From Luteimonas granuli (GTDB lineage: Bacteria > Pseudomonadota > Gammaproteobacteria > Xanthomonadales > Xanthomonadaceae): a DNA stretch of 64,000 nucleotides. The first letter of the stretch is position 1. The number at the start of each line of letters is the position of its first letter. The notes beneath the pieces were generated by a model. That model was given only the letters and a program-made list of their open reading frames with translations. It made no database searches and was not told the origin of the DNA. The stretch spans positions 682,001 to 746,000 of the forward strand of contig NZ_CP042218.1 of NCBI RefSeq assembly GCF_007795095.1, written 5' to 3'. Position numbers and translations under genes: made by a program. Positions 1 to 64,000 of this stretch are shown one piece after another.

Positions 1-2
1 GC

Positions 3-482
3 GCCCTCGGACGCATCCTCGCGTGGTACCGCGGCCGCGGATCCCGCGAGCGCGCGATGCTGGCAACGATGGCCCTGCTGCTGGCGGCCTTCGCCTGGTG
101 GTATGGCCTGCTGTGGCCGCTGCGGGCGCTGCGCGACGGCACCGAGGCCCGCCATGACCGCGCCGCCGCGGCGCTGCAGGCGATCGAGGCCGAGGTCGCC
201 GCGCTGACCGCTTCGGGAGCGGCGGTTCCGCCTCCCTCCGGCGGCGAAGCGCTGCAGCGGCGGATCCTCGACGACGTCCGCGATGCCGGGCTCGCCCCCA
301 GCCGCCAGCGCAGCGCCGCCGACGGTGCCTTCGTGCTCGAATTCGAGCGCGTTGGCTCTGCGGAACTGTTCGGATGGCTGGGCGGACTGGCCGGACACGG
401 CCTGGCGCCTTCCTCCCTGCGCGTGGAACGCGCCGACGGCCAGCTGCGCGCCGAGGTCGGCTTCGGCGGGGTGGCGCCGTGA
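3..482 (+). CDS. gspM: Type II secretion system protein M (GspM/XpsM), 5' end outside or at window edge
   Basis: GspM is a small bitopic inner-membrane protein of the type II secretion platform and works with GspL. The frame is open to the first bases of the window and reads a short basic cytoplasmic segment (WYRGRGSRERAML). One hydrophobic transmembrane helix (ATMALLLAAFAWWYGLLW) follows, then a helical periplasmic stretch and a C-terminal ferredoxin-like region. An ATG at 57 exists, but it would remove the RERAML segment typical of the family, so the true start probably lies at or just left of the window. The stop overlaps the gspN start, as in an Xps operon. Identification rests on architecture and the following gspN; sequence conservation is low in this family. 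Confidence 0.72.
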   Translation, partial: ALGRILAWYRGRGSRERAMLATMALLLAAFAWWYGLLWPLRALRDGTEARHDRAAAALQAIEAEVAALTASGAAVPPPSGGEALQRRILDDVRDAGLAPSRQRSAADGAFVLEFERVGSAELFGWLGGLAGHGLAPSSLRVERADGQLRAEVGFGGVAP

Positions 483-1178
483 GCGGCCGGAACCTGGCCG
501 GGTGGTTCGCGGGCGCGTTCGCGCTCGCACTGCTGCTGGCCGCGCCGCTGCAACTGGTCCTGCCGCGGCTGCCCTTGCCCGCCGGCCTCTCGGCGGCCGA
601 GGTCGGAGGCAGCCTGGGGCGCGGCCGGCTGCGCGCGGTGCACTGGCACGGCGTCGACCATGGCGATGTCGATGCCGGACTGTCCCCGTTGCCGCTGCTC
701 ACCGGCCGGCAGCGGCTGTGGCTGCGTGGCGACGACGCGCGACTGGCGCTTGCCGGCGGCCGGCTGCGCGGCCTCGACGGGGGCGACGGCGTGCTGCCTC
801 TGCCACCGCTGGCCGGCCTGGCCCTGCGCGTCTCGCTCGAGGACGCGCGCCTGCTGTTCGACGACAGCGGCTGCCGCCAGGCCGGTGGCCGGGTCCGGAT
901 CGAGATCACCCTGCCGGGAGACACGCTGCCACCGCAGCTCCTCACCGGCACGCCGGCATGCGAAGGCCGCACCGGCAGCCTGGTCCTGGTCACGGAGGGC
1001 GCCGGCGGTCCGCTGTGGCTGGGAAGCGACGCTCGGGGTCGAAGCCGACGGCCGCTACACGCTGCAGACCACGGCCCGCAGCGACGACCCCGCGGTGCGT
1101 GCGGCGCTGGTCGCCGCGGGCTTCCAGGAGGCTCCCGGCGGCCTCAGCCGCGTGGACGGCGGACGGCTGGGCGGCTGA
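479..1178 (+). pseudogene. gspN: Type II secretion protein N (GspN/XpsN), frameshifted
   Basis: GspN is an inner-membrane-anchored periplasmic accessory protein of type II secretion. Translation from the GTG at 479 (overlapping the gspM stop) gives an N-terminal membrane helix (FAGAFALALLLAAPLQLVL) and a GspN-like body up to about base 1020. The natural C-terminus (TLGVEADGRYTLQTTARSDD to the stop at 1178) continues in the +1 frame. Removing one G from the GGG at 1021-1023 joins the frames as ...GGPLWLEATLGVEADG..., so the lesion is one extra base. It may be a sequencing error. The next gene is a porin; the secretin gene that follows xpsN in Xanthomonas is not here. Confidence 0.7.
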
Positions 1179-1254
1179 TTGCAGGAGGTCGCGGGAGCCC
1201 ACCGGGGGCGCGCTACACTGCGCCCCCCGAATGTGACAGGACCGCGACATCCCC

Positions 1255-2397
1255 ATGAAACTTTTCATGCTCCCCGTCATCCTGGGTGCGGCCTGCTGCC
1301 TGCCTGCGCGCGCCGAGATTCCGCTCGGAACGGTGGCCGGCTCGGACCTGGCGTTCGAGGGGATGTTCCAGGTCGACGGCTACCGGTTCGACAACGACGT
1401 CCTCGATCTTGACGGCCGCGCCGACGGCCGCGACCGCGCCACCGGCGTCCGTCGCCTCGAACTCGTGCTCAAGGGCAGCGGGCCCCGCGGACTGTCCTGG
1501 GTGCTGGGCTACGACGCCGAGAACGAGAGCTATCTCGACAACAACCTGTCCTGGAGCTTCGGCGGCGACGGCGCGGCGACCCATACGCTGCTGGTCGGCC
1601 AGTCGAAGCAGCCCAACAGCATGGAAGAGCTGTCCTCGAGCAGGAACAACGACTTCATCGCCAAGGCGGCCGCCACCGGCACCTATGCCGTCGGGCGCCG
1701 CCTGGGTGCGTCCTGGAGCTACGACGCCGGCAGCCACGGAGCCACGGCGGGATGGTTCGGCCGCAACCTCGACAATGAGGTGCACGGAGCAGGCTACGGC
1801 CTGCGCACCTGGTGGGCGCCGGTGAAGGGCGACGGCCGTGTGCTCCACCTGGGCCTGAGCCACGTCGGCCGTGACACCGAGGACGACCGGCTGCGCCTGC
1901 GCGCGCGCCCCAACGCCGACTTCGCGCAGCGCCTGGTCGACAGCGGCACCCTGTCCGACGTCGACCGCCTGGCGACCACGGGCGTCGAAGCACTGTGGAT
2001 CGGCGGCCCGCTGAAGCTGCAGGGCGAGTATTTCCGCGCCTCCGGCGACCGCACCGGCAGCGGCAGCTACGACACCGGTGGCGGCTATGCCAGCGTGCTG
2101 TGGAACCCGGGTGGCGAGACCTGGGGCTACCGCGGCGGGCTGCCGCGCACCCGGGTCGGCGACGCCGGCCTCTGGCAGCTCGGCCTGCGCTACGACCAGA
2201 TCGACCTGGACGACGGCGCCGTGCGCGGCGGCCGCATGGAAGCCTGGACCGTGGGCATGAACTGGTACTGGCGGAAGAACGCCAAGCTCATGCTCAACTA
2301 CGTCGACGTCGCCAGCCGACGCACCGATGCCGCCAGCGGCGCGATGATCGACGACGACCCGTCGATCATCGAGGCGCGCCTGCAGCTGCACTGGTAG
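1255..2397 (+). CDS. Phosphate-selective OprO/OprP-type outer-membrane porin
   Basis: Predicted 380-residue outer-membrane beta-barrel. A cleavable signal peptide (MKLFMLPVILGAACCLPARA) is followed by alternating aromatic/hydrophobic beta strands and a C-terminal Trp (LQLHW), the signature recognised by the BAM complex. Segments such as AFEGMFQVDGYRFDND and WTVGMNWYWRKNAKLMLNYV resemble OprO/OprP porins, which pass anions such as phosphate or polyphosphate. Substrate here is inferred. It is monocistronic in appearance. Upstream, GCTACACTGCGCC (about 1212-1224) contains a plausible -10 (TACACT) for a promoter of its own. Confidence 0.8.
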   Translation: MKLFMLPVILGAACCLPARAEIPLGTVAGSDLAFEGMFQVDGYRFDNDVLDLDGRADGRDRATGVRRLELVLKGSGPRGLSWVLGYDAENESYLDNNLSWSFGGDGAATHTLLVGQSKQPNSMEELSSSRNNDFIAKAAATGTYAVGRRLGASWSYDAGSHGATAGWFGRNLDNEVHGAGYGLRTWWAPVKGDGRVLHLGLSHVGRDTEDDRLRLRARPNADFAQRLVDSGTLSDVDRLATTGVEALWIGGPLKLQGEYFRASGDRTGSGSYDTGGGYASVLWNPGGETWGYRGGLPRTRVGDAGLWQLGLRYDQIDLDDGAVRGGRMEAWTVGMNWYWRKNAKLMLNYVDVASRRTDAASGAMIDDDPSIIEARLQLHW

Positions 2398-2412
2398 CCG
2401 GGAACAGCGTCA

Positions 2413-2442
2413 CGCGCCTGTCACTCCGGTGCAACAGGCGCG
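2413..2442. repeat. Stem-loop between porin and glycosyltransferase
   Basis: Perfect 9-bp inverted repeat CGCGCCTGT / ACAGGCGCG separated by 12 nt, 15 bp after the porin stop. There is no U-run on either side, so it is not a classical intrinsic terminator. It could be a 3' stabilising hairpin. Confidence 0.45.
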
Positions 2443-2483
2443 ACACCGCCGATCGTCAGGCTTCGGTCAAACCGGAGCCCCGC

Positions 2484-3635
2484 ATGCGCTACACCATCGT
2501 CACCGAGACCTATCCGCCCGAAGTCAACGGCGTGGCGCTCACCGTGCGGGAGCTGGAGCGCGGCCTGCGCGCCCGCGGCCACGAGGTGGAGGTGGTGCGG
2601 CCACGACAGCAGCATCGGGAGCGCGAAGCCGCCGGCCATCTGCTCACCCGCGGCGCCCGCCTGCCCTTCTACGCCGGCCTGCGCTTCGGCCTGCCCGCGG
2701 CCGGACGCCTGCGCCGTCGCTGGCGCCGGCAGCGGCCCGACGCGATCTACATCGCCACCGAGGGCCCGCTGGGCTGGTCGGCGATGCGCGCGGCCCGGAC
2801 GCTCGGAATCCCCGTGGCCACCGGCTTCCATACCCGCTTCGACCAGTACATGCGCGACTACGGCGCGGAGTTCATGCAACCGGTGGCCCTGGCCTGGATG
2901 CGACGCTTCCACAACGGCTCGGCGGCCACTCTGGTGCCGACCATGGAGCTGCGCGCCGAACTCGAGCGACTCGACTTCGGCAACGTGGTGCACCTGCCGC
3001 GCGCGGTCGACACCCGGCGCTTCGATCCCGCGCACCGCGACGAGGCCCTGCGCGCACGCTGGGGCGTGGCGCCCGGCGACCTCGCCGTGGCCTATGTCGG
3101 CCGCGTGGCCGCGGAGAAGAACCTCGACCTCGCGATCCGCGCCTTCCGCGCGCTGCAGGAACTGCGCCCGGACGCGCGCTTCATCTGGGTCGGCGAAGGC
3201 CCGGAGCTCGCCGCCATCCGCCAGGCCAACCCCGACTTCATCTATTGCGGCCTGCAGCGCGGCGACAGCCTCGCCCGCCACTTCGCAAGCGCCGACCTCT
3301 TCCTCTTCCCCAGCCTGTCCGAGACCTTCGGCAACGTCACGCTCGAAGCCATGGCCAGCGGCGTGGCGACGGTCGCATACTGCTATGGCGCCGCCGCTGA
3401 ACACCTGCGCCACGGCCTGCACGGCGCGGCGGTCACGCCCCACGACGAGGACGCGTTCATCGACGCCGCTTGCCGGCTCTCGCTCGAGGACGCGGCGCGC
3501 CGCGACATGGGCGACAACGCGCGCCGGGCGGTGCGGTCGCTGCGGCCGGCGCAGGTCGCGGCCGATTTCGACGCCATCCTCGAGGGCATCGCCCGCCGTC
3601 GGAGCCTTGTCGATGTCCACGCTGCCATCGCCTGA
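2484..3635 (+). CDS. GT4-family glycosyltransferase (MgtA/PimB-like)
   Basis: 383-residue GT-B fold glycosyltransferase family 4 enzyme, likely transferring a sugar from a nucleotide donor to a lipid or glycolipid acceptor at the inner membrane. The N-terminal Rossmann half begins MRYTIVTETYPPEVNGVA, with the family's G-V acceptor-side loop. The C-terminal half has YVGRVAAEKNLDLAIRAF and the E-x7-E donor motif in ETFGNVTLEAMASG. The ATG at 2484 is chosen because it starts the conserved motif; the frame is open further upstream. The 3' end overlaps the PAP2 gene by 23 bp, so the two are probably cotranscribed and may act in one lipid/glycolipid pathway. Exact sugar and acceptor cannot be told. 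Confidence 0.85.
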   Translation: MRYTIVTETYPPEVNGVALTVRELERGLRARGHEVEVVRPRQQHREREAAGHLLTRGARLPFYAGLRFGLPAAGRLRRRWRRQRPDAIYIATEGPLGWSAMRAARTLGIPVATGFHTRFDQYMRDYGAEFMQPVALAWMRRFHNGSAATLVPTMELRAELERLDFGNVVHLPRAVDTRRFDPAHRDEALRARWGVAPGDLAVAYVGRVAAEKNLDLAIRAFRALQELRPDARFIWVGEGPELAAIRQANPDFIYCGLQRGDSLARHFASADLFLFPSLSETFGNVTLEAMASGVATVAYCYGAAAEHLRHGLHGAAVTPHDEDAFIDAACRLSLEDAARRDMGDNARRAVRSLRPAQVAADFDAILEGIARRRSLVDVHAAIA

Positions 3636-4164
3636 GCGCCGCCTCGGCGCGGACCGCTTCCTCTGCCTGCGCACCAATGAGTGGTGCGCGCACGGCGGTG
3701 TGCTGCGCGCCTTCGCCGCGGTCAGCCGGCTCGGCGACGGCGTGGCCTGGTACGTGCTGATGGCGGCGATGATCCTGGCCGACGGCATCGACGGCCTGCG
3801 CGCGTCGGCGCACATGGCCGCCACCGGTGCCATCGCCCTGCTGCTCTACAAGGGACTCAAGCACTGGACGCGGCGGCCGCGGCCGTTCGCCGCCGATGTC
3901 CGCATCCGCGCCTGGATCGCACCGCTGGACGAGTTCAGCTTCCCGTCCGGCCATACCCTGCATGCGGTGTCCTTCAGCATCGTCGCGCTGGCGTACTACC
4001 CGGAGCTGGCCTGGCTGCTGGTGCCGTTCACGGCGATGGTGGCGCTGTCGCGGGTGGTGCTCGGCCTGCACTGGCCCAGCGACGTGCTCGCCGCCACCGT
4101 GATCGGCAGCGTGCTCGGGGGCGGCACGCTGTGGCTGGGGTCGCAGGTTCCGGGCGTGGCCTGA
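3613..4164 (+). CDS. PAP2-superfamily membrane phosphatase
   Basis: 183-residue integral membrane phosphatase of the PAP2/acid phosphatase family, which dephosphorylates lipid pyrophosphates or phosphatidic acid. All three catalytic motifs are visible: K83-x6-R90-P91, P111-S-G-H114, and S146-R-x5-H153-x3-D157. Hydrophobic helices flank them (VAWYVLMAAMILA, IALLLY, LAWLLVPFTAMVAL). The ATG at 3613 lies inside the end of the glycosyltransferase gene. The coupling suggests a role in the same glycolipid or undecaprenyl-carrier pathway, but that is inference. Confidence 0.85.
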   Translation: MSTLPSPERRLGADRFLCLRTNEWCAHGGVLRAFAAVSRLGDGVAWYVLMAAMILADGIDGLRASAHMAATGAIALLLYKGLKHWTRRPRPFAADVRIRAWIAPLDEFSFPSGHTLHAVSFSIVALAYYPELAWLLVPFTAMVALSRVVLGLHWPSDVLAATVIGSVLGGGTLWLGSQVPGVA

Positions 4165-4208
4165 GCCGTCCGCGGGGCGGGGCGGCGGCGGAGCGGTATC
4201 CTGCCGCG

Positions 4209-5066
4209 ATGAACTACCGTCACGCCTTCCATGCCGGCAACCACGCCGACGTCCTCAAGCACGTCGTGCTGCTGGCCCTGTGCGACGCCCTGGTGGCCAA
4301 GCCGGCGCCGCTGTTCGCGCTCGACACCCATGCCGGCCGCGGCCTCTACCGCCTCGCCGGCGCCAGCGCCAGGCGCACTGGCGAGGCCGACGATGGCATC
4401 GGGCGGCTGATCGCCGAGTCCCCGCGCGAGCCCCTGCTGCGCCGCTACCTCGCCGCGGTGCGCGCCTGCCGCGAGACGCACGGCGCCGACGCCTACCCCG
4501 GCTCGCCCTGGCTGCTTGCGCACGCGCTGCGCGAGGGCGATCGCATCGCCTGCTGCGAGGTGCAGCCGGAGGAGGCGGCCGCGCTCCGGGACGGTTTCGC
4601 CGGCGACCGCCGCGTGCTCGTCCGCGAGGGCGACGGCTACGCCGCCATGCGCGCCCTGCTGCCCCCGCGCGATGGCGAGGCCCGCATCGGACGCGGGCTG
4701 GTGCTCATCGACCCGCCGTACGAAACCCAGCTCGCCGAATTCGACGATGCCCTGGCCGCGATCCGCGACGGCCTGCGGCGCTTCCCGCAGGGCGTGTTCG
4801 CGCTCTGGTACCCGATCAAGCTGCGACGCACGCTGATGCCCTTCCAGCGTCGCGCGGCCGACCTGCCGGCGAAGTCGGCCCTGCTGGCCGAGCTGATGGT
4901 GCGCGCCGACGACTCACCGCTGCGCATGAACGGCAGCGGGCTGCTGCTGCTCAATCCACCGTGGAAACTGGACGCCGCGCTGGCGCCTGCCCTGGAAGCG
5001 CTGGCCGCGATCCTCGGCGAACGCGGAGCGCGCGCGCGCGTGCACTGGCTGCGCAGCCCGCCCTGA
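4209..5066 (+). CDS. rlmJ: 23S rRNA (adenine2030-N6)-methyltransferase RlmJ
   Basis: 285 residues, full length. RlmJ methylates A2030 of 23S rRNA using S-adenosylmethionine. The start MNYRHAFHAGNHADVLKH is highly characteristic of the family, and the amino-methyltransferase motif IDPPYE is present in GLVLIDPPYETQLAEF. The FALDTHAGRGLYRL segment is the SAM-binding loop. The gene stands alone between the PAP2 and GNAT genes, 44 bp after the former. Confidence 0.95.
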   Translation: MNYRHAFHAGNHADVLKHVVLLALCDALVAKPAPLFALDTHAGRGLYRLAGASARRTGEADDGIGRLIAESPREPLLRRYLAAVRACRETHGADAYPGSPWLLAHALREGDRIACCEVQPEEAAALRDGFAGDRRVLVREGDGYAAMRALLPPRDGEARIGRGLVLIDPPYETQLAEFDDALAAIRDGLRRFPQGVFALWYPIKLRRTLMPFQRRAADLPAKSALLAELMVRADDSPLRMNGSGLLLLNPPWKLDAALAPALEALAAILGERGARARVHWLRSPP

Positions 5067-5071
5067 GCCGG

Positions 5072-5089
5072 GACCTGCATGTGCAGGTC
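5072..5089. promoter_or_regulatory. 18-bp palindrome over the GNAT start codon
   Basis: GACCTGCATGTGCAGGTC has two perfect 8-bp arms around a central TG. It contains the only ATG available for the following gene and begins 6 bp after the rlmJ stop. It could be an operator or an mRNA hairpin that masks initiation. The function is not shown. Confidence 0.4.
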
Positions 5090-5699
5090 GGCTTCACTCC
5101 TCGCGTGCCAGCATCCGGGCCATGGCTGCGAGAAACCGCCTCCCCCGTGGCACGAGGAACTCCGCCTCCGCAACGGGCTCGACGTCCTGGTCCGCCCCAT
5201 CCGTCCCGAGGATGCGCCGGTCCTCAGCGCGGGCTTCGAACTCCTGGAGCCGCGCGAGACGGCGCGTCACCTGCTGCGGGGCGCCCGGTCCGTCGACGCC
5301 GACGACGCCAGCCATCTGGCCCAGCCTGATGCCCGCACCACGTTCACGCTGGTGGTGGCCGAGCGCCTGCCTCCAGGCGAGGCCATGATCTCGGCCCTGG
5401 GCCATGCCACCATCGCCGCGGACGCGCGCGAGGCGCGGTTCACGCTGCTGGTCGGACGCAACGTCGCGGGAATGGGCCTGGGTCGCCACCTCCTCCGCAG
5501 GGTGGTGCGCTGGGCACGCGGCAAGCGCCTGGCCGCGGTCCACGGCGACGTGCCGGAAGGCAACGGGCCGCTGATGGACCTCGCGCTGTCGATGGGCTTC
5601 GGCGTGGTGGAAGGCGCAGACCCCGGCTTCGTGCGGGTCCGCCTCCCGCTGGCGGCCGCGACGCCCGTCGTCGTCGGAGCGGACGGACCTCCGGGTTAA
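5079..5699 (+). CDS. GNAT-family N-acetyltransferase
   Basis: 206 residues. The core LRNGLDVLVRPIRPEDAPVL is the start of a GCN5-related acetyltransferase domain like that fused to PatZ/Acs-type proteins. FTLLVGRNVAGMGLGRHLL supplies the acetyl-CoA pyrophosphate loop (Q/R-x-x-G-x-G/A equivalent: RNVAGMGLG). The first 25 or so residues (MCRSASLLACQHPG...) have codon use less like the rest, so the start is uncertain; no other ATG is available before the domain. The substrate is unknown. Confidence 0.75.
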   Translation: MCRSASLLACQHPGHGCEKPPPPWHEELRLRNGLDVLVRPIRPEDAPVLSAGFELLEPRETARHLLRGARSVDADDASHLAQPDARTTFTLVVAERLPPGEAMISALGHATIAADAREARFTLLVGRNVAGMGLGRHLLRRVVRWARGKRLAAVHGDVPEGNGPLMDLALSMGFGVVEGADPGFVRVRLPLAAATPVVVGADGPPG

Positions 5700-5759
5700 A
5701 CTGCGCGCCCCTGCGCCGGCGGCACGACCGTCCGGATGCCACCGTTCCCACGCGCGTTG

Positions 5760-8700
5760 ATGACCGACCAGCCCACCTCCGGCAAGACCCTCCCCCTCCC
5801 GCTTTCCCCGCCGCCGCTGCCCGGCCCCGGCCGCCCGCGCGCCTGGTGGCGCGCGCCGGCATCGCGCTCGGCCCTGGCCTGGTTCGTGGCCGCTGCCGCA
5901 CGCGCGCACGAGGGGGTGGTGCTGGCGGTGACCCGCGACAACCATGCCGCCACCCAGCTGGAAGCGGACCTGCAGACGCTGGTCGGGCCGGAGCCGGCGC
6001 TGCCGGTACTGGCCTTCCCCGACTGGGAAACCCTGCCCTACGACCGCTTCAGCCCGCACCCGGAGATCGTCTCGCAGCGCCTGGCCACCCTGCGCCGGCT
6101 GCCGTCGATGACGCGCGGCGTGCTGGTGGTGCCGGTGCAGACGCTGATGCAGCGCCTGCCGCCGCTCTCCTACGTGATCGGCAACAGCTTCGACCTGCGC
6201 GTGGGCCAGCGCCTGGACCTCGACGCCGAGAAGCGGCGCCTGCAGGCTGCCGGCTACCGCAACGTGCCCCAGGTCTACGACCCCGGCGACTTCGCCGTGC
6301 GCGGCGCCCTGCTCGACGTCTATCCCATGGGCGAGGCGGCGCCGTTCCGGGTCGAACTGCTCGACGACGAGGTCGACACGATCCGCGTGTTCGACCCCGA
6401 GAGCCAGCGCTCGCTGGAGAAGGTCGACGCGATCCGGCTGATGCCCGGCCGCGAAGTGCCGCTGGACGAGACCGCGCGCACCCGCGCCCTGGATGCGCTG
6501 CGCGACCGCTTCGACATCGACACCCGGCGCAGCGCGCTGTTCCAGGACCTCAGGGCCGGCGCCGCGCCCGCCGGCATCGAGTACTACCTGCCACTGTTCT
6601 TCGAAGGCGAGGCCACCGCGACCCTGTTCGACTACCTGGGCGAAGGTGCCCTGCCGCTGGTGGATGAGGGCACGCCCGCGGCCGCCGACCACTTCTGGGC
6701 CCAGGCCGGGCAGCGCCACGAGCAGCGCCGGCACGACATCGAGCACCCGGTGCTGGCGCCGGGCGCGCTGTGGCTGGCGCCGGACGAACTGCGCGCGCGC
6801 TTCAACGAGGCGCCGCGGATCGAGGTGGCCGGGTCGACCCATCCGCGCCATGCGGACGCGGTCGCGCTGGGCGAACAGCCCGCGCCTGAACTCCCGGTCT
6901 CCGCCCGCCACGACGCCACCGCGGTCCCGCTGAAGACCTTCCTCGGCAGTTGGCCCGGCCGCGTGCTGGTCGCCGCCGATACCGCCGGCCGCCGCGAGGC
7001 GCTGCTGGAGGTGCTCGACGCCGCCGCCCTGCACCCGCCGGTGCTCCCCGGCTTCCGCGCCTTCGCCGCCGGCGACGCCCGCTTCGCGATCGCGGTGGCG
7101 CCGCTCGAGGACGGCTTCGTGCTCGACGCCGAGGCCGCCGGCGGCGTGCCGCTGGCGGTGCTCACCGAGCGCCAGCTGTTCCCCGAGCGCGCGGCCGCGC
7201 CGCGCCGGCGCAAGCGCGCCGGCCGCGAACCCGAGGCCATCATCCGCGACCTCGGCGAACTGTCGGAAGGCTCGCCGATCGTGCACGAGGACCACGGCGT
7301 CGGCCGCTACCGCGGCCTGGTGACGCTTGAAGCCGGTGGCATGCCGGCCGAGTACGTCGAGATCGAGTACGCCAAGGGCGACCGCCTGTACGTGCCGGTC
7401 GCGCAGCTGCACCTGATCAGCCGCTACTCCGGCGCTTCGCCGGAAACCGCGCCGCTGCACTCGCTGGGTGGCGAGCAGTGGACGAAGGCCAGGCGCAAGG
7501 CCGCCGAGAAAGTGCGCGACGTGGCCGCCGAGCTGCTGGAGATCCAGGCGAAGAGACAGGCGCGCGCGGGGCTTGCGATCGACGTCGACCGCGGCATGTA
7601 CGAACCCTTCGCGGCCACGTTCCCCTTCGAGGAGACGCCCGACCAGCATTCCGCGATCGAAGCCGTGCTGCGCGACCTGCAGTCCTCGCAGCCGATGGAC
7701 CGCGTGGTCTGCGGCGACGTCGGCTTCGGCAAGACCGAGGTCGCGGTGCGTGCGGCCTTCGCCACCGCCGCAGCGGGCAAGCAGGTCGCGGTGCTGGTGC
7801 CGACGACCCTGCTGGCCGAGCAGCACTACCGCAACTTCGCCGACCGCTTCGCCGACTGGCCGATCCGGGTCGAGGTGCTGTCGCGCTTCAAGACCCCGAA
7901 GGAGATCAAGGCCGAGCTGGAGAAGGTGGCCGAGGGCACGATCGACGTCATCATCGGCACCCACCGGTTGCTGCAGAAGGACGTGCGCTTCAAGGACCTC
8001 GGCCTGGTGATCGTGGACGAGGAGCAGCGCTTCTGGCGTGCGCCAGAAAGAGGCGCTCAAGGCGCTGCGCGCCAACGTCCACCTGCTCACGCTGACCGCG
8101 ACGCCGATCCCGCGCACGCTCAACATGGCCATGGCCGGCCTGCGCGACCTGTCGCTCATCGCCACGGCGCCGGCCAACCGGCTCGCGGTGCAGACCTTCG
8201 TCGTGCCCTGGGACGACGCCCAGCTGCGCGAGGCCTTCGACCGCGAGCTCGCGCGCGGCGGCCAGCTCTACTTCCTGCACAACGACGTCGAGTCGATCGG
8301 CCGCATGCAGCGCCAGCTGCAGGAACTGGTGCCGGAGGCCCGCATCGGCGTCGCCCACGGCCAGATGCCCGAGCGCGAGCTGGAGCGGGTGATGCTCGAC
8401 TTCCAGAAGCAGCGCTTCAACGTGCTGCTGGCCTCGACCATCATCGAATCCGGCATCGACATTCCCAACGCCAACACCATCGTCATCAACCGCGCCGACA
8501 AGTTCGGCCTGGCTCAGCTGCACCAGCTGCGCGGCCGCGTCGGCCGCTCGCACCATCGCGCCTACGCCTACCTCGTGGTGCCCGACAGGCGCTCGATCAG
8601 CGCCGATGCGAAGAAGCGCCTGGATGCGATCGCATCGATGGACGAGCTGGGCGCCGGCTTCATGCTCGCCACCCACGACCTCGAGATCCGCGGCGCCGGC

Positions 8701-9276
8701 GAGCTGCTGGGCGAGGACCAGAGCGGGCAGATGGCCGAAGTCGGCTTCAGCCTCTATACCGAACTGCTGGAGCGCGCGGTGCGCAGCATCAAGCGCGGCG
8801 AGCTGCCCGACGTCGATGGCACCGCCTCCCGCGGCGCCGAAGTGGAGCTGCACGTCCCGGCGCTGATCCCCGAGGACTACCTGCCCGACGTGCACACGCG
8901 GCTGACGCTGTACAAGCGCATCAGCTCCGCGCGCGACGCCGACGCCCTGCGTGAGCTGCAGGTGGAAATGATCGACCGCTTCGGCCTGCTGCCCGACCCG
9001 ACGAAGTTCCTGTTCGCCATCGCCGAGCTGAAGCTGCAGGCCACCGGGCTCGGCATCCGCAAGATCGACCTCGGCGCGAACGGCGGGCGGATCCAGTTCC
9101 TCGAGAAGCCCTCGGTCGATCCGATGGCCATCATCCGGCTGGTCCAGGGGCAACCGAAGAGCTATCGGATGGACGGCCCCGACAGGCTCCGGCTCACGCT
9201 CGAACTGCCCACGCCGGAGGAGCGCCTCCAGGCCGTCCGCGGGCTGCTGGCGATGCTGGCGCCTGCGCGGGCATAG
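5760..9276 (+). pseudogene. mfd: Transcription-repair coupling factor Mfd, interrupted by a one-base insertion
   Basis: Mfd displaces stalled RNA polymerase and recruits UvrA to the lesion. Frame 1 (from ATG 5760, MTDQPTSGKT) carries the UvrB-homology region, the RNAP-interaction domain (IVHEDHGVGRYRGLV) and the Walker A GDVGFGKTE near residue 652. It runs to the Walker B region DEEQRF, where it leaves frame. Translation resumes in the next frame at GVRQKEALKALRANVHLLTL and runs through the helicase and TRG motifs to 9276. Removing T8034 restores DEEQRFGVRQKEALK exactly, so this is a single inserted base in the DEEQ motif. If real, the cell lacks Mfd helicase activity; if an error, the protein is about 1,170 residues, normal for the family. 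An ATG at 5736 is a weaker alternative start. Confidence 0.92.
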
Positions 9277-9313
9277 CTCACGCCCGCTGCCTCGCCTCTT
9301 CCCCGAAGCCGCC

Positions 9314-9979
9314 TCAATCCTGTGAGCGATTGACCGGTTTCGCCCCGGAGTCCGCAATGCGCCAGAGATAGAAAGCGGCATGCGTCCGGAACGGCCCCCA
9401 GCGCTCGCCGCGCACCGCCAGCTCGCGCGGCTTCGGCATCGCCTCGGCCCGATCCAGGAGTTGCAGCCCCTTGCGGATGCCCAGATCGTCCACCGGCAGC
9501 ACGTCGGGCCGTCCCAGCCGGAACATCAGCATCATCTCCACGGTCCAGCGCCCGATGCCCCGCACCGGCACCAGCGCCGCCACGATCGCATCCGCGTCCA
9601 TCACCGACATCCGCCTCAGGTCCGGGATCTCCCCGTTCGCCTCCCGTGCCGCCAGGTCGCGCAGCGCCAGGGTCTTGTTGCCGGAGACTCCGCATGCGCG
9701 CAGGGTCGCGTCGTCGATGCGGCCCAGGGTGTCGCAGTGGAAGCGCGTGCTGCCGATGGCGGCCTCGACCCGGGACACGATGGTGGACGCCGCCTTGCCG
9801 CTGAGCTGCTGGAACAGGATCGCCCGCGCCAGCGCGTCCACCGGATCGAAGCCGCGGCGCCAGCGCGGATCCGGCGCGATCGGACCCAGCCGGCGGATCC
9901 AGGTCGCCAGACGACGGTCGCGTCGCGCCAGCCAGGCCTCGGCCTCGAGGGTGTCGTAACCGCGGGCGTGGCGCGGCAT
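9314..9979 (-). CDS. alkA: DNA-3-methyladenine glycosylase II (AlkA family)
   Basis: 221-residue HhH-GPD superfamily base-excision glycosylase that removes 3-methyladenine and related alkylated bases. The helix-hairpin-helix and catalytic region read PVRGIGRWTVEMMLMF followed by LPVDDLGIRKGLQLL; the second Asp of VDD is the expected catalytic residue. FQQLSGKAASTI is the family's minor-groove wedge helix. The ATG at 9979 is 5 bp after the DUF423 stop; an in-frame start at 10009 would overlap it. It is the last gene of an SRPBCC-DUF423-alkA unit. Confidence 0.9.
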   Translation of the reverse strand: MPRHARGYDTLEAEAWLARRDRRLATWIRRLGPIAPDPRWRRGFDPVDALARAILFQQLSGKAASTIVSRVEAAIGSTRFHCDTLGRIDDATLRACGVSGNKTLALRDLAAREANGEIPDLRRMSVMDADAIVAALVPVRGIGRWTVEMMLMFRLGRPDVLPVDDLGIRKGLQLLDRAEAMPKPRELAVRGERWGPFRTHAAFYLWRIADSGAKPVNRSQD

Positions 9980-9983
9980 GGCC

Positions 9984-10373
9984 TCAGTCCCGCAGCGCGG
10001 CCGCGGCATGGACCAGCCAGCCGAGGATCATCAGGGATCCACCCACCGGCGCCAGCCGCGTCGACAGGTCGAGGAAATGCGCCCCGGCCAGCGAGCCGGC
10101 AAACAGCAGCACGCCGGCCAGCAGCAGCCACAGCGCCCCGACCTTCAGGCGCCCCGCGGCACCTGGCGCCAGCGCGGCCAGCGCAAGACCGTGGCCGAAG
10201 GCGAAGGCCGCGGCCAGTCCCAGGCGGGCTCCGGCATCGGGCCCCGCGGCGTGCGAGGCATAGGCCGCCAGCGCCACCGCGGCCGAAGCCAACAGGGCGC
10301 CGGCCGCGGCGAGCGCCCGGCGGAAACGCGAAACGCCGCATCCGGGGATGCGGCGTTCCGTGCGGACCTTCAT
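9984..10373 (-). CDS. DUF423 family small membrane protein
   Basis: 129 residues with four hydrophobic segments (AAAGALLASAAVALAAYA, LGLAAAFAFGHGLALAAL, LWLLLAGVLLFAGSLAG, GGSLMILGWLVHAAAAL), matching the four-helix DUF423/YgdD family of unknown function. The conserved YASHA and G-x-L-M-I-L-GW patterns are visible. It sits 17 bp after the SRPBCC gene and 4 bp before alkA on the same strand, so it is probably cotranscribed with both. Confidence 0.85.
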   Translation of the reverse strand: MKVRTERRIPGCGVSRFRRALAAAGALLASAAVALAAYASHAAGPDAGARLGLAAAFAFGHGLALAALAPGAAGRLKVGALWLLLAGVLLFAGSLAGAHFLDLSTRLAPVGGSLMILGWLVHAAAALRD

Positions 10374-10390
10374 CGGACCGGCCTCGCGGC

Positions 10391-11533
10391 TCAGCGCTTG
10401 ATGTTCCAGAACACCTTGAACTGGCCGTCGGCGGTGAATGCCGCGTCGATGCCGTTGAGGTAGTACTCGTAAGGACGGCCGATGGCCTCCTCGCCCTGGG
10501 TCATCGCCCAGGCGCGGGTGGCGCTGCGGACCGCGTCGAGTTCGGCCATGTAGCCCTTGTAGTTGCCCTGGACGACGCGCGTCGGCTCGCTGCGGACGTA
10601 GGTCACCGGGCCCTGCAGCTTGATCGACGCCGGGTCGATGGGCTCGGACTGCGTCGCCGCCACCGCCGGGGCGGCGGCCGCCTCCTCACCTTCCACGGCA
10701 TCGGCCGGGGCCTGGTCGGTGCCGGTGCCCTTCGGGCGCACGGCCTGGACCACGTCGAAGGTATAGGTGTCGCGGGCGAACTCGGTGGTCACGATACGCA
10801 CCGGGCCGACCGGCTCGAGGCCGCTCTCGTCCATGGTGCGCTTGATCCACTCGACGTTGTCCTTCATCGCCTTCTTGATGACTTCGTTGTTGCGCTCGAT
10901 CGCGCCGGCATTGACCACCAGCAGGTTCTCGGCCGGAATCTCGGCGAACTCGAGGCCCGTCAGCATCGAACCCTCGACGCGGTAGTCGTAGTTCGGCACC
11001 GAGGCCAGCATGTTGGTCAGGCGGCCGAGCCCGAACTTCATGCTGTCACCGACGTTGCGGCTCACGTACAGGCCGGCATAGCGGCCCAGCAGGTCCCAGC
11101 CGTAGGTGACCTGGTAGTTCTGGGTGATCTCGATGTTGCGGCCGCCGCGACCGGTCGGCTTCAGGGTGAAGCTGGTCTGCTTGTTCCTGCCGCGCTTGTC
11201 GTCCTCGATCCGGTAGACAACGCGCGAATCCTGCTCGGACTCGATGATCTCCCAGCTGCCCTTGCCCACGCCCGACACTTCGGAGTCGTAGTCGATGCGG
11301 GCGCCGACGCCCGAATCCGGGCCCGAGCGGTTCAGGCTGACCTGGCCCAGTGCGAAGGGATGCCAGTCGTCGAAGCGCTTGAAGCTGTTGAGCGTGTCGA
11401 ACACGATCGCCAGGCGGCGATTGGTCTCGACGCTCTCGGTCAGGGAGCGGCTGGACGGCAGCATCACGCCGACGATCACGAACAGCACGGCGACGATCGC
11501 CATGGAAATCAGGAGCTCGAGCAAACGGGTCAT
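10391..11533 (-). CDS. SRPBCC (START-like) family membrane-anchored protein
   Basis: 380 residues. One N-terminal transmembrane helix (ELLISMAIVAVLFVIVGVML) is followed by a polyketide-cyclase/START-like region: LNSFKRFDDWHPFALGQVSL, then GKGSWEIIESEQDSRVVYRI. This is the pattern of SRPBCC domains that bind hydrophobic ligands. A second, GyrI-like part follows (SGLEPVGPVRIVTTEFARD). An Ala/Glu-rich linker (residues around 270-290) splits it. The gene lacks a clear function. It heads the unit with DUF423 and alkA, and its leader holds a 9-bp hairpin. Confidence 0.7.
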   Translation of the reverse strand: MTRLLELLISMAIVAVLFVIVGVMLPSSRSLTESVETNRRLAIVFDTLNSFKRFDDWHPFALGQVSLNRSGPDSGVGARIDYDSEVSGVGKGSWEIIESEQDSRVVYRIEDDKRGRNKQTSFTLKPTGRGGRNIEITQNYQVTYGWDLLGRYAGLYVSRNVGDSMKFGLGRLTNMLASVPNYDYRVEGSMLTGLEFAEIPAENLLVVNAGAIERNNEVIKKAMKDNVEWIKRTMDESGLEPVGPVRIVTTEFARDTYTFDVVQAVRPKGTGTDQAPADAVEGEEAAAAPAVAATQSEPIDPASIKLQGPVTYVRSEPTRVVQGNYKGYMAELDAVRSATRAWAMTQGEEAIGRPYEYYLNGIDAAFTADGQFKVFWNIKR

Positions 11534-11577
11534 TCAGGGTTCTCCGGGACCAGGACCGGCCGAGGCCGGGGCGCAGA

Positions 11578-11602
11578 CCGGCAATCCTAGCAAGATTGCC
11601 GG
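11578..11602 (-). promoter_or_regulatory. Hairpin in the leader of the SRPBCC gene
   Basis: CCGGCAATC and GATTGCCGG form a perfect 9-bp stem with a 7-nt loop, 45-69 bp upstream of the start codon at 11533. No U-tract follows on either strand. It may be an operator or an mRNA structure. Confidence 0.45.
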
Positions 11603-11657
11603 CGTCGCCGCGACCTTCCCGGACGCATTTTCCAGGTTCTTGTCCCGGTCGAGGTAA

Positions 11658-12088
11658 CGCTTCGTTGGAGTCCGGCCCGCCCGCCACGGACGCTCCGTTC
11701 GAGTCCTGGCCGCCCGCCACGGACGCAGGGGGGATGCCCAGCCGGATTCTCCGCGTCCTGCTCCCGGATCCGGCCGCCGGCCATCCATGGCCGGCTCTGG
11801 GTATCCCCCCCTGCATCCGCGGCGGGCACGACCTTTGGTCGGTCGGGACGAGGGCTACGTCGACGTTCGCGTCGAAACGGAGGGCGTCATGACCGGGAGC
11901 TGCCCGGTTCCGCCGCTTTGGATCTTGCGTCCGAAGCCGCAGAACGTCGGAGCCCGTCCCGTGCACAGGGGGTGTGCGGACAGTCGGCCATGGATGGCCG
12001 GCGGCCGGCCGATGGGAGCAGGACGCGGAGACGGCCGGGGGAGCACGCCCCTGTGTGCGGGACGGGCTGCGCGGACCCCAACGAAGCG
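11658..12088. repeat. Composite 431-bp inverted-repeat element in a gene-free stretch
   Basis: The 557 bp between the SRPBCC start and the response-regulator stop holds no credible gene but is highly structured. Outer 17-nt ends CGCTTCGTTGGAGTCCG (11658-11674) and its complement with one mismatch (12072-12088) bracket the element. Inner arms match perfectly over 18 nt (11748-11765 with 12014-12031) and 24 nt (11770-11793 with 11985-12008). The 24-nt arm folds on itself around GGCCATCCATGGCC. The left arm also carries two copies of a 33-bp unit (11668-11700 and 11701-11733) containing CGCCCGCCACGGACGC. The element ends 2 bp from the regulator stop codon. The design resembles REP/BIME-type intergenic repeats; copy number cannot be judged here. 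Confidence 0.75.
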
Positions 12089-12090
12089 GC

Positions 12091-12768
12091 TCAGACCAGC
12101 TGCAGCTCGAAGGCCTTGAGCACCGCGCGCGTCCGGTCGCGCACCCCCAGCTTGCTGAGGATGTTGGACACGTGGTTCTTGATCGTGCCTTCGGCGACGC
12201 CCAGGGAGTTCGCGATCTCCTTGTTGGAGAAGCCCGAGGCCATCAGCCGCAGGATCTCGGTCTCGCGGTCGGTCAGCGGATCCGGACGGTCCAGGCTGAC
12301 GAAATCGTTGCGCATGTGCTCGAGGCCCGAGAGCAGGCGCTGGGTCACCGCGGGCTGCACCAGCGAACCGCCGGAGGCCACGGTGCGGATGGCGCCCACC
12401 AGCTGCTCCAGCGACACGTCCTTCAGCAGATAGCCCTTGGCCCCGGCCTTGAGCCCGGCCAGCACCAGCTGGTCGTCGTCGAAGGTGGTGAGGATGATGG
12501 TGGGCGGCAGCGTCCCGGCCCGCGACAGGGCCTGCAGCGCCTCCAGCCCGGACATCGCCGGCATGCGCATGTCCATCAGGACCACGTCCGGCGCGGCCTG
12601 TGGAATCACTTCCACCGCCTGGCGGCCATCCACCGCCTCCGCCACCACTTCAATGCCGCCGTCGAGCGCAAGCAGCGAGCGGATGCCCTGTCGCACCAGG
12701 GTCTGGTCGTCGACCAGGCAGACGCGGATGGCACGGCCCGGATCCGCCGGGGTTGCAGGGCTGGTCAT
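12091..12768 (-). CDS. NarL/LuxR-family response regulator
   Basis: 225 residues. An N-terminal receiver domain (IRVCLVDDQTLVRQGIRSLL) has phospho-acceptor Asp66 in VVLMDMRMP and Lys in KGYLLKD. A C-terminal LuxR-type HTH follows (LTDRETEILRLMASGFSNKE ... GTIKNHVSNILSKLGV). It is transcribed after the histidine kinase gene with a 4-bp ATGA overlap, so it is the cognate partner. The DesR/LiaR/NarL-type pairing suggests envelope or lipid sensing, but the stimulus and targets are not visible. Confidence 0.93.
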   Translation of the reverse strand: MTSPATPADPGRAIRVCLVDDQTLVRQGIRSLLALDGGIEVVAEAVDGRQAVEVIPQAAPDVVLMDMRMPAMSGLEALQALSRAGTLPPTIILTTFDDDQLVLAGLKAGAKGYLLKDVSLEQLVGAIRTVASGGSLVQPAVTQRLLSGLEHMRNDFVSLDRPDPLTDRETEILRLMASGFSNKEIANSLGVAEGTIKNHVSNILSKLGVRDRTRAVLKAFELQLV

Positions 12769-13991
12769 GTCGCCTCCGTTGTCGTTGACGGCGGGCCGGA
12801 CGGCTCCGCCACGGGCACCGCGATGTCCGCCACGCCGTCCAGCGGCAGCCGCAGGCGGAGGGTGAACCCCTGCCCCGGCGCGGTCTCGGCCTCCACCTCG
12901 CCACCATACGCCGACAGCCGCTCGCGCATCCCGCGCAGGCCATTGCCGGCGATGAAGCCGTCGGCGCCACGGCCGTCGTCGCGGGCCACCAGGCGCACCG
13001 CCCCGCGCTCCAGAGCGTACTGCAGGTGCAGGACGCTGGCCTGGGCATGGCGGACGGCGTTGGTGATGATCTCCTGGGTGCAGCGCAGCAGCACGTGGGC
13101 GCGCTCCGGGTCCTCCATCGGGAACGGGCGCGGAAGGCGCATCTCCACCTTCAGGCCGGGCACGTTGCCGGCCAGGGGCTCGAGGGTCGCGGCCATGTCG
13201 ATGGTCTCGTTGCCGCGGATCTGGCTGACCGCTTCGCGGACGTCCGAGAGCAGGAGGCGGGCCAGGGTGTGGGCCTGGCCCACGTGCTCCTGGGCGCGGC
13301 CGCTGGTGAGATGGTTGGCCACCTCCAGATTCAGGCTCAGCGCCGTGAGGTGGTGGCCGAGCAGGTCGTGCAGCTCGCGCGAGATCCGCGTGCGTTCGTT
13401 GACCCGGACGCTCTCGGCGAGCAGGGCGCGGGTGGCGCGCAGTTCCGCGTTCAGGCGCCGCTGCTCGTCGCGAGCCTGGGCCTGCTGCCGGGCCACCAGG
13501 CCGGTGACGAAGGCGAAGCCGGTGAAGCCGACGTACAGGCTGGCCTGGAGGATGGCCTCGCCCCAGGAGAAATCGAAGCCGCGGACGTAGACCGGGACGA
13601 TCACGAACTCGCACAGCACCAGCAGCGCCACCCCTTGCCAGACCGGCAGCAGCCAGGGCAGCACGCTGGCCACGACCATCAACAGGATGCTGCCCAGCCC
13701 GCTCTGGCTGTAGTAGCTGATGGCGATGGCGCCGCCCGCCAGCCCGGCCAGGAGCGCCCGGTCCAGGGATCCGACCCGCTGCCGCCCCAGGCCGCGGGTC
13801 AGCCAGGCGTAGCTCGCACCGAACACGGCCCAGGCCAGCCAGGCCTGCACCGCCCCGGGGACCGCCGCAAGCGGCACCCCGTCGCCGCCCTCCTGCGGCA
13901 GGGTCAGCAACAGCAGCGGCAGGCCGATCACCGCCCAGGTGAACAGTCCGGCATAGCGCAGCAGGCGGTTGTGGTCGAAGCGCTGGAGCAT
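12765..13991 (-). CDS. NarL/DesK-type sensor histidine kinase (HisKA_3)
   Basis: 408 residues. Five or six N-terminal membrane helices form the input region (for example LFTWAVIGLPLLLLTL, GSILLMVVASVLPWLLP). A HisKA_3 dimerisation domain carries phospho-accepting His208 in RISRELHDLLGHHLTALSL. The HATPase has TNAVRHAQAS (N box), RDDGRGADG and GNGLRGMRERL (G boxes). With no large periplasmic sensor, it probably senses within the membrane, like DesK. The ATG at 13991 starts just before the first helix. It overlaps the response-regulator start by 4 bp. Confidence 0.92.
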   Translation of the reverse strand: MLQRFDHNRLLRYAGLFTWAVIGLPLLLLTLPQEGGDGVPLAAVPGAVQAWLAWAVFGASYAWLTRGLGRQRVGSLDRALLAGLAGGAIAISYYSQSGLGSILLMVVASVLPWLLPVWQGVALLVLCEFVIVPVYVRGFDFSWGEAILQASLYVGFTGFAFVTGLVARQQAQARDEQRRLNAELRATRALLAESVRVNERTRISRELHDLLGHHLTALSLNLEVANHLTSGRAQEHVGQAHTLARLLLSDVREAVSQIRGNETIDMAATLEPLAGNVPGLKVEMRLPRPFPMEDPERAHVLLRCTQEIITNAVRHAQASVLHLQYALERGAVRLVARDDGRGADGFIAGNGLRGMRERLSAYGGEVEAETAPGQGFTLRLRLPLDGVADIAVPVAEPSGPPSTTTEAT

Positions 13992-14178
13992 GCCTGCATG
14001 GTAGGGGCAGACGCCGCCGCGGCGACGTCCGGAAGTCATGTCCCGTTGCCGGCCCGTTTCCGGGGCCGGTGCAGCCAGGCGACCGGGCCGTGCGATAATG
14101 CGCCGCCCCACGCGCGACGCTGGCCCGCCCGCCCCGCGCGCGACGTTGAAGGTCATTGGCCACACCACGGAGTCTGGA

Positions 14179-14775
14179 ATGTCGATTGTCGTCCGCGACG
14201 TGCGCGAGCACGAGCTGGATTCCGTCCTTGCCCTGAACAACGCCGCCGGTCCCTCGATCCTGCCGCTCGATTCCGCCCGGCTGGGCCGGTTCTTCGACAC
14301 CGCCGACTATTTCCGCGTCGCCGAGCGCGACGGCACGCTGGCCGGCTTCCTGGTCGGCTTCGGATCGCGACGCGGCCACGACAGCAGCAACTTCGCCTGG
14401 TTCGCCGAGCGCCATCCGGACTTCATGTACATCGACCGGGTGGTCGTGGCCAGCCGCCGCCGCGGCGGCGGCGTCGGCCGCACCCTCTACGCCGACATCC
14501 AGAGCTACGCCGAGCTCCGCTATCCGGTGCTGGCCTGCGAGGTCTTCATCGAGCACGACAACGACGCTGCGCGCATCTTCCACGGCAGCTTCGGCTTCCG
14601 CGAGGTCGGCCAGCACGTGATGCCCGGCACCGGCATCCGCGCTTCGATGCTGACCAAGGAGCTGTGCAGCTATCCCTGGGTGCGCGAGACCTACGGCGAC
14701 GCGCTTCCCGACCAGCCCTGGCTGGCGCGCCCGCGGCCGCTCGGCGAGGCCTGCCTGGCGACGGGCACCCGATGA
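14179..14775 (+). CDS. GNAT-family acetyltransferase
   Basis: 198-residue GCN5-related acetyltransferase. VVASRRRGGGVGRTLYADI is the acetyl-CoA-binding motif A (R-R-G-G-G-V-G), and FIEHDNDAARIFHGSFGFREVG is motif B. MSIVVRDVREHELDSVLALN is a typical start. The stop overlaps the minC start by 4 bp, suggesting coupled expression with the Min operon. The substrate is unknown. Confidence 0.87.
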   Translation: MSIVVRDVREHELDSVLALNNAAGPSILPLDSARLGRFFDTADYFRVAERDGTLAGFLVGFGSRRGHDSSNFAWFAERHPDFMYIDRVVVASRRRGGGVGRTLYADIQSYAELRYPVLACEVFIEHDNDAARIFHGSFGFREVGQHVMPGTGIRASMLTKELCSYPWVRETYGDALPDQPWLARPRPLGEACLATGTR

Positions 14776-15572
14776 TGGCGAAGGCCCAGGGCGCGCCCGC
14801 CCCCGACTTCGAGCCCGCCGGCGAACTCAAGATCGGCCAGGTCGGCATCGCCAACCTGCGCATCCGCACCCTCGACGTCGGCCGTCTGGCCGCGGAGATG
14901 CGCGACCGGGTGCAGCGGGCGCCGAAGCTTTTCGCCCGCGGCGCGGTGATCATCGACTTCGGCGGCCTGCCGGCGCTGCCGGACGCGGCCACCGCCCGCG
15001 CCCTGCTCGAGGCCCTGCGCGAGGCCGGCGCCCTGCCCGTGGCCCTGGCCTGGGGCAACAGCGAGAACGAACAGCTGGCCGTCGAACTGGGCCTGCCGCT
15101 GCTGGCCCGGTTCCGGGCCCAGTACGAATCGTCGGCGGGAGCGACGGCCCCGGCAATGCCGGACCCCGCTCCCCCACCCGCGGCGCCGGCGGCCACCGAA
15201 CCACCGCGCGCCGCCGCGGGCGCTTCCCGCCAAGGCAGCGGCGGACCTGGCCTGATCCAGGCCTCCGCGGTGCGTTCCGGCCAGCAGGTCTATGCCGAGA
15301 ACCGCGACCTCACCGTGCTGGCCGCCGTCGGCGCCGGCGCCGAAGTCATCGCCGACGGTTCCATCCACATCTACGGCGCGCTGCGCGGACGGGCCCTGGC
15401 CGGCGCGCAGGGCAACGCCCGGGCGCGTATCTTCTGCCGGGAGTTCCATGCCGAACTCGTGGCGGTGGCGGGACACTACAAGGTGCTGGAAGAGATCCCG
15501 GCGGAGCTGCGCGGCAAGGCCGTGCAGGTCTGGCTCGAGGGCGACCAGCTGAACATCGCAACGCTCGACTGA
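14772..15572 (+). CDS. minC: Septum-site determining protein MinC
   Basis: 266 residues. MinC inhibits FtsZ polymerisation away from mid-cell in complex with MinD. The N-terminal FtsZ-inhibitory domain spans about residues 15-125 (QVGIANLRIRTLDVGRLAAE, AVIIDFGGLP). A Pro/Ala-rich linker follows. The C-terminal beta-helix MinD-binding domain begins at SAVRSGQQVYAENRDLTVLA and includes ADGSIHIYGALRGRALAGA. Two ATGs occur in tandem (14772 and 14775); the first is chosen. It overlaps the GNAT gene by 4 bp and precedes minD by 23 bp. Confidence 0.95.
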   Translation: MMAKAQGAPAPDFEPAGELKIGQVGIANLRIRTLDVGRLAAEMRDRVQRAPKLFARGAVIIDFGGLPALPDAATARALLEALREAGALPVALAWGNSENEQLAVELGLPLLARFRAQYESSAGATAPAMPDPAPPPAAPAATEPPRAAAGASRQGSGGPGLIQASAVRSGQQVYAENRDLTVLAAVGAGAEVIADGSIHIYGALRGRALAGAQGNARARIFCREFHAELVAVAGHYKVLEEIPAELRGKAVQVWLEGDQLNIATLD

Positions 15573-15595
15573 AACGCGGGCACAGGAGAGAGACT

Positions 15596-16405
15596 TTGGC
15601 CGAAATCATCGTAGTCACGTCCGGCAAGGGCGGCGTCGGCAAGACCACCACCAGCGCGAGCCTGGCCTGCGGGCTGGCGCGGCGCGGCAAGAAGACCGCG
15701 GTCATCGACTTCGACGTCGGCCTGCGCAACCTCGACCTGATCATGGGCTGCGAGCGCCGCGTGGTGTACGACTTCGTCAACGTCACCCAGGGCGAGGCCA
15801 CGCTGCGGCAGGCCCTGATCAAGGACAAGCGCTTCGACAACCTGTTCGTGCTCGCCGCCTCGCAGACGCGGGACAAGGATGCGCTCAACCGCGACGGCGT
15901 GGAGAAGGTGCTGAAGGAGCTCGACGCCGACGGCTTCGACTACGTCGTCTGCGATTCGCCGGCGGGCATCGAGAAAGGCGCGTACCTCGCCATGTACTTC
16001 GCCGACCAGGCGGTGGTGGTGGTCAACCCCGAGGTCTCCTCGGTGCGCGACTCCGACCGCATCATCGGCCTGCTCGACTCCAAGACCCGCCGCGCCGAGG
16101 CCGGCGAGCCGGTGAAATCGCACCTGCTGCTGACCCGCTACAACCCGGCGCGCGTGGAGAGCGGCGAGATGCTGTCGGTGACCGACGTCGAGGAGGTGCT
16201 GGGGCTGAAGACCATCGGCGTGATCCCGGAGTCCGGCGACGTGCTCAACGCCTCGAACAAGGGCGAACCGGTCATCCTCGACATGGAGTCGGGGGCGGGC
16301 CAGGCCTACGACGACGCGGTCGCCCGCATCGCCGGCGAGGAGCGGCCGATGCGCTTCGTCCAGCTGGAGAAGAAGGGTTTCTTCAGCAAGCTGTTCGGAG
16401 GTTGA
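15596..16405 (+). CDS. minD: Septum-site determining ATPase MinD
   Basis: 269 residues. MinD is the membrane-binding ParA-type ATPase that recruits MinC and oscillates with MinE. The deviant Walker A GKGGVGKTT and FDVGLRNLDLIMG are at the N-terminus, VVCDSPAGIEKGA holds the Walker B, and the C-terminal membrane-targeting amphipathic helix ends KKGFFSKLFGG. The start is an unusual TTG at 15596, supported by the ribosome-binding sequence AGGAGAG seven bases before it and by homology starting exactly at AEIIVVTSGKGG. Confidence 0.96.
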   Translation: MAEIIVVTSGKGGVGKTTTSASLACGLARRGKKTAVIDFDVGLRNLDLIMGCERRVVYDFVNVTQGEATLRQALIKDKRFDNLFVLAASQTRDKDALNRDGVEKVLKELDADGFDYVVCDSPAGIEKGAYLAMYFADQAVVVVNPEVSSVRDSDRIIGLLDSKTRRAEAGEPVKSHLLLTRYNPARVESGEMLSVTDVEEVLGLKTIGVIPESGDVLNASNKGEPVILDMESGAGQAYDDAVARIAGEERPMRFVQLEKKGFFSKLFGG

Positions 16406-16408
16406 GGC

Positions 16409-16672
16409 ATGGGTATGTTCGATTTCCTGCGGGCGAAGAAGAACACCGCGTCGATCGCCAAGGAACGGCTGCGGATCATCGTCGCCCAGGAGCGCAGCAC
16501 GCGCGGCGCGCCGGACTACCTCCCCTTGCTGCAGCGCGAGCTGCTGGAGGTGATCCGGAAGTACGTCAGCGTCGACGTCGACGCGGTCAAGGTCGACCTG
16601 ACCAAGGACGGCGAGCACGACGTGCTCGACATCACCGTGGCCCTGACCGACGAACGCACCGCCGCGGGCTGA
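16409..16672 (+). CDS. minE: Cell division topological specificity factor MinE
   Basis: 87 residues, full length. MinE stimulates the MinD ATPase and confines MinCD to the poles. The N-terminal membrane-targeting and anti-MinCD segment reads [20 protein letters not shown] with LRIIVAQER, and the topological-specificity domain follows. It starts 3 bp after the minD stop, completing minC-minD-minE. Confidence 0.95.
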
Positions 16673-16679
16673 GGCCGGC

Positions 16680-17177
16680 GTGCTGCTGCTCGGCGACATC
16701 GGCTTCGCGGACGCCGCCGCCCTCCTCGCCGGCCACGGGCTGGACCTTGTGCGCGTCGACGACGGCGCGCCGATCCCGGGCAGCTACTGGGGCGAGCCGG
16801 AGGCCGGGATCATCGCCTCCACCGTCTATGCGCGCGCCGACACGCCCGTGCATTCCCTGCTGCACGAGGCCTGCCACCTGATCGTGCTGCCGCCGGAGCG
16901 CCGCGCGCAGGTGCATACCGACGCCACCGACTCGGTGCCGGAGGAAGACGCCACCTGCTACCTGCAGATCGTGCTCGCCGACGCCTTGCCCGGCGTCGGC
17001 GGCGGTCGGCTGATGCGCGACATGGACGCCTGGGGCTACAGCTTCCGCCTGGGCTCCACGCGCGCCTGGTTCGAGCGCGATGCCGATGACGCGCGTGCGT
17101 GGCTCGAGGCGCGCGCACTGCTGCCCGCGGCGGCATCGCGCCCGGTGCCACTTGCGGCTGCATCGGGCGCCTACTAG
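16680..17177 (+). CDS. Conserved small protein with HExxH motif, putative metalloprotease
   Basis: 165 residues from a GTG at 16680, 7 bp downstream of minE. The sequence SLLHEACHLIVLPPE holds a zincin motif H62-E63-A-C-H66 in a hydrophobic helix, and PEEDATCYLQ about 22 residues later could give a third acidic ligand (E88 or E89). There is no signal peptide or membrane helix. The family is one I do not recognise by name; a metal-dependent peptidase is inferred from the motif only. Its position suggests cotranscription with the Min genes rather than a shared role. Confidence 0.7.
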   Translation: MLLLGDIGFADAAALLAGHGLDLVRVDDGAPIPGSYWGEPEAGIIASTVYARADTPVHSLLHEACHLIVLPPERRAQVHTDATDSVPEEDATCYLQIVLADALPGVGGGRLMRDMDAWGYSFRLGSTRAWFERDADDARAWLEARALLPAAASRPVPLAAASGAY

Positions 17178-17223
17178 CCTGCGTGGGTTTCGCGCCGCCA
17201 CCCGGCGCCACCGGAGATCCATC

Positions 17224-19179
17224 GTGAACCAAGCCACCCGCATCGCCCTCGCCGTCGCCGCCGGCCTGGCGCTGGCCGCCTGCAGCCGCGCGCCCTCCAC
17301 CGCCCCCGGCCCCGACGGCACGCCGTCCCAGGCGCAGCTGGAGAAGGAGACCGCGGACGAGTTCATCGCCCGGGTGAATACGGAGTTCGCGCAGCTGATG
17401 CCGGAGTACACGGCCTCGCAGTGGGTCGCCTCGACCTACATCAACGGCGACAGCGAGCTCCTGGCCTCCAAGGGCAACGAGCGCTTCCTCGCCCGCACCC
17501 AGCAGTGGGTGGAGCAGTCACGGCGCTTCGAAGGCAAGGAGATGTCGCCGGCCACCGAGCGCGCGATCGGCCTGCTCAGGCTCGGCACCGCGATGCCGCC
17601 GCCGCGCGATCCCGCGAAGCTGTCCGAACTGACCCGCCTGGCCAGCAGGATGGAAGGCATGTACGGACGCGGCGAATACTGTACCGGCGAAGGCGAGGCC
17701 CGCAGCTGCCGCCAGCTGGGCGCGCTCGAGGACGTGCTGCGCGACAGCCGCGACTACGACCGGCAGCTCGACGCCTGGCAGGGCTGGCACACCATCTCCA
17801 TGCCGATGCGCGAGGACTACACGCGCTTCGTCAGCCTGGTCAACGAGGGCGCGCGCGACCTGGGCTTCGCCGACGCCGGCGAACTGTGGCGCGCCGGCTA
17901 TGACATGACGCCGGTGGAGCTGTCCGCCGAGACCGACCGCCTGTGGAGCCAGGTCGAGCCACTGTACGAACAGCTGCATTGCTACGCCCGCACACGCCTC
18001 GAAGCGAAGTATCCGGGCCGCGGCTCGATCAACGGCATGCTGCCGGCGCACCTGATGGGCAACATGTGGCAGCAGGACTGGAGCAACCTCTGGTCGCTGC
18101 TGGCGCCCTACCCGCGCGCCAGCCAGCTGGACGTCAGCGGCGCGCTGGAGCGCCAGTTCCAGGCCACGCTGAACGAGCACCTGGTCCGCGAGAGTGCGCT
18201 GCTCGAGACCGACGGCCGCGTGGAGGTCGCGCGCGGAGCGCACCTCGAGCACGCCAGGGCCATGACCCGCAAGGCCGAGGAGTTCTACACCTCGCTGGGC
18301 ATGCCGGCGCTGCCGGATGATTACTGGACGAACACGCAGTTCATCAAGCCGCGCGACCGCGACGTGGTCTGCCACGCCAGCGCCTGGCAGATGGACGCCG
18401 ATGCCACCGACGTCCGCACCAAGATGTGCATCAAGCCGAACGAGGAAGACTTCACCACCATCTACCACGAGCTCGGCCACGTCTATTACTACCTGGCCTA
18501 CGGCCACCAGCCGCCGCTGTTCCAGAACGGCGCGCACGACGGCTTCCACGAGGCCATCGGCGACACCATCGTCCTGGCGATGACGCCCGCGTACCTGCAG
18601 TCGATCGGGCTGGTGGAGGGCCAGGCGCCCGGAGAGGAGGCGCTGATCAACGCACAGATGCGCATGGCGCTGTCCAAGGTCGCCTTCCTGCCCTTCGGCC
18701 TGATGATCGACCGCTGGCGCTGGGGCGTGTTCGATGGTTCGATCACTCCCGACAACTACAACCGGGCCTGGTGGGAGCTGAAGGCGCGGTACCAGGGCGT
18801 GGCCCCGGTCACGCCGCGCGGCGAGGAGTTCTTCGATCCGGGCGCCAAGTACCACGTGCCGGGCAACACGCCCTACACACGCTATTTCCTCTCGCACGTG
18901 CTGCAGTTCCAGTTCTACAAGGCGCTGTGCGACGCCGCCGGCCACCAGGGCCCGTTGAACGAGTGCAGCTTCGCCGGCAACGAGGCTGCCGGAGCGAAGT
19001 TCTGGGCGATGCTCTCCAAGGGCAACAGCCAGCCCTGGCAGCAGACCATGCGCGAACTCACCGGCGGCGAGCAGATGGACGCCTCGGCGGTGCTGGAGTA
19101 CTTCGCGCCGCTGCAGACCTGGCTGGTCGAGCAGAACGAGGGCAGGACCTGCGGCTGGAGGGCCTCCGCAGGCATGTGA
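17224..19179 (+). CDS. M2-family peptidyl-dipeptidase (bacterial angiotensin-converting enzyme), lipoprotein
   Basis: 651 residues. This zinc metallopeptidase removes dipeptides from peptide C-termini in the periplasm. The N-terminus is a lipoprotein signal (ALAVAAGLALAAC, Cys20). The active site is H415-E-L-G-H419 with the third ligand Glu443 in FHEAIGD, the same 28-residue spacing as in ACE. Domain landmarks include the NMWQQDWSNLW region and DQ-type substrate loop CIKPNEEDFTTIYHE. GTG at 17224 is chosen because the signal peptide starts there; coding potential upstream is weak. It is convergent with the bcr gene, 13 bp apart. Confidence 0.95.
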   Translation: MNQATRIALAVAAGLALAACSRAPSTAPGPDGTPSQAQLEKETADEFIARVNTEFAQLMPEYTASQWVASTYINGDSELLASKGNERFLARTQQWVEQSRRFEGKEMSPATERAIGLLRLGTAMPPPRDPAKLSELTRLASRMEGMYGRGEYCTGEGEARSCRQLGALEDVLRDSRDYDRQLDAWQGWHTISMPMREDYTRFVSLVNEGARDLGFADAGELWRAGYDMTPVELSAETDRLWSQVEPLYEQLHCYARTRLEAKYPGRGSINGMLPAHLMGNMWQQDWSNLWSLLAPYPRASQLDVSGALERQFQATLNEHLVRESALLETDGRVEVARGAHLEHARAMTRKAEEFYTSLGMPALPDDYWTNTQFIKPRDRDVVCHASAWQMDADATDVRTKMCIKPNEEDFTTIYHELGHVYYYLAYGHQPPLFQNGAHDGFHEAIGDTIVLAMTPAYLQSIGLVEGQAPGEEALINAQMRMALSKVAFLPFGLMIDRWRWGVFDGSITPDNYNRAWWELKARYQGVAPVTPRGEEFFDPGAKYHVPGNTPYTRYFLSHVLQFQFYKALCDAAGHQGPLNECSFAGNEAAGAKFWAMLSKGNSQPWQQTMRELTGGEQMDASAVLEYFAPLQTWLVEQNEGRTCGWRASAGM

Positions 19180-19192
19180 GCGCGCTCTGCCG

Positions 19193-20440
19193 CTAGACGT
19201 GGTCGGTGGGCTCTGGAAGGCCAGGCCCGCAGGCCTCGACAGGAAGCTGGCGGCCACGATGGCGCTCCAGCCGCCAGACCAGCCAGGCCGCCAGGGTGAA
19301 ACCGGCGGCCACGATCGCCAGCGTCGCCATCGAACCGCTGGCCAGCGGCGAGAGCAGGCCCGCCACCGCGGCGTTGAGCGCCAGGCTGGTGAAGGCCTGC
19401 AGCGACGAAGCCGCGCCGCGCTGGCGCGGATACATGTCCAGCACCGCCAGCGTCAGCACCGGGAACACAAGGGCCACGCCGAAGGCGGTGAGCGCCGGCG
19501 GCAGCACGGCCCAGGGCACCGAGGGGTCCGTCACCAGCAGGCCGTAGGCGACGTTGCCGGCCGCGGCCAGTCCGCAACAGGCGAAGCCGGCATTGACCTG
19601 GACGGCGTGGGACAGCCGCCCTGCCATGCGCCCGGAGGTGAACGCGCCCAGCATCATGCCGCCGATCATCGGCATGAAGAACCAGGCGAAGCTGCGCTCG
19701 TCGAGCCGCAGCAGGTCGAGCACGAACGCCGGCGCCGAGGCGATGTACAGGAACAGCGCGGCGAAGTTGAGCGCGCCGGTCGCCGCCAGCCGCTGGAACC
19801 GGCGATTGCTCAGGATCAGCACGTAGTCGCGCAGGAGCCGCACCGGCGGAATGCGTTTCTCCGGCGGGTGCGTCTCCGGCAGCCAGGCCCAGGCCGACGC
19901 GGACAGCAGCACGCCGAATCCGACCAGGAACCAGAAGATGTCGTTCCATGCGCCCCAGCCCAGGATCCAGCCGCCGATCACCGGCGCGATGGCCGGGGCG
20001 ATGCCGAAGATCATCGACACCTGGCTCATCAGGCGCTGGGCGTCGTCGCCGTGGAAGATGTCGCGGATCACCGCGCGGCCCACGATCAGGCCCACGCCGG
20101 CCGACAGCCCCTGCAGCACGCGGAACGCCAGCATCGTGGCCAGGTCGTCCGCCAGCGCGCAGCCCACCGAAGCGGCGGTGAACACCACAAGGCCGCCCAG
20201 GATCACCCGCCGCCGCCCGAGTGCGTCCGAGGCCGGCCCGTGCACCAGGCTCATCAGCGCATAGGCCACCAGGTAGGCGCTGATGGTCTGCTGCATGGCC
20301 AGCTTGTCGGCGCCCAGCGAGGCGCCCATGGCCGGGAACGCCGGGAAGATGGCGTCGATCGAGAACGGGCCGAACATCGACAGCCCGGCGAGCAGCAGCG
20401 CCAGCCGGCCTGTGGATCGGGGAAGATGCGGCGCGGCCAT
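19193..20440 (-). CDS. bcr: Bcr/CflA-family multidrug MFS exporter
   Basis: 415-residue 12-helix drug:proton antiporter. The signature of the family is in the first helices (LAGLSMFGPFSIDAIFPAFP), with the MFS loop GPASDALGRRRVILGG between helices 2 and 3. The IRDIFHGDDAQRLMSQVSMI segment and GIAPAIAPVIGGWIL (motif C of drug/H+ antiporters) follow. Likely exports bicyclomycin-like or other hydrophobic drugs. It is divergent from gcvP with 338 bp between start codons. Confidence 0.9.
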   Translation of the reverse strand: MAAPHLPRSTGRLALLLAGLSMFGPFSIDAIFPAFPAMGASLGADKLAMQQTISAYLVAYALMSLVHGPASDALGRRRVILGGLVVFTAASVGCALADDLATMLAFRVLQGLSAGVGLIVGRAVIRDIFHGDDAQRLMSQVSMIFGIAPAIAPVIGGWILGWGAWNDIFWFLVGFGVLLSASAWAWLPETHPPEKRIPPVRLLRDYVLILSNRRFQRLAATGALNFAALFLYIASAPAFVLDLLRLDERSFAWFFMPMIGGMMLGAFTSGRMAGRLSHAVQVNAGFACCGLAAAGNVAYGLLVTDPSVPWAVLPPALTAFGVALVFPVLTLAVLDMYPRQRGAASSLQAFTSLALNAAVAGLLSPLASGSMATLAIVAAGFTLAAWLVWRLERHRGRQLPVEACGPGLPEPTDHV

Positions 20441-20521
20441 CAGCGGGGCGCACCCTGCGCGGCTGGCGGCATGGTGAGGTCTGGGATCGGGGGAGGCGGC
20501 TCAGGATATCAAGCGCCGGGC

Positions 20522-20527
20522 TATAAT
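20522..20527 (+). promoter_or_regulatory. Promoter -10 of the glycine-riboswitch transcript
   Basis: TATAAT, a perfect -10 hexamer, lies 16 bp before the first paired element of the riboswitch, so the transcript would start near 20534. No good -35 is visible at the normal 17-bp spacing (GCTCAG). Confidence 0.6.
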
Positions 20528-20542
20528 CCCGGTGCTGCATCC

Positions 20543-20726
20543 CACCCGCGGGAGAAGCCGCCCGGACCGCCGGGCCGGCTGCCGAAGGCGCAACGCCCGT
20601 AATCGCTCAGGCCCACGTACCGCAGGCGGGGAACAACTCTGGAGAGACCGGTCAAACCCGGCGCCGAAGGTGCATGGGGCGGGGCGTCTGCCCGGCCCTG
20701 AACTCTCAGGCAAAAGGACAGAGGGG
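20543..20726 (+). promoter_or_regulatory. Tandem glycine riboswitch upstream of gcvP
   Basis: Two glycine aptamers in series. Aptamer 1 (about 20543-20633) shows GCGGGAGAAGCC, GCCGAAGGCGCAA and CGCTCAGGC. Aptamer 2 (about 20636-20726) shows CTGGAGAGACCG, GCGCCGAAGG and ACTCTCAGGCAAAAGGACAG. These are the conserved strands of the gcvT-type glycine element. The ligand-bound form typically turns on the glycine cleavage system. It ends about 52 bp before the gcvP start; no terminator hairpin with a U-run is evident, so control may be at translation. Confidence 0.93.
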
Positions 20727-20778
20727 CGCCCCGCGTGCGTGCACGCGGCCCTTCCGCGCCCGCCAGAGTCCGATCGCC

Positions 20779-23685
<2,907 letters not shown>

Positions 23686-23774
23686 AAGCGGGCTGCGGGC
23701 GGGAGGCCGGGGCACGACGTCGGCTTTACGCACGGCGGAACAGGATGGTTGCTCCCCCCGCAAGGAGCAGCCCC

Positions 23775-25943
23775 ATGGCCAGGGCCCGCACACCGACCGC
23801 AGCGTCGCCCCGTACGCAGCCATCGACTGATCGCAAGCCCGCGAAGGCGAAACCCGCGGGCAGCGCGGGCCGCCCCGCCGGCCCGGACCCCGAGTTCGAT
23901 GCACCGCGCGGCAACGGCGGCGAGTACCAGCAGCAGGCCGGCGGCGAGCGTCCCCGGCTGACCACCAACCAGGGCGTGGTCATCGCCGACAACCAGAACT
24001 CGCTCAGGCAGGGCCCGCGCGGCCCGGCGCTGCTGGAGGACTTCATCCTCCGCGAGAAGATCATGCACTTCGACCACGAGCGCATCCCCGAGCGCATCGT
24101 GCATGCGCGCGGTTCGGCCGCGCACGGGTACTTCGAGCTCACGAGGTCGCTGGCGGAGTACACCCGGGCGAAGCTTTTCACCGAGGTCGGCGAACGCACG
24201 CCGGTGTTCACGCGATTCTCCACCGTGGCCGGCAGCAAGGGTTCGATCGACACCCCGCGCGACGTACGCGGCTTCGCGGTCAAGTTCTACACGAAGGAAG
24301 GCAACTACGACCTGGTGGGCAACAACGTCCCGGTGTTCTTCATCCAGGACGCGATCAAGTTCCCCGACCTGGTGCACGCGTTCAAGCCCGAGCCCGACCG
24401 TGGCTTCCCGCAGGCGACCAACGCGCACGACACGCTCTGGGACTTCATATCGCTCACGCCCGAGTCGATGCACATGATCATGTGGGCGATGAGCGACCGC
24501 ACCATCCCGCGCTCGCTGCGGATGATGGAAGGCTTCGGCGTGCACAGCTTCCGCTTCCTGGACCACGAGGGGCACAGCACCTTCGTCAAGTTCCACTGGC
24601 GGCCGAAGCTGGGCGTCCAGTCCACGGTCTGGGACGAGGCGATGAAGCTCCAGGCCGCGGACAACGACTACCACCGCCGCGACCTGTTCGAGTCGATCCA
24701 GGCGGGCGACTTCCCGGAGTGGGAGTTCGCGGTGCAGCTGTTCACGGAGGAGGAGGCCGAGGCCTTTCCCTTCGACCACCTCGACCCGACCAAGATCGTC
24801 CCCGAGTCGCTGGTGCCGCTGCAGGTGGTCGGGCGCATGGTGCTCGACCGCTGGCCGGACAACTTCTTCGCCGAGACCGAGCAGGTGGCCTTCTGCCCCG
24901 CCAACCTCGTGCCGGGGATCGACTTCAGCAACGACCCGCTGCTGCAGGGGCGGCTGTTCTCCTACCTGGACACGCAGCTGATCCGGCTCGGGGGCCCGAA
25001 TTTCCACCAGATCCCGGTCAACCAGCCCAAGTGCCCCTTCGCCAACCAGCAGCGCGACGGGCACATGCAGACGCAGGTGCCGCGCGGGCGGGTGAACTAC
25101 GAGCCCAGCTCGCTGCAGGAAGACAGTCCGCGGGCCGACGCCGCGACGGGCTTCCACAGCCACGCCTCGGTGGACGACGGCGCCAAGGGCCGCATCCGGC
25201 CGGAGAGCTTCGCCGACCACTTCAGCCAGGCACGGATGTTCTTCCGCAGCCTCGAGGCGCCGGAGCAGGCGCACCTGGCCTCGGCCCTGGTGTTCGAGCT
25301 GTCGAAGGTGGAGACGCCGAAGGTGCGCGAGCGCCTGGTCGGTCAGCTGCGCAACGTCGACGGATCACTGGCCGAGCGGGTCGCGGACGGCCTCGGCATG
25401 GACATGCTGCCGCCCGGGGTGCCTGCCGCGATGCCGGCACAGGACATGCCTCCCGCGCCCGAGGTGCGCATCATCGGGCGCATGAAGGACACGCTGGAAG
25501 GCCGCCGCATCGGCATCCTCATCGACGAGGGCAGCGACGCCGCAACGCTGAAGGCCTTGCGCAAGGCCGCCGAGTCCGCCGGCGCCACGGTCAAGGTGGT
25601 GGCACCGAAGCTGGGCGGCGCAACCCTGTCGGACGGCAGGAAGCAGGCGGCCGACGGCCAGCTCGCGGGCACGCCTTCGCAGGTGTTCGACGCCGTCGCG
25701 GTGCTGTTGTCGGAGGCCGCGGGCAGGAAGCTGGCGAAGGAATCGGCGGCGGTGGACTTCGTCGCCAACGCATGGACGCACCTCAAGGCGATCGCATCCG
25801 ATGACGGCGCGCTGCCGCTGCTCAAGGCCGGCCACGTCGGCCGCGACGCGGGCATCGTCGACGCCGCCGACGCCAGGGCCTTCATTGCCGCCGCCAAAAC
25901 GCGGCAATGGGCGCGCGAGCCGAAGCTGCGCAGCCTCGCCTGA
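23775..25943 (+). CDS. katE: Large-subunit monofunctional catalase (KatE/HPII type)
   Basis: 722 residues, the size class of HPII catalases with an extra C-terminal flavodoxin/DJ-1-like domain. Heme-pocket motifs are the catalytic His in [16 protein letters not shown], Asn in [16 protein letters not shown] and the proximal Tyr in [14 protein letters not shown]. The C-terminal domain starts near [19 protein letters not shown]. The first 40 residues are a basic Ala/Pro/Lys-rich tail. A strong ribosome site AAGGAG precedes the ATG. egtB begins at the very next codon after its stop, linking peroxide removal with ergothioneine synthesis. Confidence 0.96.
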
Positions 25944-27203
25944 GTGACGCCGATGCGCGCGGCGACGCTTCCGGACCCCGTATGCGGCGGCGGTGAGCCC
26001 CCGGACATCGCCACGGACCTTGCCGCCCGCTACGCGGACATGCGCGCCCGCACCGTCGCGCTGGCCGCGCCCTTGTCGCCCGAGGACGCGCAGCTGCAGT
26101 CGATGCCCGAGGCCAGTCCCGCGAAGTGGCATCTCGCGCATACCACCTGGTTCTTCTCGCGCTTCGTGCTGGGCGACGCCCCCGGGGAAATGCCTGCGCG
26201 TTGGGATTTCCTGTTCAACAGCTACTACGTCGGCGCCGGCGAACGCCACGAGCGCGCGCATCGCGGACTGGTCTCGCGGCCCGCGCTCGCCGACGTGCTG
26301 GCGTGGCGCGACGCCATCGACGCGCGCATGCTCGAACGCCTGGCGGCCGGCGGCTTCACGCCGCACCAGCTGGACCTGCTCCTCCTCGGCGTCCACCACG
26401 AGCAGCAGCACCAGGAGCTGTTGCTCACCGACATCAAGCATGCACTCTGGTGCAACCCGCTTCAGCCGGCCTATGACCCCGGCTGCACGATCGAACGGGC
26501 GCACCTTGGCCGTGCCGACGATGCCGACGCTCCGGCCGGTGCGCCGGGCGGATGGATCACCTGCGGGGAGCGCATCGTCGACATCGGTGCGCCGCCATGG
26601 CCCGGCGCCGGCTTCGCCTACGACAACGAGAGCCCGCGCCACCGCGTGCTGCTCGGCGCGCACGCGATCGCCCTCCGACCGGTGGACAATGCCGGGTACG
26701 CCGCCTTCGTCGCCGACGGCGGCTACGCGACTCCGGCGCTGTGGCTGAGCGACGGCTGGGACCTGGCCCAGCGCGAAGGCTGGCGGCGCCCGCTGTACTG
26801 GCACGAGGACGGCGCGCGCGAGTTCACCCTGGCCGGCTGGAGCGAGCGCGATCCGGAAGCGCCCGTGCGCCACCTCAGCCACTACGAGGCCGACGCCTTC
26901 GCCCGCTGGTCCGGCGCACGCCTGCCGACCGAGTACGAGTGGGAGCATGCGTCCCCCAGGCTCGCGGGCATCGGCCAGGCCTGGGAATGGACGTCCAGCG
27001 CGCACGCTCCCTATCCCGGCTTTCGTCCCTTGCCGGGCACGCTCGGCGAGTACAACGGCAAGTTCATGAGCGGGCAGCTGGTGCTTCGCGGAGGCAGTTG
27101 CGCCACGCCTGCGGGACACGCGCGCTCGAGCTACCGCAACTTCTTCGCACCGCACGCGCGCTGGCAGTTCTCCGGCCTGCGCCTGGCAAGGGACACCGAT
27201 TGA
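25944..27203 (+). CDS. egtB: Ergothioneine biosynthesis sulfoxide synthase EgtB
   Basis: About 419 residues. EgtB is a non-heme iron enzyme that joins trimethylhistidine (hercynine) to a cysteine-containing thiol. The N-terminal DinB-like part supplies iron ligands: His in KWHLAHTTWFF near residue 66 and H152-x3-H156 in LLGVHHEQQHQELL. The C-terminal FGE-sulfatase (SUMF1-like) domain has RLPTEYEWEHA and QLVLRGGSC. A GTG at 25944 directly follows the catalase stop; an ATG at 25953 is equally possible. It overlaps egtD by 4 bp. No egtA or egtC is present, so gamma-glutamylcysteine versus cysteine use is undecided. Confidence 0.93.
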   Translation: MTPMRAATLPDPVCGGGEPPDIATDLAARYADMRARTVALAAPLSPEDAQLQSMPEASPAKWHLAHTTWFFSRFVLGDAPGEMPARWDFLFNSYYVGAGERHERAHRGLVSRPALADVLAWRDAIDARMLERLAAGGFTPHQLDLLLLGVHHEQQHQELLLTDIKHALWCNPLQPAYDPGCTIERAHLGRADDADAPAGAPGGWITCGERIVDIGAPPWPGAGFAYDNESPRHRVLLGAHAIALRPVDNAGYAAFVADGGYATPALWLSDGWDLAQREGWRRPLYWHEDGAREFTLAGWSERDPEAPVRHLSHYEADAFARWSGARLPTEYEWEHASPRLAGIGQAWEWTSSAHAPYPGFRPLPGTLGEYNGKFMSGQLVLRGGSCATPAGHARSSYRNFFAPHARWQFSGLRLARDTD

Positions 27204-28162
27204 GCAGCAGGCTGCGGATCACCGACCTTCACCCCAGCGTCGACGACATCGCCGGCGACGTGCTGCGCGGGCTGTCGTCGGATCCGAAGCACCTGCCGTC
27301 GAAGTACTTCTACGACCAGCGCGGCTCGGAGCTTTTCGAGGCCATCACCCGGCAGCCGGAGTACTATCCCACGCGCATCGAGCTCGCCCTGCTCGCCGAA
27401 CGCGGGCCGGAAATCGCGGCCGCAGTCGGACCGCGCGCGCATGTGGTGGAGTACGGCAGCGGCAGCGGCCGCAAGACGCGGCTGCTGCTGGACGCACTGG
27501 ACGATCCCGTCGCCTACACGCCGATCGAGATCTCCCGTTCGGCGCTGACCGCGAGCGCCGAACGCCTGGACCGCGAGTTCGGCGACGTGGAAGTTCTGCC
27601 CGTGCTGGCGGACTTCACCCGCGCGGTGCCGCTGCCCGCGCCTTCCCGCGCCGCCCGCTCCGCCCTGGTGTTCTTTCCCGGATCGACCCTCGGCAACTTC
27701 AGCCACCGCGAGTCGCTGCGGCTGCTGTCGGCCATGCGGGACACCATGGGGAGCAGCGGCGCCGCCCTCGTCGGCCTCGATCTCGAGAAGGATCCCGCGG
27801 TGATCGAGGCCGCCTACAACGATGCCGCCGGCGTCACCGCCGAGTTCACCCTCAACCTGCTGCGCCGGCTCAACCGGGATATCGGCAGCGACTTCGACCT
27901 GGGCGGCTTCGCGCACCGCGCGCGCTACATCCGGGCCGAAGGCCGGGTGGTGACCACGCTGCGGAGCCTGCGCGACCAGATCGTCACCGTCGAGAGCCGC
28001 GAATTCAGGTTCGCGCGCGGCGAGGAAATGCAGGTCGAGCAGAGCCGGAAGTACACCGATGCCGGCATCGAGGCGCTGGCCGCCGAGGCGGGCCTGAGCG
28101 TGGCAGGGGCCTGGAACGACCCGCGCGACTGGTTCGGCCTGCGCCTGTTGCGGCCGGCCTGA
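27200..28162 (+). CDS. egtD: L-histidine N-alpha-methyltransferase EgtD
   Basis: 320 residues. EgtD trimethylates histidine to hercynine with S-adenosylmethionine, the first step of ergothioneine synthesis. The family start KYFYDQRGSELFEAITRQPE YYPT is intact, the SAM loop reads VVEYGSGSGRKTRLLL, and FFPGSTLGNF and FRFARGEEMQVEQSRKY are conserved substrate-site regions. The start is TTG at 27200, in a TTGA overlap with the egtB stop, so translation is coupled to egtB. Confidence 0.94.
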   Translation: MSSRLRITDLHPSVDDIAGDVLRGLSSDPKHLPSKYFYDQRGSELFEAITRQPEYYPTRIELALLAERGPEIAAAVGPRAHVVEYGSGSGRKTRLLLDALDDPVAYTPIEISRSALTASAERLDREFGDVEVLPVLADFTRAVPLPAPSRAARSALVFFPGSTLGNFSHRESLRLLSAMRDTMGSSGAALVGLDLEKDPAVIEAAYNDAAGVTAEFTLNLLRRLNRDIGSDFDLGGFAHRARYIRAEGRVVTTLRSLRDQIVTVESREFRFARGEEMQVEQSRKYTDAGIEALAAEAGLSVAGAWNDPRDWFGLRLLRPA

Positions 28163-28206
28163 GCGTGGCACGCCGCGGCATCCGGCCGCGGCCCTGCCGT
28201 GCCCGG

Positions 28207-28821
28207 TCAGTGCTTGCGCATCTGGTCGCGCGCGCTTTCGGCGCGCGCGGCGCCGATCGCGGTCTCCACCTTCCTGACTTCCTCGGGCGGCGGCAGCACC
28301 GCCGCCAGCCCCAGGGACTGCAGCCACAGCTCCCGGGTCCAGCCCTTGGTGTGATACAGGTGGTGGTCTTCCTGCGATTCGACCTCTTCGTACGCGGCCA
28401 TGAGCGCCTTGCCGACGTCGCCGGAGGCCTTCTTCGCCACGTAGCCGACCAGCTCCCAGTTGAGATGGTCCTTGGTCTCGGCGAGCACCACGCATTCGGC
28501 GGCGACCAGTTCCGCGGCCGCCGGATCATCCGCGTCCCGGGCCATCTCCATCGCTTCCACCAGGGCCCTGCCGTGGTGGGCGACGATCTCGCGGCCCGGC
28601 GTGCGCACCTCGGGGTCGAGTCCGAGCTGCTCGAACAGGGCCAGCAGGACTTTCTGGTGCTCCCTGGTCTCCTCCAGGTACTCGTTCCACTCCTTGCGCA
28701 GGTCGTCGTTGACCGCGCACTCGATCGCGGCCAGGTAGACCTCCTCGCCGCCGATTTCCGTTTCGAGCCCCTGGTACAGGAGTTCGTGCAGCTGTGCCTT
28801 GTCGTAGCTCGCGCGTGCCAT
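28207..28821 (-). CDS. Ferritin-like diiron-type protein, function unknown
   Basis: 204 residues, almost all helix. Acidic/His helices look like a four-helix ferritin fold: LETEIGGEEVYLAAIE, LEETREHQKVLLALFEQ (ExxH), AECVVLAETKDHLNWEL and YEEVESQEDHHLYHTKGW. These would provide carboxylate and His ligands for two metals. A strong ribosome site GAGGAG lies 7 bp before the ATG at 28821. It is convergent with egtD, next to the peroxide-defence genes, and may store iron or protect against oxidants; that is inference. Confidence 0.72.
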   Translation of the reverse strand: MARASYDKAQLHELLYQGLETEIGGEEVYLAAIECAVNDDLRKEWNEYLEETREHQKVLLALFEQLGLDPEVRTPGREIVAHHGRALVEAMEMARDADDPAAAELVAAECVVLAETKDHLNWELVGYVAKKASGDVGKALMAAYEEVESQEDHHLYHTKGWTRELWLQSLGLAAVLPPPEEVRKVETAIGAARAESARDQMRKH

Positions 28822-28933
28822 CTCGCGCTCCTCTGATCCGGATGGGGGAGGGTCCACCTTCGGGGCATCGGCGTTGCGCGGCGGTGAAGCCCGCTGTCCT
28901 ACCATGTCGCCACCATTCATGTCGGGACCCGCG

Positions 28934-29299
28934 ATGAAGGCCGTGATCTACCACAACCCCCGCTGCAGCACCTCGCGCAAGGCGCTGGCAATGATCCGCG
29001 ACGCCGGCATCGAGCCGGAGATCATCGAATACCTGCTGCATCCGCCTGGACGCGAGCGGCTGGCGGCGCTGATCCGCGACGCCGGCCTGAGCGTGCGCGA
29101 GGCGATCCGCGCCAAGGAGCCCGCGTACGCGCGACTCGGCCTCGACGACCCTGGCCTGGACGACGAGGCGCTGATCGACGCCATGGTGCGCGAACCGGTG
29201 CTGATCCAGCGGCCCTTCGTGCAGACCGCGCTGGGAACGCGGCTGGGCCGGCCGGTCGAGGCGGTGCAGGAGATCCTGCCGCCCGCGGTCACTCCCTGA
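28934..29299 (+). CDS. arsC: ArsC-family protein (arsenate reductase, glutaredoxin-coupled type)
   Basis: 121 residues. The single active Cys is in YHNPRCSTSRKALAMI, the CX3R-like loop of ArsC/YfgD proteins, and REPVLIQRPFVQT holds the conserved anion-site Arg residues. ArsC reduces arsenate using glutathione and glutaredoxin. No arsB, arsR or acr3 is nearby, so a housekeeping YfgD-like role is as likely as arsenic resistance. Confidence 0.85.
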   Translation: MKAVIYHNPRCSTSRKALAMIRDAGIEPEIIEYLLHPPGRERLAALIRDAGLSVREAIRAKEPAYARLGLDDPGLDDEALIDAMVREPVLIQRPFVQTALGTRLGRPVEAVQEILPPAVTP

Positions 29300-31193
29300 G
29301 CGTCGGCTCCGGCCCGGCCGGCTGCCGTCCCGGCTCTCCGCGCAGGCAGTCATGCAGGTGCCGCAGCTCCCGCTCCAGCAGCGGCGGCAGCAAGGGCAGC
29401 GCGGGCGGCGGGTTCTCCTTCGTTTCCGCGGCCGTCGCGAGCACGCGCAGACTCTCGCGCAGCCCGGTCTCTCCGCCCTCGCCAAAGAGTTCGCGCGCCC
29501 GCTCCCGGGCGGCCGCGTCGTCCAGCCGATCGAACATCCAGCCCGCCGACAGCGCGCGGTATGCCAGTTGCAGGGTGGCGGCCACTGCCGGCCATTGCCG
29601 CTCGGCCTCGCTGCGCTGCGCGGGCCCTGCGGCCAGTGCGCTTTCGTAGGCATCCTCGAGCGCGAAGCCCTGGCGCTGCAGGTCGCGGGCCGCGACCCGC
29701 GCGGCCCGCGTGTCCACGTCCCCGCGCGCCAGGTGCGGTGCCAGGGCATCGACACCGCGGATCGTGCCGGCCAGCAGCGGCGGCAGCACCGCCGCCGGCT
29801 TCGACGGCAGCAACCGGAACACCAGCAGCGCCACCAGGCAGCCCACGGCGGTATCGACCCCACGTGCGAGCACATAGGCGCCGGGCGAATCCACCGGATG
29901 CCCGCCCGATGCGAGCAGCAGCGCGGCGCTGGTGATGAACACCACCGCCGCGGCGTAGTTGCGCACCACCAGCATCTCGACCGCGAACTGCAGCGCCATC
30001 ACCGTCAGCACCAGCCACGGCCCCTGCGGATACAGCAGGATGATCGCGCCGCCCAGCAGCAGTCCGACCCAGGTACCGAGCAGCCTCTCGGCCGAGCGCA
30101 CCAGGGTGCGGTTCCAGTCGAAGCCCTGGTGCAGCATCAGCACCGCCGCCGCCACCGCCCAGTACGAGCGCTCGAGGTTGAACTGCGCGCCCAGCCAGCC
30201 CGCAACCAGCGCGGCAAGCCCCACGCGCAGCACCACCCCGCGCGAGAGCGAGCCCGGCCGCAGCGCCTCCGCCAGCACCGTGAGCGCGCCCGGATGGCCC
30301 AGCGGCACCATGCCGGGCACCACGCCTTCGGGGAGCTGGCCGGCGTGCACCAGGGCACGCGCCTGCGCCTGCAGTCCGCGCACCTCGTCGATGGCCGTCG
30401 ACGAGGGGTCGCCGCGGTCCGGCCGCCATATCGCGTCGGCGAACAGCGTGTGCAGTCGGCGATTGATCGCGCGCAGCGCAGTGAGGCGGCCGCCGGACGT
30501 GGCGCGCTTGTGCTGGTAGGTGACCAGGGTGCTCCAGGCGGCATGCAGGGCGCGCGCCGCGGCGTGTCCGGCGCGCCGCTGCCCGGGCGTGCCGATGGCC
30601 GCGGCATGCTCGGCCACGGCATCGCCCGCCCGCACCACCGCCGCCTTCTCCGGGCCGCGTGGATCGACGAGGACGCCCAGCATGTGCACGCACCATGCGA
30701 AAGAACCGCCACCCAGCACCAGCAGCGCCGAGTGCAGCGGTCCGCCGGGCGGCTCGCGCATGCCGCTGGCCGCGGCGCAGGCGAGCAGGAACATGTAGGC
30801 CCCCGGCGGACCGATCTGGAAGGCGTTGCCCATCCAGGTGGCCACCATCGCCAGCGCCGCCACCACGGGCACCACGACCAGTGCGCCCGCTTCGGCGGCC
30901 GCCATGCCGAGGCCCACCGCCAGCGCGAACGCGAGCGCGATACCGGCCAGTTCCCGCGCGCGGTCGAGGTATGGCCGGTCGCTGCCGTACAGCGCGGTGA
31001 AGCCGCCGGTGGCGGCCATCATCCCCGCGGTGACGTCGCCGGCCAGCCAGCCGGCGAGGATCGGCATGCCCATGCAGAACGCGGCGCGCAGCGCGAAGCG
31101 CCAGCGCCGCGGCGGTCCCCGGCGCACATGGAACACGCCGCGCAGCTGCTTGCGCAGGCCGGGCGGCTCCGGGCTGTGGGTCGCGGTCGACAC
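29289..31193 (-). CDS. FUSC-family inner-membrane transporter (YccS/AaeB-like)
   Basis: 634 residues in a duplicated layout. Six N-terminal helices (from FALRAAFCMGMPILAGWLAG), a cytoplasmic stretch of about 150 residues, a second set of six helices (LRVGLAALVAGWLGAQFNLE with RSYWAVAAAVLML), and a C-terminal cytoplasmic tail. RSYWAVAAA and ERLLGTWVGLLLG are the hallmark of FUSC efflux proteins, which export aromatic acids or other small compounds. No AaeA-type adaptor is adjacent. Its 3' end overlaps the arsC gene by 11 bp, tail to tail. Confidence 0.87.
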   Translation of the reverse strand: MSTATHSPEPPGLRKQLRGVFHVRRGPPRRWRFALRAAFCMGMPILAGWLAGDVTAGMMAATGGFTALYGSDRPYLDRARELAGIALAFALAVGLGMAAAEAGALVVVPVVAALAMVATWMGNAFQIGPPGAYMFLLACAAASGMREPPGGPLHSALLVLGGGSFAWCVHMLGVLVDPRGPEKAAVVRAGDAVAEHAAAIGTPGQRRAGHAAARALHAAWSTLVTYQHKRATSGGRLTALRAINRRLHTLFADAIWRPDRGDPSSTAIDEVRGLQAQARALVHAGQLPEGVVPGMVPLGHPGALTVLAEALRPGSLSRGVVLRVGLAALVAGWLGAQFNLERSYWAVAAAVLMLHQGFDWNRTLVRSAERLLGTWVGLLLGGAIILLYPQGPWLVLTVMALQFAVEMLVVRNYAAAVVFITSAALLLASGGHPVDSPGAYVLARGVDTAVGCLVALLVFRLLPSKPAAVLPPLLAGTIRGVDALAPHLARGDVDTRAARVAARDLQRQGFALEDAYESALAAGPAQRSEAERQWPAVAATLQLAYRALSAGWMFDRLDDAAARERARELFGEGGETGLRESLRVLATAAETKENPPPALPLLPPLLERELRHLHDCLRGEPGRQPAGPEPTLRE

Positions 31194-31230
31194 GCAAGGA
31201 TTCTAGCCCCGCATGCCGACCGCGGCCGGC

Positions 31231-33336
31231 TCACCAGCCGTAGCCCGCGCGCAGCCAGAACGTGCGGCCGGGCTCGTTGATGCGCACCGCATCGGCCGGA
31301 TAGCCGAAGTCCGCGTTGCCGGCCAGGTTGAGATGCTCGCTGTAGGCGCGGTCGAACAGGTTGTCGACGCCGGCAGTGACCTGCAGGCGCGCGTTGACCC
31401 GGTAGCCGGCGTTGAGCGCCAGGGTGGCGAAACCGGCGCTGGGCCCGATGTCCTGGCCCACCACGTTGCCGTAGCCCTCCGCCACCCGGTCCTGCCCGTC
31501 GACCACGCGCAGCAACACGCCCGCCGACCAGGTTCCGTTGTTCCAGTCGGCGCTGAAGCGGCCCTCCAGGGGCGGCATCTGCGGCAACGGCCGGCCGCTG
31601 TCCCGGTCCTCGCCGCGGGCGTAGGCCAGGCTGCCGCCGAGCTTCCAGTCCTGCGCGGGCCGGTACTCGACGCCGAGCTCGGCGCCGCGGGTCTCGGCGT
31701 CGATGTTCGTCACCCGGGACCTCTTCCCCATCATCGTGTCCATGTAGCGGAACTGGATGAAGTCTTCGACCCGGCCGGCATAGGCCGAGACCCAGGCGCT
31801 GAAGCGTTCGCCGCGGTATTGCAGCCCGACATCGAGCTGGGTGGTCTTCTCGGTGTCGAGGCCGGCGAAGGCGTTGACCGCTCCCATCGGTCCCATGTCG
31901 GCCGAGAACATCTCCCAGTAGTCGGGCATGCGCTCGGTGTGGCCGACGCCCGCGTACCAGCTCAGCCTGCGGTCGATGTCGCGCTCGTAGCGCACGAAGC
32001 CGGCCTTGAGCGTCTCCTCGCGCGACTGCCCCGCCGTCGGGTTGTGCATCGGCGGATTGCCGTGCCCGCCGGACACCGTCATGCGCTCGTCGTCGACGCC
32101 CGCGCGGTCGACGCGCGCACCCGCGATCCAGCGGCCCGCGTCGCCCTGGAACCATGTGCCTTCGGCGAACACGCCGAGGTTGTCGAAGCGCGCGTCCACC
32201 ACCCGGGGCAGGGCGAGGTAGGTGCCGCGGCCCACGCCGCCGCGGCGGCGGTGGCGGCTGTCCTGGGCGTCGATGCCGGTGGCGAGCTCGAACGTCGCGC
32301 CGCGCCAGGTGGCCACCGCGCGACCACCGCTGGTGCTGCGCTCGACGTTCGACGCCATCGGCATCGGCATCGGACCATCGGGATTGGGGTCGCGCAGGCT
32401 GTAGTTGTCCATCACGTGGTCGGCGATGTTGCGGTAGACGCTGGCCTCGAAGGCCTGCAGCGCCCCGAGCCCGAGGTCCGTCTTCTCGAAACGCAGGCTG
32501 TAGTTCGTGCGGTCGAACTGGCTGCCGTCCATGGCGCGCGTGGCGTAGCGCGCCTCGCCGTCGCCGATGCCGATGCCGAGCTCCAGCAGGGTGTCCTCGT
32601 CCGGCGTCCAGCCCAGTGCGAGATCGGCGTTCCACTTCTTCCAGGCCGAGCCGACGCGGTCGCCGTTGCCGTCGTCGTAGTCGCCCGACTCGGAACGGTT
32701 GGCGCTGATGCGGGCGTAACCCGACGGTGCGCCATACGTCGCATCCAGCACCTGGTCGTTGCGGCCCCAGCTGCCGGCGAGGGCGCTGCCTCCGACCTTC
32801 CAGTTCGGCTCGACATGGTGCTCTCGGTCGCGCTCGAAGCGCACCGTGCCCGCGGACGCGCCCGGGCCCCAGAGCACGGTCTGCGGTCCCTTGATCACCA
32901 CCAGCGCGTCATAGGTCTCCGGCGCGATGTAGGACATGGCGTTGTCCATGCGCGAAGGACAGGCGCCGGGCATGGCGCCGTCGTTGGTGAGCAGGTTCAG
33001 GCGCGAGCCGAACATGCCGCGCAGCACGGGGTCGCCGTTGCTGCCGCCGTTGCGCACCGCGCTGAAGCCGGGGATGGTCTTGAGGTAGTCGGCGCCGTCG
33101 CTGGCAGGCACCGGCTGCCGCGGCAGCTTCGGACTGGTCTCCCAGGTGAGCGCGGACACCGGGGCCGCGGCGGTCACCACCAGGGCGTCGAAATCGACGG
33201 TGCGAGTGGCGTCGGCATGGATGTGGGCCGCGTCCTCGGCGGCTTCGACCGCGAATGCGGCGGGGCTGGCCAGCGCCGCGGCGATGGCCATGAACAGGGC
33301 CGACGAACGGATCGCCGGGCAGAACGGGATCGACAT
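31231..33336 (-). CDS. oprC: TonB-dependent copper receptor (OprC/NosA type)
   Basis: 701 residues. A signal peptide (ALFMAIAAALASPAAFA) is followed by a His-containing leader, a plug (ADYLKTIPGFSAVRNGGSNG, PETYDALVVIKGPQTVLWGP) and a 22-strand barrel ending in Trp (RAGYGW). The plug loop NDGAMPGACPSRMDNAM has the Met/Cys-rich copper-binding signature of OprC, and MPMPMAS and MDTMMGKRS are further Met clusters. It imports copper across the outer membrane with TonB energy. It lies 69 bp downstream of the DUF2946 gene on the same strand and is divergent from the copper enzyme NirK, suggesting it feeds copper to it. Confidence 0.93.
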   Translation of the reverse strand: MSIPFCPAIRSSALFMAIAAALASPAAFAVEAAEDAAHIHADATRTVDFDALVVTAAAPVSALTWETSPKLPRQPVPASDGADYLKTIPGFSAVRNGGSNGDPVLRGMFGSRLNLLTNDGAMPGACPSRMDNAMSYIAPETYDALVVIKGPQTVLWGPGASAGTVRFERDREHHVEPNWKVGGSALAGSWGRNDQVLDATYGAPSGYARISANRSESGDYDDGNGDRVGSAWKKWNADLALGWTPDEDTLLELGIGIGDGEARYATRAMDGSQFDRTNYSLRFEKTDLGLGALQAFEASVYRNIADHVMDNYSLRDPNPDGPMPMPMASNVERSTSGGRAVATWRGATFELATGIDAQDSRHRRRGGVGRGTYLALPRVVDARFDNLGVFAEGTWFQGDAGRWIAGARVDRAGVDDERMTVSGGHGNPPMHNPTAGQSREETLKAGFVRYERDIDRRLSWYAGVGHTERMPDYWEMFSADMGPMGAVNAFAGLDTEKTTQLDVGLQYRGERFSAWVSAYAGRVEDFIQFRYMDTMMGKRSRVTNIDAETRGAELGVEYRPAQDWKLGGSLAYARGEDRDSGRPLPQMPPLEGRFSADWNNGTWSAGVLLRVVDGQDRVAEGYGNVVGQDIGPSAGFATLALNAGYRVNARLQVTAGVDNLFDRAYSEHLNLAGNADFGYPADAVRINEPGRTFWLRAGYGW

Positions 33337-33405
33337 GGTGGAACTCCATGGGAGGGATATCGTGGGGTTTGCGCCGCGGGCGTACCCGCGCGGCGTGGTG
33401 TCGGC

Positions 33406-33789
33406 TCAGCCCCGCCGGGGCGGCCCGCGCGATCCCAGTCCACTGGGATGCCACCAGCGCAGGCGCGGTGCCTGCGTCGCGATCGCCGGCGCTGCTGCGC
33501 GCGGCACGTGCACGATATCGAACGCCACGCCCGCGGCGACGGCCATCGAGGCCAGCAAGGGGCAATAGTCGCACTCGGGATCACCGATGGCCGGGCGTCG
33601 TTCGCCGTCCCCGCCGCCACCATGCTGCGCGTGCGATGCATGGCCATGCTGCGCATGCGTTTCCTGATGGTGGATCACATCGGCCACGGCGGCGTGCGCC
33701 ACCCGTCCGACCGTGGGCACCATGACCAGCAGCAGCGCGGCGGCCAGGCCGATCCGCGACATCCAGCGATTGAAGGCACTGTGCTTCAT
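33406..33789 (-). CDS. DUF2946-type small secreted protein of a copper locus
   Basis: 127 residues. An N-terminal hydrophobic segment (IGLAAALLLVMVPTVGRVAHA) is a signal peptide or anchor. A His/Gln-rich stretch follows (HHQETHAQHGHASHAQHG), then the DUF2946 core DPECDYCPLLASM with a CxxC pair. The His-rich region and CxxC suggest metal binding. It precedes the copper receptor on the same strand and is likely cotranscribed. An internal ATG at 33762 (MSRIGLAA) is an alternative start that would leave about 31 nt of leader from the proposed promoter. Confidence 0.8.
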   Translation of the reverse strand: MKHSAFNRWMSRIGLAAALLLVMVPTVGRVAHAAVADVIHHQETHAQHGHASHAQHGGGGDGERRPAIGDPECDYCPLLASMAVAAGVAFDIVHVPRAAAPAIATQAPRLRWWHPSGLGSRGPPRRG

Positions 33790-33799
33790 GGTGCAGCGG

Positions 33800-33805
33800 A
33801 TTATC
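33800..33805 (-). promoter_or_regulatory. Candidate -10 for the DUF2946/copper-receptor unit
   Basis: Reading leftwards, GATAAT (33805-33800) predicts a start near 33793. The Crp/Fnr box at 33829-33842 is then centred about 42.5 bp upstream, the usual class II activator position. Confidence 0.5.
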
Positions 33806-33828
33806 GCGGATCACCTGCGGAAAGACGG

Positions 33829-33842
33829 ATGACACAGGTCAA
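33829..33842. promoter_or_regulatory. Crp/Fnr-family box A (ATGAC-N4-GTCAA)
   Basis: ATGACACAGGTCAA fits the Fnr/Dnr-type palindrome (TTGAY-N4-RTCAA) with one mismatch. It is positioned to activate leftward transcription of the DUF2946 gene and copper receptor, or to act as a distal site for nirK. Confidence 0.6.
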
Positions 33843-33875
33843 GCGCAGTCGATTCCCGTACGCGAATGTACGTGC

Positions 33876-33889
33876 TTGACTCAAGTCAT
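33876..33889. promoter_or_regulatory. Crp/Fnr-family box B (TTGAC-N4-GTCAT) for nirK
   Basis: TTGACTCAAGTCAT is a near-perfect Fnr/Dnr-type palindrome, 47 bp from box A. A -10-like TATCGT at 33913-33918 puts the start near 33925, with the box centred about 42 bp upstream. This is typical for oxygen- or NO-responsive activation of denitrification genes. Confidence 0.65.
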
Positions 33890-33988
33890 GGAGACGCGCG
33901 CGGGCGCATCGGTATCGTCCGCTCCAACGGCGGAAGAGCCCCCGCCCCGATCCTTCCAGATTTCATTCAACCGCTGAGGAAACATCCC

Positions 33989-35365
33989 ATGAGGAACCTG
34001 GTACTGCTGTTCGCACTTGCCACCGCCGGTGGCTTCGTCCCGTTCGAGGCCGCCGCCCAGGGCCAGGCTTCGGTCGACATGATCGCCGACGTCACCTTCA
34101 GCCTGCGCACCGAAATCGCCAACGGGAAGATGGTGTTCATCGGCAACGCGGGCCCGATCAAGGACGTGGTCAATCCGGAACTGCGCGTGGCCGAGGGCGC
34201 GGTGGTGGCCATCACCGTCACCAACAACGACGGCGCCATGCACGACATCGCGGTCCCCGAGTTCGGCGCCCAGTCCGACCAGCTCGTCGGCGTCGGCGCA
34301 GCGACCACGATCGTGTTCCGCGCCACCAAGGCTGGCACCTTCGAGTACATCTGCACCATCCCCGGCCACAAGCTCGCCGGCATGGCCGGCAACCTGATCG
34401 TCGGCGACGTGAAGAAGGAAGTGAGCACGGCGATCAACGTGGCCAAGAACCCGGCCGAGGTCGGCAAGCCGGTTGGTGACCGCGGCCCGCAGCACGTCAC
34501 CTACGACCTGCTGACCACCGAGGTCGAGGGCCGCCTGGACGACGGCAGCACCTACCGCTACTGGACCTTCGACAACACGGTCCCGGGCCCGTTCCTGCGC
34601 ATCCGCCAGGGCGACACGGTGACGATCAACCTGAAGAACGCCGAGAACAGCGTCAACATCCATTCGGTCGACTTCCACTCCGTGACCGGCCCCGGCGGCG
34701 GCGCGGCGGTGACCCAGGTGCGCCCGGGCGAGACCAAGAGCTTCACCTTCAAGGCGCTTCACCCCGGCCTGTTCGTGTACCACTGCGCCACGCCGATGAT
34801 CGCCCACCACATCTCCAACGGCATGTACGGGATGATCCTGGTCGAGCCCGAGGGCGGCCTGCCCAAGGTCGACAAGGAGTACTACGTCATGCAGGGCGAG
34901 CTGTACACGGCGCAGAAGCATGGTTCGCGCGGCCTGCAGGAGTTCTCGGTCGACAAGCTGCTCGACGAGAAGCCCGAGCACCTGATGTTCAACGGCTCGA
35001 TGGACGCGCTCACCAAGACCTTCGACATGACGGCCAACGTGGGCGAGGAAGTGCGCATCTTCTTCGGCGTCGGCGGTCCGAACCTGATCTCGAGCTTCCA
35101 CCTGATCGGCGAGGTGTTCGACCGGGTCTACGACCTGGCCTCCTTCACCAGCCCGCCGCTGAAGGACGTGCAGACCACGCTGGTGCCGCCGGGCGGCGCG
35201 ACCATGGTCGAGTTCAAGGTCGACTACCCGGGCAAGTACATCCTGGTCGACCATGCGCTGTCCCGCGCCGAGAAGGGCCTGACCGGCATCCTCACGGTGC
35301 ACGGCAAGGCGGACGCGGCGATCTTCAGCAGCAAGGAAGCGATCGACGCCTCGTCCGGCCACTGA
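33989..35365 (+). CDS. nirK: Copper-containing nitrite reductase NirK with an extra N-terminal cupredoxin domain
   Basis: 458 residues, periplasmic; reduces nitrite to nitric oxide. After a signal peptide (MRNLVLLFALATAGGFVPFEAAA) comes an additional cupredoxin domain with a type 1 copper site: H85, C122, H127 and M132. The NirK core follows with type 1 ligands H225, C266, H274, M279; type 2 ligands H230, H265, H422; and catalytic D228 and H371. SSFHLIGEVFD places the core in the AniA-like class. The N-terminal domain probably relays electrons, as in three-domain NirKs. It is followed by a strong terminator and preceded by a Crp/Fnr box. No nor or nos genes are adjacent. Confidence 0.95.
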   Translation: MRNLVLLFALATAGGFVPFEAAAQGQASVDMIADVTFSLRTEIANGKMVFIGNAGPIKDVVNPELRVAEGAVVAITVTNNDGAMHDIAVPEFGAQSDQLVGVGAATTIVFRATKAGTFEYICTIPGHKLAGMAGNLIVGDVKKEVSTAINVAKNPAEVGKPVGDRGPQHVTYDLLTTEVEGRLDDGSTYRYWTFDNTVPGPFLRIRQGDTVTINLKNAENSVNIHSVDFHSVTGPGGGAAVTQVRPGETKSFTFKALHPGLFVYHCATPMIAHHISNGMYGMILVEPEGGLPKVDKEYYVMQGELYTAQKHGSRGLQEFSVDKLLDEKPEHLMFNGSMDALTKTFDMTANVGEEVRIFFGVGGPNLISSFHLIGEVFDRVYDLASFTSPPLKDVQTTLVPPGGATMVEFKVDYPGKYILVDHALSRAEKGLTGILTVHGKADAAIFSSKEAIDASSGH

Positions 35366-35393
35366 CCGCAGGCCGTCCACTCTCCCACGTGCA

Positions 35394-35422
35394 GGGCCCC
35401 GCTTCGGCGGGGCCCTTTTTTT
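35394..35422 (+). terminator. Rho-independent terminator after nirK
   Basis: Perfect 9-bp stem GGGCCCCGC / GCGGGGCCC with a TTCG tetraloop, followed by seven Ts, 29 bp after the nirK stop. A textbook intrinsic terminator. Confidence 0.95.
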
Positions 35423-35505
35423 CTCGGGCGAGTCAAGCCCCCGCTTGCACACAAAGGTCATGCCGCAGTCACGCCGCGTGAGACGAAGCAGCGGACAATG
35501 ACCGC

Positions 35506-36225
35506 ATGCACCAGATGATCGAACTCCACCCCAGGCCCGACGCCCTCAGCGGCCTCGGCCTGCCCGCCATCCCCTATCCCGTCGCCCTCCAGACTTTCCA
35601 GGCCGCCGTCGCCAACGACGGCGAACTGCCGCTGGCCGACATGCTGCACGGCCTGCAGCTGCGCGCCGCCCGTCCGGGGGCGGACTGGCAGCGCATGGAG
35701 CCGGCCATGGCACGGCTGGCCGAGCTCCTGGCGCCCGACGACCCGCGCGAATCCATCATCGCCCAGGGCGAGGACTGGTGGCTTGAGCTCGGACCGGTCG
35801 AGCCGGAGGAGGCCGACGCCCTCGCCCTGCAGCGCGGGGACGCCCTGCTCGCCGCCATCGCCCCGCGCGAGGACGGCCGCCTGCGCGTGGCGGCGTATCG
35901 GCCGCTGGACGGCCGCGCCCTCGAGATCCTGCTGGCGCTTGCCAGCGTGCCCGGCGCGTCGGCGGAGGCCACGGACCCGCGGACCTGCTGGGAGCGTGCG
36001 CAGGAAGCGGCTTCGGGCACCGGTCCCCATGCTTCCGCCCTTGATGGCCTGGCGCGGCTGTCGCGCGGCCAGCCGGCCGACGCGGACCTGGCTCCGCGCA
36101 AACCGGCCTGCGTGGTCGCGGAAATCGGCACCTTCCACATGCTCCACCGCGCGCAGGGGGCTGAACGCCGCATCGCGCGGCCCTGGGCCAGGCGTCCGGC
36201 AACGCCGCGCAGAGCGATGGCGTAG
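35506..36225 (+). CDS. Hypothetical protein
   Basis: 239 residues with strong GC3 coding bias from the ATG at 35506. No domain recognised. The protein is acidic and Ala/Leu-rich, probably helical, with no signal peptide or membrane helix; it has a recognisable GEDWWLELGPVEPEEADALA stretch. The last 35 residues are Arg-rich and of lower coding quality, so the C-terminus may be imprecise. It starts 84 bp after the nirK terminator and precedes the KaiC-like operon by 40 bp; whether it belongs to that operon is undecided. An ATG at 35515 is an alternative start. Confidence 0.6.
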   Translation: MHQMIELHPRPDALSGLGLPAIPYPVALQTFQAAVANDGELPLADMLHGLQLRAARPGADWQRMEPAMARLAELLAPDDPRESIIAQGEDWWLELGPVEPEEADALALQRGDALLAAIAPREDGRLRVAAYRPLDGRALEILLALASVPGASAEATDPRTCWERAQEAASGTGPHASALDGLARLSRGQPADADLAPRKPACVVAEIGTFHMLHRAQGAERRIARPWARRPATPRRAMA

Positions 36226-36264
36226 GATGCGGATGACCCGCATGCGCGGGGCATCAGGCGGCAC

Positions 36265-36696
36265 ATGCAAGCCCAAGTGCACCAAGTGGACAGCGTGCTG
36301 CGCGACATCGCGGCCGAAGGGCGCGGCACGGAAGCCATCTGCGCCCGGACGGTCTCGCTGTGGACCGGAGTGGCGCACGCCCTCGTTCCCATCATCGGCC
36401 AGCGCGGCATGTCCGCGCTGTACGAGCGCGCCCTGCACCTCGCGTCCGCGCAGCACAAGTGGCTGGAGCAGGCGCGTGGCGCGGATGCCGACGACGGACT
36501 GCCCGGCTTTTCCCTGCTCGCTGCCGCCGCCTCCAACCAGAGGCAGGACGACGCCATCGCGGCGATCGCCATCCTCTTCGAAACCTTCGACCGCCTGCTG
36601 GTCACCTTGATTGGCGCATCGCTCACCGAACGCTTGCTGCAGCCGGTCTGGGACGTCCCGTCCGCCAGCCCTACCCGACAGGACACTGCCCCATGA
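36265..36696 (+). CDS. Small helical protein coupled to a KaiC-like ATPase, function unknown
   Basis: 143 residues, predicted all-alpha, without membrane helix. No family recognised. Its stop overlaps the KaiC-like start in ATGA, so the two are translated together. Features include RTVSLWTGVAHALVPIIGQR, YERALHLASAQHKWLEQ and IAILFETFDRLLVTLIGASL. No His-phosphotransfer consensus or Cys pair was seen. The tight linkage suggests a regulator or partner of the ATPase, but this is inference. Confidence 0.65.
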   Translation: MQAQVHQVDSVLRDIAAEGRGTEAICARTVSLWTGVAHALVPIIGQRGMSALYERALHLASAQHKWLEQARGADADDGLPGFSLLAAAASNQRQDDAIAAIAILFETFDRLLVTLIGASLTERLLQPVWDVPSASPTRQDTAP

Positions 36697-38174
36697 GCAC
36701 CAGGAACGCGACCATCCGGCGCCTGCCCACCGGCGTCAAGGGCCTCGACGACATTCTTGGCGGCGGCATCCCGGAGTTCTCCTTCAACCTCATCGCAGGC
36801 TCCCCGGGCGCCGGAAAGACCACCCTCGCGCACCAGATGATGTTCGCGATGGCGACGCCGGAGCGGCCGGCGCTGTATTTCACCGTGCTCGGCGAGCCGG
36901 CGCTGAAGATGCTGCGCTACCAGCAGCAGTTCGAGTTCTTCGATCCCGCGCGCATCAACTCCTCGATCCGCTTCGTCAACCTCGCCGACGACACCGTCAA
37001 CGGCAACCTGGACAAGGTGCTCGCGCGCATCGTGGACGCGGTGCGCACCCATGCACCCGGCTTCGTGTTCGTGGATTCGTTCCGCTCGGTGATCCTCGCC
37101 AGCCAGGGCGCGGGCGACACCTTCCTGACGCTGCAGGAGTTCATCCAGCGCCTGGGCATCCTGCTGACGGGCTGGGAGGCGACGACCTTCCTGCTGGGCG
37201 AGTACTTCAGCGACGCCGATCCCAACCCCATCTTCACCGTGGCCGACGGCCTGATCTGGCTGAGCCAGAGCGCGCAGCGCAACTCGGTGGTGCGCAAGAT
37301 GGAAATCGTGAAGATGCGCGGGCAGCCGACCCTGCCGGGGCTGCACAGCTTCCGCATCACCGGGGCCGGGCTCCGGGTGTTCGCGCCGCCGCGCACCACG
37401 CCGGCGGCCGTGCCGGGCGCGGTCCCGCCGCTGCAGGACCGGCGCAGCGTCGGCATCCCGGGACTGGACGAGATGATGGGCGGCGGGTTGCCGCGCGGCT
37501 ATTCGCTGCTGGTGGCAGGGCCGTCGGGCTCGGGCAAGACCATCCTCGCCTCGGCCTTCCTTGCCGAAGGCGCGCGCCGCGGCGAGACCGGCGTGATCGC
37601 CGCCTTCGAGCAGCGCTCGCGGCAATCGCGCGGCCCGCTGATCGCCGGCCTGATCGAAGCCGACCGCATCGGCGTCATCGACACCATGGGGCCGACGCTG
37701 TCGGTGGACGAGATCGCCGTGCTCCTGATCGAGGAGGTGCAGCGGCTGAAGGCGACGCGCGTGGTCATCGATTCGCTGTCGGGCTTCGAACTCGCGCTCG
37801 CGCCGACCTTCCGCGACGACTTCCGCGAATCGCTGTCGCGCCTGGTTTCGGCGCTGGCGGACACCGGCGCCACGGTGCTGATGACGTCCGAGCTCGAGGA
37901 CCGCTACGACGAGCTGAGCTTCAGCCCCTACGGCACCGCCTTCCTCACCGACGCGATCATCGTCCAGCGCTACATCGAAGTGGACAGCCGGCTCCAGCGG
38001 GTGCTTGCCGTGGTCAAGGTCCGTGGCAGCGCGCACTCGCACGATCTGCGCCTGTTCGACATCGACGACGACGGCCTGCAGCTGGGCGAACGCCTCGCAG
38101 GCCATGAGGGCCTGCTGGGTGGCCACCCCATGCGCGTGACCAGGCCCGCGCCGGCGGGCGCGGCGCCGGGATGA
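36693..38174 (+). CDS. KaiC-like double-domain RecA-fold ATPase
   Basis: 493 residues in two tandem KaiC domains. Domain I has the KaiC start TGVKGLDDILGGGIPEFS, Walker A GSPGAGKT (37-44) and Walker B FVFVD near 124-128. Domain II restarts at SVGIPGLDEMMGGGLPRGYS with Walker A GPSGSGKT (277-284) and Walker B RVVID near 356-360. Domain II keeps a Glu in AAFEQRSRQ; domain I has only LGEPA where KaiC has a catalytic Glu pair. Thus ATPase roles may differ. No kaiA or kaiB is present, so this is a non-clock KaiC homologue acting in signalling. It is followed after 25 bp by a GGDEF-kinase hybrid. Confidence 0.92.
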   Translation: MSTRNATIRRLPTGVKGLDDILGGGIPEFSFNLIAGSPGAGKTTLAHQMMFAMATPERPALYFTVLGEPALKMLRYQQQFEFFDPARINSSIRFVNLADDTVNGNLDKVLARIVDAVRTHAPGFVFVDSFRSVILASQGAGDTFLTLQEFIQRLGILLTGWEATTFLLGEYFSDADPNPIFTVADGLIWLSQSAQRNSVVRKMEIVKMRGQPTLPGLHSFRITGAGLRVFAPPRTTPAAVPGAVPPLQDRRSVGIPGLDEMMGGGLPRGYSLLVAGPSGSGKTILASAFLAEGARRGETGVIAAFEQRSRQSRGPLIAGLIEADRIGVIDTMGPTLSVDEIAVLLIEEVQRLKATRVVIDSLSGFELALAPTFRDDFRESLSRLVSALADTGATVLMTSELEDRYDELSFSPYGTAFLTDAIIVQRYIEVDSRLQRVLAVVKVRGSAHSHDLRLFDIDDDGLQLGERLAGHEGLLGGHPMRVTRPAPAGAAPG

Positions 38175-38199
38175 ACGCGCCGCCGCAGGTGCGCTTGAC

Positions 38200-39816
38200 G
38201 TGACCGGGCCGGAGCCCGGTTCGCGGCGCGCGGCGGCGACGCAGTCGCTGGCCACGCTCGAGGCCCACGCGGTACAGCTGCGCGCGGAGGTCGCCGGCCT
38301 GCAGAAGGTGCTCGCCACCCTGCGCGATCGCGCACCGCCGAGCAGTGGCAATGACCTGCTCGAAGCCAACGAGCAGCTGGTGCTGGCGGCCCTGCGGGCA
38401 CAGGCCGTCGCCGAGGCGGCCGAGCGCCACCGCGACGAGGCCGCGCGCGCTGGCGAACGCGATCCGCTGACCGACCTTCCCAACCGGACCTCGATGCTCG
38501 AACGCCTGCACCTGGCCCTGGCCTCCGCGCAGCGGCGGCAGGCGCAGCTGGCGGTGCTGTTCATCGACGTCGACCGCTTCAAGGAGATCAACGACAGCTA
38601 CGGCCACCCCGTCGGCGACCAGGTCCTGCAGTCCATGGCGCGCCGGCTGGAATCGAACCTGCGGGAGACCGACACCGTGGGGCGCTTCGGTGGCGAGGAA
38701 TTCCTCGTGCTGCTCGAAGACCTGGCATCGACAGACGACGTGCCGGGCATCGTGGAGCACCTGCTGGATGTCATGGCCAGGCCGGAAACGATCGCCGGCC
38801 ATGTGATCGAGCTGTCGGCCAGTCTGGGGATCGCGTTCTATCCGGACGATGCCACCGATGAGGCCGGCCTCATCGCGTGTTCGGATGCCGCGATGTATCG
38901 CGCCAAGCGACGGGGGCCGGGGGGCTACGAGTTCTGCCACGCGATCGAGCGCGGAGCCGATGGCCGGCCGATGGCTGCGCCCCTGGCCCCGGATGATGGC
39001 GAGGACCAGCGGCTGCCCGGGCCTGCCGGTACCCGGGCGCGGCAGGCCGCCCTGCAGGAAGCCAACAGCGCGCTGGTGGTCTCCGCCCTGCATGCGCAGG
39101 CACAGGAAACACGCGCACTGGAAGCGCACGCACGGGCGCTGGGATCGATGGCTGCGGCCGCGCACGAGCTGCGCAATCCCCTGACCCCCATCCGGATCGC
39201 CGCCGGCATGCTCGGCGAAGCGCGCGACGACCTGGTGCGCTTCACCCGGCTGCGCGACATCATCGAAGAGGAAGTCCTGCACATCGCGCGCCTGGTCGAC
39301 GATCTTGTCGACGGGTCGCGCGTGGTCAGTGGCAAGCTCAGCCTGCAGCGTGAAGAGGCCGCGCTCGCCCGCGTGCTGGAAGCCGCAACGGCGAGCTGCC
39401 GCCCGGCGATGGAGTCGCGGCGGCAGCAGCTGGTCGTGGAGCTGCCGCCCGACGATGCCATGCCGCTCACCGGAGACCACACCCGCCTGGTGCAGGTGTT
39501 CACCAACCTGCTCGACAACGCCTCGAAGTACACCCCGGAGGGAGGGAGCGTCCGCCTGGTCGCGGTGCGCTCGCCGGACGCGATCACGGTGAGCGTCCAC
39601 GACACCGGCATCGGGATCCCCGCCGACGCCCTGCGGCGCATCTTCGACATGTTCGTGCAGGACCGCACCGCGGCGGCGCTGCGCCCCGGCGGACTCGGCA
39701 TCGGCCTGGCGATCGTGCGCGAGCTGGTGGAGGCGCACGGCGGAACGGTCGTGGGCAGCAGCGACGGCCCGGGCCTGGGGAGCAGCTTCGTGGTCACGCT
39801 TCCGGTCGCTGCCTGA
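38200..39816 (+). CDS. Fusion of diguanylate cyclase (GGDEF) and histidine kinase
   Basis: 538 residues from GTG 38200, no membrane helix. Order: helical N-terminus; GGDEF domain with active site GGEEF (164-168) and an intact inhibitory RxxD (155-158); linker; HisKA with phospho-His322 in AAAHELRNPLTPI; and HATPase with NLLDNASKYT (436-445), DTGIGIP and GLGIGLAIV. A helical segment LLEANEQLVLAALRAQ (53-68) recurs as LQEANSALVVSALHAQ (286-301), one copy ahead of each catalytic unit. It appears able both to make c-di-GMP and to phosphorylate a partner. No response regulator is adjacent. It is the last gene of the KaiC-like operon. Confidence 0.92.
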   Translation: MTGPEPGSRRAAATQSLATLEAHAVQLRAEVAGLQKVLATLRDRAPPSSGNDLLEANEQLVLAALRAQAVAEAAERHRDEAARAGERDPLTDLPNRTSMLERLHLALASAQRRQAQLAVLFIDVDRFKEINDSYGHPVGDQVLQSMARRLESNLRETDTVGRFGGEEFLVLLEDLASTDDVPGIVEHLLDVMARPETIAGHVIELSASLGIAFYPDDATDEAGLIACSDAAMYRAKRRGPGGYEFCHAIERGADGRPMAAPLAPDDGEDQRLPGPAGTRARQAALQEANSALVVSALHAQAQETRALEAHARALGSMAAAAHELRNPLTPIRIAAGMLGEARDDLVRFTRLRDIIEEEVLHIARLVDDLVDGSRVVSGKLSLQREEAALARVLEAATASCRPAMESRRQQLVVELPPDDAMPLTGDHTRLVQVFTNLLDNASKYTPEGGSVRLVAVRSPDAITVSVHDTGIGIPADALRRIFDMFVQDRTAAALRPGGLGIGLAIVRELVEAHGGTVVGSSDGPGLGSSFVVTLPVAA

Positions 39817-39839
39817 GGGCAGGCCGGTGGGTGGGGGGC

Positions 39840-41270
39840 TCAGTTCTGCGGCCGCGCCTCCACCTTCGGCTCGGCCACTTCGCGCCCGGCTTCGGCGCGG
39901 CCCGCCATGTCGGCGCCCGCGTCGGGCGCGAGCCGGCGCATCTGCCGCATCGAGGCCAGCGAGATCAGGCCCACAGTGAGGAAGGCGAAGGTGAAGTTGA
40001 TCGCGGCATTGCCGGGCTGGCCGGTCAGCCGCCCCGCCGCGCTGAGCGCGAATCCGCCGATGGTCACGCCCAGGGCCAGCGACAGCTGCTGCGCCATCGC
40101 CGCCAGGCTGCTGGCCTGGCTCATCCGCGCCTGGTCGATGTCGGCATAGGCCACGGCGTTGATGCTGGTGAACTGCAGCGAGCGGAAGAAGCCGCTGGCC
40201 AGCAGCACGCCCACCATCAGCGGATAGGGCGTGTCGGCGCGGAACAGGCCGAAGCCGCAGAGCATCAGCGACGCCACCAGCCCGTTCCAGACCAGCACCG
40301 GCCGGAAGCCGAAACGATGGATGATGCGCGGCGCGACCGCCTTCATCACCATCGCGCCGGCAGTGGACGTGAAGGTGACCAGCCCCGATTCCAACGGATC
40401 GAGGCCGAAGGCCATCTGCAGCATCAGTGGCAGCAGGAAGGGCGTGGCACCGGTGCCGATGCGGAACAGCGAACCGCCGAGCACGCCCACCCGGAACGTC
40501 GGCACCCGGAACAGGTCCAGCCGCAGCAGCGGATGCGGGTGCCGGCGCGCATGCCACACATAGGCGGCGATCAGGGCGCCACCGGCCAGGATGCAGCCGG
40601 CGATCACGGCCCTGGGCACCAGCGCGGAACCGATCGCCGCCAGCCCCGACATCGCCAGTACCAGGCCGCCGGCGGACAACAGGAAGCCCCGCCAGTCCAG
40701 CGGCCCCACCGGCTGCTTCAGCATCGGGATATGCCGGTAGGCCAGCCAGATGCCCAGCAGGCCCATCGGGATGTTGATGAGGAAGATCCAGCGCCAGTCC
40801 GCGTAGGTCGTGATCGCGCCGCCCAGCACCGGCCCCAGCATCGGCCCCAGCAGCGCCGGGATCGTGAGCCAGCTCAGCGCGCGCACCAGCTCGGACTTCT
40901 CCACGCTGCGCAGCAGCACCAACCGCCCCACCGGCACCATCATCGCCCCGCCTATGCCCTGCACGAAGCGGCCGACCACCAGCTGGCCGAGCCCGTCGCT
41001 GGCGGCGCAGCCCAGCGACCCCAGGAGGAACACGCCGATGGCGGACATGAACACCGGCTTCGCACCGAAGCGGTCCGCGACCCAGCCGCTGACGGGAATG
41101 AACACCGCCAGCGCCAGCATGTAGGTGGTGAGCGCGAGCTTGAGCGCCACCGGCTCCACGCCCAGGTCCGCCGCGATCTGCGGCAGCGAGGTGGAGATCG
41201 CCGTCGAGTCCATGTTCTCGATGAACAGCGCGGTGGCGATGATCAGGGGGATGAGGCGGTGCGGGGGCAA
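39840..41270 (-). CDS. DHA2-family MFS drug exporter
   Basis: 476 residues with about 14 hydrophobic helices. The start PLIIATALFIENMDSTAIST is the EmrB/DHA2 motif D1 (xxxD-S-T), followed by PVSGWVADRFGAKPVF (motif A) and GPMLGPVLGGAITTYADWRW (motif C). It probably exports hydrophobic toxicants with proton antiport. No EmrA-type membrane-fusion protein is adjacent. It is convergent with the GGDEF-kinase gene, 23 bp apart. The C-terminal 25 residues are charged and cytoplasmic. Confidence 0.88.
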   Translation of the reverse strand: MPPHRLIPLIIATALFIENMDSTAISTSLPQIAADLGVEPVALKLALTTYMLALAVFIPVSGWVADRFGAKPVFMSAIGVFLLGSLGCAASDGLGQLVVGRFVQGIGGAMMVPVGRLVLLRSVEKSELVRALSWLTIPALLGPMLGPVLGGAITTYADWRWIFLINIPMGLLGIWLAYRHIPMLKQPVGPLDWRGFLLSAGGLVLAMSGLAAIGSALVPRAVIAGCILAGGALIAAYVWHARRHPHPLLRLDLFRVPTFRVGVLGGSLFRIGTGATPFLLPLMLQMAFGLDPLESGLVTFTSTAGAMVMKAVAPRIIHRFGFRPVLVWNGLVASLMLCGFGLFRADTPYPLMVGVLLASGFFRSLQFTSINAVAYADIDQARMSQASSLAAMAQQLSLALGVTIGGFALSAAGRLTGQPGNAAINFTFAFLTVGLISLASMRQMRRLAPDAGADMAGRAEAGREVAEPKVEARPQN

Positions 41271-41346
41271 GGCGGCTCGCGTGCGGCGGACAGCGGAGCA
41301 TTGTCGCCCTTCCGGCGGGCGGGCGGCGTGAGCGGCCGACCCGGGA

Positions 41347-42018
41347 TCAACCGGAATGGTCCCGCGGACCCTGCGCCTCCATCATCCTTGCGAAACGGTC
41401 GAATACCGACGGATCGCTCTTGATGCCCCGCTCGCCGTGCATGATCTCCATCGCTTCCGCATGCGTGCGCCGCGGCTGGTACGGGCGCTGCGAGGTCATG
41501 GCATCGTAGCTGTCGACCACGCCGATGATCCGCGCGCCCAAGGGGATGTCCTCGCCCCCGAGCCCGTCGGGATAGCCGCTGCCGTCGAACCATTCGTGGT
41601 GGTGGCGCACCAACCTGGCGAGCATCGCGGCATCCGCGCGATCCAGCTGTTCGCAGATGCGCGCGCCGGCACCGGCGTGGCGCCTCATGATCTCGAGTTC
41701 GGAGGCATCCAGCCTGCCGGGCTTCAGCAGGACATGATCGGGGATGCCGATCTTGCCGATGTCGTGCAGGCGCGCGGCGGCGCGCAGGGTGCCGATTTCC
41801 GCCTCGTCCGTGCCGCAGCAGCGCGCCAGCGCGACGCAGAGGAGTTCGACCCGGCCACCGTGCTCCTGCGTATACGGATCGCGCAGGTACAGCGCCGTGC
41901 TCAGCGCACCGCGCGGACCTGAAGAACCGCCGATCATCCCGGCCTCCCGCACTTCATCCCGCGGGCGCACGCGAACAGCCCCCTGCGTCATTGATCGAAC
42001 ATGTGTTTCCATCGACAT
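41347..42018 (-). CDS. HD-GYP domain phosphodiesterase
   Basis: About 223 residues, essentially a stand-alone HD-GYP domain. The metal and signature motifs are present: RDPYTQEHGGRVELL, LHDIGKIGIPDHVLLKPG, RHHHEWFDGSGYPDGL (the GYP part) and VVDSYDAMTSQRPYQP. HD-GYP enzymes hydrolyse c-di-GMP. There is no receiver or sensor domain. ATG at 42018 is chosen; 42012 also fits. It is divergent from the spermidine-synthase-like gene and close to a diguanylate cyclase-type kinase, so it could counter its product, which is inference. Confidence 0.9.
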   Translation of the reverse strand: MSMETHVRSMTQGAVRVRPRDEVREAGMIGGSSGPRGALSTALYLRDPYTQEHGGRVELLCVALARCCGTDEAEIGTLRAAARLHDIGKIGIPDHVLLKPGRLDASELEIMRRHAGAGARICEQLDRADAAMLARLVRHHHEWFDGSGYPDGLGGEDIPLGARIIGVVDSYDAMTSQRPYQPRRTHAEAMEIMHGERGIKSDPSVFDRFARMMEAQGPRDHSG

Positions 42019-42140
42019 CGGCGGCCCGCTTCCCAGGCGATCCGCCTGCGAGAAATATAACCGCGTTGCGAGCGATGCGGACTGACCGGAATCAATACGC
42101 TGCGGGCCGTGACTTGAAGCCAACGGCGCGATTGCCGAGC

Positions 42141-42932
42141 ATGGGTACCCACATCCATCATCAGGAACCCAGATTGCACGCATTCAACGGCCTCAGCGCC
42201 GGTTTCCGCCCGCATCCCGCACCATCCCTTCCGGACGCGACCTCCCTGCTCGCCGACGAGCACACCGGCCTCCAGCACGCCGTCGTCAACCGCCATCCCC
42301 GCTATGGCGCGCAGCTCTTCCTCGACGACGACCTCCAGATCTCCGAATCCGACACCGCCTACGGCGTGGCCATGGCCAGCCCGTTGCTGGCCCTGCGTCG
42401 CCTCGAGCGCGTCGCCATCCTCGGCGGGGGCGATGGCGGCGTGCTCAACGAACTGATCCGCACGCTCGAACCGCTGGACGCTCTGCCATCCGAGCTGACC
42501 ATGATCGAGATCGACCCGCGGGTGATGGAGCTCTCGCGCGAACACCTGCCGGTGCTGTGCGGCGATGCCTTCGACAGCCCGCATGCCCACGTCGTCACCG
42601 GCGACGCCTTCGCCTGGATCGCCAAGGCCCGCGACCTCGACGCGGTCATCTACGACCTGACCATGGACCCGGTGCGCGAAGGCCAGACGCGCGCCGACTT
42701 CATCACCCGGATCATCGGCCACATCGCCCGCGCCCTGCGCCCCGGCGGCATGCTGAGCATGCAGTGCTGCGGCCACGGCCGGGAGGACGCCGCCGACCGC
42801 GCCACCCGCCGCGAAGTCCTGCCGCTGATCCGCGCGGCGGTGGACGAACACTTCAACGAACGCTGCGAGCAGGACGTGCTGGTGCCATCGTACCGCGACC
42901 TCTGGACGTTCCTGAGCGCGCGCAAGGCCTGA
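42141..42932 (+). CDS. Spermidine synthase-like aminopropyltransferase
   Basis: 263 residues. The SAM-type Rossmann core is clear: RVAILGGGDGGVLNELIRTL (glycine loop), MIEIDPRVMELSREHLP and the catalytic-site-like DAVIYDLTMDPVREG. The preceding YGAQLFLDDDLQISESDTAY resembles the SpeE substrate lid. The usual DxxDP catalytic loop is changed to YDLTMDP and the QxxE/Y-H-E motif is weak, so the substrate may differ from putrescine. ATG at 42141 is chosen because coding character begins there. No speD/speA is nearby. Confidence 0.82.
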   Translation: MGTHIHHQEPRLHAFNGLSAGFRPHPAPSLPDATSLLADEHTGLQHAVVNRHPRYGAQLFLDDDLQISESDTAYGVAMASPLLALRRLERVAILGGGDGGVLNELIRTLEPLDALPSELTMIEIDPRVMELSREHLPVLCGDAFDSPHAHVVTGDAFAWIAKARDLDAVIYDLTMDPVREGQTRADFITRIIGHIARALRPGGMLSMQCCGHGREDAADRATRREVLPLIRAAVDEHFNERCEQDVLVPSYRDLWTFLSARKA

Positions 42933-42969
42933 TCTCCGCGCGGACACGCATCCGCGACCGCTGGCGCGC

Positions 42970-43314
42970 TCAGATCCGCGCCAGCGCGTCGCGCAGCGGC
43001 TCCAGGTCGGCATCGGACACCGGGCGCACCACGCGCGCCAGCTCCATCCCCGAGCGCATCACCACCAGCGTCGGCCAGAGCCTGACGGCCAGCGAGCGCC
43101 CCAACGGCCGCCCCCGCCCGTCCTCGACCTTGAGGTGGGTCACGTTGCGGCTGCCGGCCAGCAGTCGGCGGATGCTCGCCTGCGCCGCCTGGCAGTGGCC
43201 ACACCAGGGGGCGCCGAACTCGAGCAGGAGCGTGCCCTCCATCGCGTCGACGTCGTCGCGGGCGGGCTCGGTGGCGAGATAGTCGGATGCGTAAGCGGAC
43301 ATCTCCGGCTCCAT
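42970..43314 (-). CDS. Thioredoxin-family protein
   Basis: About 114 residues. The active site W-C-G-H-C in LLLEFGAPWCGHCQAAQ and the cis-Pro loop LWPTLVVMR give a complete thioredoxin fold. No signal peptide is seen, so it acts in the cytoplasm. The ATG at 43314 follows the neighbouring gene by 14 bp; 43302 also fits. It is probably cotranscribed with the small conserved gene upstream. Confidence 0.87.
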   Translation of the reverse strand: MEPEMSAYASDYLATEPARDDVDAMEGTLLLEFGAPWCGHCQAAQASIRRLLAGSRNVTHLKVEDGRGRPLGRSLAVRLWPTLVVMRSGMELARVVRPVSDADLEPLRDALARI

Positions 43315-43328
43315 GGCTCCGGGTGGGA

Positions 43329-43637
43329 TCACAGCCGCTCCACCGCCGTCGCGCGCACCAGAACCTCGTCCTGGCGGAAGCGCGATTCCAGCGCTTCTCG
43401 GTAGCCGCGCCACCAGGCGTGGTCGACGTTGTCGACCATCACCTCGAACAGCACCACGTCATCGCGCTGCACGTCGCCTTCGTCGTCTTCCCACAGCCCC
43501 GTCGCCGGCGCGCGGGTGAAGGCGGTGACGCCGCCGTGCAGATCGGCCAGCTCGGTGCGTACGGTGTCGTAGAGCGTCTTCGGGAAGGCGGTGCCGGCGT
43601 GGTCGCGGAGCGGGAGGAAGATCTCGACGAGATGCAC
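43329..43637 (-). CDS. Conserved hypothetical protein (about 100 residues)
   Basis: 102 residues from a GTG at 43637. Reads VHLVEIFLPLRDHAGTAFPK, then LADLHGGVTAFTRAPATGLW and VVLFEVMVDNVDHAWW, a compact alpha/beta protein of a small uncharacterised family widespread in proteobacteria (from memory of the pattern). No catalytic motif was recognised. It is 14 bp upstream of the thioredoxin gene on the same strand. Confidence 0.75.
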   Translation of the reverse strand: MHLVEIFLPLRDHAGTAFPKTLYDTVRTELADLHGGVTAFTRAPATGLWEDDEGDVQRDDVVLFEVMVDNVDHAWWRGYREALESRFRQDEVLVRATAVERL

Positions 43638-43725
43638 GGCGCCCTGCCTGCAGCCTTGACCGGGGCATTCAGCATCCCGCCGCAGGTGTCGGGCGGTCGT
43701 GAAGTCGGCAAAGCCCGCATCGTGG

Positions 43726-44364
43726 TCAACTCCCCGCCACCTGCCCCAGCCTGAACCGGCAAACCTTCCCGCCCCGCACCATGCACTCCATGTGGTGCAC
43801 ACGCCTCCCCGTGGCCGCCTCCATGTAGGCGAGATCGAACCTGCAGACCTGCGGATGCTGCCTGGCCAGTCCGTGGAAGACGCAGTTGAAGGCCTCGACC
43901 TGCCAGTCGTCGTCGTGCCTGGCCGGCAGGGCCTCGTAGCCGAGCGCGTCGAGCCGCTGCGCCAGCGCGCGCGCCAGGGCCTCGCCGTTTTCGGAGCGCA
44001 TCGAGGCCTGGGTGGCGGCCACCGTCGCCCCGAGCTCCTGCAGCATCGCGCCCATCTCCTCCTCGCCCATGCGCTCGAGCAGCTGGGAGATGAGCGCCGC
44101 GGCGATCGCGCCATAGTTGCGCGGGAACAGTTCGCGCCCCGCGGCCGTCAGCGCATAGCGCGCCTGCGGTCGGCCGCCGGTGGCCCGGGGCTCGACGCGT
44201 TCCACCAGGCCGTGGACGATCAGCGGCGTGAGGTGCTGGCGCACGGCGTTGTGGCTGACGCGCAGGCGCTCGCACAGCTCTTCGACGCCCGCCCCGTCCC
44301 GGGCCAGCAGCAGCTGCCTCAGCAGCCGCTGCCGGGTGTCGCCGAACTGCGAAAGTCCCTGCAT
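43726..44364 (-). CDS. SufR-like winged-helix regulator with cysteine cluster
   Basis: 212 residues. An N-terminal winged helix (TRQRLLRQLLLARDGAGVEE, VSHNAVRQHLTPLIVHGLVE) is followed by a C-terminal Cys region: C161-x12-C174 and C174-x27-C202, plus C194, in FNCVFHGLARQHPQVCRFDL and HMECMVRGGKVCRF. The C-x12-C-x27-C spacing matches the Fe-S cluster ligands of SufR-type repressors. It probably senses iron-sulfur, oxygen or NO status. It lies 10 bp after the lipoprotein gene on the same strand. A TTTACA-N10-TGTAAA palindrome upstream of that unit could be its operator. Confidence 0.82.
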   Translation of the reverse strand: MQGLSQFGDTRQRLLRQLLLARDGAGVEELCERLRVSHNAVRQHLTPLIVHGLVERVEPRATGGRPQARYALTAAGRELFPRNYGAIAAALISQLLERMGEEEMGAMLQELGATVAATQASMRSENGEALARALAQRLDALGYEALPARHDDDWQVEAFNCVFHGLARQHPQVCRFDLAYMEAATGRRVHHMECMVRGGKVCRFRLGQVAGS

Positions 44365-44374
44365 CGTCGTGGCC

Positions 44375-45091
44375 TCAGCTGGCCTTGTCGGGGAACTGCT
44401 TGGCAATGCCGGCGGCGAGCGCGTCGGCGATCATGTCCATGTGCGACTGCATCGCCGTCCACTCGGCCGCCTCGCCCGCGGTGTCACCGGCAAGGATCAG
44501 GTCCACCTGCTTCGAATGGTGCGCTCCGTGGGCCAGCAGCATGCCCTTGAGCGTGTCTTCGGGCCAGTTCGGGTTGGCGCCCGCCAGGAAGCCCGCGATC
44601 TCGCCGGCGTTGGCGGTGAGGTCGTCCATCGCCTTGGCCGCCGCGTCGGCGTTCCCGGCCGTGCGGCCGTCGGTCATGGCCTTCACCGCGCCCCAGTGGC
44701 CGCCGAGCAGGGTCAGCATCCGGCCGCCGGCGGCATCACCATAGAAGCCGGCCACCGCGTTGCTGATCTGCCTGGCGTTCTCGACCACGGCGTCGGCAGC
44801 GGCCGCGGCGTCGGACGCGTTGCCCGCGTGCATTGCCAGCGCGTAGTCGCGGGCATGCACGATGTGGCCATGCCAGAGCTCGCGCATCGTTGCCTGCAGC
44901 TGCGGCGCGGCCACGTCGTTGGCACCGGCAGCGGCCGCGGGGGACGGTTCAAGCGCGACGGAGGCGTCCGCCACCGCGTCGGCTGCCGCGAGGTCGGCGG
45001 CCGCGGTGGCTTCTTCCTGCGGTGGCGCCTGGTTGCAGCCCGCGAGGGCAAGCGCGAGGGCGAGGGCTAGCGTTGTGGCTGGCGTGTACAT
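44375..45091 (-). CDS. Lipoprotein with a His-rich helical domain
   Basis: 238 residues. A lipoprotein signal (LALALALAGC, Cys19) leads into an Ala/Glu-rich linker, then a helical domain with many His: MRELWHGHIVHARDYALAM, LLGGHWGAVKAM and LLAHGAHHSKQVDLILAG. The pattern suggests a periplasmic metal-binding helical bundle. No named family is claimed. It precedes the SufR-like gene by 10 bp, so it may be a target of that regulator. Confidence 0.75.
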   Translation of the reverse strand: MYTPATTLALALALALAGCNQAPPQEEATAAADLAAADAVADASVALEPSPAAAAGANDVAAPQLQATMRELWHGHIVHARDYALAMHAGNASDAAAAADAVVENARQISNAVAGFYGDAAGGRMLTLLGGHWGAVKAMTDGRTAGNADAAAKAMDDLTANAGEIAGFLAGANPNWPEDTLKGMLLAHGAHHSKQVDLILAGDTAGEAAEWTAMQSHMDMIADALAAGIAKQFPDKAS

Positions 45092-45153
45092 GGGAGGCTC
45101 CCGGATGCGTCGCGGATTGCGACAGATGCACATCCTCGATCCTGGAACCATGT

Positions 45154-45175
45154 TTTACATTTTCATATGTGTAAA
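45154..45175 (-). promoter_or_regulatory. Candidate operator TTTACA-N10-TGTAAA
   Basis: A perfect 6-bp inverted repeat in an unusually A+T-rich island, 63-84 bp upstream of the lipoprotein start at 45091. Position and symmetry fit a dimeric regulator, most simply the adjacent SufR-like protein. Confidence 0.5.
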
Positions 45176-45246
45176 GCGCGCGCGCTGCGGATTTGACGAC
45201 CCTGCATCGCCGTTCGGCAAGCGCGGGAAGAGGCGGCCGGCCGCTT

Positions 45247-45864
45247 TCACCCACCCGCCGCACAGCGCGCCAGCGCTTCTTCGCCCCGTGCCGTCGCCAG
45301 GCAGCGCTCCCGCTGCAGCCGCCCGCGCACCTCGCCTTCCAGCCCGCGCAGGCCCCAGCGCCGGCCTTCGGCCACGGCGGCCTCGTCGTCGGCACCATCC
45401 AGCCACGCCGCCCGCAGCGCGGCCAGCGCACCGACGCGATTGCCGCTCGCGCAGTGCACGAGGGTCGGCCCGTCGATGCCTTCCAGCAGCCGGTCGAACG
45501 CGACCACGTTCTCCCGGGTGAGACCCTCTGCACCACGGACGGGCAGGTTGTCGTAGCGCATGCCCGCGGCGCGCACCGCCGCGGCCTCGTCGAAGTCCGG
45601 CGTTTCCCCGTCCGCGGTCAGGTCGATGACGTGGCGCACGCCCGCGGCGCCCAGGGCGGGCAGGTCGGCGGCCGAGATCCGGCCGCCGGAGTGGATCCCC
45701 TCGGCGGGATTCGCGAAGCCTTCCAGGGCCGAGGCCGCGACCGCTTCTTCCATGCCTGTCACCTCCGCGCCGCCCTGCCGGCCGGCCTGCAACGCGCAGC
45801 CCGCGCCCGCGGCGGCGAGAGCTGCCACCAGTACGATCCCGACGACGGCATGGCCTGCCCGCAT
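45247..45864 (-). CDS. BLH/DUF442-type phosphatase domain protein, exported
   Basis: 205 residues. The N-terminus is a signal or lipoprotein sequence (VVGIVLVAALAAAGAGC). The domain contains SGGRISAADLPALGAAGVRH and the phosphate-binding loop H137-C138-A-S-G-N-R143, the CX4R pattern of beta-lactamase hydrolase-like (DUF442) phosphatases, related to dual-specificity phosphatases. Its substrate is unknown. A fold role in sulfide or detoxification has been seen for relatives. It follows purA by 10 bp on the same strand. ATG at 45864 is preferred to a TTG six bases earlier. Confidence 0.8.
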   Translation of the reverse strand: MRAGHAVVGIVLVAALAAAGAGCALQAGRQGGAEVTGMEEAVAASALEGFANPAEGIHSGGRISAADLPALGAAGVRHVIDLTADGETPDFDEAAAVRAAGMRYDNLPVRGAEGLTRENVVAFDRLLEGIDGPTLVHCASGNRVGALAALRAAWLDGADDEAAVAEGRRWGLRGLEGEVRGRLQRERCLATARGEEALARCAAGG

Positions 45865-45874
45865 GCGCAATTCC

Positions 45875-47459
<1,585 letters not shown>

Positions 47460-47472
47460 GGCCGCGCCCGGC

Positions 47473-48336
47473 TCAGCGGTCGCTGCGCAGGTACTGGAGG
47501 AACGGGTCGTTGCGCTCCAGGACCATGACCGCGTCGCCGGACTCGAAGGCACGGCGATAGGCGTTCAGGCTGCGCTGGAAGGCGAAGAACGCGGGGTCGC
47601 GGTTGGCCGCCTCGGCATAGATGCGGGTGGCCTCGGCATCGCCCTCGCCGCGCAGCTTCTGCGCATCGCGCTCGGCCTCGGCCAGCAGCACCGTCTGCTC
47701 GCGGTCGGCCTCGGCGCGGACGATGCGCGCCTGTTCCTCGCCCTCGGCGCGCAGCGCGGCCGCCACCTGGCGGCGCTCGGCGCGCATGCGGTCGTAGACC
47801 TGGCCGATCACTTCGCTGTCGGTGGGCAGGTCGATCTGCTTGAAGCGGATGTCGACCACCTGCATGCCCAGCGTGCGCGCACCTTCGTTGATGCCGGGCA
47901 GCTGGCGGTCGATCAGCTCGGCGCGGTTGCCCGAGACCAGCTGGGTCAGCGTCTGCGAGTTGATCTCGTTGCGCAGCGATTCCTTGATGATCGGCGCCAG
48001 ACGGTCGGTGACCAGCTCCTCGTTGCCGCCGGTCGCGCGGTAGAAGTCCGCCGCATCGACGATGAAGCCGATGGCGACGAAGTCCACGCTCACGTCCTTG
48101 CGCTCCGAGGTCAGCGAGCGCTCGGGCGGGAACTCGTTGGCGGTGAAGCGGCGGTCGAACACGCGCGCGCTCTCGACCAGCGGGATCTTGAAGTGCAGGC
48201 CCGGCCCGAGGTCGGTGCGGGCGACGCGGCCGAGGTTCAGCACCAGGCCGACCTGGCCCTCGCGGACCACGAACACCGAGCCGAGCAGGCCCAGCAGCAC
48301 GACCAGGACGATGGGGACGATCAGTTGCGGCTTCAT
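47473..48336 (-). CDS. hflC: HflC, membrane-protease modulator (SPFH family)
   Basis: 287 residues. One N-terminal membrane anchor (LIVPIVLVVLLGLLGSVFVV), then the band-7/SPFH domain (GLVLNLGRVARTDLGPGLHF) and a coiled coil (ALRAEGEEQARIVRAEADRE). HflC pairs with HflK in a large cage around FtsH and modulates its activity on membrane proteins. Its start overlaps the hflK stop by 4 bp. ftsH itself lies 7 kb upstream in this window. Confidence 0.95.
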   Translation of the reverse strand: MKPQLIVPIVLVVLLGLLGSVFVVREGQVGLVLNLGRVARTDLGPGLHFKIPLVESARVFDRRFTANEFPPERSLTSERKDVSVDFVAIGFIVDAADFYRATGGNEELVTDRLAPIIKESLRNEINSQTLTQLVSGNRAELIDRQLPGINEGARTLGMQVVDIRFKQIDLPTDSEVIGQVYDRMRAERRQVAAALRAEGEEQARIVRAEADREQTVLLAEAERDAQKLRGEGDAEATRIYAEAANRDPAFFAFQRSLNAYRRAFESGDAVMVLERNDPFLQYLRSDR

Positions 48337-49478
48337 CGGATGGCTCCCTCACGCGGCGGGCGCGGCAGGTTGCCGGTCGCCGCGGGCACCGGCTCGGATT
48401 CGGGGCGCGCGTCGGGGGACGGCGACACCATGTCGGGGGTCAGCAGCGGCGGCTGCGCGGCGCCCTGCCCGGGCATCGGCACATAGATCAGCTGGCGGCC
48501 GTCGCCGCCGACCACGGTGCGGTTGTCGGCCAGCACTTCCTCCACGGTCTCCAGCCACAGGCGCTTGCGGGTGACCTCCGGCGCCTTGCGGTACTCGTCG
48601 ACCAGCAGGGTGAAGCGTTCGGCGTCACCGGTGGCGCGGGCCACGGCGGCGGTCTTGTAGCCCTCGGCGGTGGTGCGTACGCGCTGCGCCTGGCCGCGGG
48701 CCTCGGGAACGATGCGGGCGGCGTAGGCCCGGGCTTCGTTCACCAGGCGCTCGTTCATCTGCTGCGCGCTGTTGACCTCGTCGAAGGCGGGCTTGACCGC
48801 TTCCGGCGGGCGCGCGTCCTGCAGGCTGAGCTCGGTCACGATCAGGCCGGTGCGATAGGTCTCCAGCGAGGCCTGCAGCGAGGTGGCCGCGGCGGCCGAC
48901 AGCGGGCCGCGGGCGTTGAGCGCGGAGTCCAGGTTGGAGCGGCCGATCTGCTCGCGCACGGCGCTCTGCGCCACCTGCTCGAGCACTCGGTCGGCGTCGC
49001 GCGAGCCGAACAGGTACATCTGCGGGTCGCTGATGCGGTACTGCACGTTGAACGACACGGTGACGATGTTCTCGTCGCGGGTCAGCACCGGCAGGCTGTT
49101 GCTGAAGGTGCGCACGCCGGTGGTGTTGATCTTGGTGACGCTCTCGATCGGCCACGGCAGCTTGAAGTTCGGGCCCGGCTGCATGACGCGGGCGAACTTG
49201 CCGAAGCGCAGCACCACGCCGCGGTCCTGCTCGCCGACCAGCACGAAGCAGTTGAAGGCCAGCCACAGCGCGAAGACGATGCCGATCCAGCGCAGCGGAT
49301 TGCCACCGCCACCGCCGAACAGGCCGCGGAGCTGCTCCAGGATGCCGTCGAACGGCCCGCGGCCGCGGCCACCGCCGCCGCTGCGGCGCGGCGGCCAGGG
49401 ATTCTGGCGGCGGTCATTGCCGCCGTCGCGGCCCGAACCGCGGTCGTCGTTGTTCTTGCCGGGGATGTTCCAGGCCAT
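48333..49478 (-). CDS. hflK: HflK, membrane-protease modulator (SPFH family)
   Basis: 381 residues. A Gly/Asn-rich cytoplasmic start (MAWNIPGKNNDDRGSGRDG) is followed by a transmembrane helix (WIGIVFALWLAFNCFVLV), a band-7 domain (RGVVLRFGKFARVMQPGPNF), a coiled coil with AYAARIVPEARGQAQRV, and a Pro-rich tail. It forms the HflKC complex regulating FtsH. Translationally coupled to hflC. Confidence 0.96.
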   Translation of the reverse strand: MAWNIPGKNNDDRGSGRDGGNDRRQNPWPPRRSGGGGRGRGPFDGILEQLRGLFGGGGGNPLRWIGIVFALWLAFNCFVLVGEQDRGVVLRFGKFARVMQPGPNFKLPWPIESVTKINTTGVRTFSNSLPVLTRDENIVTVSFNVQYRISDPQMYLFGSRDADRVLEQVAQSAVREQIGRSNLDSALNARGPLSAAAATSLQASLETYRTGLIVTELSLQDARPPEAVKPAFDEVNSAQQMNERLVNEARAYAARIVPEARGQAQRVRTTAEGYKTAAVARATGDAERFTLLVDEYRKAPEVTRKRLWLETVEEVLADNRTVVGGDGRQLIYVPMPGQGAAQPPLLTPDMVSPSPDARPESEPVPAATGNLPRPPREGAIR

Positions 49479-49575
49479 GCTGGCTCCAGTCTGGGGATCC
49501 CGCCGCCGGGTGCCGGCGACGACGGGACATTCTACAGGGTGTCCACGCACCGGGTCCGCCCGCGCGGGGAACGCA

Positions 49576-50896
49576 TCAGACGGCCGGCAGCAGCGGCCGC
49601 AACGGCGCGCCGTCGCCCTGTGCCGCCAGGCGGCGGGCGTCGGCCAGGGGCAGGTCGATGTCCAGGGTCCAACCGTCCTCGTCGTGCGACTCGCCGCGGA
49701 TCGCGTCGATGGCATGCAGGCGCGCGCGCAGACGTCCCGCATCGGACGGCAGGCGCAGCTCGGCGTGCAGCCGGCGCAGACCCAGGCGGCGGCCCAGGGC
49801 CTCGCGCAGCAGGTCCAGGCCGGTGCGGTCGCGGGCCGAGATCCAGACGCGCTCGCGGTCGGCCACCTCGTCGGCGTGGTCGCTGGCATGCGGCAGGTCG
49901 TGGCGCGGCGGCATCTCCAGGCGATCGATCTTGTTGTAGACCAGCAGCTGCGGGATGTCGCCGGCGCCGATCTCGGCCAGAACCTCGTCCACCTGGGCCA
50001 CCCGCTCGTCGCGCAGCGGGTCCGAGGCGTCGATCAGGTGCACCAGCAGGTCGGCCTCGCGGGCCTCGCTCAGGGTGGAGCGGAACGCCGCCACCAGCTC
50101 GTGCGGCAGGTCGCGCACGAAGCCGACGGTGTCGGCCAGCACCACGTGTCCGCCCGGCAGCGTGATCTTGCGCACCGTGGGATCGAGGGTGGCGAACAGC
50201 TGGTCGGCGGCATAGGCGTCGGCGCCGGTCAGGGCGTTGAACAGCGTCGATTTGCCGGCGTTGGTGTAACCCACCAGCGCCACCCGCGGCAGTTCGCTGC
50301 GCACCCGGGCCCGGCGCATCTGGCCGCGCTGGACCTCGACCTTCTCCAGCCGCTTCTGCAGTGCGTCCACGCGCTTCTGCAGCAGCCGGCGGTCGGTCTC
50401 GAGCTGGGTCTCTCCGGGCCCGCGCAGGCCGATGGAGCCGCCGCGCTGGCGCTCGAGGTGGGTCCAGCCGCGCACCAGGCGGGTGGCCATGTGCCGCAGC
50501 TGGGCCAGTTCGACCTGGAGCTTGCCTTCATGGCTGCGCGCGCGCTGCGCGAAGATGTCGAGGATCAGGCCGGTGCGGTCGACGACGCGGCGCTCCAGGA
50601 ACTTCTCGAGGTTGCGCTCCTGGCCGGGCGTGAGCGGGTGGTTGACCAGCACCAGGTCGGCGCCGGTGGCCTCGGCCGTGGCCTTGACCTCGTCGAGCTT
50701 GCCGCTGCCCAGCAGGGTGGCAGGATTCGGGCGGTCGATGCGCGCGGGCATCACGTGGGCCACGCTGGCGCCGGCCGAGCGTGCGAGTTCTGCGAACTCC
50801 TCCAGCACGCCCTCGTCCGGCGGACCGCCGGCATGGGGCTGGATCAGCAGGGCGTGCTCCCCCCTTCCGGGAACGTTCAAACAGCTGGGTCGGCAT
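49576..50896 (-). pseudogene. hflX: Ribosome-associated GTPase HflX, 5' end frameshifted by one extra base
   Basis: HflX rescues stalled ribosomes. The body (EHALLIQPHAGGPPDEGVLE to the stop) carries the HflX N-domain, the coiled segment RGPGETQLETDRRLLQKRVD and a G domain with Walker A GYTNAGKST, DTVGF and NKID. The true N-terminus is in another frame: ATG 50896 reads MPTQLFERSRKG, matching the usual FDRSRKGEHALLI start. Deleting one C of the six at 50859-50864 joins the two as FERSRKGEHALLIQPH. If real, expression would depend on a weak internal start such as TTG 50880. It sits between hfq and hflK, the standard order. Confidence 0.92.
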
Positions 50897-50955
50897 GCGG
50901 GCGGCGGACGGGTGTCATGGCCCTGACATGGGGCCGGGAGCCGCCGACGCAAGCC

Positions 50956-51240
50956 TCATCCGGCTCCGTCGCCATCCGCCGCTTCGGTGGCACCCTCCTC
51001 GCCGGCCTGGACCACGCCGCCGCCCGGGCCCACGCGCACGTTGCGCGCCGGCACCACGGTGGAGATGGCGTGCTTGTAGACCATCTGGCTGACAGTGTTG
51101 CGCAGGAGCACGACGAACTGGTCGAAGGACTCGATGGTGCCCTGGAGCTTGATGCCGTTGACGAGATAGATCGACACCGGCACGCGTTCGCGGCGCAGCG
51201 CGTTCAGGAAAGGATCCTGCAAGGACTGTCCCTTGGACAT
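50956..51240 (-). CDS. hfq: RNA chaperone Hfq
   Basis: 94 residues. Hfq forms a ring that pairs small RNAs with mRNAs. Sm1 motif [20 protein letters not shown] with [18 protein letters not shown], and the Sm2 motif [11 protein letters not shown] (YKHA) are intact. The C-terminal tail is short, acidic and Gly-rich, as in related genera. It lies 59 bp upstream of hflX and downstream of miaA. Confidence 0.98.
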
Positions 51241-51411
51241 TCGGTTTCCCCGACTGGTTCTTGTTGTTATGGATGCAGCGGCCCGGCGGACCGCGTCGCC
51301 TGACCGCTCCCCGGTGGCGACGGGCCCGATCTTATACGACCCGGGCCGCACGGGGCCGGTTCGGGCGTCGATCGCGTGACGAGGCGCACCCCCGGGCACG
51401 CTTCCGATCGC

Positions 51412-52380
51412 TCATGCGAGGAAATCCGCCACCGCACGCGCCAGCTGCCGGCTTCCGGTCGCGGGATCGAACCAGCGTGCGTCGAGCTCGCCGCGCAGCC
51501 AGGTGGACTGGCGCTTGGCCAGCTGGCGGGTGGCGGCGATGCCGCGCTGGCGGAACTCCGCGGCGTCGCCGCGGCCGTCGAGGTGCTCCCAGGCCTGGCG
51601 ATAGCCGACGGCGCGGATGGCGGGCAGGTCGAGCGGCGCGGGGTGCGCGCGCAGGGCGGGAAGCACACGCAGTGCCCGGACCTCGTCGAGGAAGCCGGCG
51701 GCGAGCATGGCGTCGAAGCGGCGCGCGATGCGTTCGTGCAGCACGGCGCGATCGGCGGGCGCGACGACGACCTTGAGCACCTTCAGCGGCAGGCGGCGGA
51801 TCCGGGCGGAGCCGGCCTGCCAGTCGCTGAGCGCACGTCCACTGACCCGCCAGACCTCCAGCGCGCGCTGGATGCGCTGTGGATCGCCGGGACCGATGCG
51901 TGCCGCGGCGGCGGGGTCGACCCGCGCCAGCTCCGCATGCAGCGCGGGCCAGCCGCGTTCGCGGGCCTCGGCCCCGATCGCCGCGCGGACGACGGGCTCG
52001 GCGGCAGGCATCTCCGCCAGCCCCTCCAGCAGCGCACGGAAGTACAGGCCCGTGCCGCCGGCCAGGATCGGCAGGCGGCCGCGGGCGACGATGCCATCGA
52101 TGGCGACGCGCGCGTCGCGGGCGAAGTCGGCGGCGGAATACGCCTGCCACGGGTCGCGCAGGTCGAGCATGTGGTGCGGTGCGCGGGCCTGCTCGAAGGC
52201 ATCCGGCTTCGCCGCGCCGATGTCCAGGCCGCGGTAGACCAGGGCCGAGTCGACGCTGACGATCTCGCCGCCGAAGCGTTCCGCCCAGTCCAGCGCCAGC
52301 GCGGTCTTGCCCGAGGCCGTCGGCCCCATGAGCGCGATCGCGCGCGGGCGCCGGTCCTCCGCGGCTGCGTCAGTAGCCAT
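51412..52380 (-). CDS. miaA: tRNA dimethylallyltransferase MiaA
   Basis: 322 residues. MiaA adds a dimethylallyl group to A37 of tRNAs reading UNN codons. The P-loop is [12 protein letters not shown], with [35 protein letters not shown] and [16 protein letters not shown] as substrate-site motifs; [13 protein letters not shown] is the conserved C-terminal signature. Its ATG overlaps the end of the putP gene by 11 bp. Confidence 0.97.
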
Positions 52381-53848
52381 GTTCCTTCAGCTCGCGGCGG
52401 ACCTCGCGGTGCGTCGCCTGCACGGCCTCCGACGGGGTGCGGCCCAGCAGGCTCACCACGATGACGGCGACGGTAGCGGCGATGAAGCCGGGAACGATCT
52501 CGTACAGCGCGCTGCCGGTGTGCTTCCACAGCACCACCGTGGCCGCGCCCGCGAGCACGCCGGCGAGCGCGCCGTTGCGGGTCATGCGTGCCCAGGTGAG
52601 CGACAGCAGCACGACGGGTCCGAAGGCGGCGCCGAAGCCGGCCCAGGCATAGGCCACCAGGCCGAGCACGCGGCTCTCCGGGTCGCGGGCGATCCAGATC
52701 GCCAGCAGCGCCACCGCCAGCACCGAGGCGCGTCCGAACCAGACCAGTTCACGCTGCCCGGCCTGCGGGCGGACGAAACCGCGGTAGAAATCCTCGGTCA
52801 GCGCGCTGGAGCACACAAGCAGCTGGCAGGAGAGCGTGCTCATGATGGCGGCCAGGATCGCCGACAGCAGCACGCCGGCCACCCAGGGATTGAACAGCTG
52901 CTGCGACAGGTTCACGAACACGCGCTCGGGATCGACCAGGACCAGCTCCGGATGGGCGGCGTACCAGGCGATGCCGAACACCCCCACCGAGACCGAGCCG
53001 AGCAGGCACAGCACCATCCAGGTCATGCCGATGCGGCGCGCGCGCGGGATCGCGGCCAGCGACTCGGCGGCCATGAAGCGCGCCAGGATGTGCGGCTGGC
53101 CGAAGTAGCCCAGGCCCCAGGCCAGCGCCGAGACCACCGCGACCAGGCCACCGGCGCCGACCCAGTCCAGGCGCGAGGGATCCACCTGCTCCACCAGCGC
53201 CAGGCCCTCTCCCACCCCGCCGACGCCCACGATCACCATCACAGGCACCAGCAGCAGGGCGAAGATCATCAGTGTCGCCTGCACGGTGTCGGTCCAGCTG
53301 ACCGCCAGGAAACCCCCGATGAAGGTATAGGCGATGGTCACGGCCGCGCCCCACCAGAGCGCCTGCGCGTACGGCAGCCCGAACACTTCTTCGAACAGCT
53401 TGGCGCCGGCGACGATGCCCGAGGCGCAGTACACCGCGAAGAACACCAGGATCACCAGCGCCGACACCACCCGCAGCACGCGCGCGCGGTCGTCGAAGCG
53501 GTGGGTGAAGTAGTCCGGCAGCGTGAGCGCGTTCTTCGCGCGCTCGGTGTAGACCCGCAACGGCCCGGCCACGACGTGCCAGTTCGCCCAGGCCCCGAGC
53601 ACCAGCCCTACGGCGATCCAGCCCTCCGACACACCGCCCAGGTATGCCGCGCCGGGCAGGCCCATCAGCAGCCAGCCGCTCATGTCCGAGGCGCCCGCCG
53701 AGAGCGCCGTCACCAGGCTGCCCAGCGAACGGCCGCCGAGGATGTAGTCGTCGAAGGTCTTCGTGCGCCGGTATGCCCACAGGCCGATGCCGATCATCAG
53801 CAGCAGGTAGCCGGCGAAGGTGGCGATCAGCGGCAGGCTTGCGGTCAT
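52370..53848 (-). CDS. putP: Sodium/proline symporter (SSS family)
   Basis: 492 residues, about 13 membrane helices. [20 protein letters not shown] with [19 protein letters not shown] is the sodium- and proline-site region of PutP, and [18 protein letters not shown] is the SSS signature. It imports proline with sodium. Overlaps miaA at its 3' end, an unusual coupling of a transporter to a tRNA-modification gene. Confidence 0.93.
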
Positions 53849-53911
53849 GCGGTGTCCCCCTGGCCCCGAGGGCCGGGGCGTGCACCGCCGGCACTTTACG
53901 CGAGCGCGCGC

Positions 53912-54808
53912 TCAGTCGGGCCAGTCGATGGTCATGCCCGGCGACTGCGCGGCGCGTGGCACGGGGACCGCCTCGACTGCCGCCAGCACCTTCAGCGCGT
54001 CGACCGTGGCGGCCACGTCGTGCACGCGCAGCAGCATGGCGCCGCGCTGCGCCGCGATGAGGTGAGCGGCCACCGAGCCGTGCACGCGCTGGCGCGGGTC
54101 GTCGCGGCCGGTGAGGGCGCCGATGCTGCGCTTGCGGGAAAGCCCGGCGAGCACCGGCACGCCGAGTTCCGCGAAGCGCTCGAGCCGCGCCAGCAGGGTG
54201 ACGTTGTGCTCCACGGTCTTGCCGAAGCCGAAGCCCGGGTCGGCGATCAGCCGCCGGCGCGGGATGCCGGCCATCTCGGCTGCGAAGATGCGCTCGGCGA
54301 GGAAGCGGTGCACCTCACCGACCACGTCGTCGTACTCGGGCGCCTCCTGCATCGAGCGCGGCTCGCCGAGCATGTGCATGAGGACGACGGGGACGCCGAG
54401 CTCCGCGGCCGCATCCAGCGCGCCCTCGGCGCGCAATGCGCGGATGTCGTTGATCATGCCGGCACCGGCCTGCACGGCCGCGCGCATGGTCTCCGGGCGC
54501 CAGGTATCGACGCTGACCGGCAGCGCGGTCCCGCGCACCAGGCGCTCGATGACGGGCACGACGCGGCGGATCTCCTCCTCCGCGCCCACCTCCTCCGAGC
54601 CGGGGCGGGTGGACTCGCCGCCCACGTCGAGGATGTCGGCGCCCTCCTCCGCCAGCCGCAGGCCGTGGGCCACGGCGGCATCGGCGTCGAAATGGTCGCC
54701 ACCGTCCGAGAACGAGTCCGGGGTGACGTTGACGATGCCCATCACCCGCGGCCGGTCCAGGCGCAGCGGCCGGCCGGCGCAGTCCAGGGTGGGGACGGTG
54801 TCGAACAC
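53912..54808 (-). CDS. folP: Dihydropteroate synthase
   Basis: 298 residues. Condenses p-aminobenzoate with dihydropterin pyrophosphate in folate synthesis; target of sulfonamides. The signature VMGIVNVTPDSFSDGGDHF is complete, followed by EEGADILDVGGESTRPGS, NDIRAL and IADPGFGFGKTVEHN. GTG at 54808 is chosen: it starts 6 bp after the ftsH stop, and no ATG exists before the conserved core. Cotranscribed with ftsH, as in E. coli. Confidence 0.96.
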   Translation of the reverse strand: MFDTVPTLDCAGRPLRLDRPRVMGIVNVTPDSFSDGGDHFDADAAVAHGLRLAEEGADILDVGGESTRPGSEEVGAEEEIRRVVPVIERLVRGTALPVSVDTWRPETMRAAVQAGAGMINDIRALRAEGALDAAAELGVPVVLMHMLGEPRSMQEAPEYDDVVGEVHRFLAERIFAAEMAGIPRRRLIADPGFGFGKTVEHNVTLLARLERFAELGVPVLAGLSRKRSIGALTGRDDPRQRVHGSVAAHLIAAQRGAMLLRVHDVAATVDALKVLAAVEAVPVPRAAQSPGMTIDWPD

Positions 54809-54813
54809 CGGGA

Positions 54814-56733
<1,920 letters not shown>

Positions 56734-56763
56734 TCCACTCTGCTCCGCGGCGAGGCCGCAAGA

Positions 56764-57396
56764 TTACTTGATTGTCGCCAGCCTGCCCTGCGCCAGGGCA
56801 TAGACTTCCGGCGAGCGCTGGCGCGACGCCGCCGGCTTGCGGATCGCGACCTTCGCGTACCGCCGGCGCAGTTCGCGCACGTAATCGTCGAAACCCGTCC
56901 CGTGGAACAGCTTGATCAGGAAGGCGCCGCCCGGACGCAGGTGCCGGTCGGCGAAGTCCATCGCAAGCTCGGCCAGGTACATGGCCCGGGGCTGGTCGAC
57001 GGCATTCACACCACTCTTGTTGGGGGCCATGTCGGACAAGACAAGGTCCACCGGCGCACCGTCGAGCATCGATTCAAGCGCCGACAGCACCGCATCGTCC
57101 CGGAAATCGCCATGGAGGAACTCGACGCCGGCCAGCGGCGGCATGTCCAGGATGTCCATCGCGACCACCCGGCCGCTGTCGCCCAGCTCCTGGCGGACCC
57201 ACTGCGACCAGCCCCCGGGGGCCGCGCCGAGATCCACCACGGTCATGCCCGGCCTGAGCAGGCGATCGCGGGCCACCAGCTCCTGGAGCTTGTACGCCGC
57301 CCGCGAGCGCATGCCTTCGGCCTGCGCCTTCTTCACGAAGGGGTCGGCGAAGTGTTCCTGGAGCCAACGATGGCTGCTTTTACTGCGGGTGGCCAT
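56764..57396 (-). CDS. rlmE: 23S rRNA (uridine2552-2'-O)-methyltransferase RlmE
   Basis: 210 residues. Methylates the 2'-OH of U2552 in the ribosomal A loop. Basic start [23 protein letters not shown] loop [15 protein letters not shown], catalytic-tetrad Asp in [13 protein letters not shown] and Lys in [12 protein letters not shown]. The rlmE-ftsH order is the common one. Divergent from yhbY, 69 bp apart, a typical shared promoter region. Confidence 0.97.
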
Positions 57397-57465
57397 CGCG
57401 GAGCGCGGCGGGTGCGGGACGCCATGATACCCTGCACATCCCTACGGACCCTGACTGCAGCCCCG

Positions 57466-57771
57466 ATGATCGTCGAGCTCACCCCCGCCCAGAACCGCTT
57501 CCTGCGCGGACAGGCCCATGGGCTCAAGGCGATGCTCCAGGTCGGCGGCAAGGGCATCACCGACGCCCTGGTCGCCGAGGTCGACGGTGCGCTGGAACAC
57601 CACGAGCTGATCAAGGTGAAGGTGGCCGCGGCCGACCGCGTCGAGCGCGAGGCCCTGATCGGCGCGCTGGCGGCGCGCAGCGGCGCCGCGCTGGTGCAGC
57701 GCATCGGCCATGTCGCCGTGCTCTACCGCCCCAACCGCGAGAAGCGCCAGATCGTCCTGCCGCGGGCCTGA
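57466..57771 (+). CDS. yhbY: CRM-domain RNA-binding protein YhbY
   Basis: 101 residues. The CRM/YhbY domain is complete: LTPAQNRFLRGQAHGLKAML, then VGGKGITDALVAEVDGALE and HELIKVKV, with IGHVAVLYRPN near the end. It binds pre-50S ribosomal particles. Divergent from rlmE, another ribosome-assembly gene. Confidence 0.95.
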   Translation: MIVELTPAQNRFLRGQAHGLKAMLQVGGKGITDALVAEVDGALEHHELIKVKVAAADRVEREALIGALAARSGAALVQRIGHVAVLYRPNREKRQIVLPRA

Positions 57772-57789
57772 GGCGCAGGAGGAAACACC

Positions 57790-58167
57790 TTGGACCTCGT
57801 CCACGAACGCCCCGACTACGACTATGTGCTGCGCGGCGCCGATGGCCGCTCGGCGCTGGTGAACGATCGTCGTCTGAGGGCGAGCTTCATCATCGCGCCG
57901 GATCGCCTGGTGGAGGCCTGGGAAGTCGGCCCGGCCACCGCGATCACGCCGGCCCAGCTGGAGCCCCTGCTTGCCCTGGACCCGGAGCTGGTGCTGCTGG
58001 GCACGGGCGAAGCGCAGGGCTTCCCGCCGCCGCAGGCCATGGCGGCCTGCCTGACGCGGGGGATCGGCCTCGAGGCCATGACCAACGCCGCCGCGGCCCG
58101 CACCTTCAACGTGCTCGCCAGCGAGGGCCGGCGCGTGGTGGCGGGCTTCATCCTCGCCGGCGACTGA
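57790..58167 (+). CDS. Mth938-like (DUF498/NDUFAF3-type) protein
   Basis: 125 residues from TTG 57790, preceded by AGGAGG-like CAGGAGG. The family pattern is clear: VNDRRLRASFIIAPDRLVEA, ELVLLGTGEAQGFPP and GIGLEAMTNAAAARTFNVLA. Members are small alpha/beta proteins related to a mitochondrial complex I assembly factor; the bacterial role is unknown. It lies 18 bp after yhbY. Confidence 0.88.
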   Translation: MDLVHERPDYDYVLRGADGRSALVNDRRLRASFIIAPDRLVEAWEVGPATAITPAQLEPLLALDPELVLLGTGEAQGFPPPQAMAACLTRGIGLEAMTNAAAARTFNVLASEGRRVVAGFILAGD

Positions 58168-58209
58168 ATTCCCGCTGCCGCGCAAGCATGGCGCGGCGGG
58201 TGCCTGCGC

Positions 58210-59025
58210 TCAGCGCTGCGGCAGGTAGCGCATCGGATCGACCGGCTTGCCGTTGTAGCGGATCTCGAAGTGCAGCATGTCGCGGTCCGCGCCCGTCCGG
58301 CCCATCTCGGCGATCTGCTGGCCGGCGCGGACGCGTTCGCCTTCGGACACCATGCGACTGCGGTTGTGGCCGTAGGCGGACAGCCACTGCTCGTCGTGCT
58401 TGATGATGACCAGCTCGCCGTAGCCGACCAGGCCGGAGCCGGAATACACGATCACACCATCGCCGGCCGCCCGCACCGGCTGCCCGGCGCTGCCGGCCAG
58501 GCCGATGCCCTGGCGGGTGGGATCGTCCTCGGCATAGCGGCTGACCAGCAGCCCGTCGGCGGGCCAGCGCCATGGCACCGCGCTCTGGACCGGCGCCGGA
58601 CCCGTGGGCTTCGGCGGCGTCTTCGTGGGCTGCACCGTGCGGCCGCTGCTGTCGGTGGACGCCCGGGCGGCGCCGGCGGCCGTTGCGCTGCGGCCCGCGG
58701 TCGCCCCGGAGCGACGCGCGGCCGCGGACGAGGGATGCAGCCGCAGCGTCTGGCCCGGATAGATGGTGTAGGGCGGCTGGATGCCGTTCCACACCGCCAG
58801 GTCCAGCGGGCTGATGCCATTGCTCATCGCCAGCCGGTAGAGGGTGTCGCCCCGGCGCACCGTGACCGTCTGTCCCGGCCTCGGCGTGGACGTGCGCGCG
58901 CTGCCGCTTTCGCGGTAGACCTTGCTCGTGCCGCAGCCGGCGAGCACCAGCATCGCGGCGACGGCGGGAACCAGGGCGATGCGGGCGAGGCGACGGATCG
59001 GGGGCATGCGCGGAAAGACCTCCAT
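58210..59025 (-). CDS. nlpD: NlpD-type LysM/M23 lipoprotein
   Basis: 271 residues. Lipoprotein signal (LVPAVAAMLVLAGC), LysM peptidoglycan-binding domain (VTVRRGDTLYRLAMSNGISP ... YTIYPGQTLRL), linker, and an M23/LytM domain (GYGELVIIKHDEQWLSAYGH, LHFEIRYNGKPVDPMRYLPQ). As in NlpD, the first zinc ligand positions are not conserved, so it likely activates an amidase rather than cutting peptidoglycan. Follows exoD by 18 bp; an ATG at 59007 is an alternative start. rpoS, which usually follows, is not here: a divergent gene occupies the place. Confidence 0.9.
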   Translation of the reverse strand: MEVFPRMPPIRRLARIALVPAVAAMLVLAGCGTSKVYRESGSARTSTPRPGQTVTVRRGDTLYRLAMSNGISPLDLAVWNGIQPPYTIYPGQTLRLHPSSAAARRSGATAGRSATAAGAARASTDSSGRTVQPTKTPPKPTGPAPVQSAVPWRWPADGLLVSRYAEDDPTRQGIGLAGSAGQPVRAAGDGVIVYSGSGLVGYGELVIIKHDEQWLSAYGHNRSRMVSEGERVRAGQQIAEMGRTGADRDMLHFEIRYNGKPVDPMRYLPQR

Positions 59026-59043
59026 GGACTGCGGACGGGTGGC

Positions 59044-59697
59044 TCAGCCGGCGAACCGCTGCCAGAGCTGCTGCACGGCCAGTCCGCCACCGCCGATCAG
59101 CACGCTGAAATACAGCATCGTGCCGATCGTGGCCAGATGGCCCAGCAGCACCGCGCCGCCGTCGCGCTGGATGAAGCCCACAGCGTAGAGCAGCAGTGCG
59201 ATCCCCGGCAGCGTGTTGCTGAACGGGACGAATCCGAACGGCGCCATCAGCAGCAGCGCGGCGAGGATGAAAGCGAGATTGTTGAACACCCCCTGCGCGC
59301 GACCGTCCACCAGCAGGGCCAGGCGGTGCGGGCGGCTCACGCGCTCGAGCCGGCGCACCCAGGACATGCCGCTGACGAGGGCGGGGCGGAGGCGGTCGGC
59401 CGGCAGCGGACGCCGGGCCAGTCGCCGCGGCAGCCACAGCGGCCGACCGGACAGCCGGCTGATGCCGACCAGCAGGATCGCCGCACCGAACACCGTGCTC
59501 ACCCCCGGGATCGACACCGGGATGAGGAACACCAGGGTCAGCAGGATCGAGAGCACCAGCAGGCCCTCGTCGCCGATCACGCCGAGCAGCTCGCCCAGGC
59601 TCATCGAGCCGCTGGGCAGCCGCGCGATCACCGCCTCCAGCTGGACCCGCAGGGAGACCTCGCCGGCGGGACCCGAAGGGGGCAATGGTGCCGGCAT
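59044..59697 (-). CDS. ExoD-like membrane protein
   Basis: 217 residues. Four or so hydrophobic helices (LLVLSILLTLVFLIPVSIPG, FGAAILLVGISRL, NNLAFILAALLLMAPFGF, LPGIALLLYAVGFI). GDEGLLVLSILLTLVFLIPV matches the ExoD family, first linked to exopolysaccharide and alkaline tolerance in rhizobia. The role here is unknown. Next to pcm and nlpD on the same strand. Confidence 0.85.
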   Translation of the reverse strand: MPAPLPPSGPAGEVSLRVQLEAVIARLPSGSMSLGELLGVIGDEGLLVLSILLTLVFLIPVSIPGVSTVFGAAILLVGISRLSGRPLWLPRRLARRPLPADRLRPALVSGMSWVRRLERVSRPHRLALLVDGRAQGVFNNLAFILAALLLMAPFGFVPFSNTLPGIALLLYAVGFIQRDGGAVLLGHLATIGTMLYFSVLIGGGGLAVQQLWQRFAG

Positions 59698-59699
59698 GC

Positions 59700-60383
59700 T
59701 CAGTCGACCAGTCCGGACAGGAGCGGCACGAACGCGACGCTGGCCAGCGTGTCCTGGGTGATCCGGCCCTCGACGTCCTTGCGCAGGCGCAGCAGCGACT
59801 GTCCGCCGCCTGCGCCCACCGGTGCGACGAGGGTGCCGCCCGGAGCGAGCTGCGCGGTCAGCGCATCGACCAGGGCCGGCGCGCCGGCGGTCACCAGGAT
59901 GCCGTCGAACGGTGCTTCTTCCGGCCAGCCCACGCGGCCGTCGTCATGCTTGCTGCGCACGTTGAGGCCCAGTGAGCGGAAGCGCTTGCGTGCGATCCGC
60001 AGCAGGTCGCCGATGCGTTCCACGGTATAGACCTCCAGGCCGAGGGCGGCGAGGATCGCGGCCTGGTAGCCGGAGCCGGTGCCGACCTCGAGCACGCGCC
60101 GCGGCTGCGCGCCGCCGTCGAACAGCGCCTCGGTCATCTTCGCCACCACCCACGGCTGGGAGATGGTCTGACCGTGGCCGATCGGCAGCGCGGTGTCCTC
60201 GTAGGCGCGGGTGGCCAGGGCCTCGTCGACGAACAGGTGCCGCGGCACGGTGCGGATGGCGTTGAGCACGCGTTCGTCGGCGATGCCGTTGCCGCGCAGG
60301 CGCTCGATCAGCCGGTCGCGGACGCGCTGCGAGGTCATGCCCACGCCCAGGGCTTCGGGCTGGAGGCGGATCCGCGGCGTCAT
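59700..60383 (-). CDS. pcm: Protein-L-isoaspartate O-methyltransferase
   Basis: 227 residues. Repairs isoaspartyl damage in aged proteins using [22 protein letters not shown] and [19 protein letters not shown] are the diagnostic motifs, with [15 protein letters not shown] near the end. The ATG at 60383 overlaps the surE stop by 4 bp, the standard surE-pcm coupling. Confidence 0.96.
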
Positions 60384-61165
60384 GCCGTCGCCCCGTTGCG
60401 AAGGGCCTCCTCCAGGCCACCGACCCATGCAGCGACCTGGTCCAGGGCCTGGTAGCGCGTCAGATCGACCTGGATGGGCGTGATCGAAATGTGCCGGGTG
60501 CGGATGGCGTGGAAATCGGTGCCGGGGCCGGAGTCCTGCTCCGGGCCGGAGGCGCCGATCCACCAGAAGTGGCGTCCGCGCGGATCCTGTGCCGGGACGC
60601 AGGCTTCGGCGCGGTGCCGGTTGCCCAGGCGCGTGACCTCGAAGCCCTCGACTTCGGCCCACGGGATGTCGGGCACGTTGACGTTGAGAATGGTGTCCGC
60701 GGGCAGCGGATCCGCGCGCAGCCGGGCCACGATCTCGACCGCGGCGCGCGCGGCGGTCCCGTAGTGCAGGCCGACGTGGTCGCGGGTGGCCAGCGACACC
60801 GCCACCGCGGGCAGGCCGAGGAAGCGGCCTTCCATCGCCGCGGCGACGGTGCCGGAATAGATCACGTCGTCGCCGAGGTTGGCGGTGTTGTTGATGCCCG
60901 AGACCACGATGTCCGGCTCGCCCTCGAGCATGCCGGTGATTGCGACGTGGACGCAGTCGGTCGGCGTGCCATGCACGCGCCAGGTGGTCGCGTCCATCTG
61001 CACGGCCTGCAGCGGCAGGTCGAGGGTGAGCGAATTGCTGGCACCGGAGCGGTCGCGATCCGGCGCGACGACGATCACCTCATGGCCGGCGGTACGCAGG
61101 CCTTCGGCGAGCGCGCGGATGCCGGGGGCGTCGACGCCGTCGTCGTTGCTAACGAGGATTTTCAT
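60380..61165 (-). CDS. surE: 5'/3'-nucleotidase SurE
   Basis: 261 residues. Survival protein with metal-dependent nucleotide phosphatase activity. [20 protein letters not shown] holds the metal-binding DD pair; [20 protein letters not shown] is the conserved active-site loop. An in-frame ATG at 61174 adds three residues; 61165 gives the family N-terminus. First gene of surE-pcm-exoD-nlpD. Confidence 0.96.
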
Positions 61166-61220
61166 TGCGTTCATGATAACGGAAGGCGACGGCGGCGGCC
61201 CGCCGCGCTAGGCTTCCACC

Positions 61221-61769
61221 ATGTCGGGTACAGATGGAAAACGCGACGACGACGACGATGCGGCACTGTTCCGCGCCGCCGTCGGTCCGGTGCGCGAGCT
61301 GCCGTCCGCACCCGAGCCTCCACGGCGTCCGGCGCCGCGACCGCGGGCGCGCATGGCCGAACGCGACGAGGCGCAGGCACGCGAAGACTTCCGACTGGGC
61401 CGCGGCGAGGCCTTCGCCATCGGTCGCGGCGACGTGCTTGCCTACCGGCGGGACCAGGTTCCGCCGCGCATGCTCAAGCGGCTGTCACAGGGGCTGTATG
61501 CGGCCCAGGACGAGCTCGACCTGCACCATGCGGATGCCGCGGCGGCGGAAACACTCCTGCGCCGCTTCCTGGCCGGGGCGCTCGACGCAGGCCACGGCTG
61601 TGTGCGCGTCGTGCATGGCAAGGGAATCAATTCCACCGACAGCCTGCCGGTGCTGAAAAACGTGGTCGACCGGATCCTTCGCCAGCGTGCGGACGTACTG
61701 GCGTTCCACTCCGCGCCGCCGGCCCAGGGAGGGACCGGCGCGGTGCTGGTCCTGCTGGCGCGGCGCTGA
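61221..61769 (+). CDS. smrA: Smr-domain protein SmrA
   Basis: 182 residues. An acidic, Asp-rich start (KRDDDDDAALF) and a basic linker precede a C-terminal Smr domain: DELDLHHADAAAAETLLRRF (LDLH motif) and CVRVVHGKGINSTDSLPVLK (HGxG motif). Smr proteins are nucleases or nucleic-acid binders. It is in the opposite strand to the flanking ispDF-truD and surE-pcm blocks and splits them. Confidence 0.92.
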   Translation: MSGTDGKRDDDDDAALFRAAVGPVRELPSAPEPPRRPAPRPRARMAERDEAQAREDFRLGRGEAFAIGRGDVLAYRRDQVPPRMLKRLSQGLYAAQDELDLHHADAAAAETLLRRFLAGALDAGHGCVRVVHGKGINSTDSLPVLKNVVDRILRQRADVLAFHSAPPAQGGTGAVLVLLARR

Positions 61770-61770
61770 G

Positions 61771-62019
61771 CTACTGGACGTCCGGCTCGTCGGGCGGGCC
61801 GACAGCAAGGCGCTTCAGAGGCGGATTGAGCCAGTGCACGCGCACGCCTCGACGGCGCGCCACGTGCTCGACCGCCGCCACGTAGGCCGTGTCGGTCGTC
61901 ACCTCGTCGGGTGCCTGGTACGGCTGCGGTGCGGCGGACGCCATGCCCCCGCTGCTCGCGCAGCCGGCGAGGACCATCGCGGGGATCGCCGACAGGACCA
62001 CTCTGGACATCGCTTTCAT
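61771..62019 (-). CDS. Small lipoprotein
   Basis: 82 residues. Clear lipoprotein signal (SRVVLSAIPAMVLAGC, Cys20), then a linker and VAAVEHVARRRGVRVHWLNP. No family recognised. It has an unusually strong ribosome site GGGAGGTGA five bases before the ATG. The 3' end touches that of smrA with a 1-bp gap (convergent). Confidence 0.72.
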   Translation of the reverse strand: MKAMSRVVLSAIPAMVLAGCASSGGMASAAPQPYQAPDEVTTDTAYVAAVEHVARRRGVRVHWLNPPLKRLAVGPPDEPDVQ

Positions 62020-62095
62020 GGGTCACCTCCCTCGGATGCGCGCCGGCGCCACCGGCGCACACCACATCTATACCCGCGGATGAACCCTTTCCAGT

Positions 62096-62124
62096 GCCCG
62101 CCCGGCATTTTCCGACGGGCGGGC
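62096..62124 (-). terminator. Stem-loop 3 bp after truD stop
   Basis: Perfect 9-bp arms GCCCGCCCG / CGGGCGGGC with an 11-nt loop. No U-run follows on the minus strand, so it is a weak terminator or an mRNA-stabilising hairpin. Confidence 0.5.
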
Positions 62125-62127
62125 CGC

Positions 62128-63234
62128 TCAGTCCGGCTGGCGATCGGCGACCTCGCCGAGCTCCGCCAGCACGGCGGTCGCGTAGGCTCCTGCCGGCAGC
62201 GAGAAATCCAGCGCGAGGACATCGTCCGCCAGCCACCGCCAGGCCAGTCCCTCCGGTCGGAGACGGGTCGCGCGCCGCTCCTGCCTCAGGCCCGCGGCCT
62301 CCAGGCCGGCGCGAAGCGCCAGGCTGTCCGCATCCGCGAGCGCCGCCAGTTCCAGCGCCCTCGCCTCGCCGTCGCTGCGCGGATCGCCGCGGCCCCACAG
62401 CGGCGCGGTGGGATGGATGTCGAAGGCCGCGAGCCGCGCCGCGAGCGCCACGCTCCAGGGTTCCGGACCGAAGACGCTGCGGCTGCCGTCGAGCATCCAC
62501 GCCTCGCCCTCCAGGCCGCGGTCCCAGCTGCCGTCCGCCACCCGCGCGGCGAGCACCCGGTTGAACAGGGCGGACCGGGCGGCCGACAGCAGCAGGGCGC
62601 GCTCGTCGCGGCGCACGCGCAGCCCGGCGAACATGCGCCGCGCCCTGTCGACGTTTCCGCCGCCGTGACCGAAACGCTGTGCGCCGAACCCGTTCGGCAC
62701 CCCGCGCTCGGCGATGGCCCGCAGGCGCGCGTCGATCGCCGCGGCATCGCCTTCGACCCCGCGCAGCACCAGCACGAACCGGTTGCCGGCGAGTGCGCCG
62801 CGCGGCAGCTTGCGGGCGTGCCTGGCCTGCCCGAGCACGCGCAGCGACTGGCCGGTGGCCGGGTCGTCGCGCTCGAGCGCGGCGATGTCGGGCGCCTCGC
62901 GCCCGGGCAGTTGCAGGCTGAAGCGCTGGCGGGTGACGGCATGGCGGTCCTTGAGCCCCGCGTAGCCGATCGCACGCTCGTCCACGCCTGCCCAGTCCGC
63001 CAGCAGGCGGGCGACGAAGGCGGTGTTCATGCCGCGCTTCTCGATCGTCAGCAGCAGGTGCTCGCCGGCGCCGCTGGCGGCGAAGCCGTCGATCTCGGTG
63101 ACATCGAAATCCTCGGGCGTGGTCCGGATCCGGGCGCGCAGCACCGGCGCACCGTGGGCGCGCGGCAGGTCGGCCGCGTTTCCTTCCTTCCCGGCCCCGG
63201 CCGGGCCGCGGGTATCGCCCGGACCGGCGTTCAC
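62128..63234 (-). CDS. truD: tRNA pseudouridine13 synthase TruD
   Basis: 368 residues. Makes pseudouridine at tRNA position 13. [20 protein letters not shown] contains the catalytic Asp, with [25 protein letters not shown] and [19 protein letters not shown] as family landmarks. GTG at 63234 overlaps the ispF stop by 4 bp. Confidence 0.96.
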
Positions 63235-63710
63235 GCCGTCACGAGCAGGCAGACCGCCTGCGCGGCGATGCCCTCCTCGCGGCCGATGAAGCCGAGGCGT
63301 TCGCTGGTGGTGGCCTTGACGCTGATCGCGTCCAGCGCCACGCCGAGGTCGGCGGCGATCGCCTCGCGCATCGCCAGGGCGTGCGGGCCGACCTTCGGCC
63401 GCTCGCAGACCACGGTCGCATCGGCATTGCCCACCTTCCAGCCGCGCTCCGCGGCCAAGGCAGCGCAGTGGCGCAGCAGCACTCGGCTGTCGGCGCCCTT
63501 CCAGCGCGCGTCCGAAGGCGGGAAATGCACGCCGATGTCGCCCAGCGCCAGCGCGCCGAGGATCGCGTCGCAGAGTGCGTGCAGGATCACGTCCCCGTCG
63601 CTGTGCGCGACCAGGCCGCGGTCGTGCGGCACGCGCACGCCGCCGAGCATCACGTGGTCGCCGTCGCCAAAGGCGTGGACGTCGTAGCCCTGGCCGATGC
63701 GGATGTTCAT
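63231..63710 (-). CDS. ispF: 2-C-methyl-D-erythritol 2,4-cyclodiphosphate synthase
   Basis: 159 residues. Fifth step of the MEP isoprenoid pathway. Zinc ligands in [13 protein letters not shown] (Asp8, His10) and [19 protein letters not shown] (His42), and the C-terminal [20 protein letters not shown] are intact. Overlaps ispD by 4 bp and truD by 4 bp, giving an ispD-ispF-truD operon. Confidence 0.97.
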
Positions 63711-64000
63711 TCGCCTTCCTCCATCGTCCGGCGCGCGAGCAGGAACTCGAAGTACGCCAGGTCGGCCGGCGTGGTCACCTTGATGTTGTCGGCGGCGCCC
63801 TCGACCAGCAGCGGGCGCAGGCCCTGGCGCTCCATGGCCATGGCCTCGTCGGTGACCTCGATGGCGTCCGCCGCGGCGGCCTCCAGCGCGCGCCCGAGCT
63901 GCAGGCGGCGGAACAGCTGCGGCGTCAGCGCGCGCCACAGGCGCTCGCGGGGCTCGGTGCCGTCGATGCCGCCGTCGTCCCCGGCGCGCTTGAGGGTGTC
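63707..64000 (-). CDS. ispD: 2-C-methyl-D-erythritol 4-phosphate cytidylyltransferase, C-terminal part
   Basis: Only the last 97 codons lie in the window. They read [20 protein letters not shown], then [20 protein letters not shown] and [20 protein letters not shown], the IspD C-terminus including the NIKVTTPxDL motif. Third step of the MEP pathway. The gene runs off the right edge. Confidence 0.95.

Follow-up and report, generated by a model that had tools for sequence, protein, structure and literature searches.

To our knowledge, a function has been assigned to few KaiC proteins from organisms other than cyanobacteria. KaiC genes adjoining kinases and GGDEF proteins were already described in 2011, in a paper whose excerpted text lists 'AF' among the site types of its black group, the 'third context' of KaiC (PMC3164672). 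The SasA kinase is named as a KaiC output in the same excerpts and in the reference list of a second paper (PMC5520375). In Rhodobacter sphaeroides, according to an excerpt of PMC10076222, a KaiBC hourglass lacking KaiA is read as driven by the ATP-to-ADP ratio, and its KaiC carries a C-terminal extension of about 50 amino acids.

The locus analyzed here lies in a 64,000-nucleotide stretch of the genome of Luteimonas granuli, referred to below as the window. It encodes a small helical protein (SMALL), a KaiC-like ATPase and an output protein. No account of this triad turned up in the literature searched, in line with the first-pass annotation of the window, which knew of no system with exactly this set; the idea of such neighborhoods itself had nevertheless been published in 2011 (PMC3164672, excerpts). 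We propose that the triad is probably a KaiC-type switch module in which the output enzyme is controlled by ATP state, i.e., a switch and not a phosphorylation clock.

Organization of the locus in Luteimonas granuli

The layout first reported for the locus, three ORFs with a 4-bp overlap and a 25-bp gap, is borne out by the coordinates (Table 1). The ATG of the KaiC-like gene overlaps the SMALL stop codon by 4 bp, and the output gene starts with a GTG located 25 bp 3′ of the KaiC stop codon. Judging from a consensus match, the hairpin 3′ of the copper nitrite reductase-like gene probably bounds the transcription unit on its upstream side. The start coordinate of the first-pass annotation, 35506, is that of a 239-aa ORF absent from its text. 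This ORF may be co-transcribed with the triad in the window; it was rejected as a fourth component, as it does not belong to the conserved set. Of 52 genomes examined in the genus, 9 contain a relative of this ORF, and only three of the 9 (those of the window, G013 and G051) hold the window's type of KaiC. In the latter two genomes it is separated from the triad by other genes.

Table 1. Features of the locus, with positions numbered from the first nucleotide of the window
Feature	Position	Strand	Basis
Terminator-like hairpin 3′ of copper nitrite reductase-like gene	35393..35416	+	Consensus match only
239-aa ORF, family not identified, 39 bp upstream of the set	35506..36225	+	ORF, Pfam, genus comparison
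SMALL, gene 1, 143-aa helical protein, unnamed family	36265..36696	+	No significant Pfam/NCBIfam family; AF2 model
KaiC-like ATPase, gene 2, 493 aa, two RecA-type domains (CI, CII)	36693..38174	+	Pfam, alignment
Output protein, gene 3, soluble GGDEF + HisKA + HATPase_c, 538 aa	38200..39816	+	Pfam, AF2
Output N-terminal helix, residues 6-44	38215..38331	+	AF2 helix
Adaptor motif copy 1, residues 53-72, LLEANEQLVLAALRAQAVAE, within helix leading into GGDEF	38356..38415	+	Motif, AF2
GGDEF (diguanylate cyclase) domain, residues 87-239	38458..38916	+	Pfam
I-site RETD (RxxD), five residues ahead of active-site motif	38662..38673	+	Sequence
GGEEF active-site motif	38689..38703	+	Sequence
Adaptor motif copy 2, residues 285-304, within long helix running into HisKA	39052..39111	+	Motif, AF2
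HisKA phospho-acceptor domain, residues 318-375, AHELRNPL	39151..39324	+	Sequence, Pfam PF00512
HATPase_c domain, residues 425-537	39472..39810	+	Pfam PF02518

The proposed fusion of a diguanylate cyclase with a histidine kinase was recovered by Pfam, with matches to GGDEF (E 2.7e-47), HisKA (E 1.3e-10) and HATPase_c (E 9.3e-26) and a weak one to HATPase_c_2. The motifs predict that both halves are intact, with GGEEF and RETD in the cyclase and AHELRNPL, PF00512 and PF02518 in the kinase. The N-terminus of the output protein forms two helices in the AlphaFold2 (AF2) model, and no KaiB family was matched in this protein by Pfam.

The absence of kaiB and of a nearby response regulator, also noted at first reading, was confirmed by scanning. 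No KaiB family match (PF07689) was obtained in the whole 2.9-Mb genome, with the Synechococcus elongatus control positive, and no receiver domain was found by Pfam in 14 neighborhood gene products. Rfam gave no match across positions 33000-43000, nor did phage records at E 1e-30.

Conservation of the triad and of its helical partner

We scanned the collection for the KaiC subfamily and kept the best 80 loci. SMALL, KaiC and an output gene follow one another in this order at 75 of them, in 21 named genera and nine named families, and the linkage across genomes that had been set beforehand as a check is thus found. The triad is conserved, probably as a signaling module, and recurs in many proteobacteria, with output proteins whose catalytic halves come and go. 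SMALL lies directly upstream of KaiC at 79 of the 80 loci, and by called starts the two genes overlap in 74 of the 78 pairs measured. In the genus and family to which the window belongs, each of the 11 loci has the three genes in order. Within the genus the triad is patchy (10 of 52 genomes, two weak matches having been dropped) yet intact, which suggests that it moves or is retained as a unit. SMALL matches in G003 and G034, which were weak and covered only residues 20-69 within 711-aa frames, were discarded as false, as was one in G502 that overlaps a gene on the opposite strand.

Other arrangements were seen as well. KaiC and SMALL adjoin on three Caballeronia plasmids, with an output annotated as a diguanylate cyclase in the one inspected, and a Polaromonas plasmid has SMALL and no KaiC match at the limit used. 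In a Paracoccus relative, a SMALL-like gene is followed by KaiC, an HWE kinase and, directly 3′ of the kinase, a response regulator; a receiver-containing gene within four genes was found at only 8 of 79 loci. Only a kinase-like piece lies downstream at L101, and L061 has neither SMALL nor output. Crp-like genes lie near the set at 23 loci (raw count). SMALL was not detected beside other KaiCs (0 of 8 loci at E ≤ 0.1).

The description of SMALL as an uncharacterized helical protein holds: its AF2 model is all-helical (pLDDT 86.8), and the protein matched no Pfam or NCBIfam family at significance. A DinB-type fold was considered and rejected, the DinB_2 match of the window protein (E 0.044) being below the cut-off and recurring in 3 of 70 members; the other Pfam matches of the members are likewise weak among those listed (25 of 28 families). 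At a limit of E ≤ 10, a Foldseek comparison of the model with the PDB returned 91 matches, of which the best has an E value of 1.9 and none reaches E ≤ 0.001. By sequence, 9 PDB entries matched at E ≤ 10, by name designed helical proteins; the best has an E value of 1.7e-6 with no individual stretch passing, and we took these matches to reflect helix composition.

The constancy of the SMALL-KaiC pair bears on the role of SMALL. This protein might be a sensor acting directly on the output, with KaiC serving as a relay, either chaperone-like or energy-coupling, for the assembly or resetting of the complex. Such a role would agree with L128, where a single protein fuses SMALL to the adaptor and GGDEF with no KaiC alongside, and with L061 and L162, where the window type of KaiC has a Crp-like gene directly upstream instead of SMALL. 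However, we consider it unlikely, given the position of SMALL directly 5′ of KaiC, the overlap of the two genes, and L115 and L119, which keep SMALL at KaiC although the output gene is absent.

The latter two loci, together with the putative nature of any contact between KaiC or SMALL and the output, would also suit the view that the genes are mere co-transcribed neighbors, the output working alone and the KaiC pair having an unrelated, e.g., RecA/RadA-like, job. The conservation of the triad across nine families and its integrity despite a patchy distribution make this very improbable.

Modular output proteins and the adaptor motif

Among 87 downstream genes, 44 encode kinase-only proteins, 35 GGDEF-kinase fusions and 7 GGDEF-only proteins; one is unrelated. 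The third gene comes in three interchangeable forms, of which the GGDEF-kinase fusion is one. Kinase-only genes are the most frequent in this sample of loci, to which Pseudomonas contributes many. The link to both c-di-GMP and phosphorylation suggested at first reading is supported for the window by the intact motifs of its output protein. Some 12 changes of architecture were counted on a quick KaiC tree of 71 rows, 30 of whose 68 inner branches are poorly supported; with the starred branches alone, at least 6 changes are left for the GGDEF+HK label.

Active sites are mostly preserved. GG[DE]EF and the I-site are present in 37 of the 42 GGDEF-bearing outputs; the motif is degenerate in four (L059, L117, L118 and L126), and one more is cut by a contig end. 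The phospho-acceptor His is found in 73 of 79 kinase-bearing outputs and absent from L089, L114, L121, L123, L124 and L127. Among the 35 fusions, 9 have one half whose active site is degenerate, and none (0/35) has two such halves. A Pfam scan of 68 output rows revealed no PAS, GAF or receiver family; the LysR families in that scan come from two unrelated rows (L061, and the distant LysR-type gene of L101).

An adaptor motif recurs in the outputs, in one copy in GGDEF-only proteins (7/7, one cut by a contig end) and in two copies in GGDEF+HK (34/34) and HK-only proteins (42/44). In the AF2 model, both copies of the window protein sit in helices feeding a catalytic part. With a motif ahead of each catalytic half, it looks as if fused proteins had repeatedly lost one half; being helix-rich, the motif could also have arisen or spread independently.

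A proposed KaiC-type switch and its relation to known systems

The two-domain KaiC-like ATPase predicted at first reading matches PF06745 in two stretches (E 8.7e-65). The Walker A motif GxxxxGK[TS] is present in CII of 91/91 relatives and in CI of all 86 listed of the 91, and the protein thus has the two tandem ATPase domains with Walker A that characterize clock KaiCs. Its scores lie below the curated cut-offs of the NCBIfam equivalog models NF006799 (202.8 vs 408 bits) and TIGR02655 (129.4 vs 546.25 bits). Alignment to PDB KaiC chains places A416/F417 at the autophosphorylation sites S431/T432 of S. elongatus. The pair is AF in 90 of 91 close relatives and AS in the last, and more distant clade members have S-F (L163 and L174) or C-F (L158). 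Of the catalytic Glu pair, CII keeps the first (FEQ, E306); CI has [LMFI]GEP in 91/91, with one Glu left whose match within the pair varies with gap placement, and a loss of both glutamates in CI, being alignment-dependent, was withdrawn. The tail extends 5-29 residues past the GGRP region in 90/91 relatives.

A true timer, i.e., a KaiBC-type hourglass or circadian oscillator driving kinase and cyclase, could draw on the two Walker A domains and on kinases as known KaiC outputs (SasA; PMC3164672 excerpts and PMC5520375 reference list), but is hardly credible because the genome has no KaiB, both phosphosites are replaced and the short tail is unlike the extension of R. sphaeroides KaiC (PMC10076222, excerpt). 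Of the timer or switch initially envisaged, the switch fits better, and a timer of known type is not supported.

In the KaiC-type switch that we favor, the KaiC-like protein would form an ATP-loaded ring changing shape with nucleotide state. SMALL would set or read this state, the role that KaiA and KaiB fill in clocks. We infer that KaiC and SMALL regulate the output through a putative contact: the change in KaiC would travel along the N-terminal helix of the output protein and the adaptor helices ahead of each catalytic domain, and would activate or silence the diguanylate cyclase, the kinase or both. The resulting signals would be c-di-GMP and a phosphoryl group passed to a response regulator whose gene lies elsewhere.

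More tentatively, the triad may define a separate KaiC branch, with a phosphosite-free ring operating by nucleotide state alone, a dedicated helical partner unrelated to KaiA/KaiB, and plug-in cyclase and/or kinase heads, each with its own adaptor helix. If so, this branch would tie energy state to c-di-GMP and two-component signaling in Pseudomonas, Ramlibacter, Rhodanobacter, Luteimonas and their kin. For one KaiC subfamily, the triad supplies a near-constant partner of an unnamed family and an enzymatic output that can be read, making a clock-free role of KaiC directly testable, with the natural cyclase-only and kinase-only variants as built-in controls.

GGDEF-HK and HK proteins consist of catalytic domains and a signaling helix leading into them. 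The triad outputs share both elements, and sensing appears to fall to the KaiC pair, which separate genes supply in trans. With the cyanobacterial KaiABC-SasA clock, the triad has in common a double-domain KaiC and a kinase output; unlike that clock, it has lost the phosphosites, its genome in the window's species lacks KaiB, and Pfam detects no KaiB-like domain in its output. The R. sphaeroides KaiBC system is, like the locus analyzed here, a KaiC system without KaiA, whereas the triad lacks its KaiB, long C-terminal extension and Ser-Ser phosphosites (PMC10076222, excerpt). There is also a likeness with the black group and the KaiC-Nt_HK pair of Ramlibacter tataouinensis, which combine the lack of KaiA/KaiB with kinase or GGDEF neighbors, 'AF' being one of the site types listed for the black group (PMC3164672, excerpts). 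The receiver-like/KaiB-like N-terminus (RtaNt) given there for Nt_HK was not found in the window output protein or in the 68 output rows. Conversely, the small helical gene, adaptor-based output, GGDEF+HK fusion and repeated exchange of halves of the triad family do not figure in the excerpted text of that paper.

Linkage of the three genes

The genes for the small helical protein (SMALL), the KaiC-like ATPase and the output protein are arranged with the 4-bp overlap and 25-bp gap reported in the first-pass annotation. Pfam matches in this set comprised KaiC (two stretches), GGDEF, HisKA and HATPase_c. SMALL, which had been called uncharacterized, indeed has no significant family match in Pfam or NCBIfam, and 70 members of its family gave only scattered weak matches to Pfam. 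The genome is a single contig of 2.9 Mb, and the reported absence of kaiB holds for all of it. Three further places match the KaiC family, all more weakly than the KaiC of the set, and are presumably RecA/RadA-type genes. The set had been said to start at the beginning of a 239-aa open reading frame (ORF). Of 52 genomes of the genus, 9 have relatives of this ORF, and only 3 of these also carry the KaiC of the set; we therefore place the ORF outside the set.

Nearby, a gene resembling those of copper-containing nitrite reductases includes a cupredoxin stretch; its neighbors on the opposite strand are TonB receptor and DUF2946 genes. Behind an MFS transporter gene, 1.5 kb from the gene of the GGDEF protein and on the other strand, lies a gene with HD-type phosphohydrolase domains (HD_5, HD) and, by eye, an HD-GYP-like motif, making its product a candidate c-di-GMP phosphodiesterase. 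The tRNA-like gene with a two-base anticodon predicted by ARAGORN is probably a false call.

Coordinates of features in the window and at related loci
Sequence	Coordinates	Strand	Feature	Length (aa)
Window	15179-15268	-	tRNA-like gene
Window	33989-35365	+	Nitrite reductase-like gene
Window	from 35506		ORF outside the set	239
Window	36265-36696		SMALL	143
Window	36693-38174		KaiC-like ATPase	493
Window	38200-39816		Output protein	538
Window	41347-42183	-	HD-domain gene
L020	2067-5262 and 8925-10435		Regions observed in a close relative (G051)
L028	2852-4252		Output gene with near-repeat stretch
L061	5184-5915		Crp-like gene
L114	9187-9942		Crp-like gene
L123	9252-9971		Crp-like gene
L124	3989-4729		Crp-like gene
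L127	8915-9637		Crp-like gene
L162	6533-7294		Crp-like gene
L128	6546-7640		SMALL-adaptor-GGDEF fusion	364
L175	4501-4854		SMALL relative

Linkage was followed across genomes, as the first-pass annotation had proposed, and it is kept. The KaiC of the set was present at 63% identity or more in 11 of the 101 genomes searched, the window counted, and the three genes stood in order at all 11 loci, with mostly different neighbors; one further match, at 31% identity, was set aside as another KaiC. The KaiC alignment, run against genome_contigs, returned at least 447 confirmed relatives, of which the best 80 loci (66 to 74% identity) were kept, so that these counts describe close relatives only. Among these best 80, SMALL lies upstream of KaiC at 79 and the triad is complete at 75 (33 in Pseudomonas), across 21 named genera and nine named families. 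The incomplete loci lack both SMALL and the output gene (L061), lack the output gene (L115), hold only its start at a contig end (L122), have only a kinase-like piece downstream (L101) or have only a kinase on the opposite strand (L119).

In a class-wide sample of 369 genomes, 7 carry SMALL and 9 a KaiC of at least 50% identity, the window included in both counts. The two adjoin in 7 of the 9 KaiC-bearing genomes, once (G274) by a deeper profile only; G117 has a Crp-like gene in SMALL's stead, and G410 has a KaiC piece only and no SMALL. SMALL matched in 5 of 398 genomes of a phylum-wide sample: one match was false (antisense), and the three real genes besides the window's all adjoin KaiC. In a control, SMALL was detected at E ≤ 0.1 in none of 8 loci of other KaiCs (L165 to L172, 28 to 35% identity). 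In a 36-row tree, a branch with SH-aLRT 97 separates the KaiC subfamily of the set from the other KaiCs; the tree carried a long-branch warning for the latter. Of 72,556 plasmid records, 4 carry the KaiC of the set at E 1e-60.

A Polaromonas plasmid (L175) has a SMALL relative and no KaiC match at the limit used. Crp-like genes adjoin the set at several loci, and at L061 and L162 such a gene, with HTH_Crp_2 in both, takes the place of SMALL upstream of KaiC. The close relative G051 has a second, ordinary KaiC whose 563-aa neighbor bears a receiver-like stretch near its C terminus, and just upstream of its SMALL gene are a single receiver gene (Response_reg) and a kinase-like gene.

KaiC anatomy and exchange of output halves

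Walker A is present in CII of all 91 KaiCs and in CI of the 86 with patterns listed. The phosphosites are lost: aligned to PDB chains, the S431/T432 position reads A-F in 90 of 91 close relatives and A-S in one, and only 5 to 29 residues follow the GGRP region in 90 of 91. More distant clade members have S-F (L163 and the Paracoccus relative) or C-F (L158), and the first phosphosite of 11 other KaiCs is Ser in 10 and Thr in one. CI carries [LMFI]GEP versus the Glu pair of canonical KaiC, and which Glu is lost varies with gap placement. This anatomy fits ATP binding and a nucleotide-driven shape change rather than a phosphorylation cycle. Of the 'ATP-driven timer or switch' first proposed, a switch is the better fit, and a timer of the known type is unlikely.

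The halves of the output protein are exchanged among relatives. Sorting with N-terminus, GGDEF and kinase profiles built from the first 11 loci divided 87 downstream genes into 44 coding for the N terminus with a histidine kinase (HK), 35 for N terminus, GGDEF and HK, and 6 for N terminus and GGDEF, one of these GGDEF assignments (L057) being to a gene cut by a contig end and one locus being present in duplicate (L106, L021); L107 was assigned GGDEF alone, and L061 is unrelated. Among 68 output rows (2 unrelated), Pfam detected HATPase_c in 59, HisKA in 58 and GGDEF in 40; PAS, GAF and receiver families were absent. Mapped onto a quick tree of 71 KaiCs (20 of 91 near-copies, truncated or duplicate rows dropped first; 5 rows without label), architecture changes 12 times against a shuffled mean of 25.7 and is therefore clustered yet often switched. 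The starred inner branches (16 of 68) alone force changes (GGDEF + HK, 6; HK, 5; GGDEF, 4). The window's closest relative (L019, 87% KaiC identity) is missing the GGDEF part, which L020 (86%) keeps. At L028, a near-repeat stretch (with AMAAHERQHSENKDA) replaces the GGDEF part between N terminus and kinase.

A 20-residue helical adaptor precedes each catalytic half, at residues 53 to 72 (LLEANEQLVLAALRAQAVAE, before GGDEF) and 285 to 304 (before HisKA) of the window protein. Scored with a matrix built from first-copy windows only (64 sequences; threshold, 99th percentile of shuffled sequences; L106 excluded), all 7 GGDEF-only proteins (L057 being cut short) had one copy, and 34 of 34 GGDEF + HK and 42 of 44 HK-only proteins had two. 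Given these copy numbers, single-output forms look like reduced fused proteins: the HK-only proteins would have lost GGDEF, and the GGDEF-only proteins the second adaptor and kinase, if change ran in that direction. An AlphaFold2 model of the output protein (pLDDT 86.5, pTM 0.49) places the copies in helices 50 to 85 and 275 to 338, each helix extending into one of the two catalytic parts. In G255, the seventh SMALL-bearing genome of the class-wide sample (locus L128), SMALL, adaptor and GGDEF share one open frame, its length counted from the first ATG; two Crp-like genes precede it and no KaiC adjoins it, a different KaiC (33% identical) lying elsewhere in that genome.

Active-site motifs are conserved in most members. 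GG[DE]EF and the RxxD I-site occur in 37 of 42 GGDEF-bearing proteins; four fused proteins (L059, L117, L118, L126) have a degenerate GGDEF motif with the I-site kept, and L057 ends ahead of the active site. Of 79 kinase-bearing proteins, 73 retain the phospho-acceptor His; the residue is replaced in L114 and L124 (N), L121 (A), L123 and L127 (Q) and L089 (Y). One half is degenerate in 9 of 35 fused proteins (4 GGDEF, 5 kinase) and both in none, which is suggestive only, as about 0.6 would be expected by chance. Both sites are intact, by motif, in the window protein.

Proposed pathway and relation to known KaiC systems

The KaiC ring may act as a switch set by ATP state, with SMALL as its regulator or as a sensor. 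The N-terminal and adaptor helices would carry the signal to the catalytic domains, which would make c-di-GMP and phosphorylate an unlinked response regulator. An operon on a Paracoccus plasmid, coding for a SMALL-like protein, a KaiC (50%), an HWE kinase and a response regulator, suggests that such a regulator is part of the pathway. Of 79 other loci, only 8 have a receiver gene within 4 genes of KaiC.

The module of SMALL, KaiC and output protein is real and conserved. It is apparently undescribed so far, as first supposed: the mostly non-subscription KaiC literature covered, including passages of PMC5520375, PMC10076222 and PMC6627678, yielded no account of the triad. PMC3164672 describes three KaiC contexts. 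An hourglass is considered there where a KaiC has two phosphosites, and KaiCs with none are held unlikely to retain a cycle. The paper also reports kinases and GGDEF proteins adjoining KaiC, and its third group includes 'AF' as a site type, both of which are features of the KaiC studied here. The module varies the known theme of KaiC plus kinase and is not a wholly new type of system.
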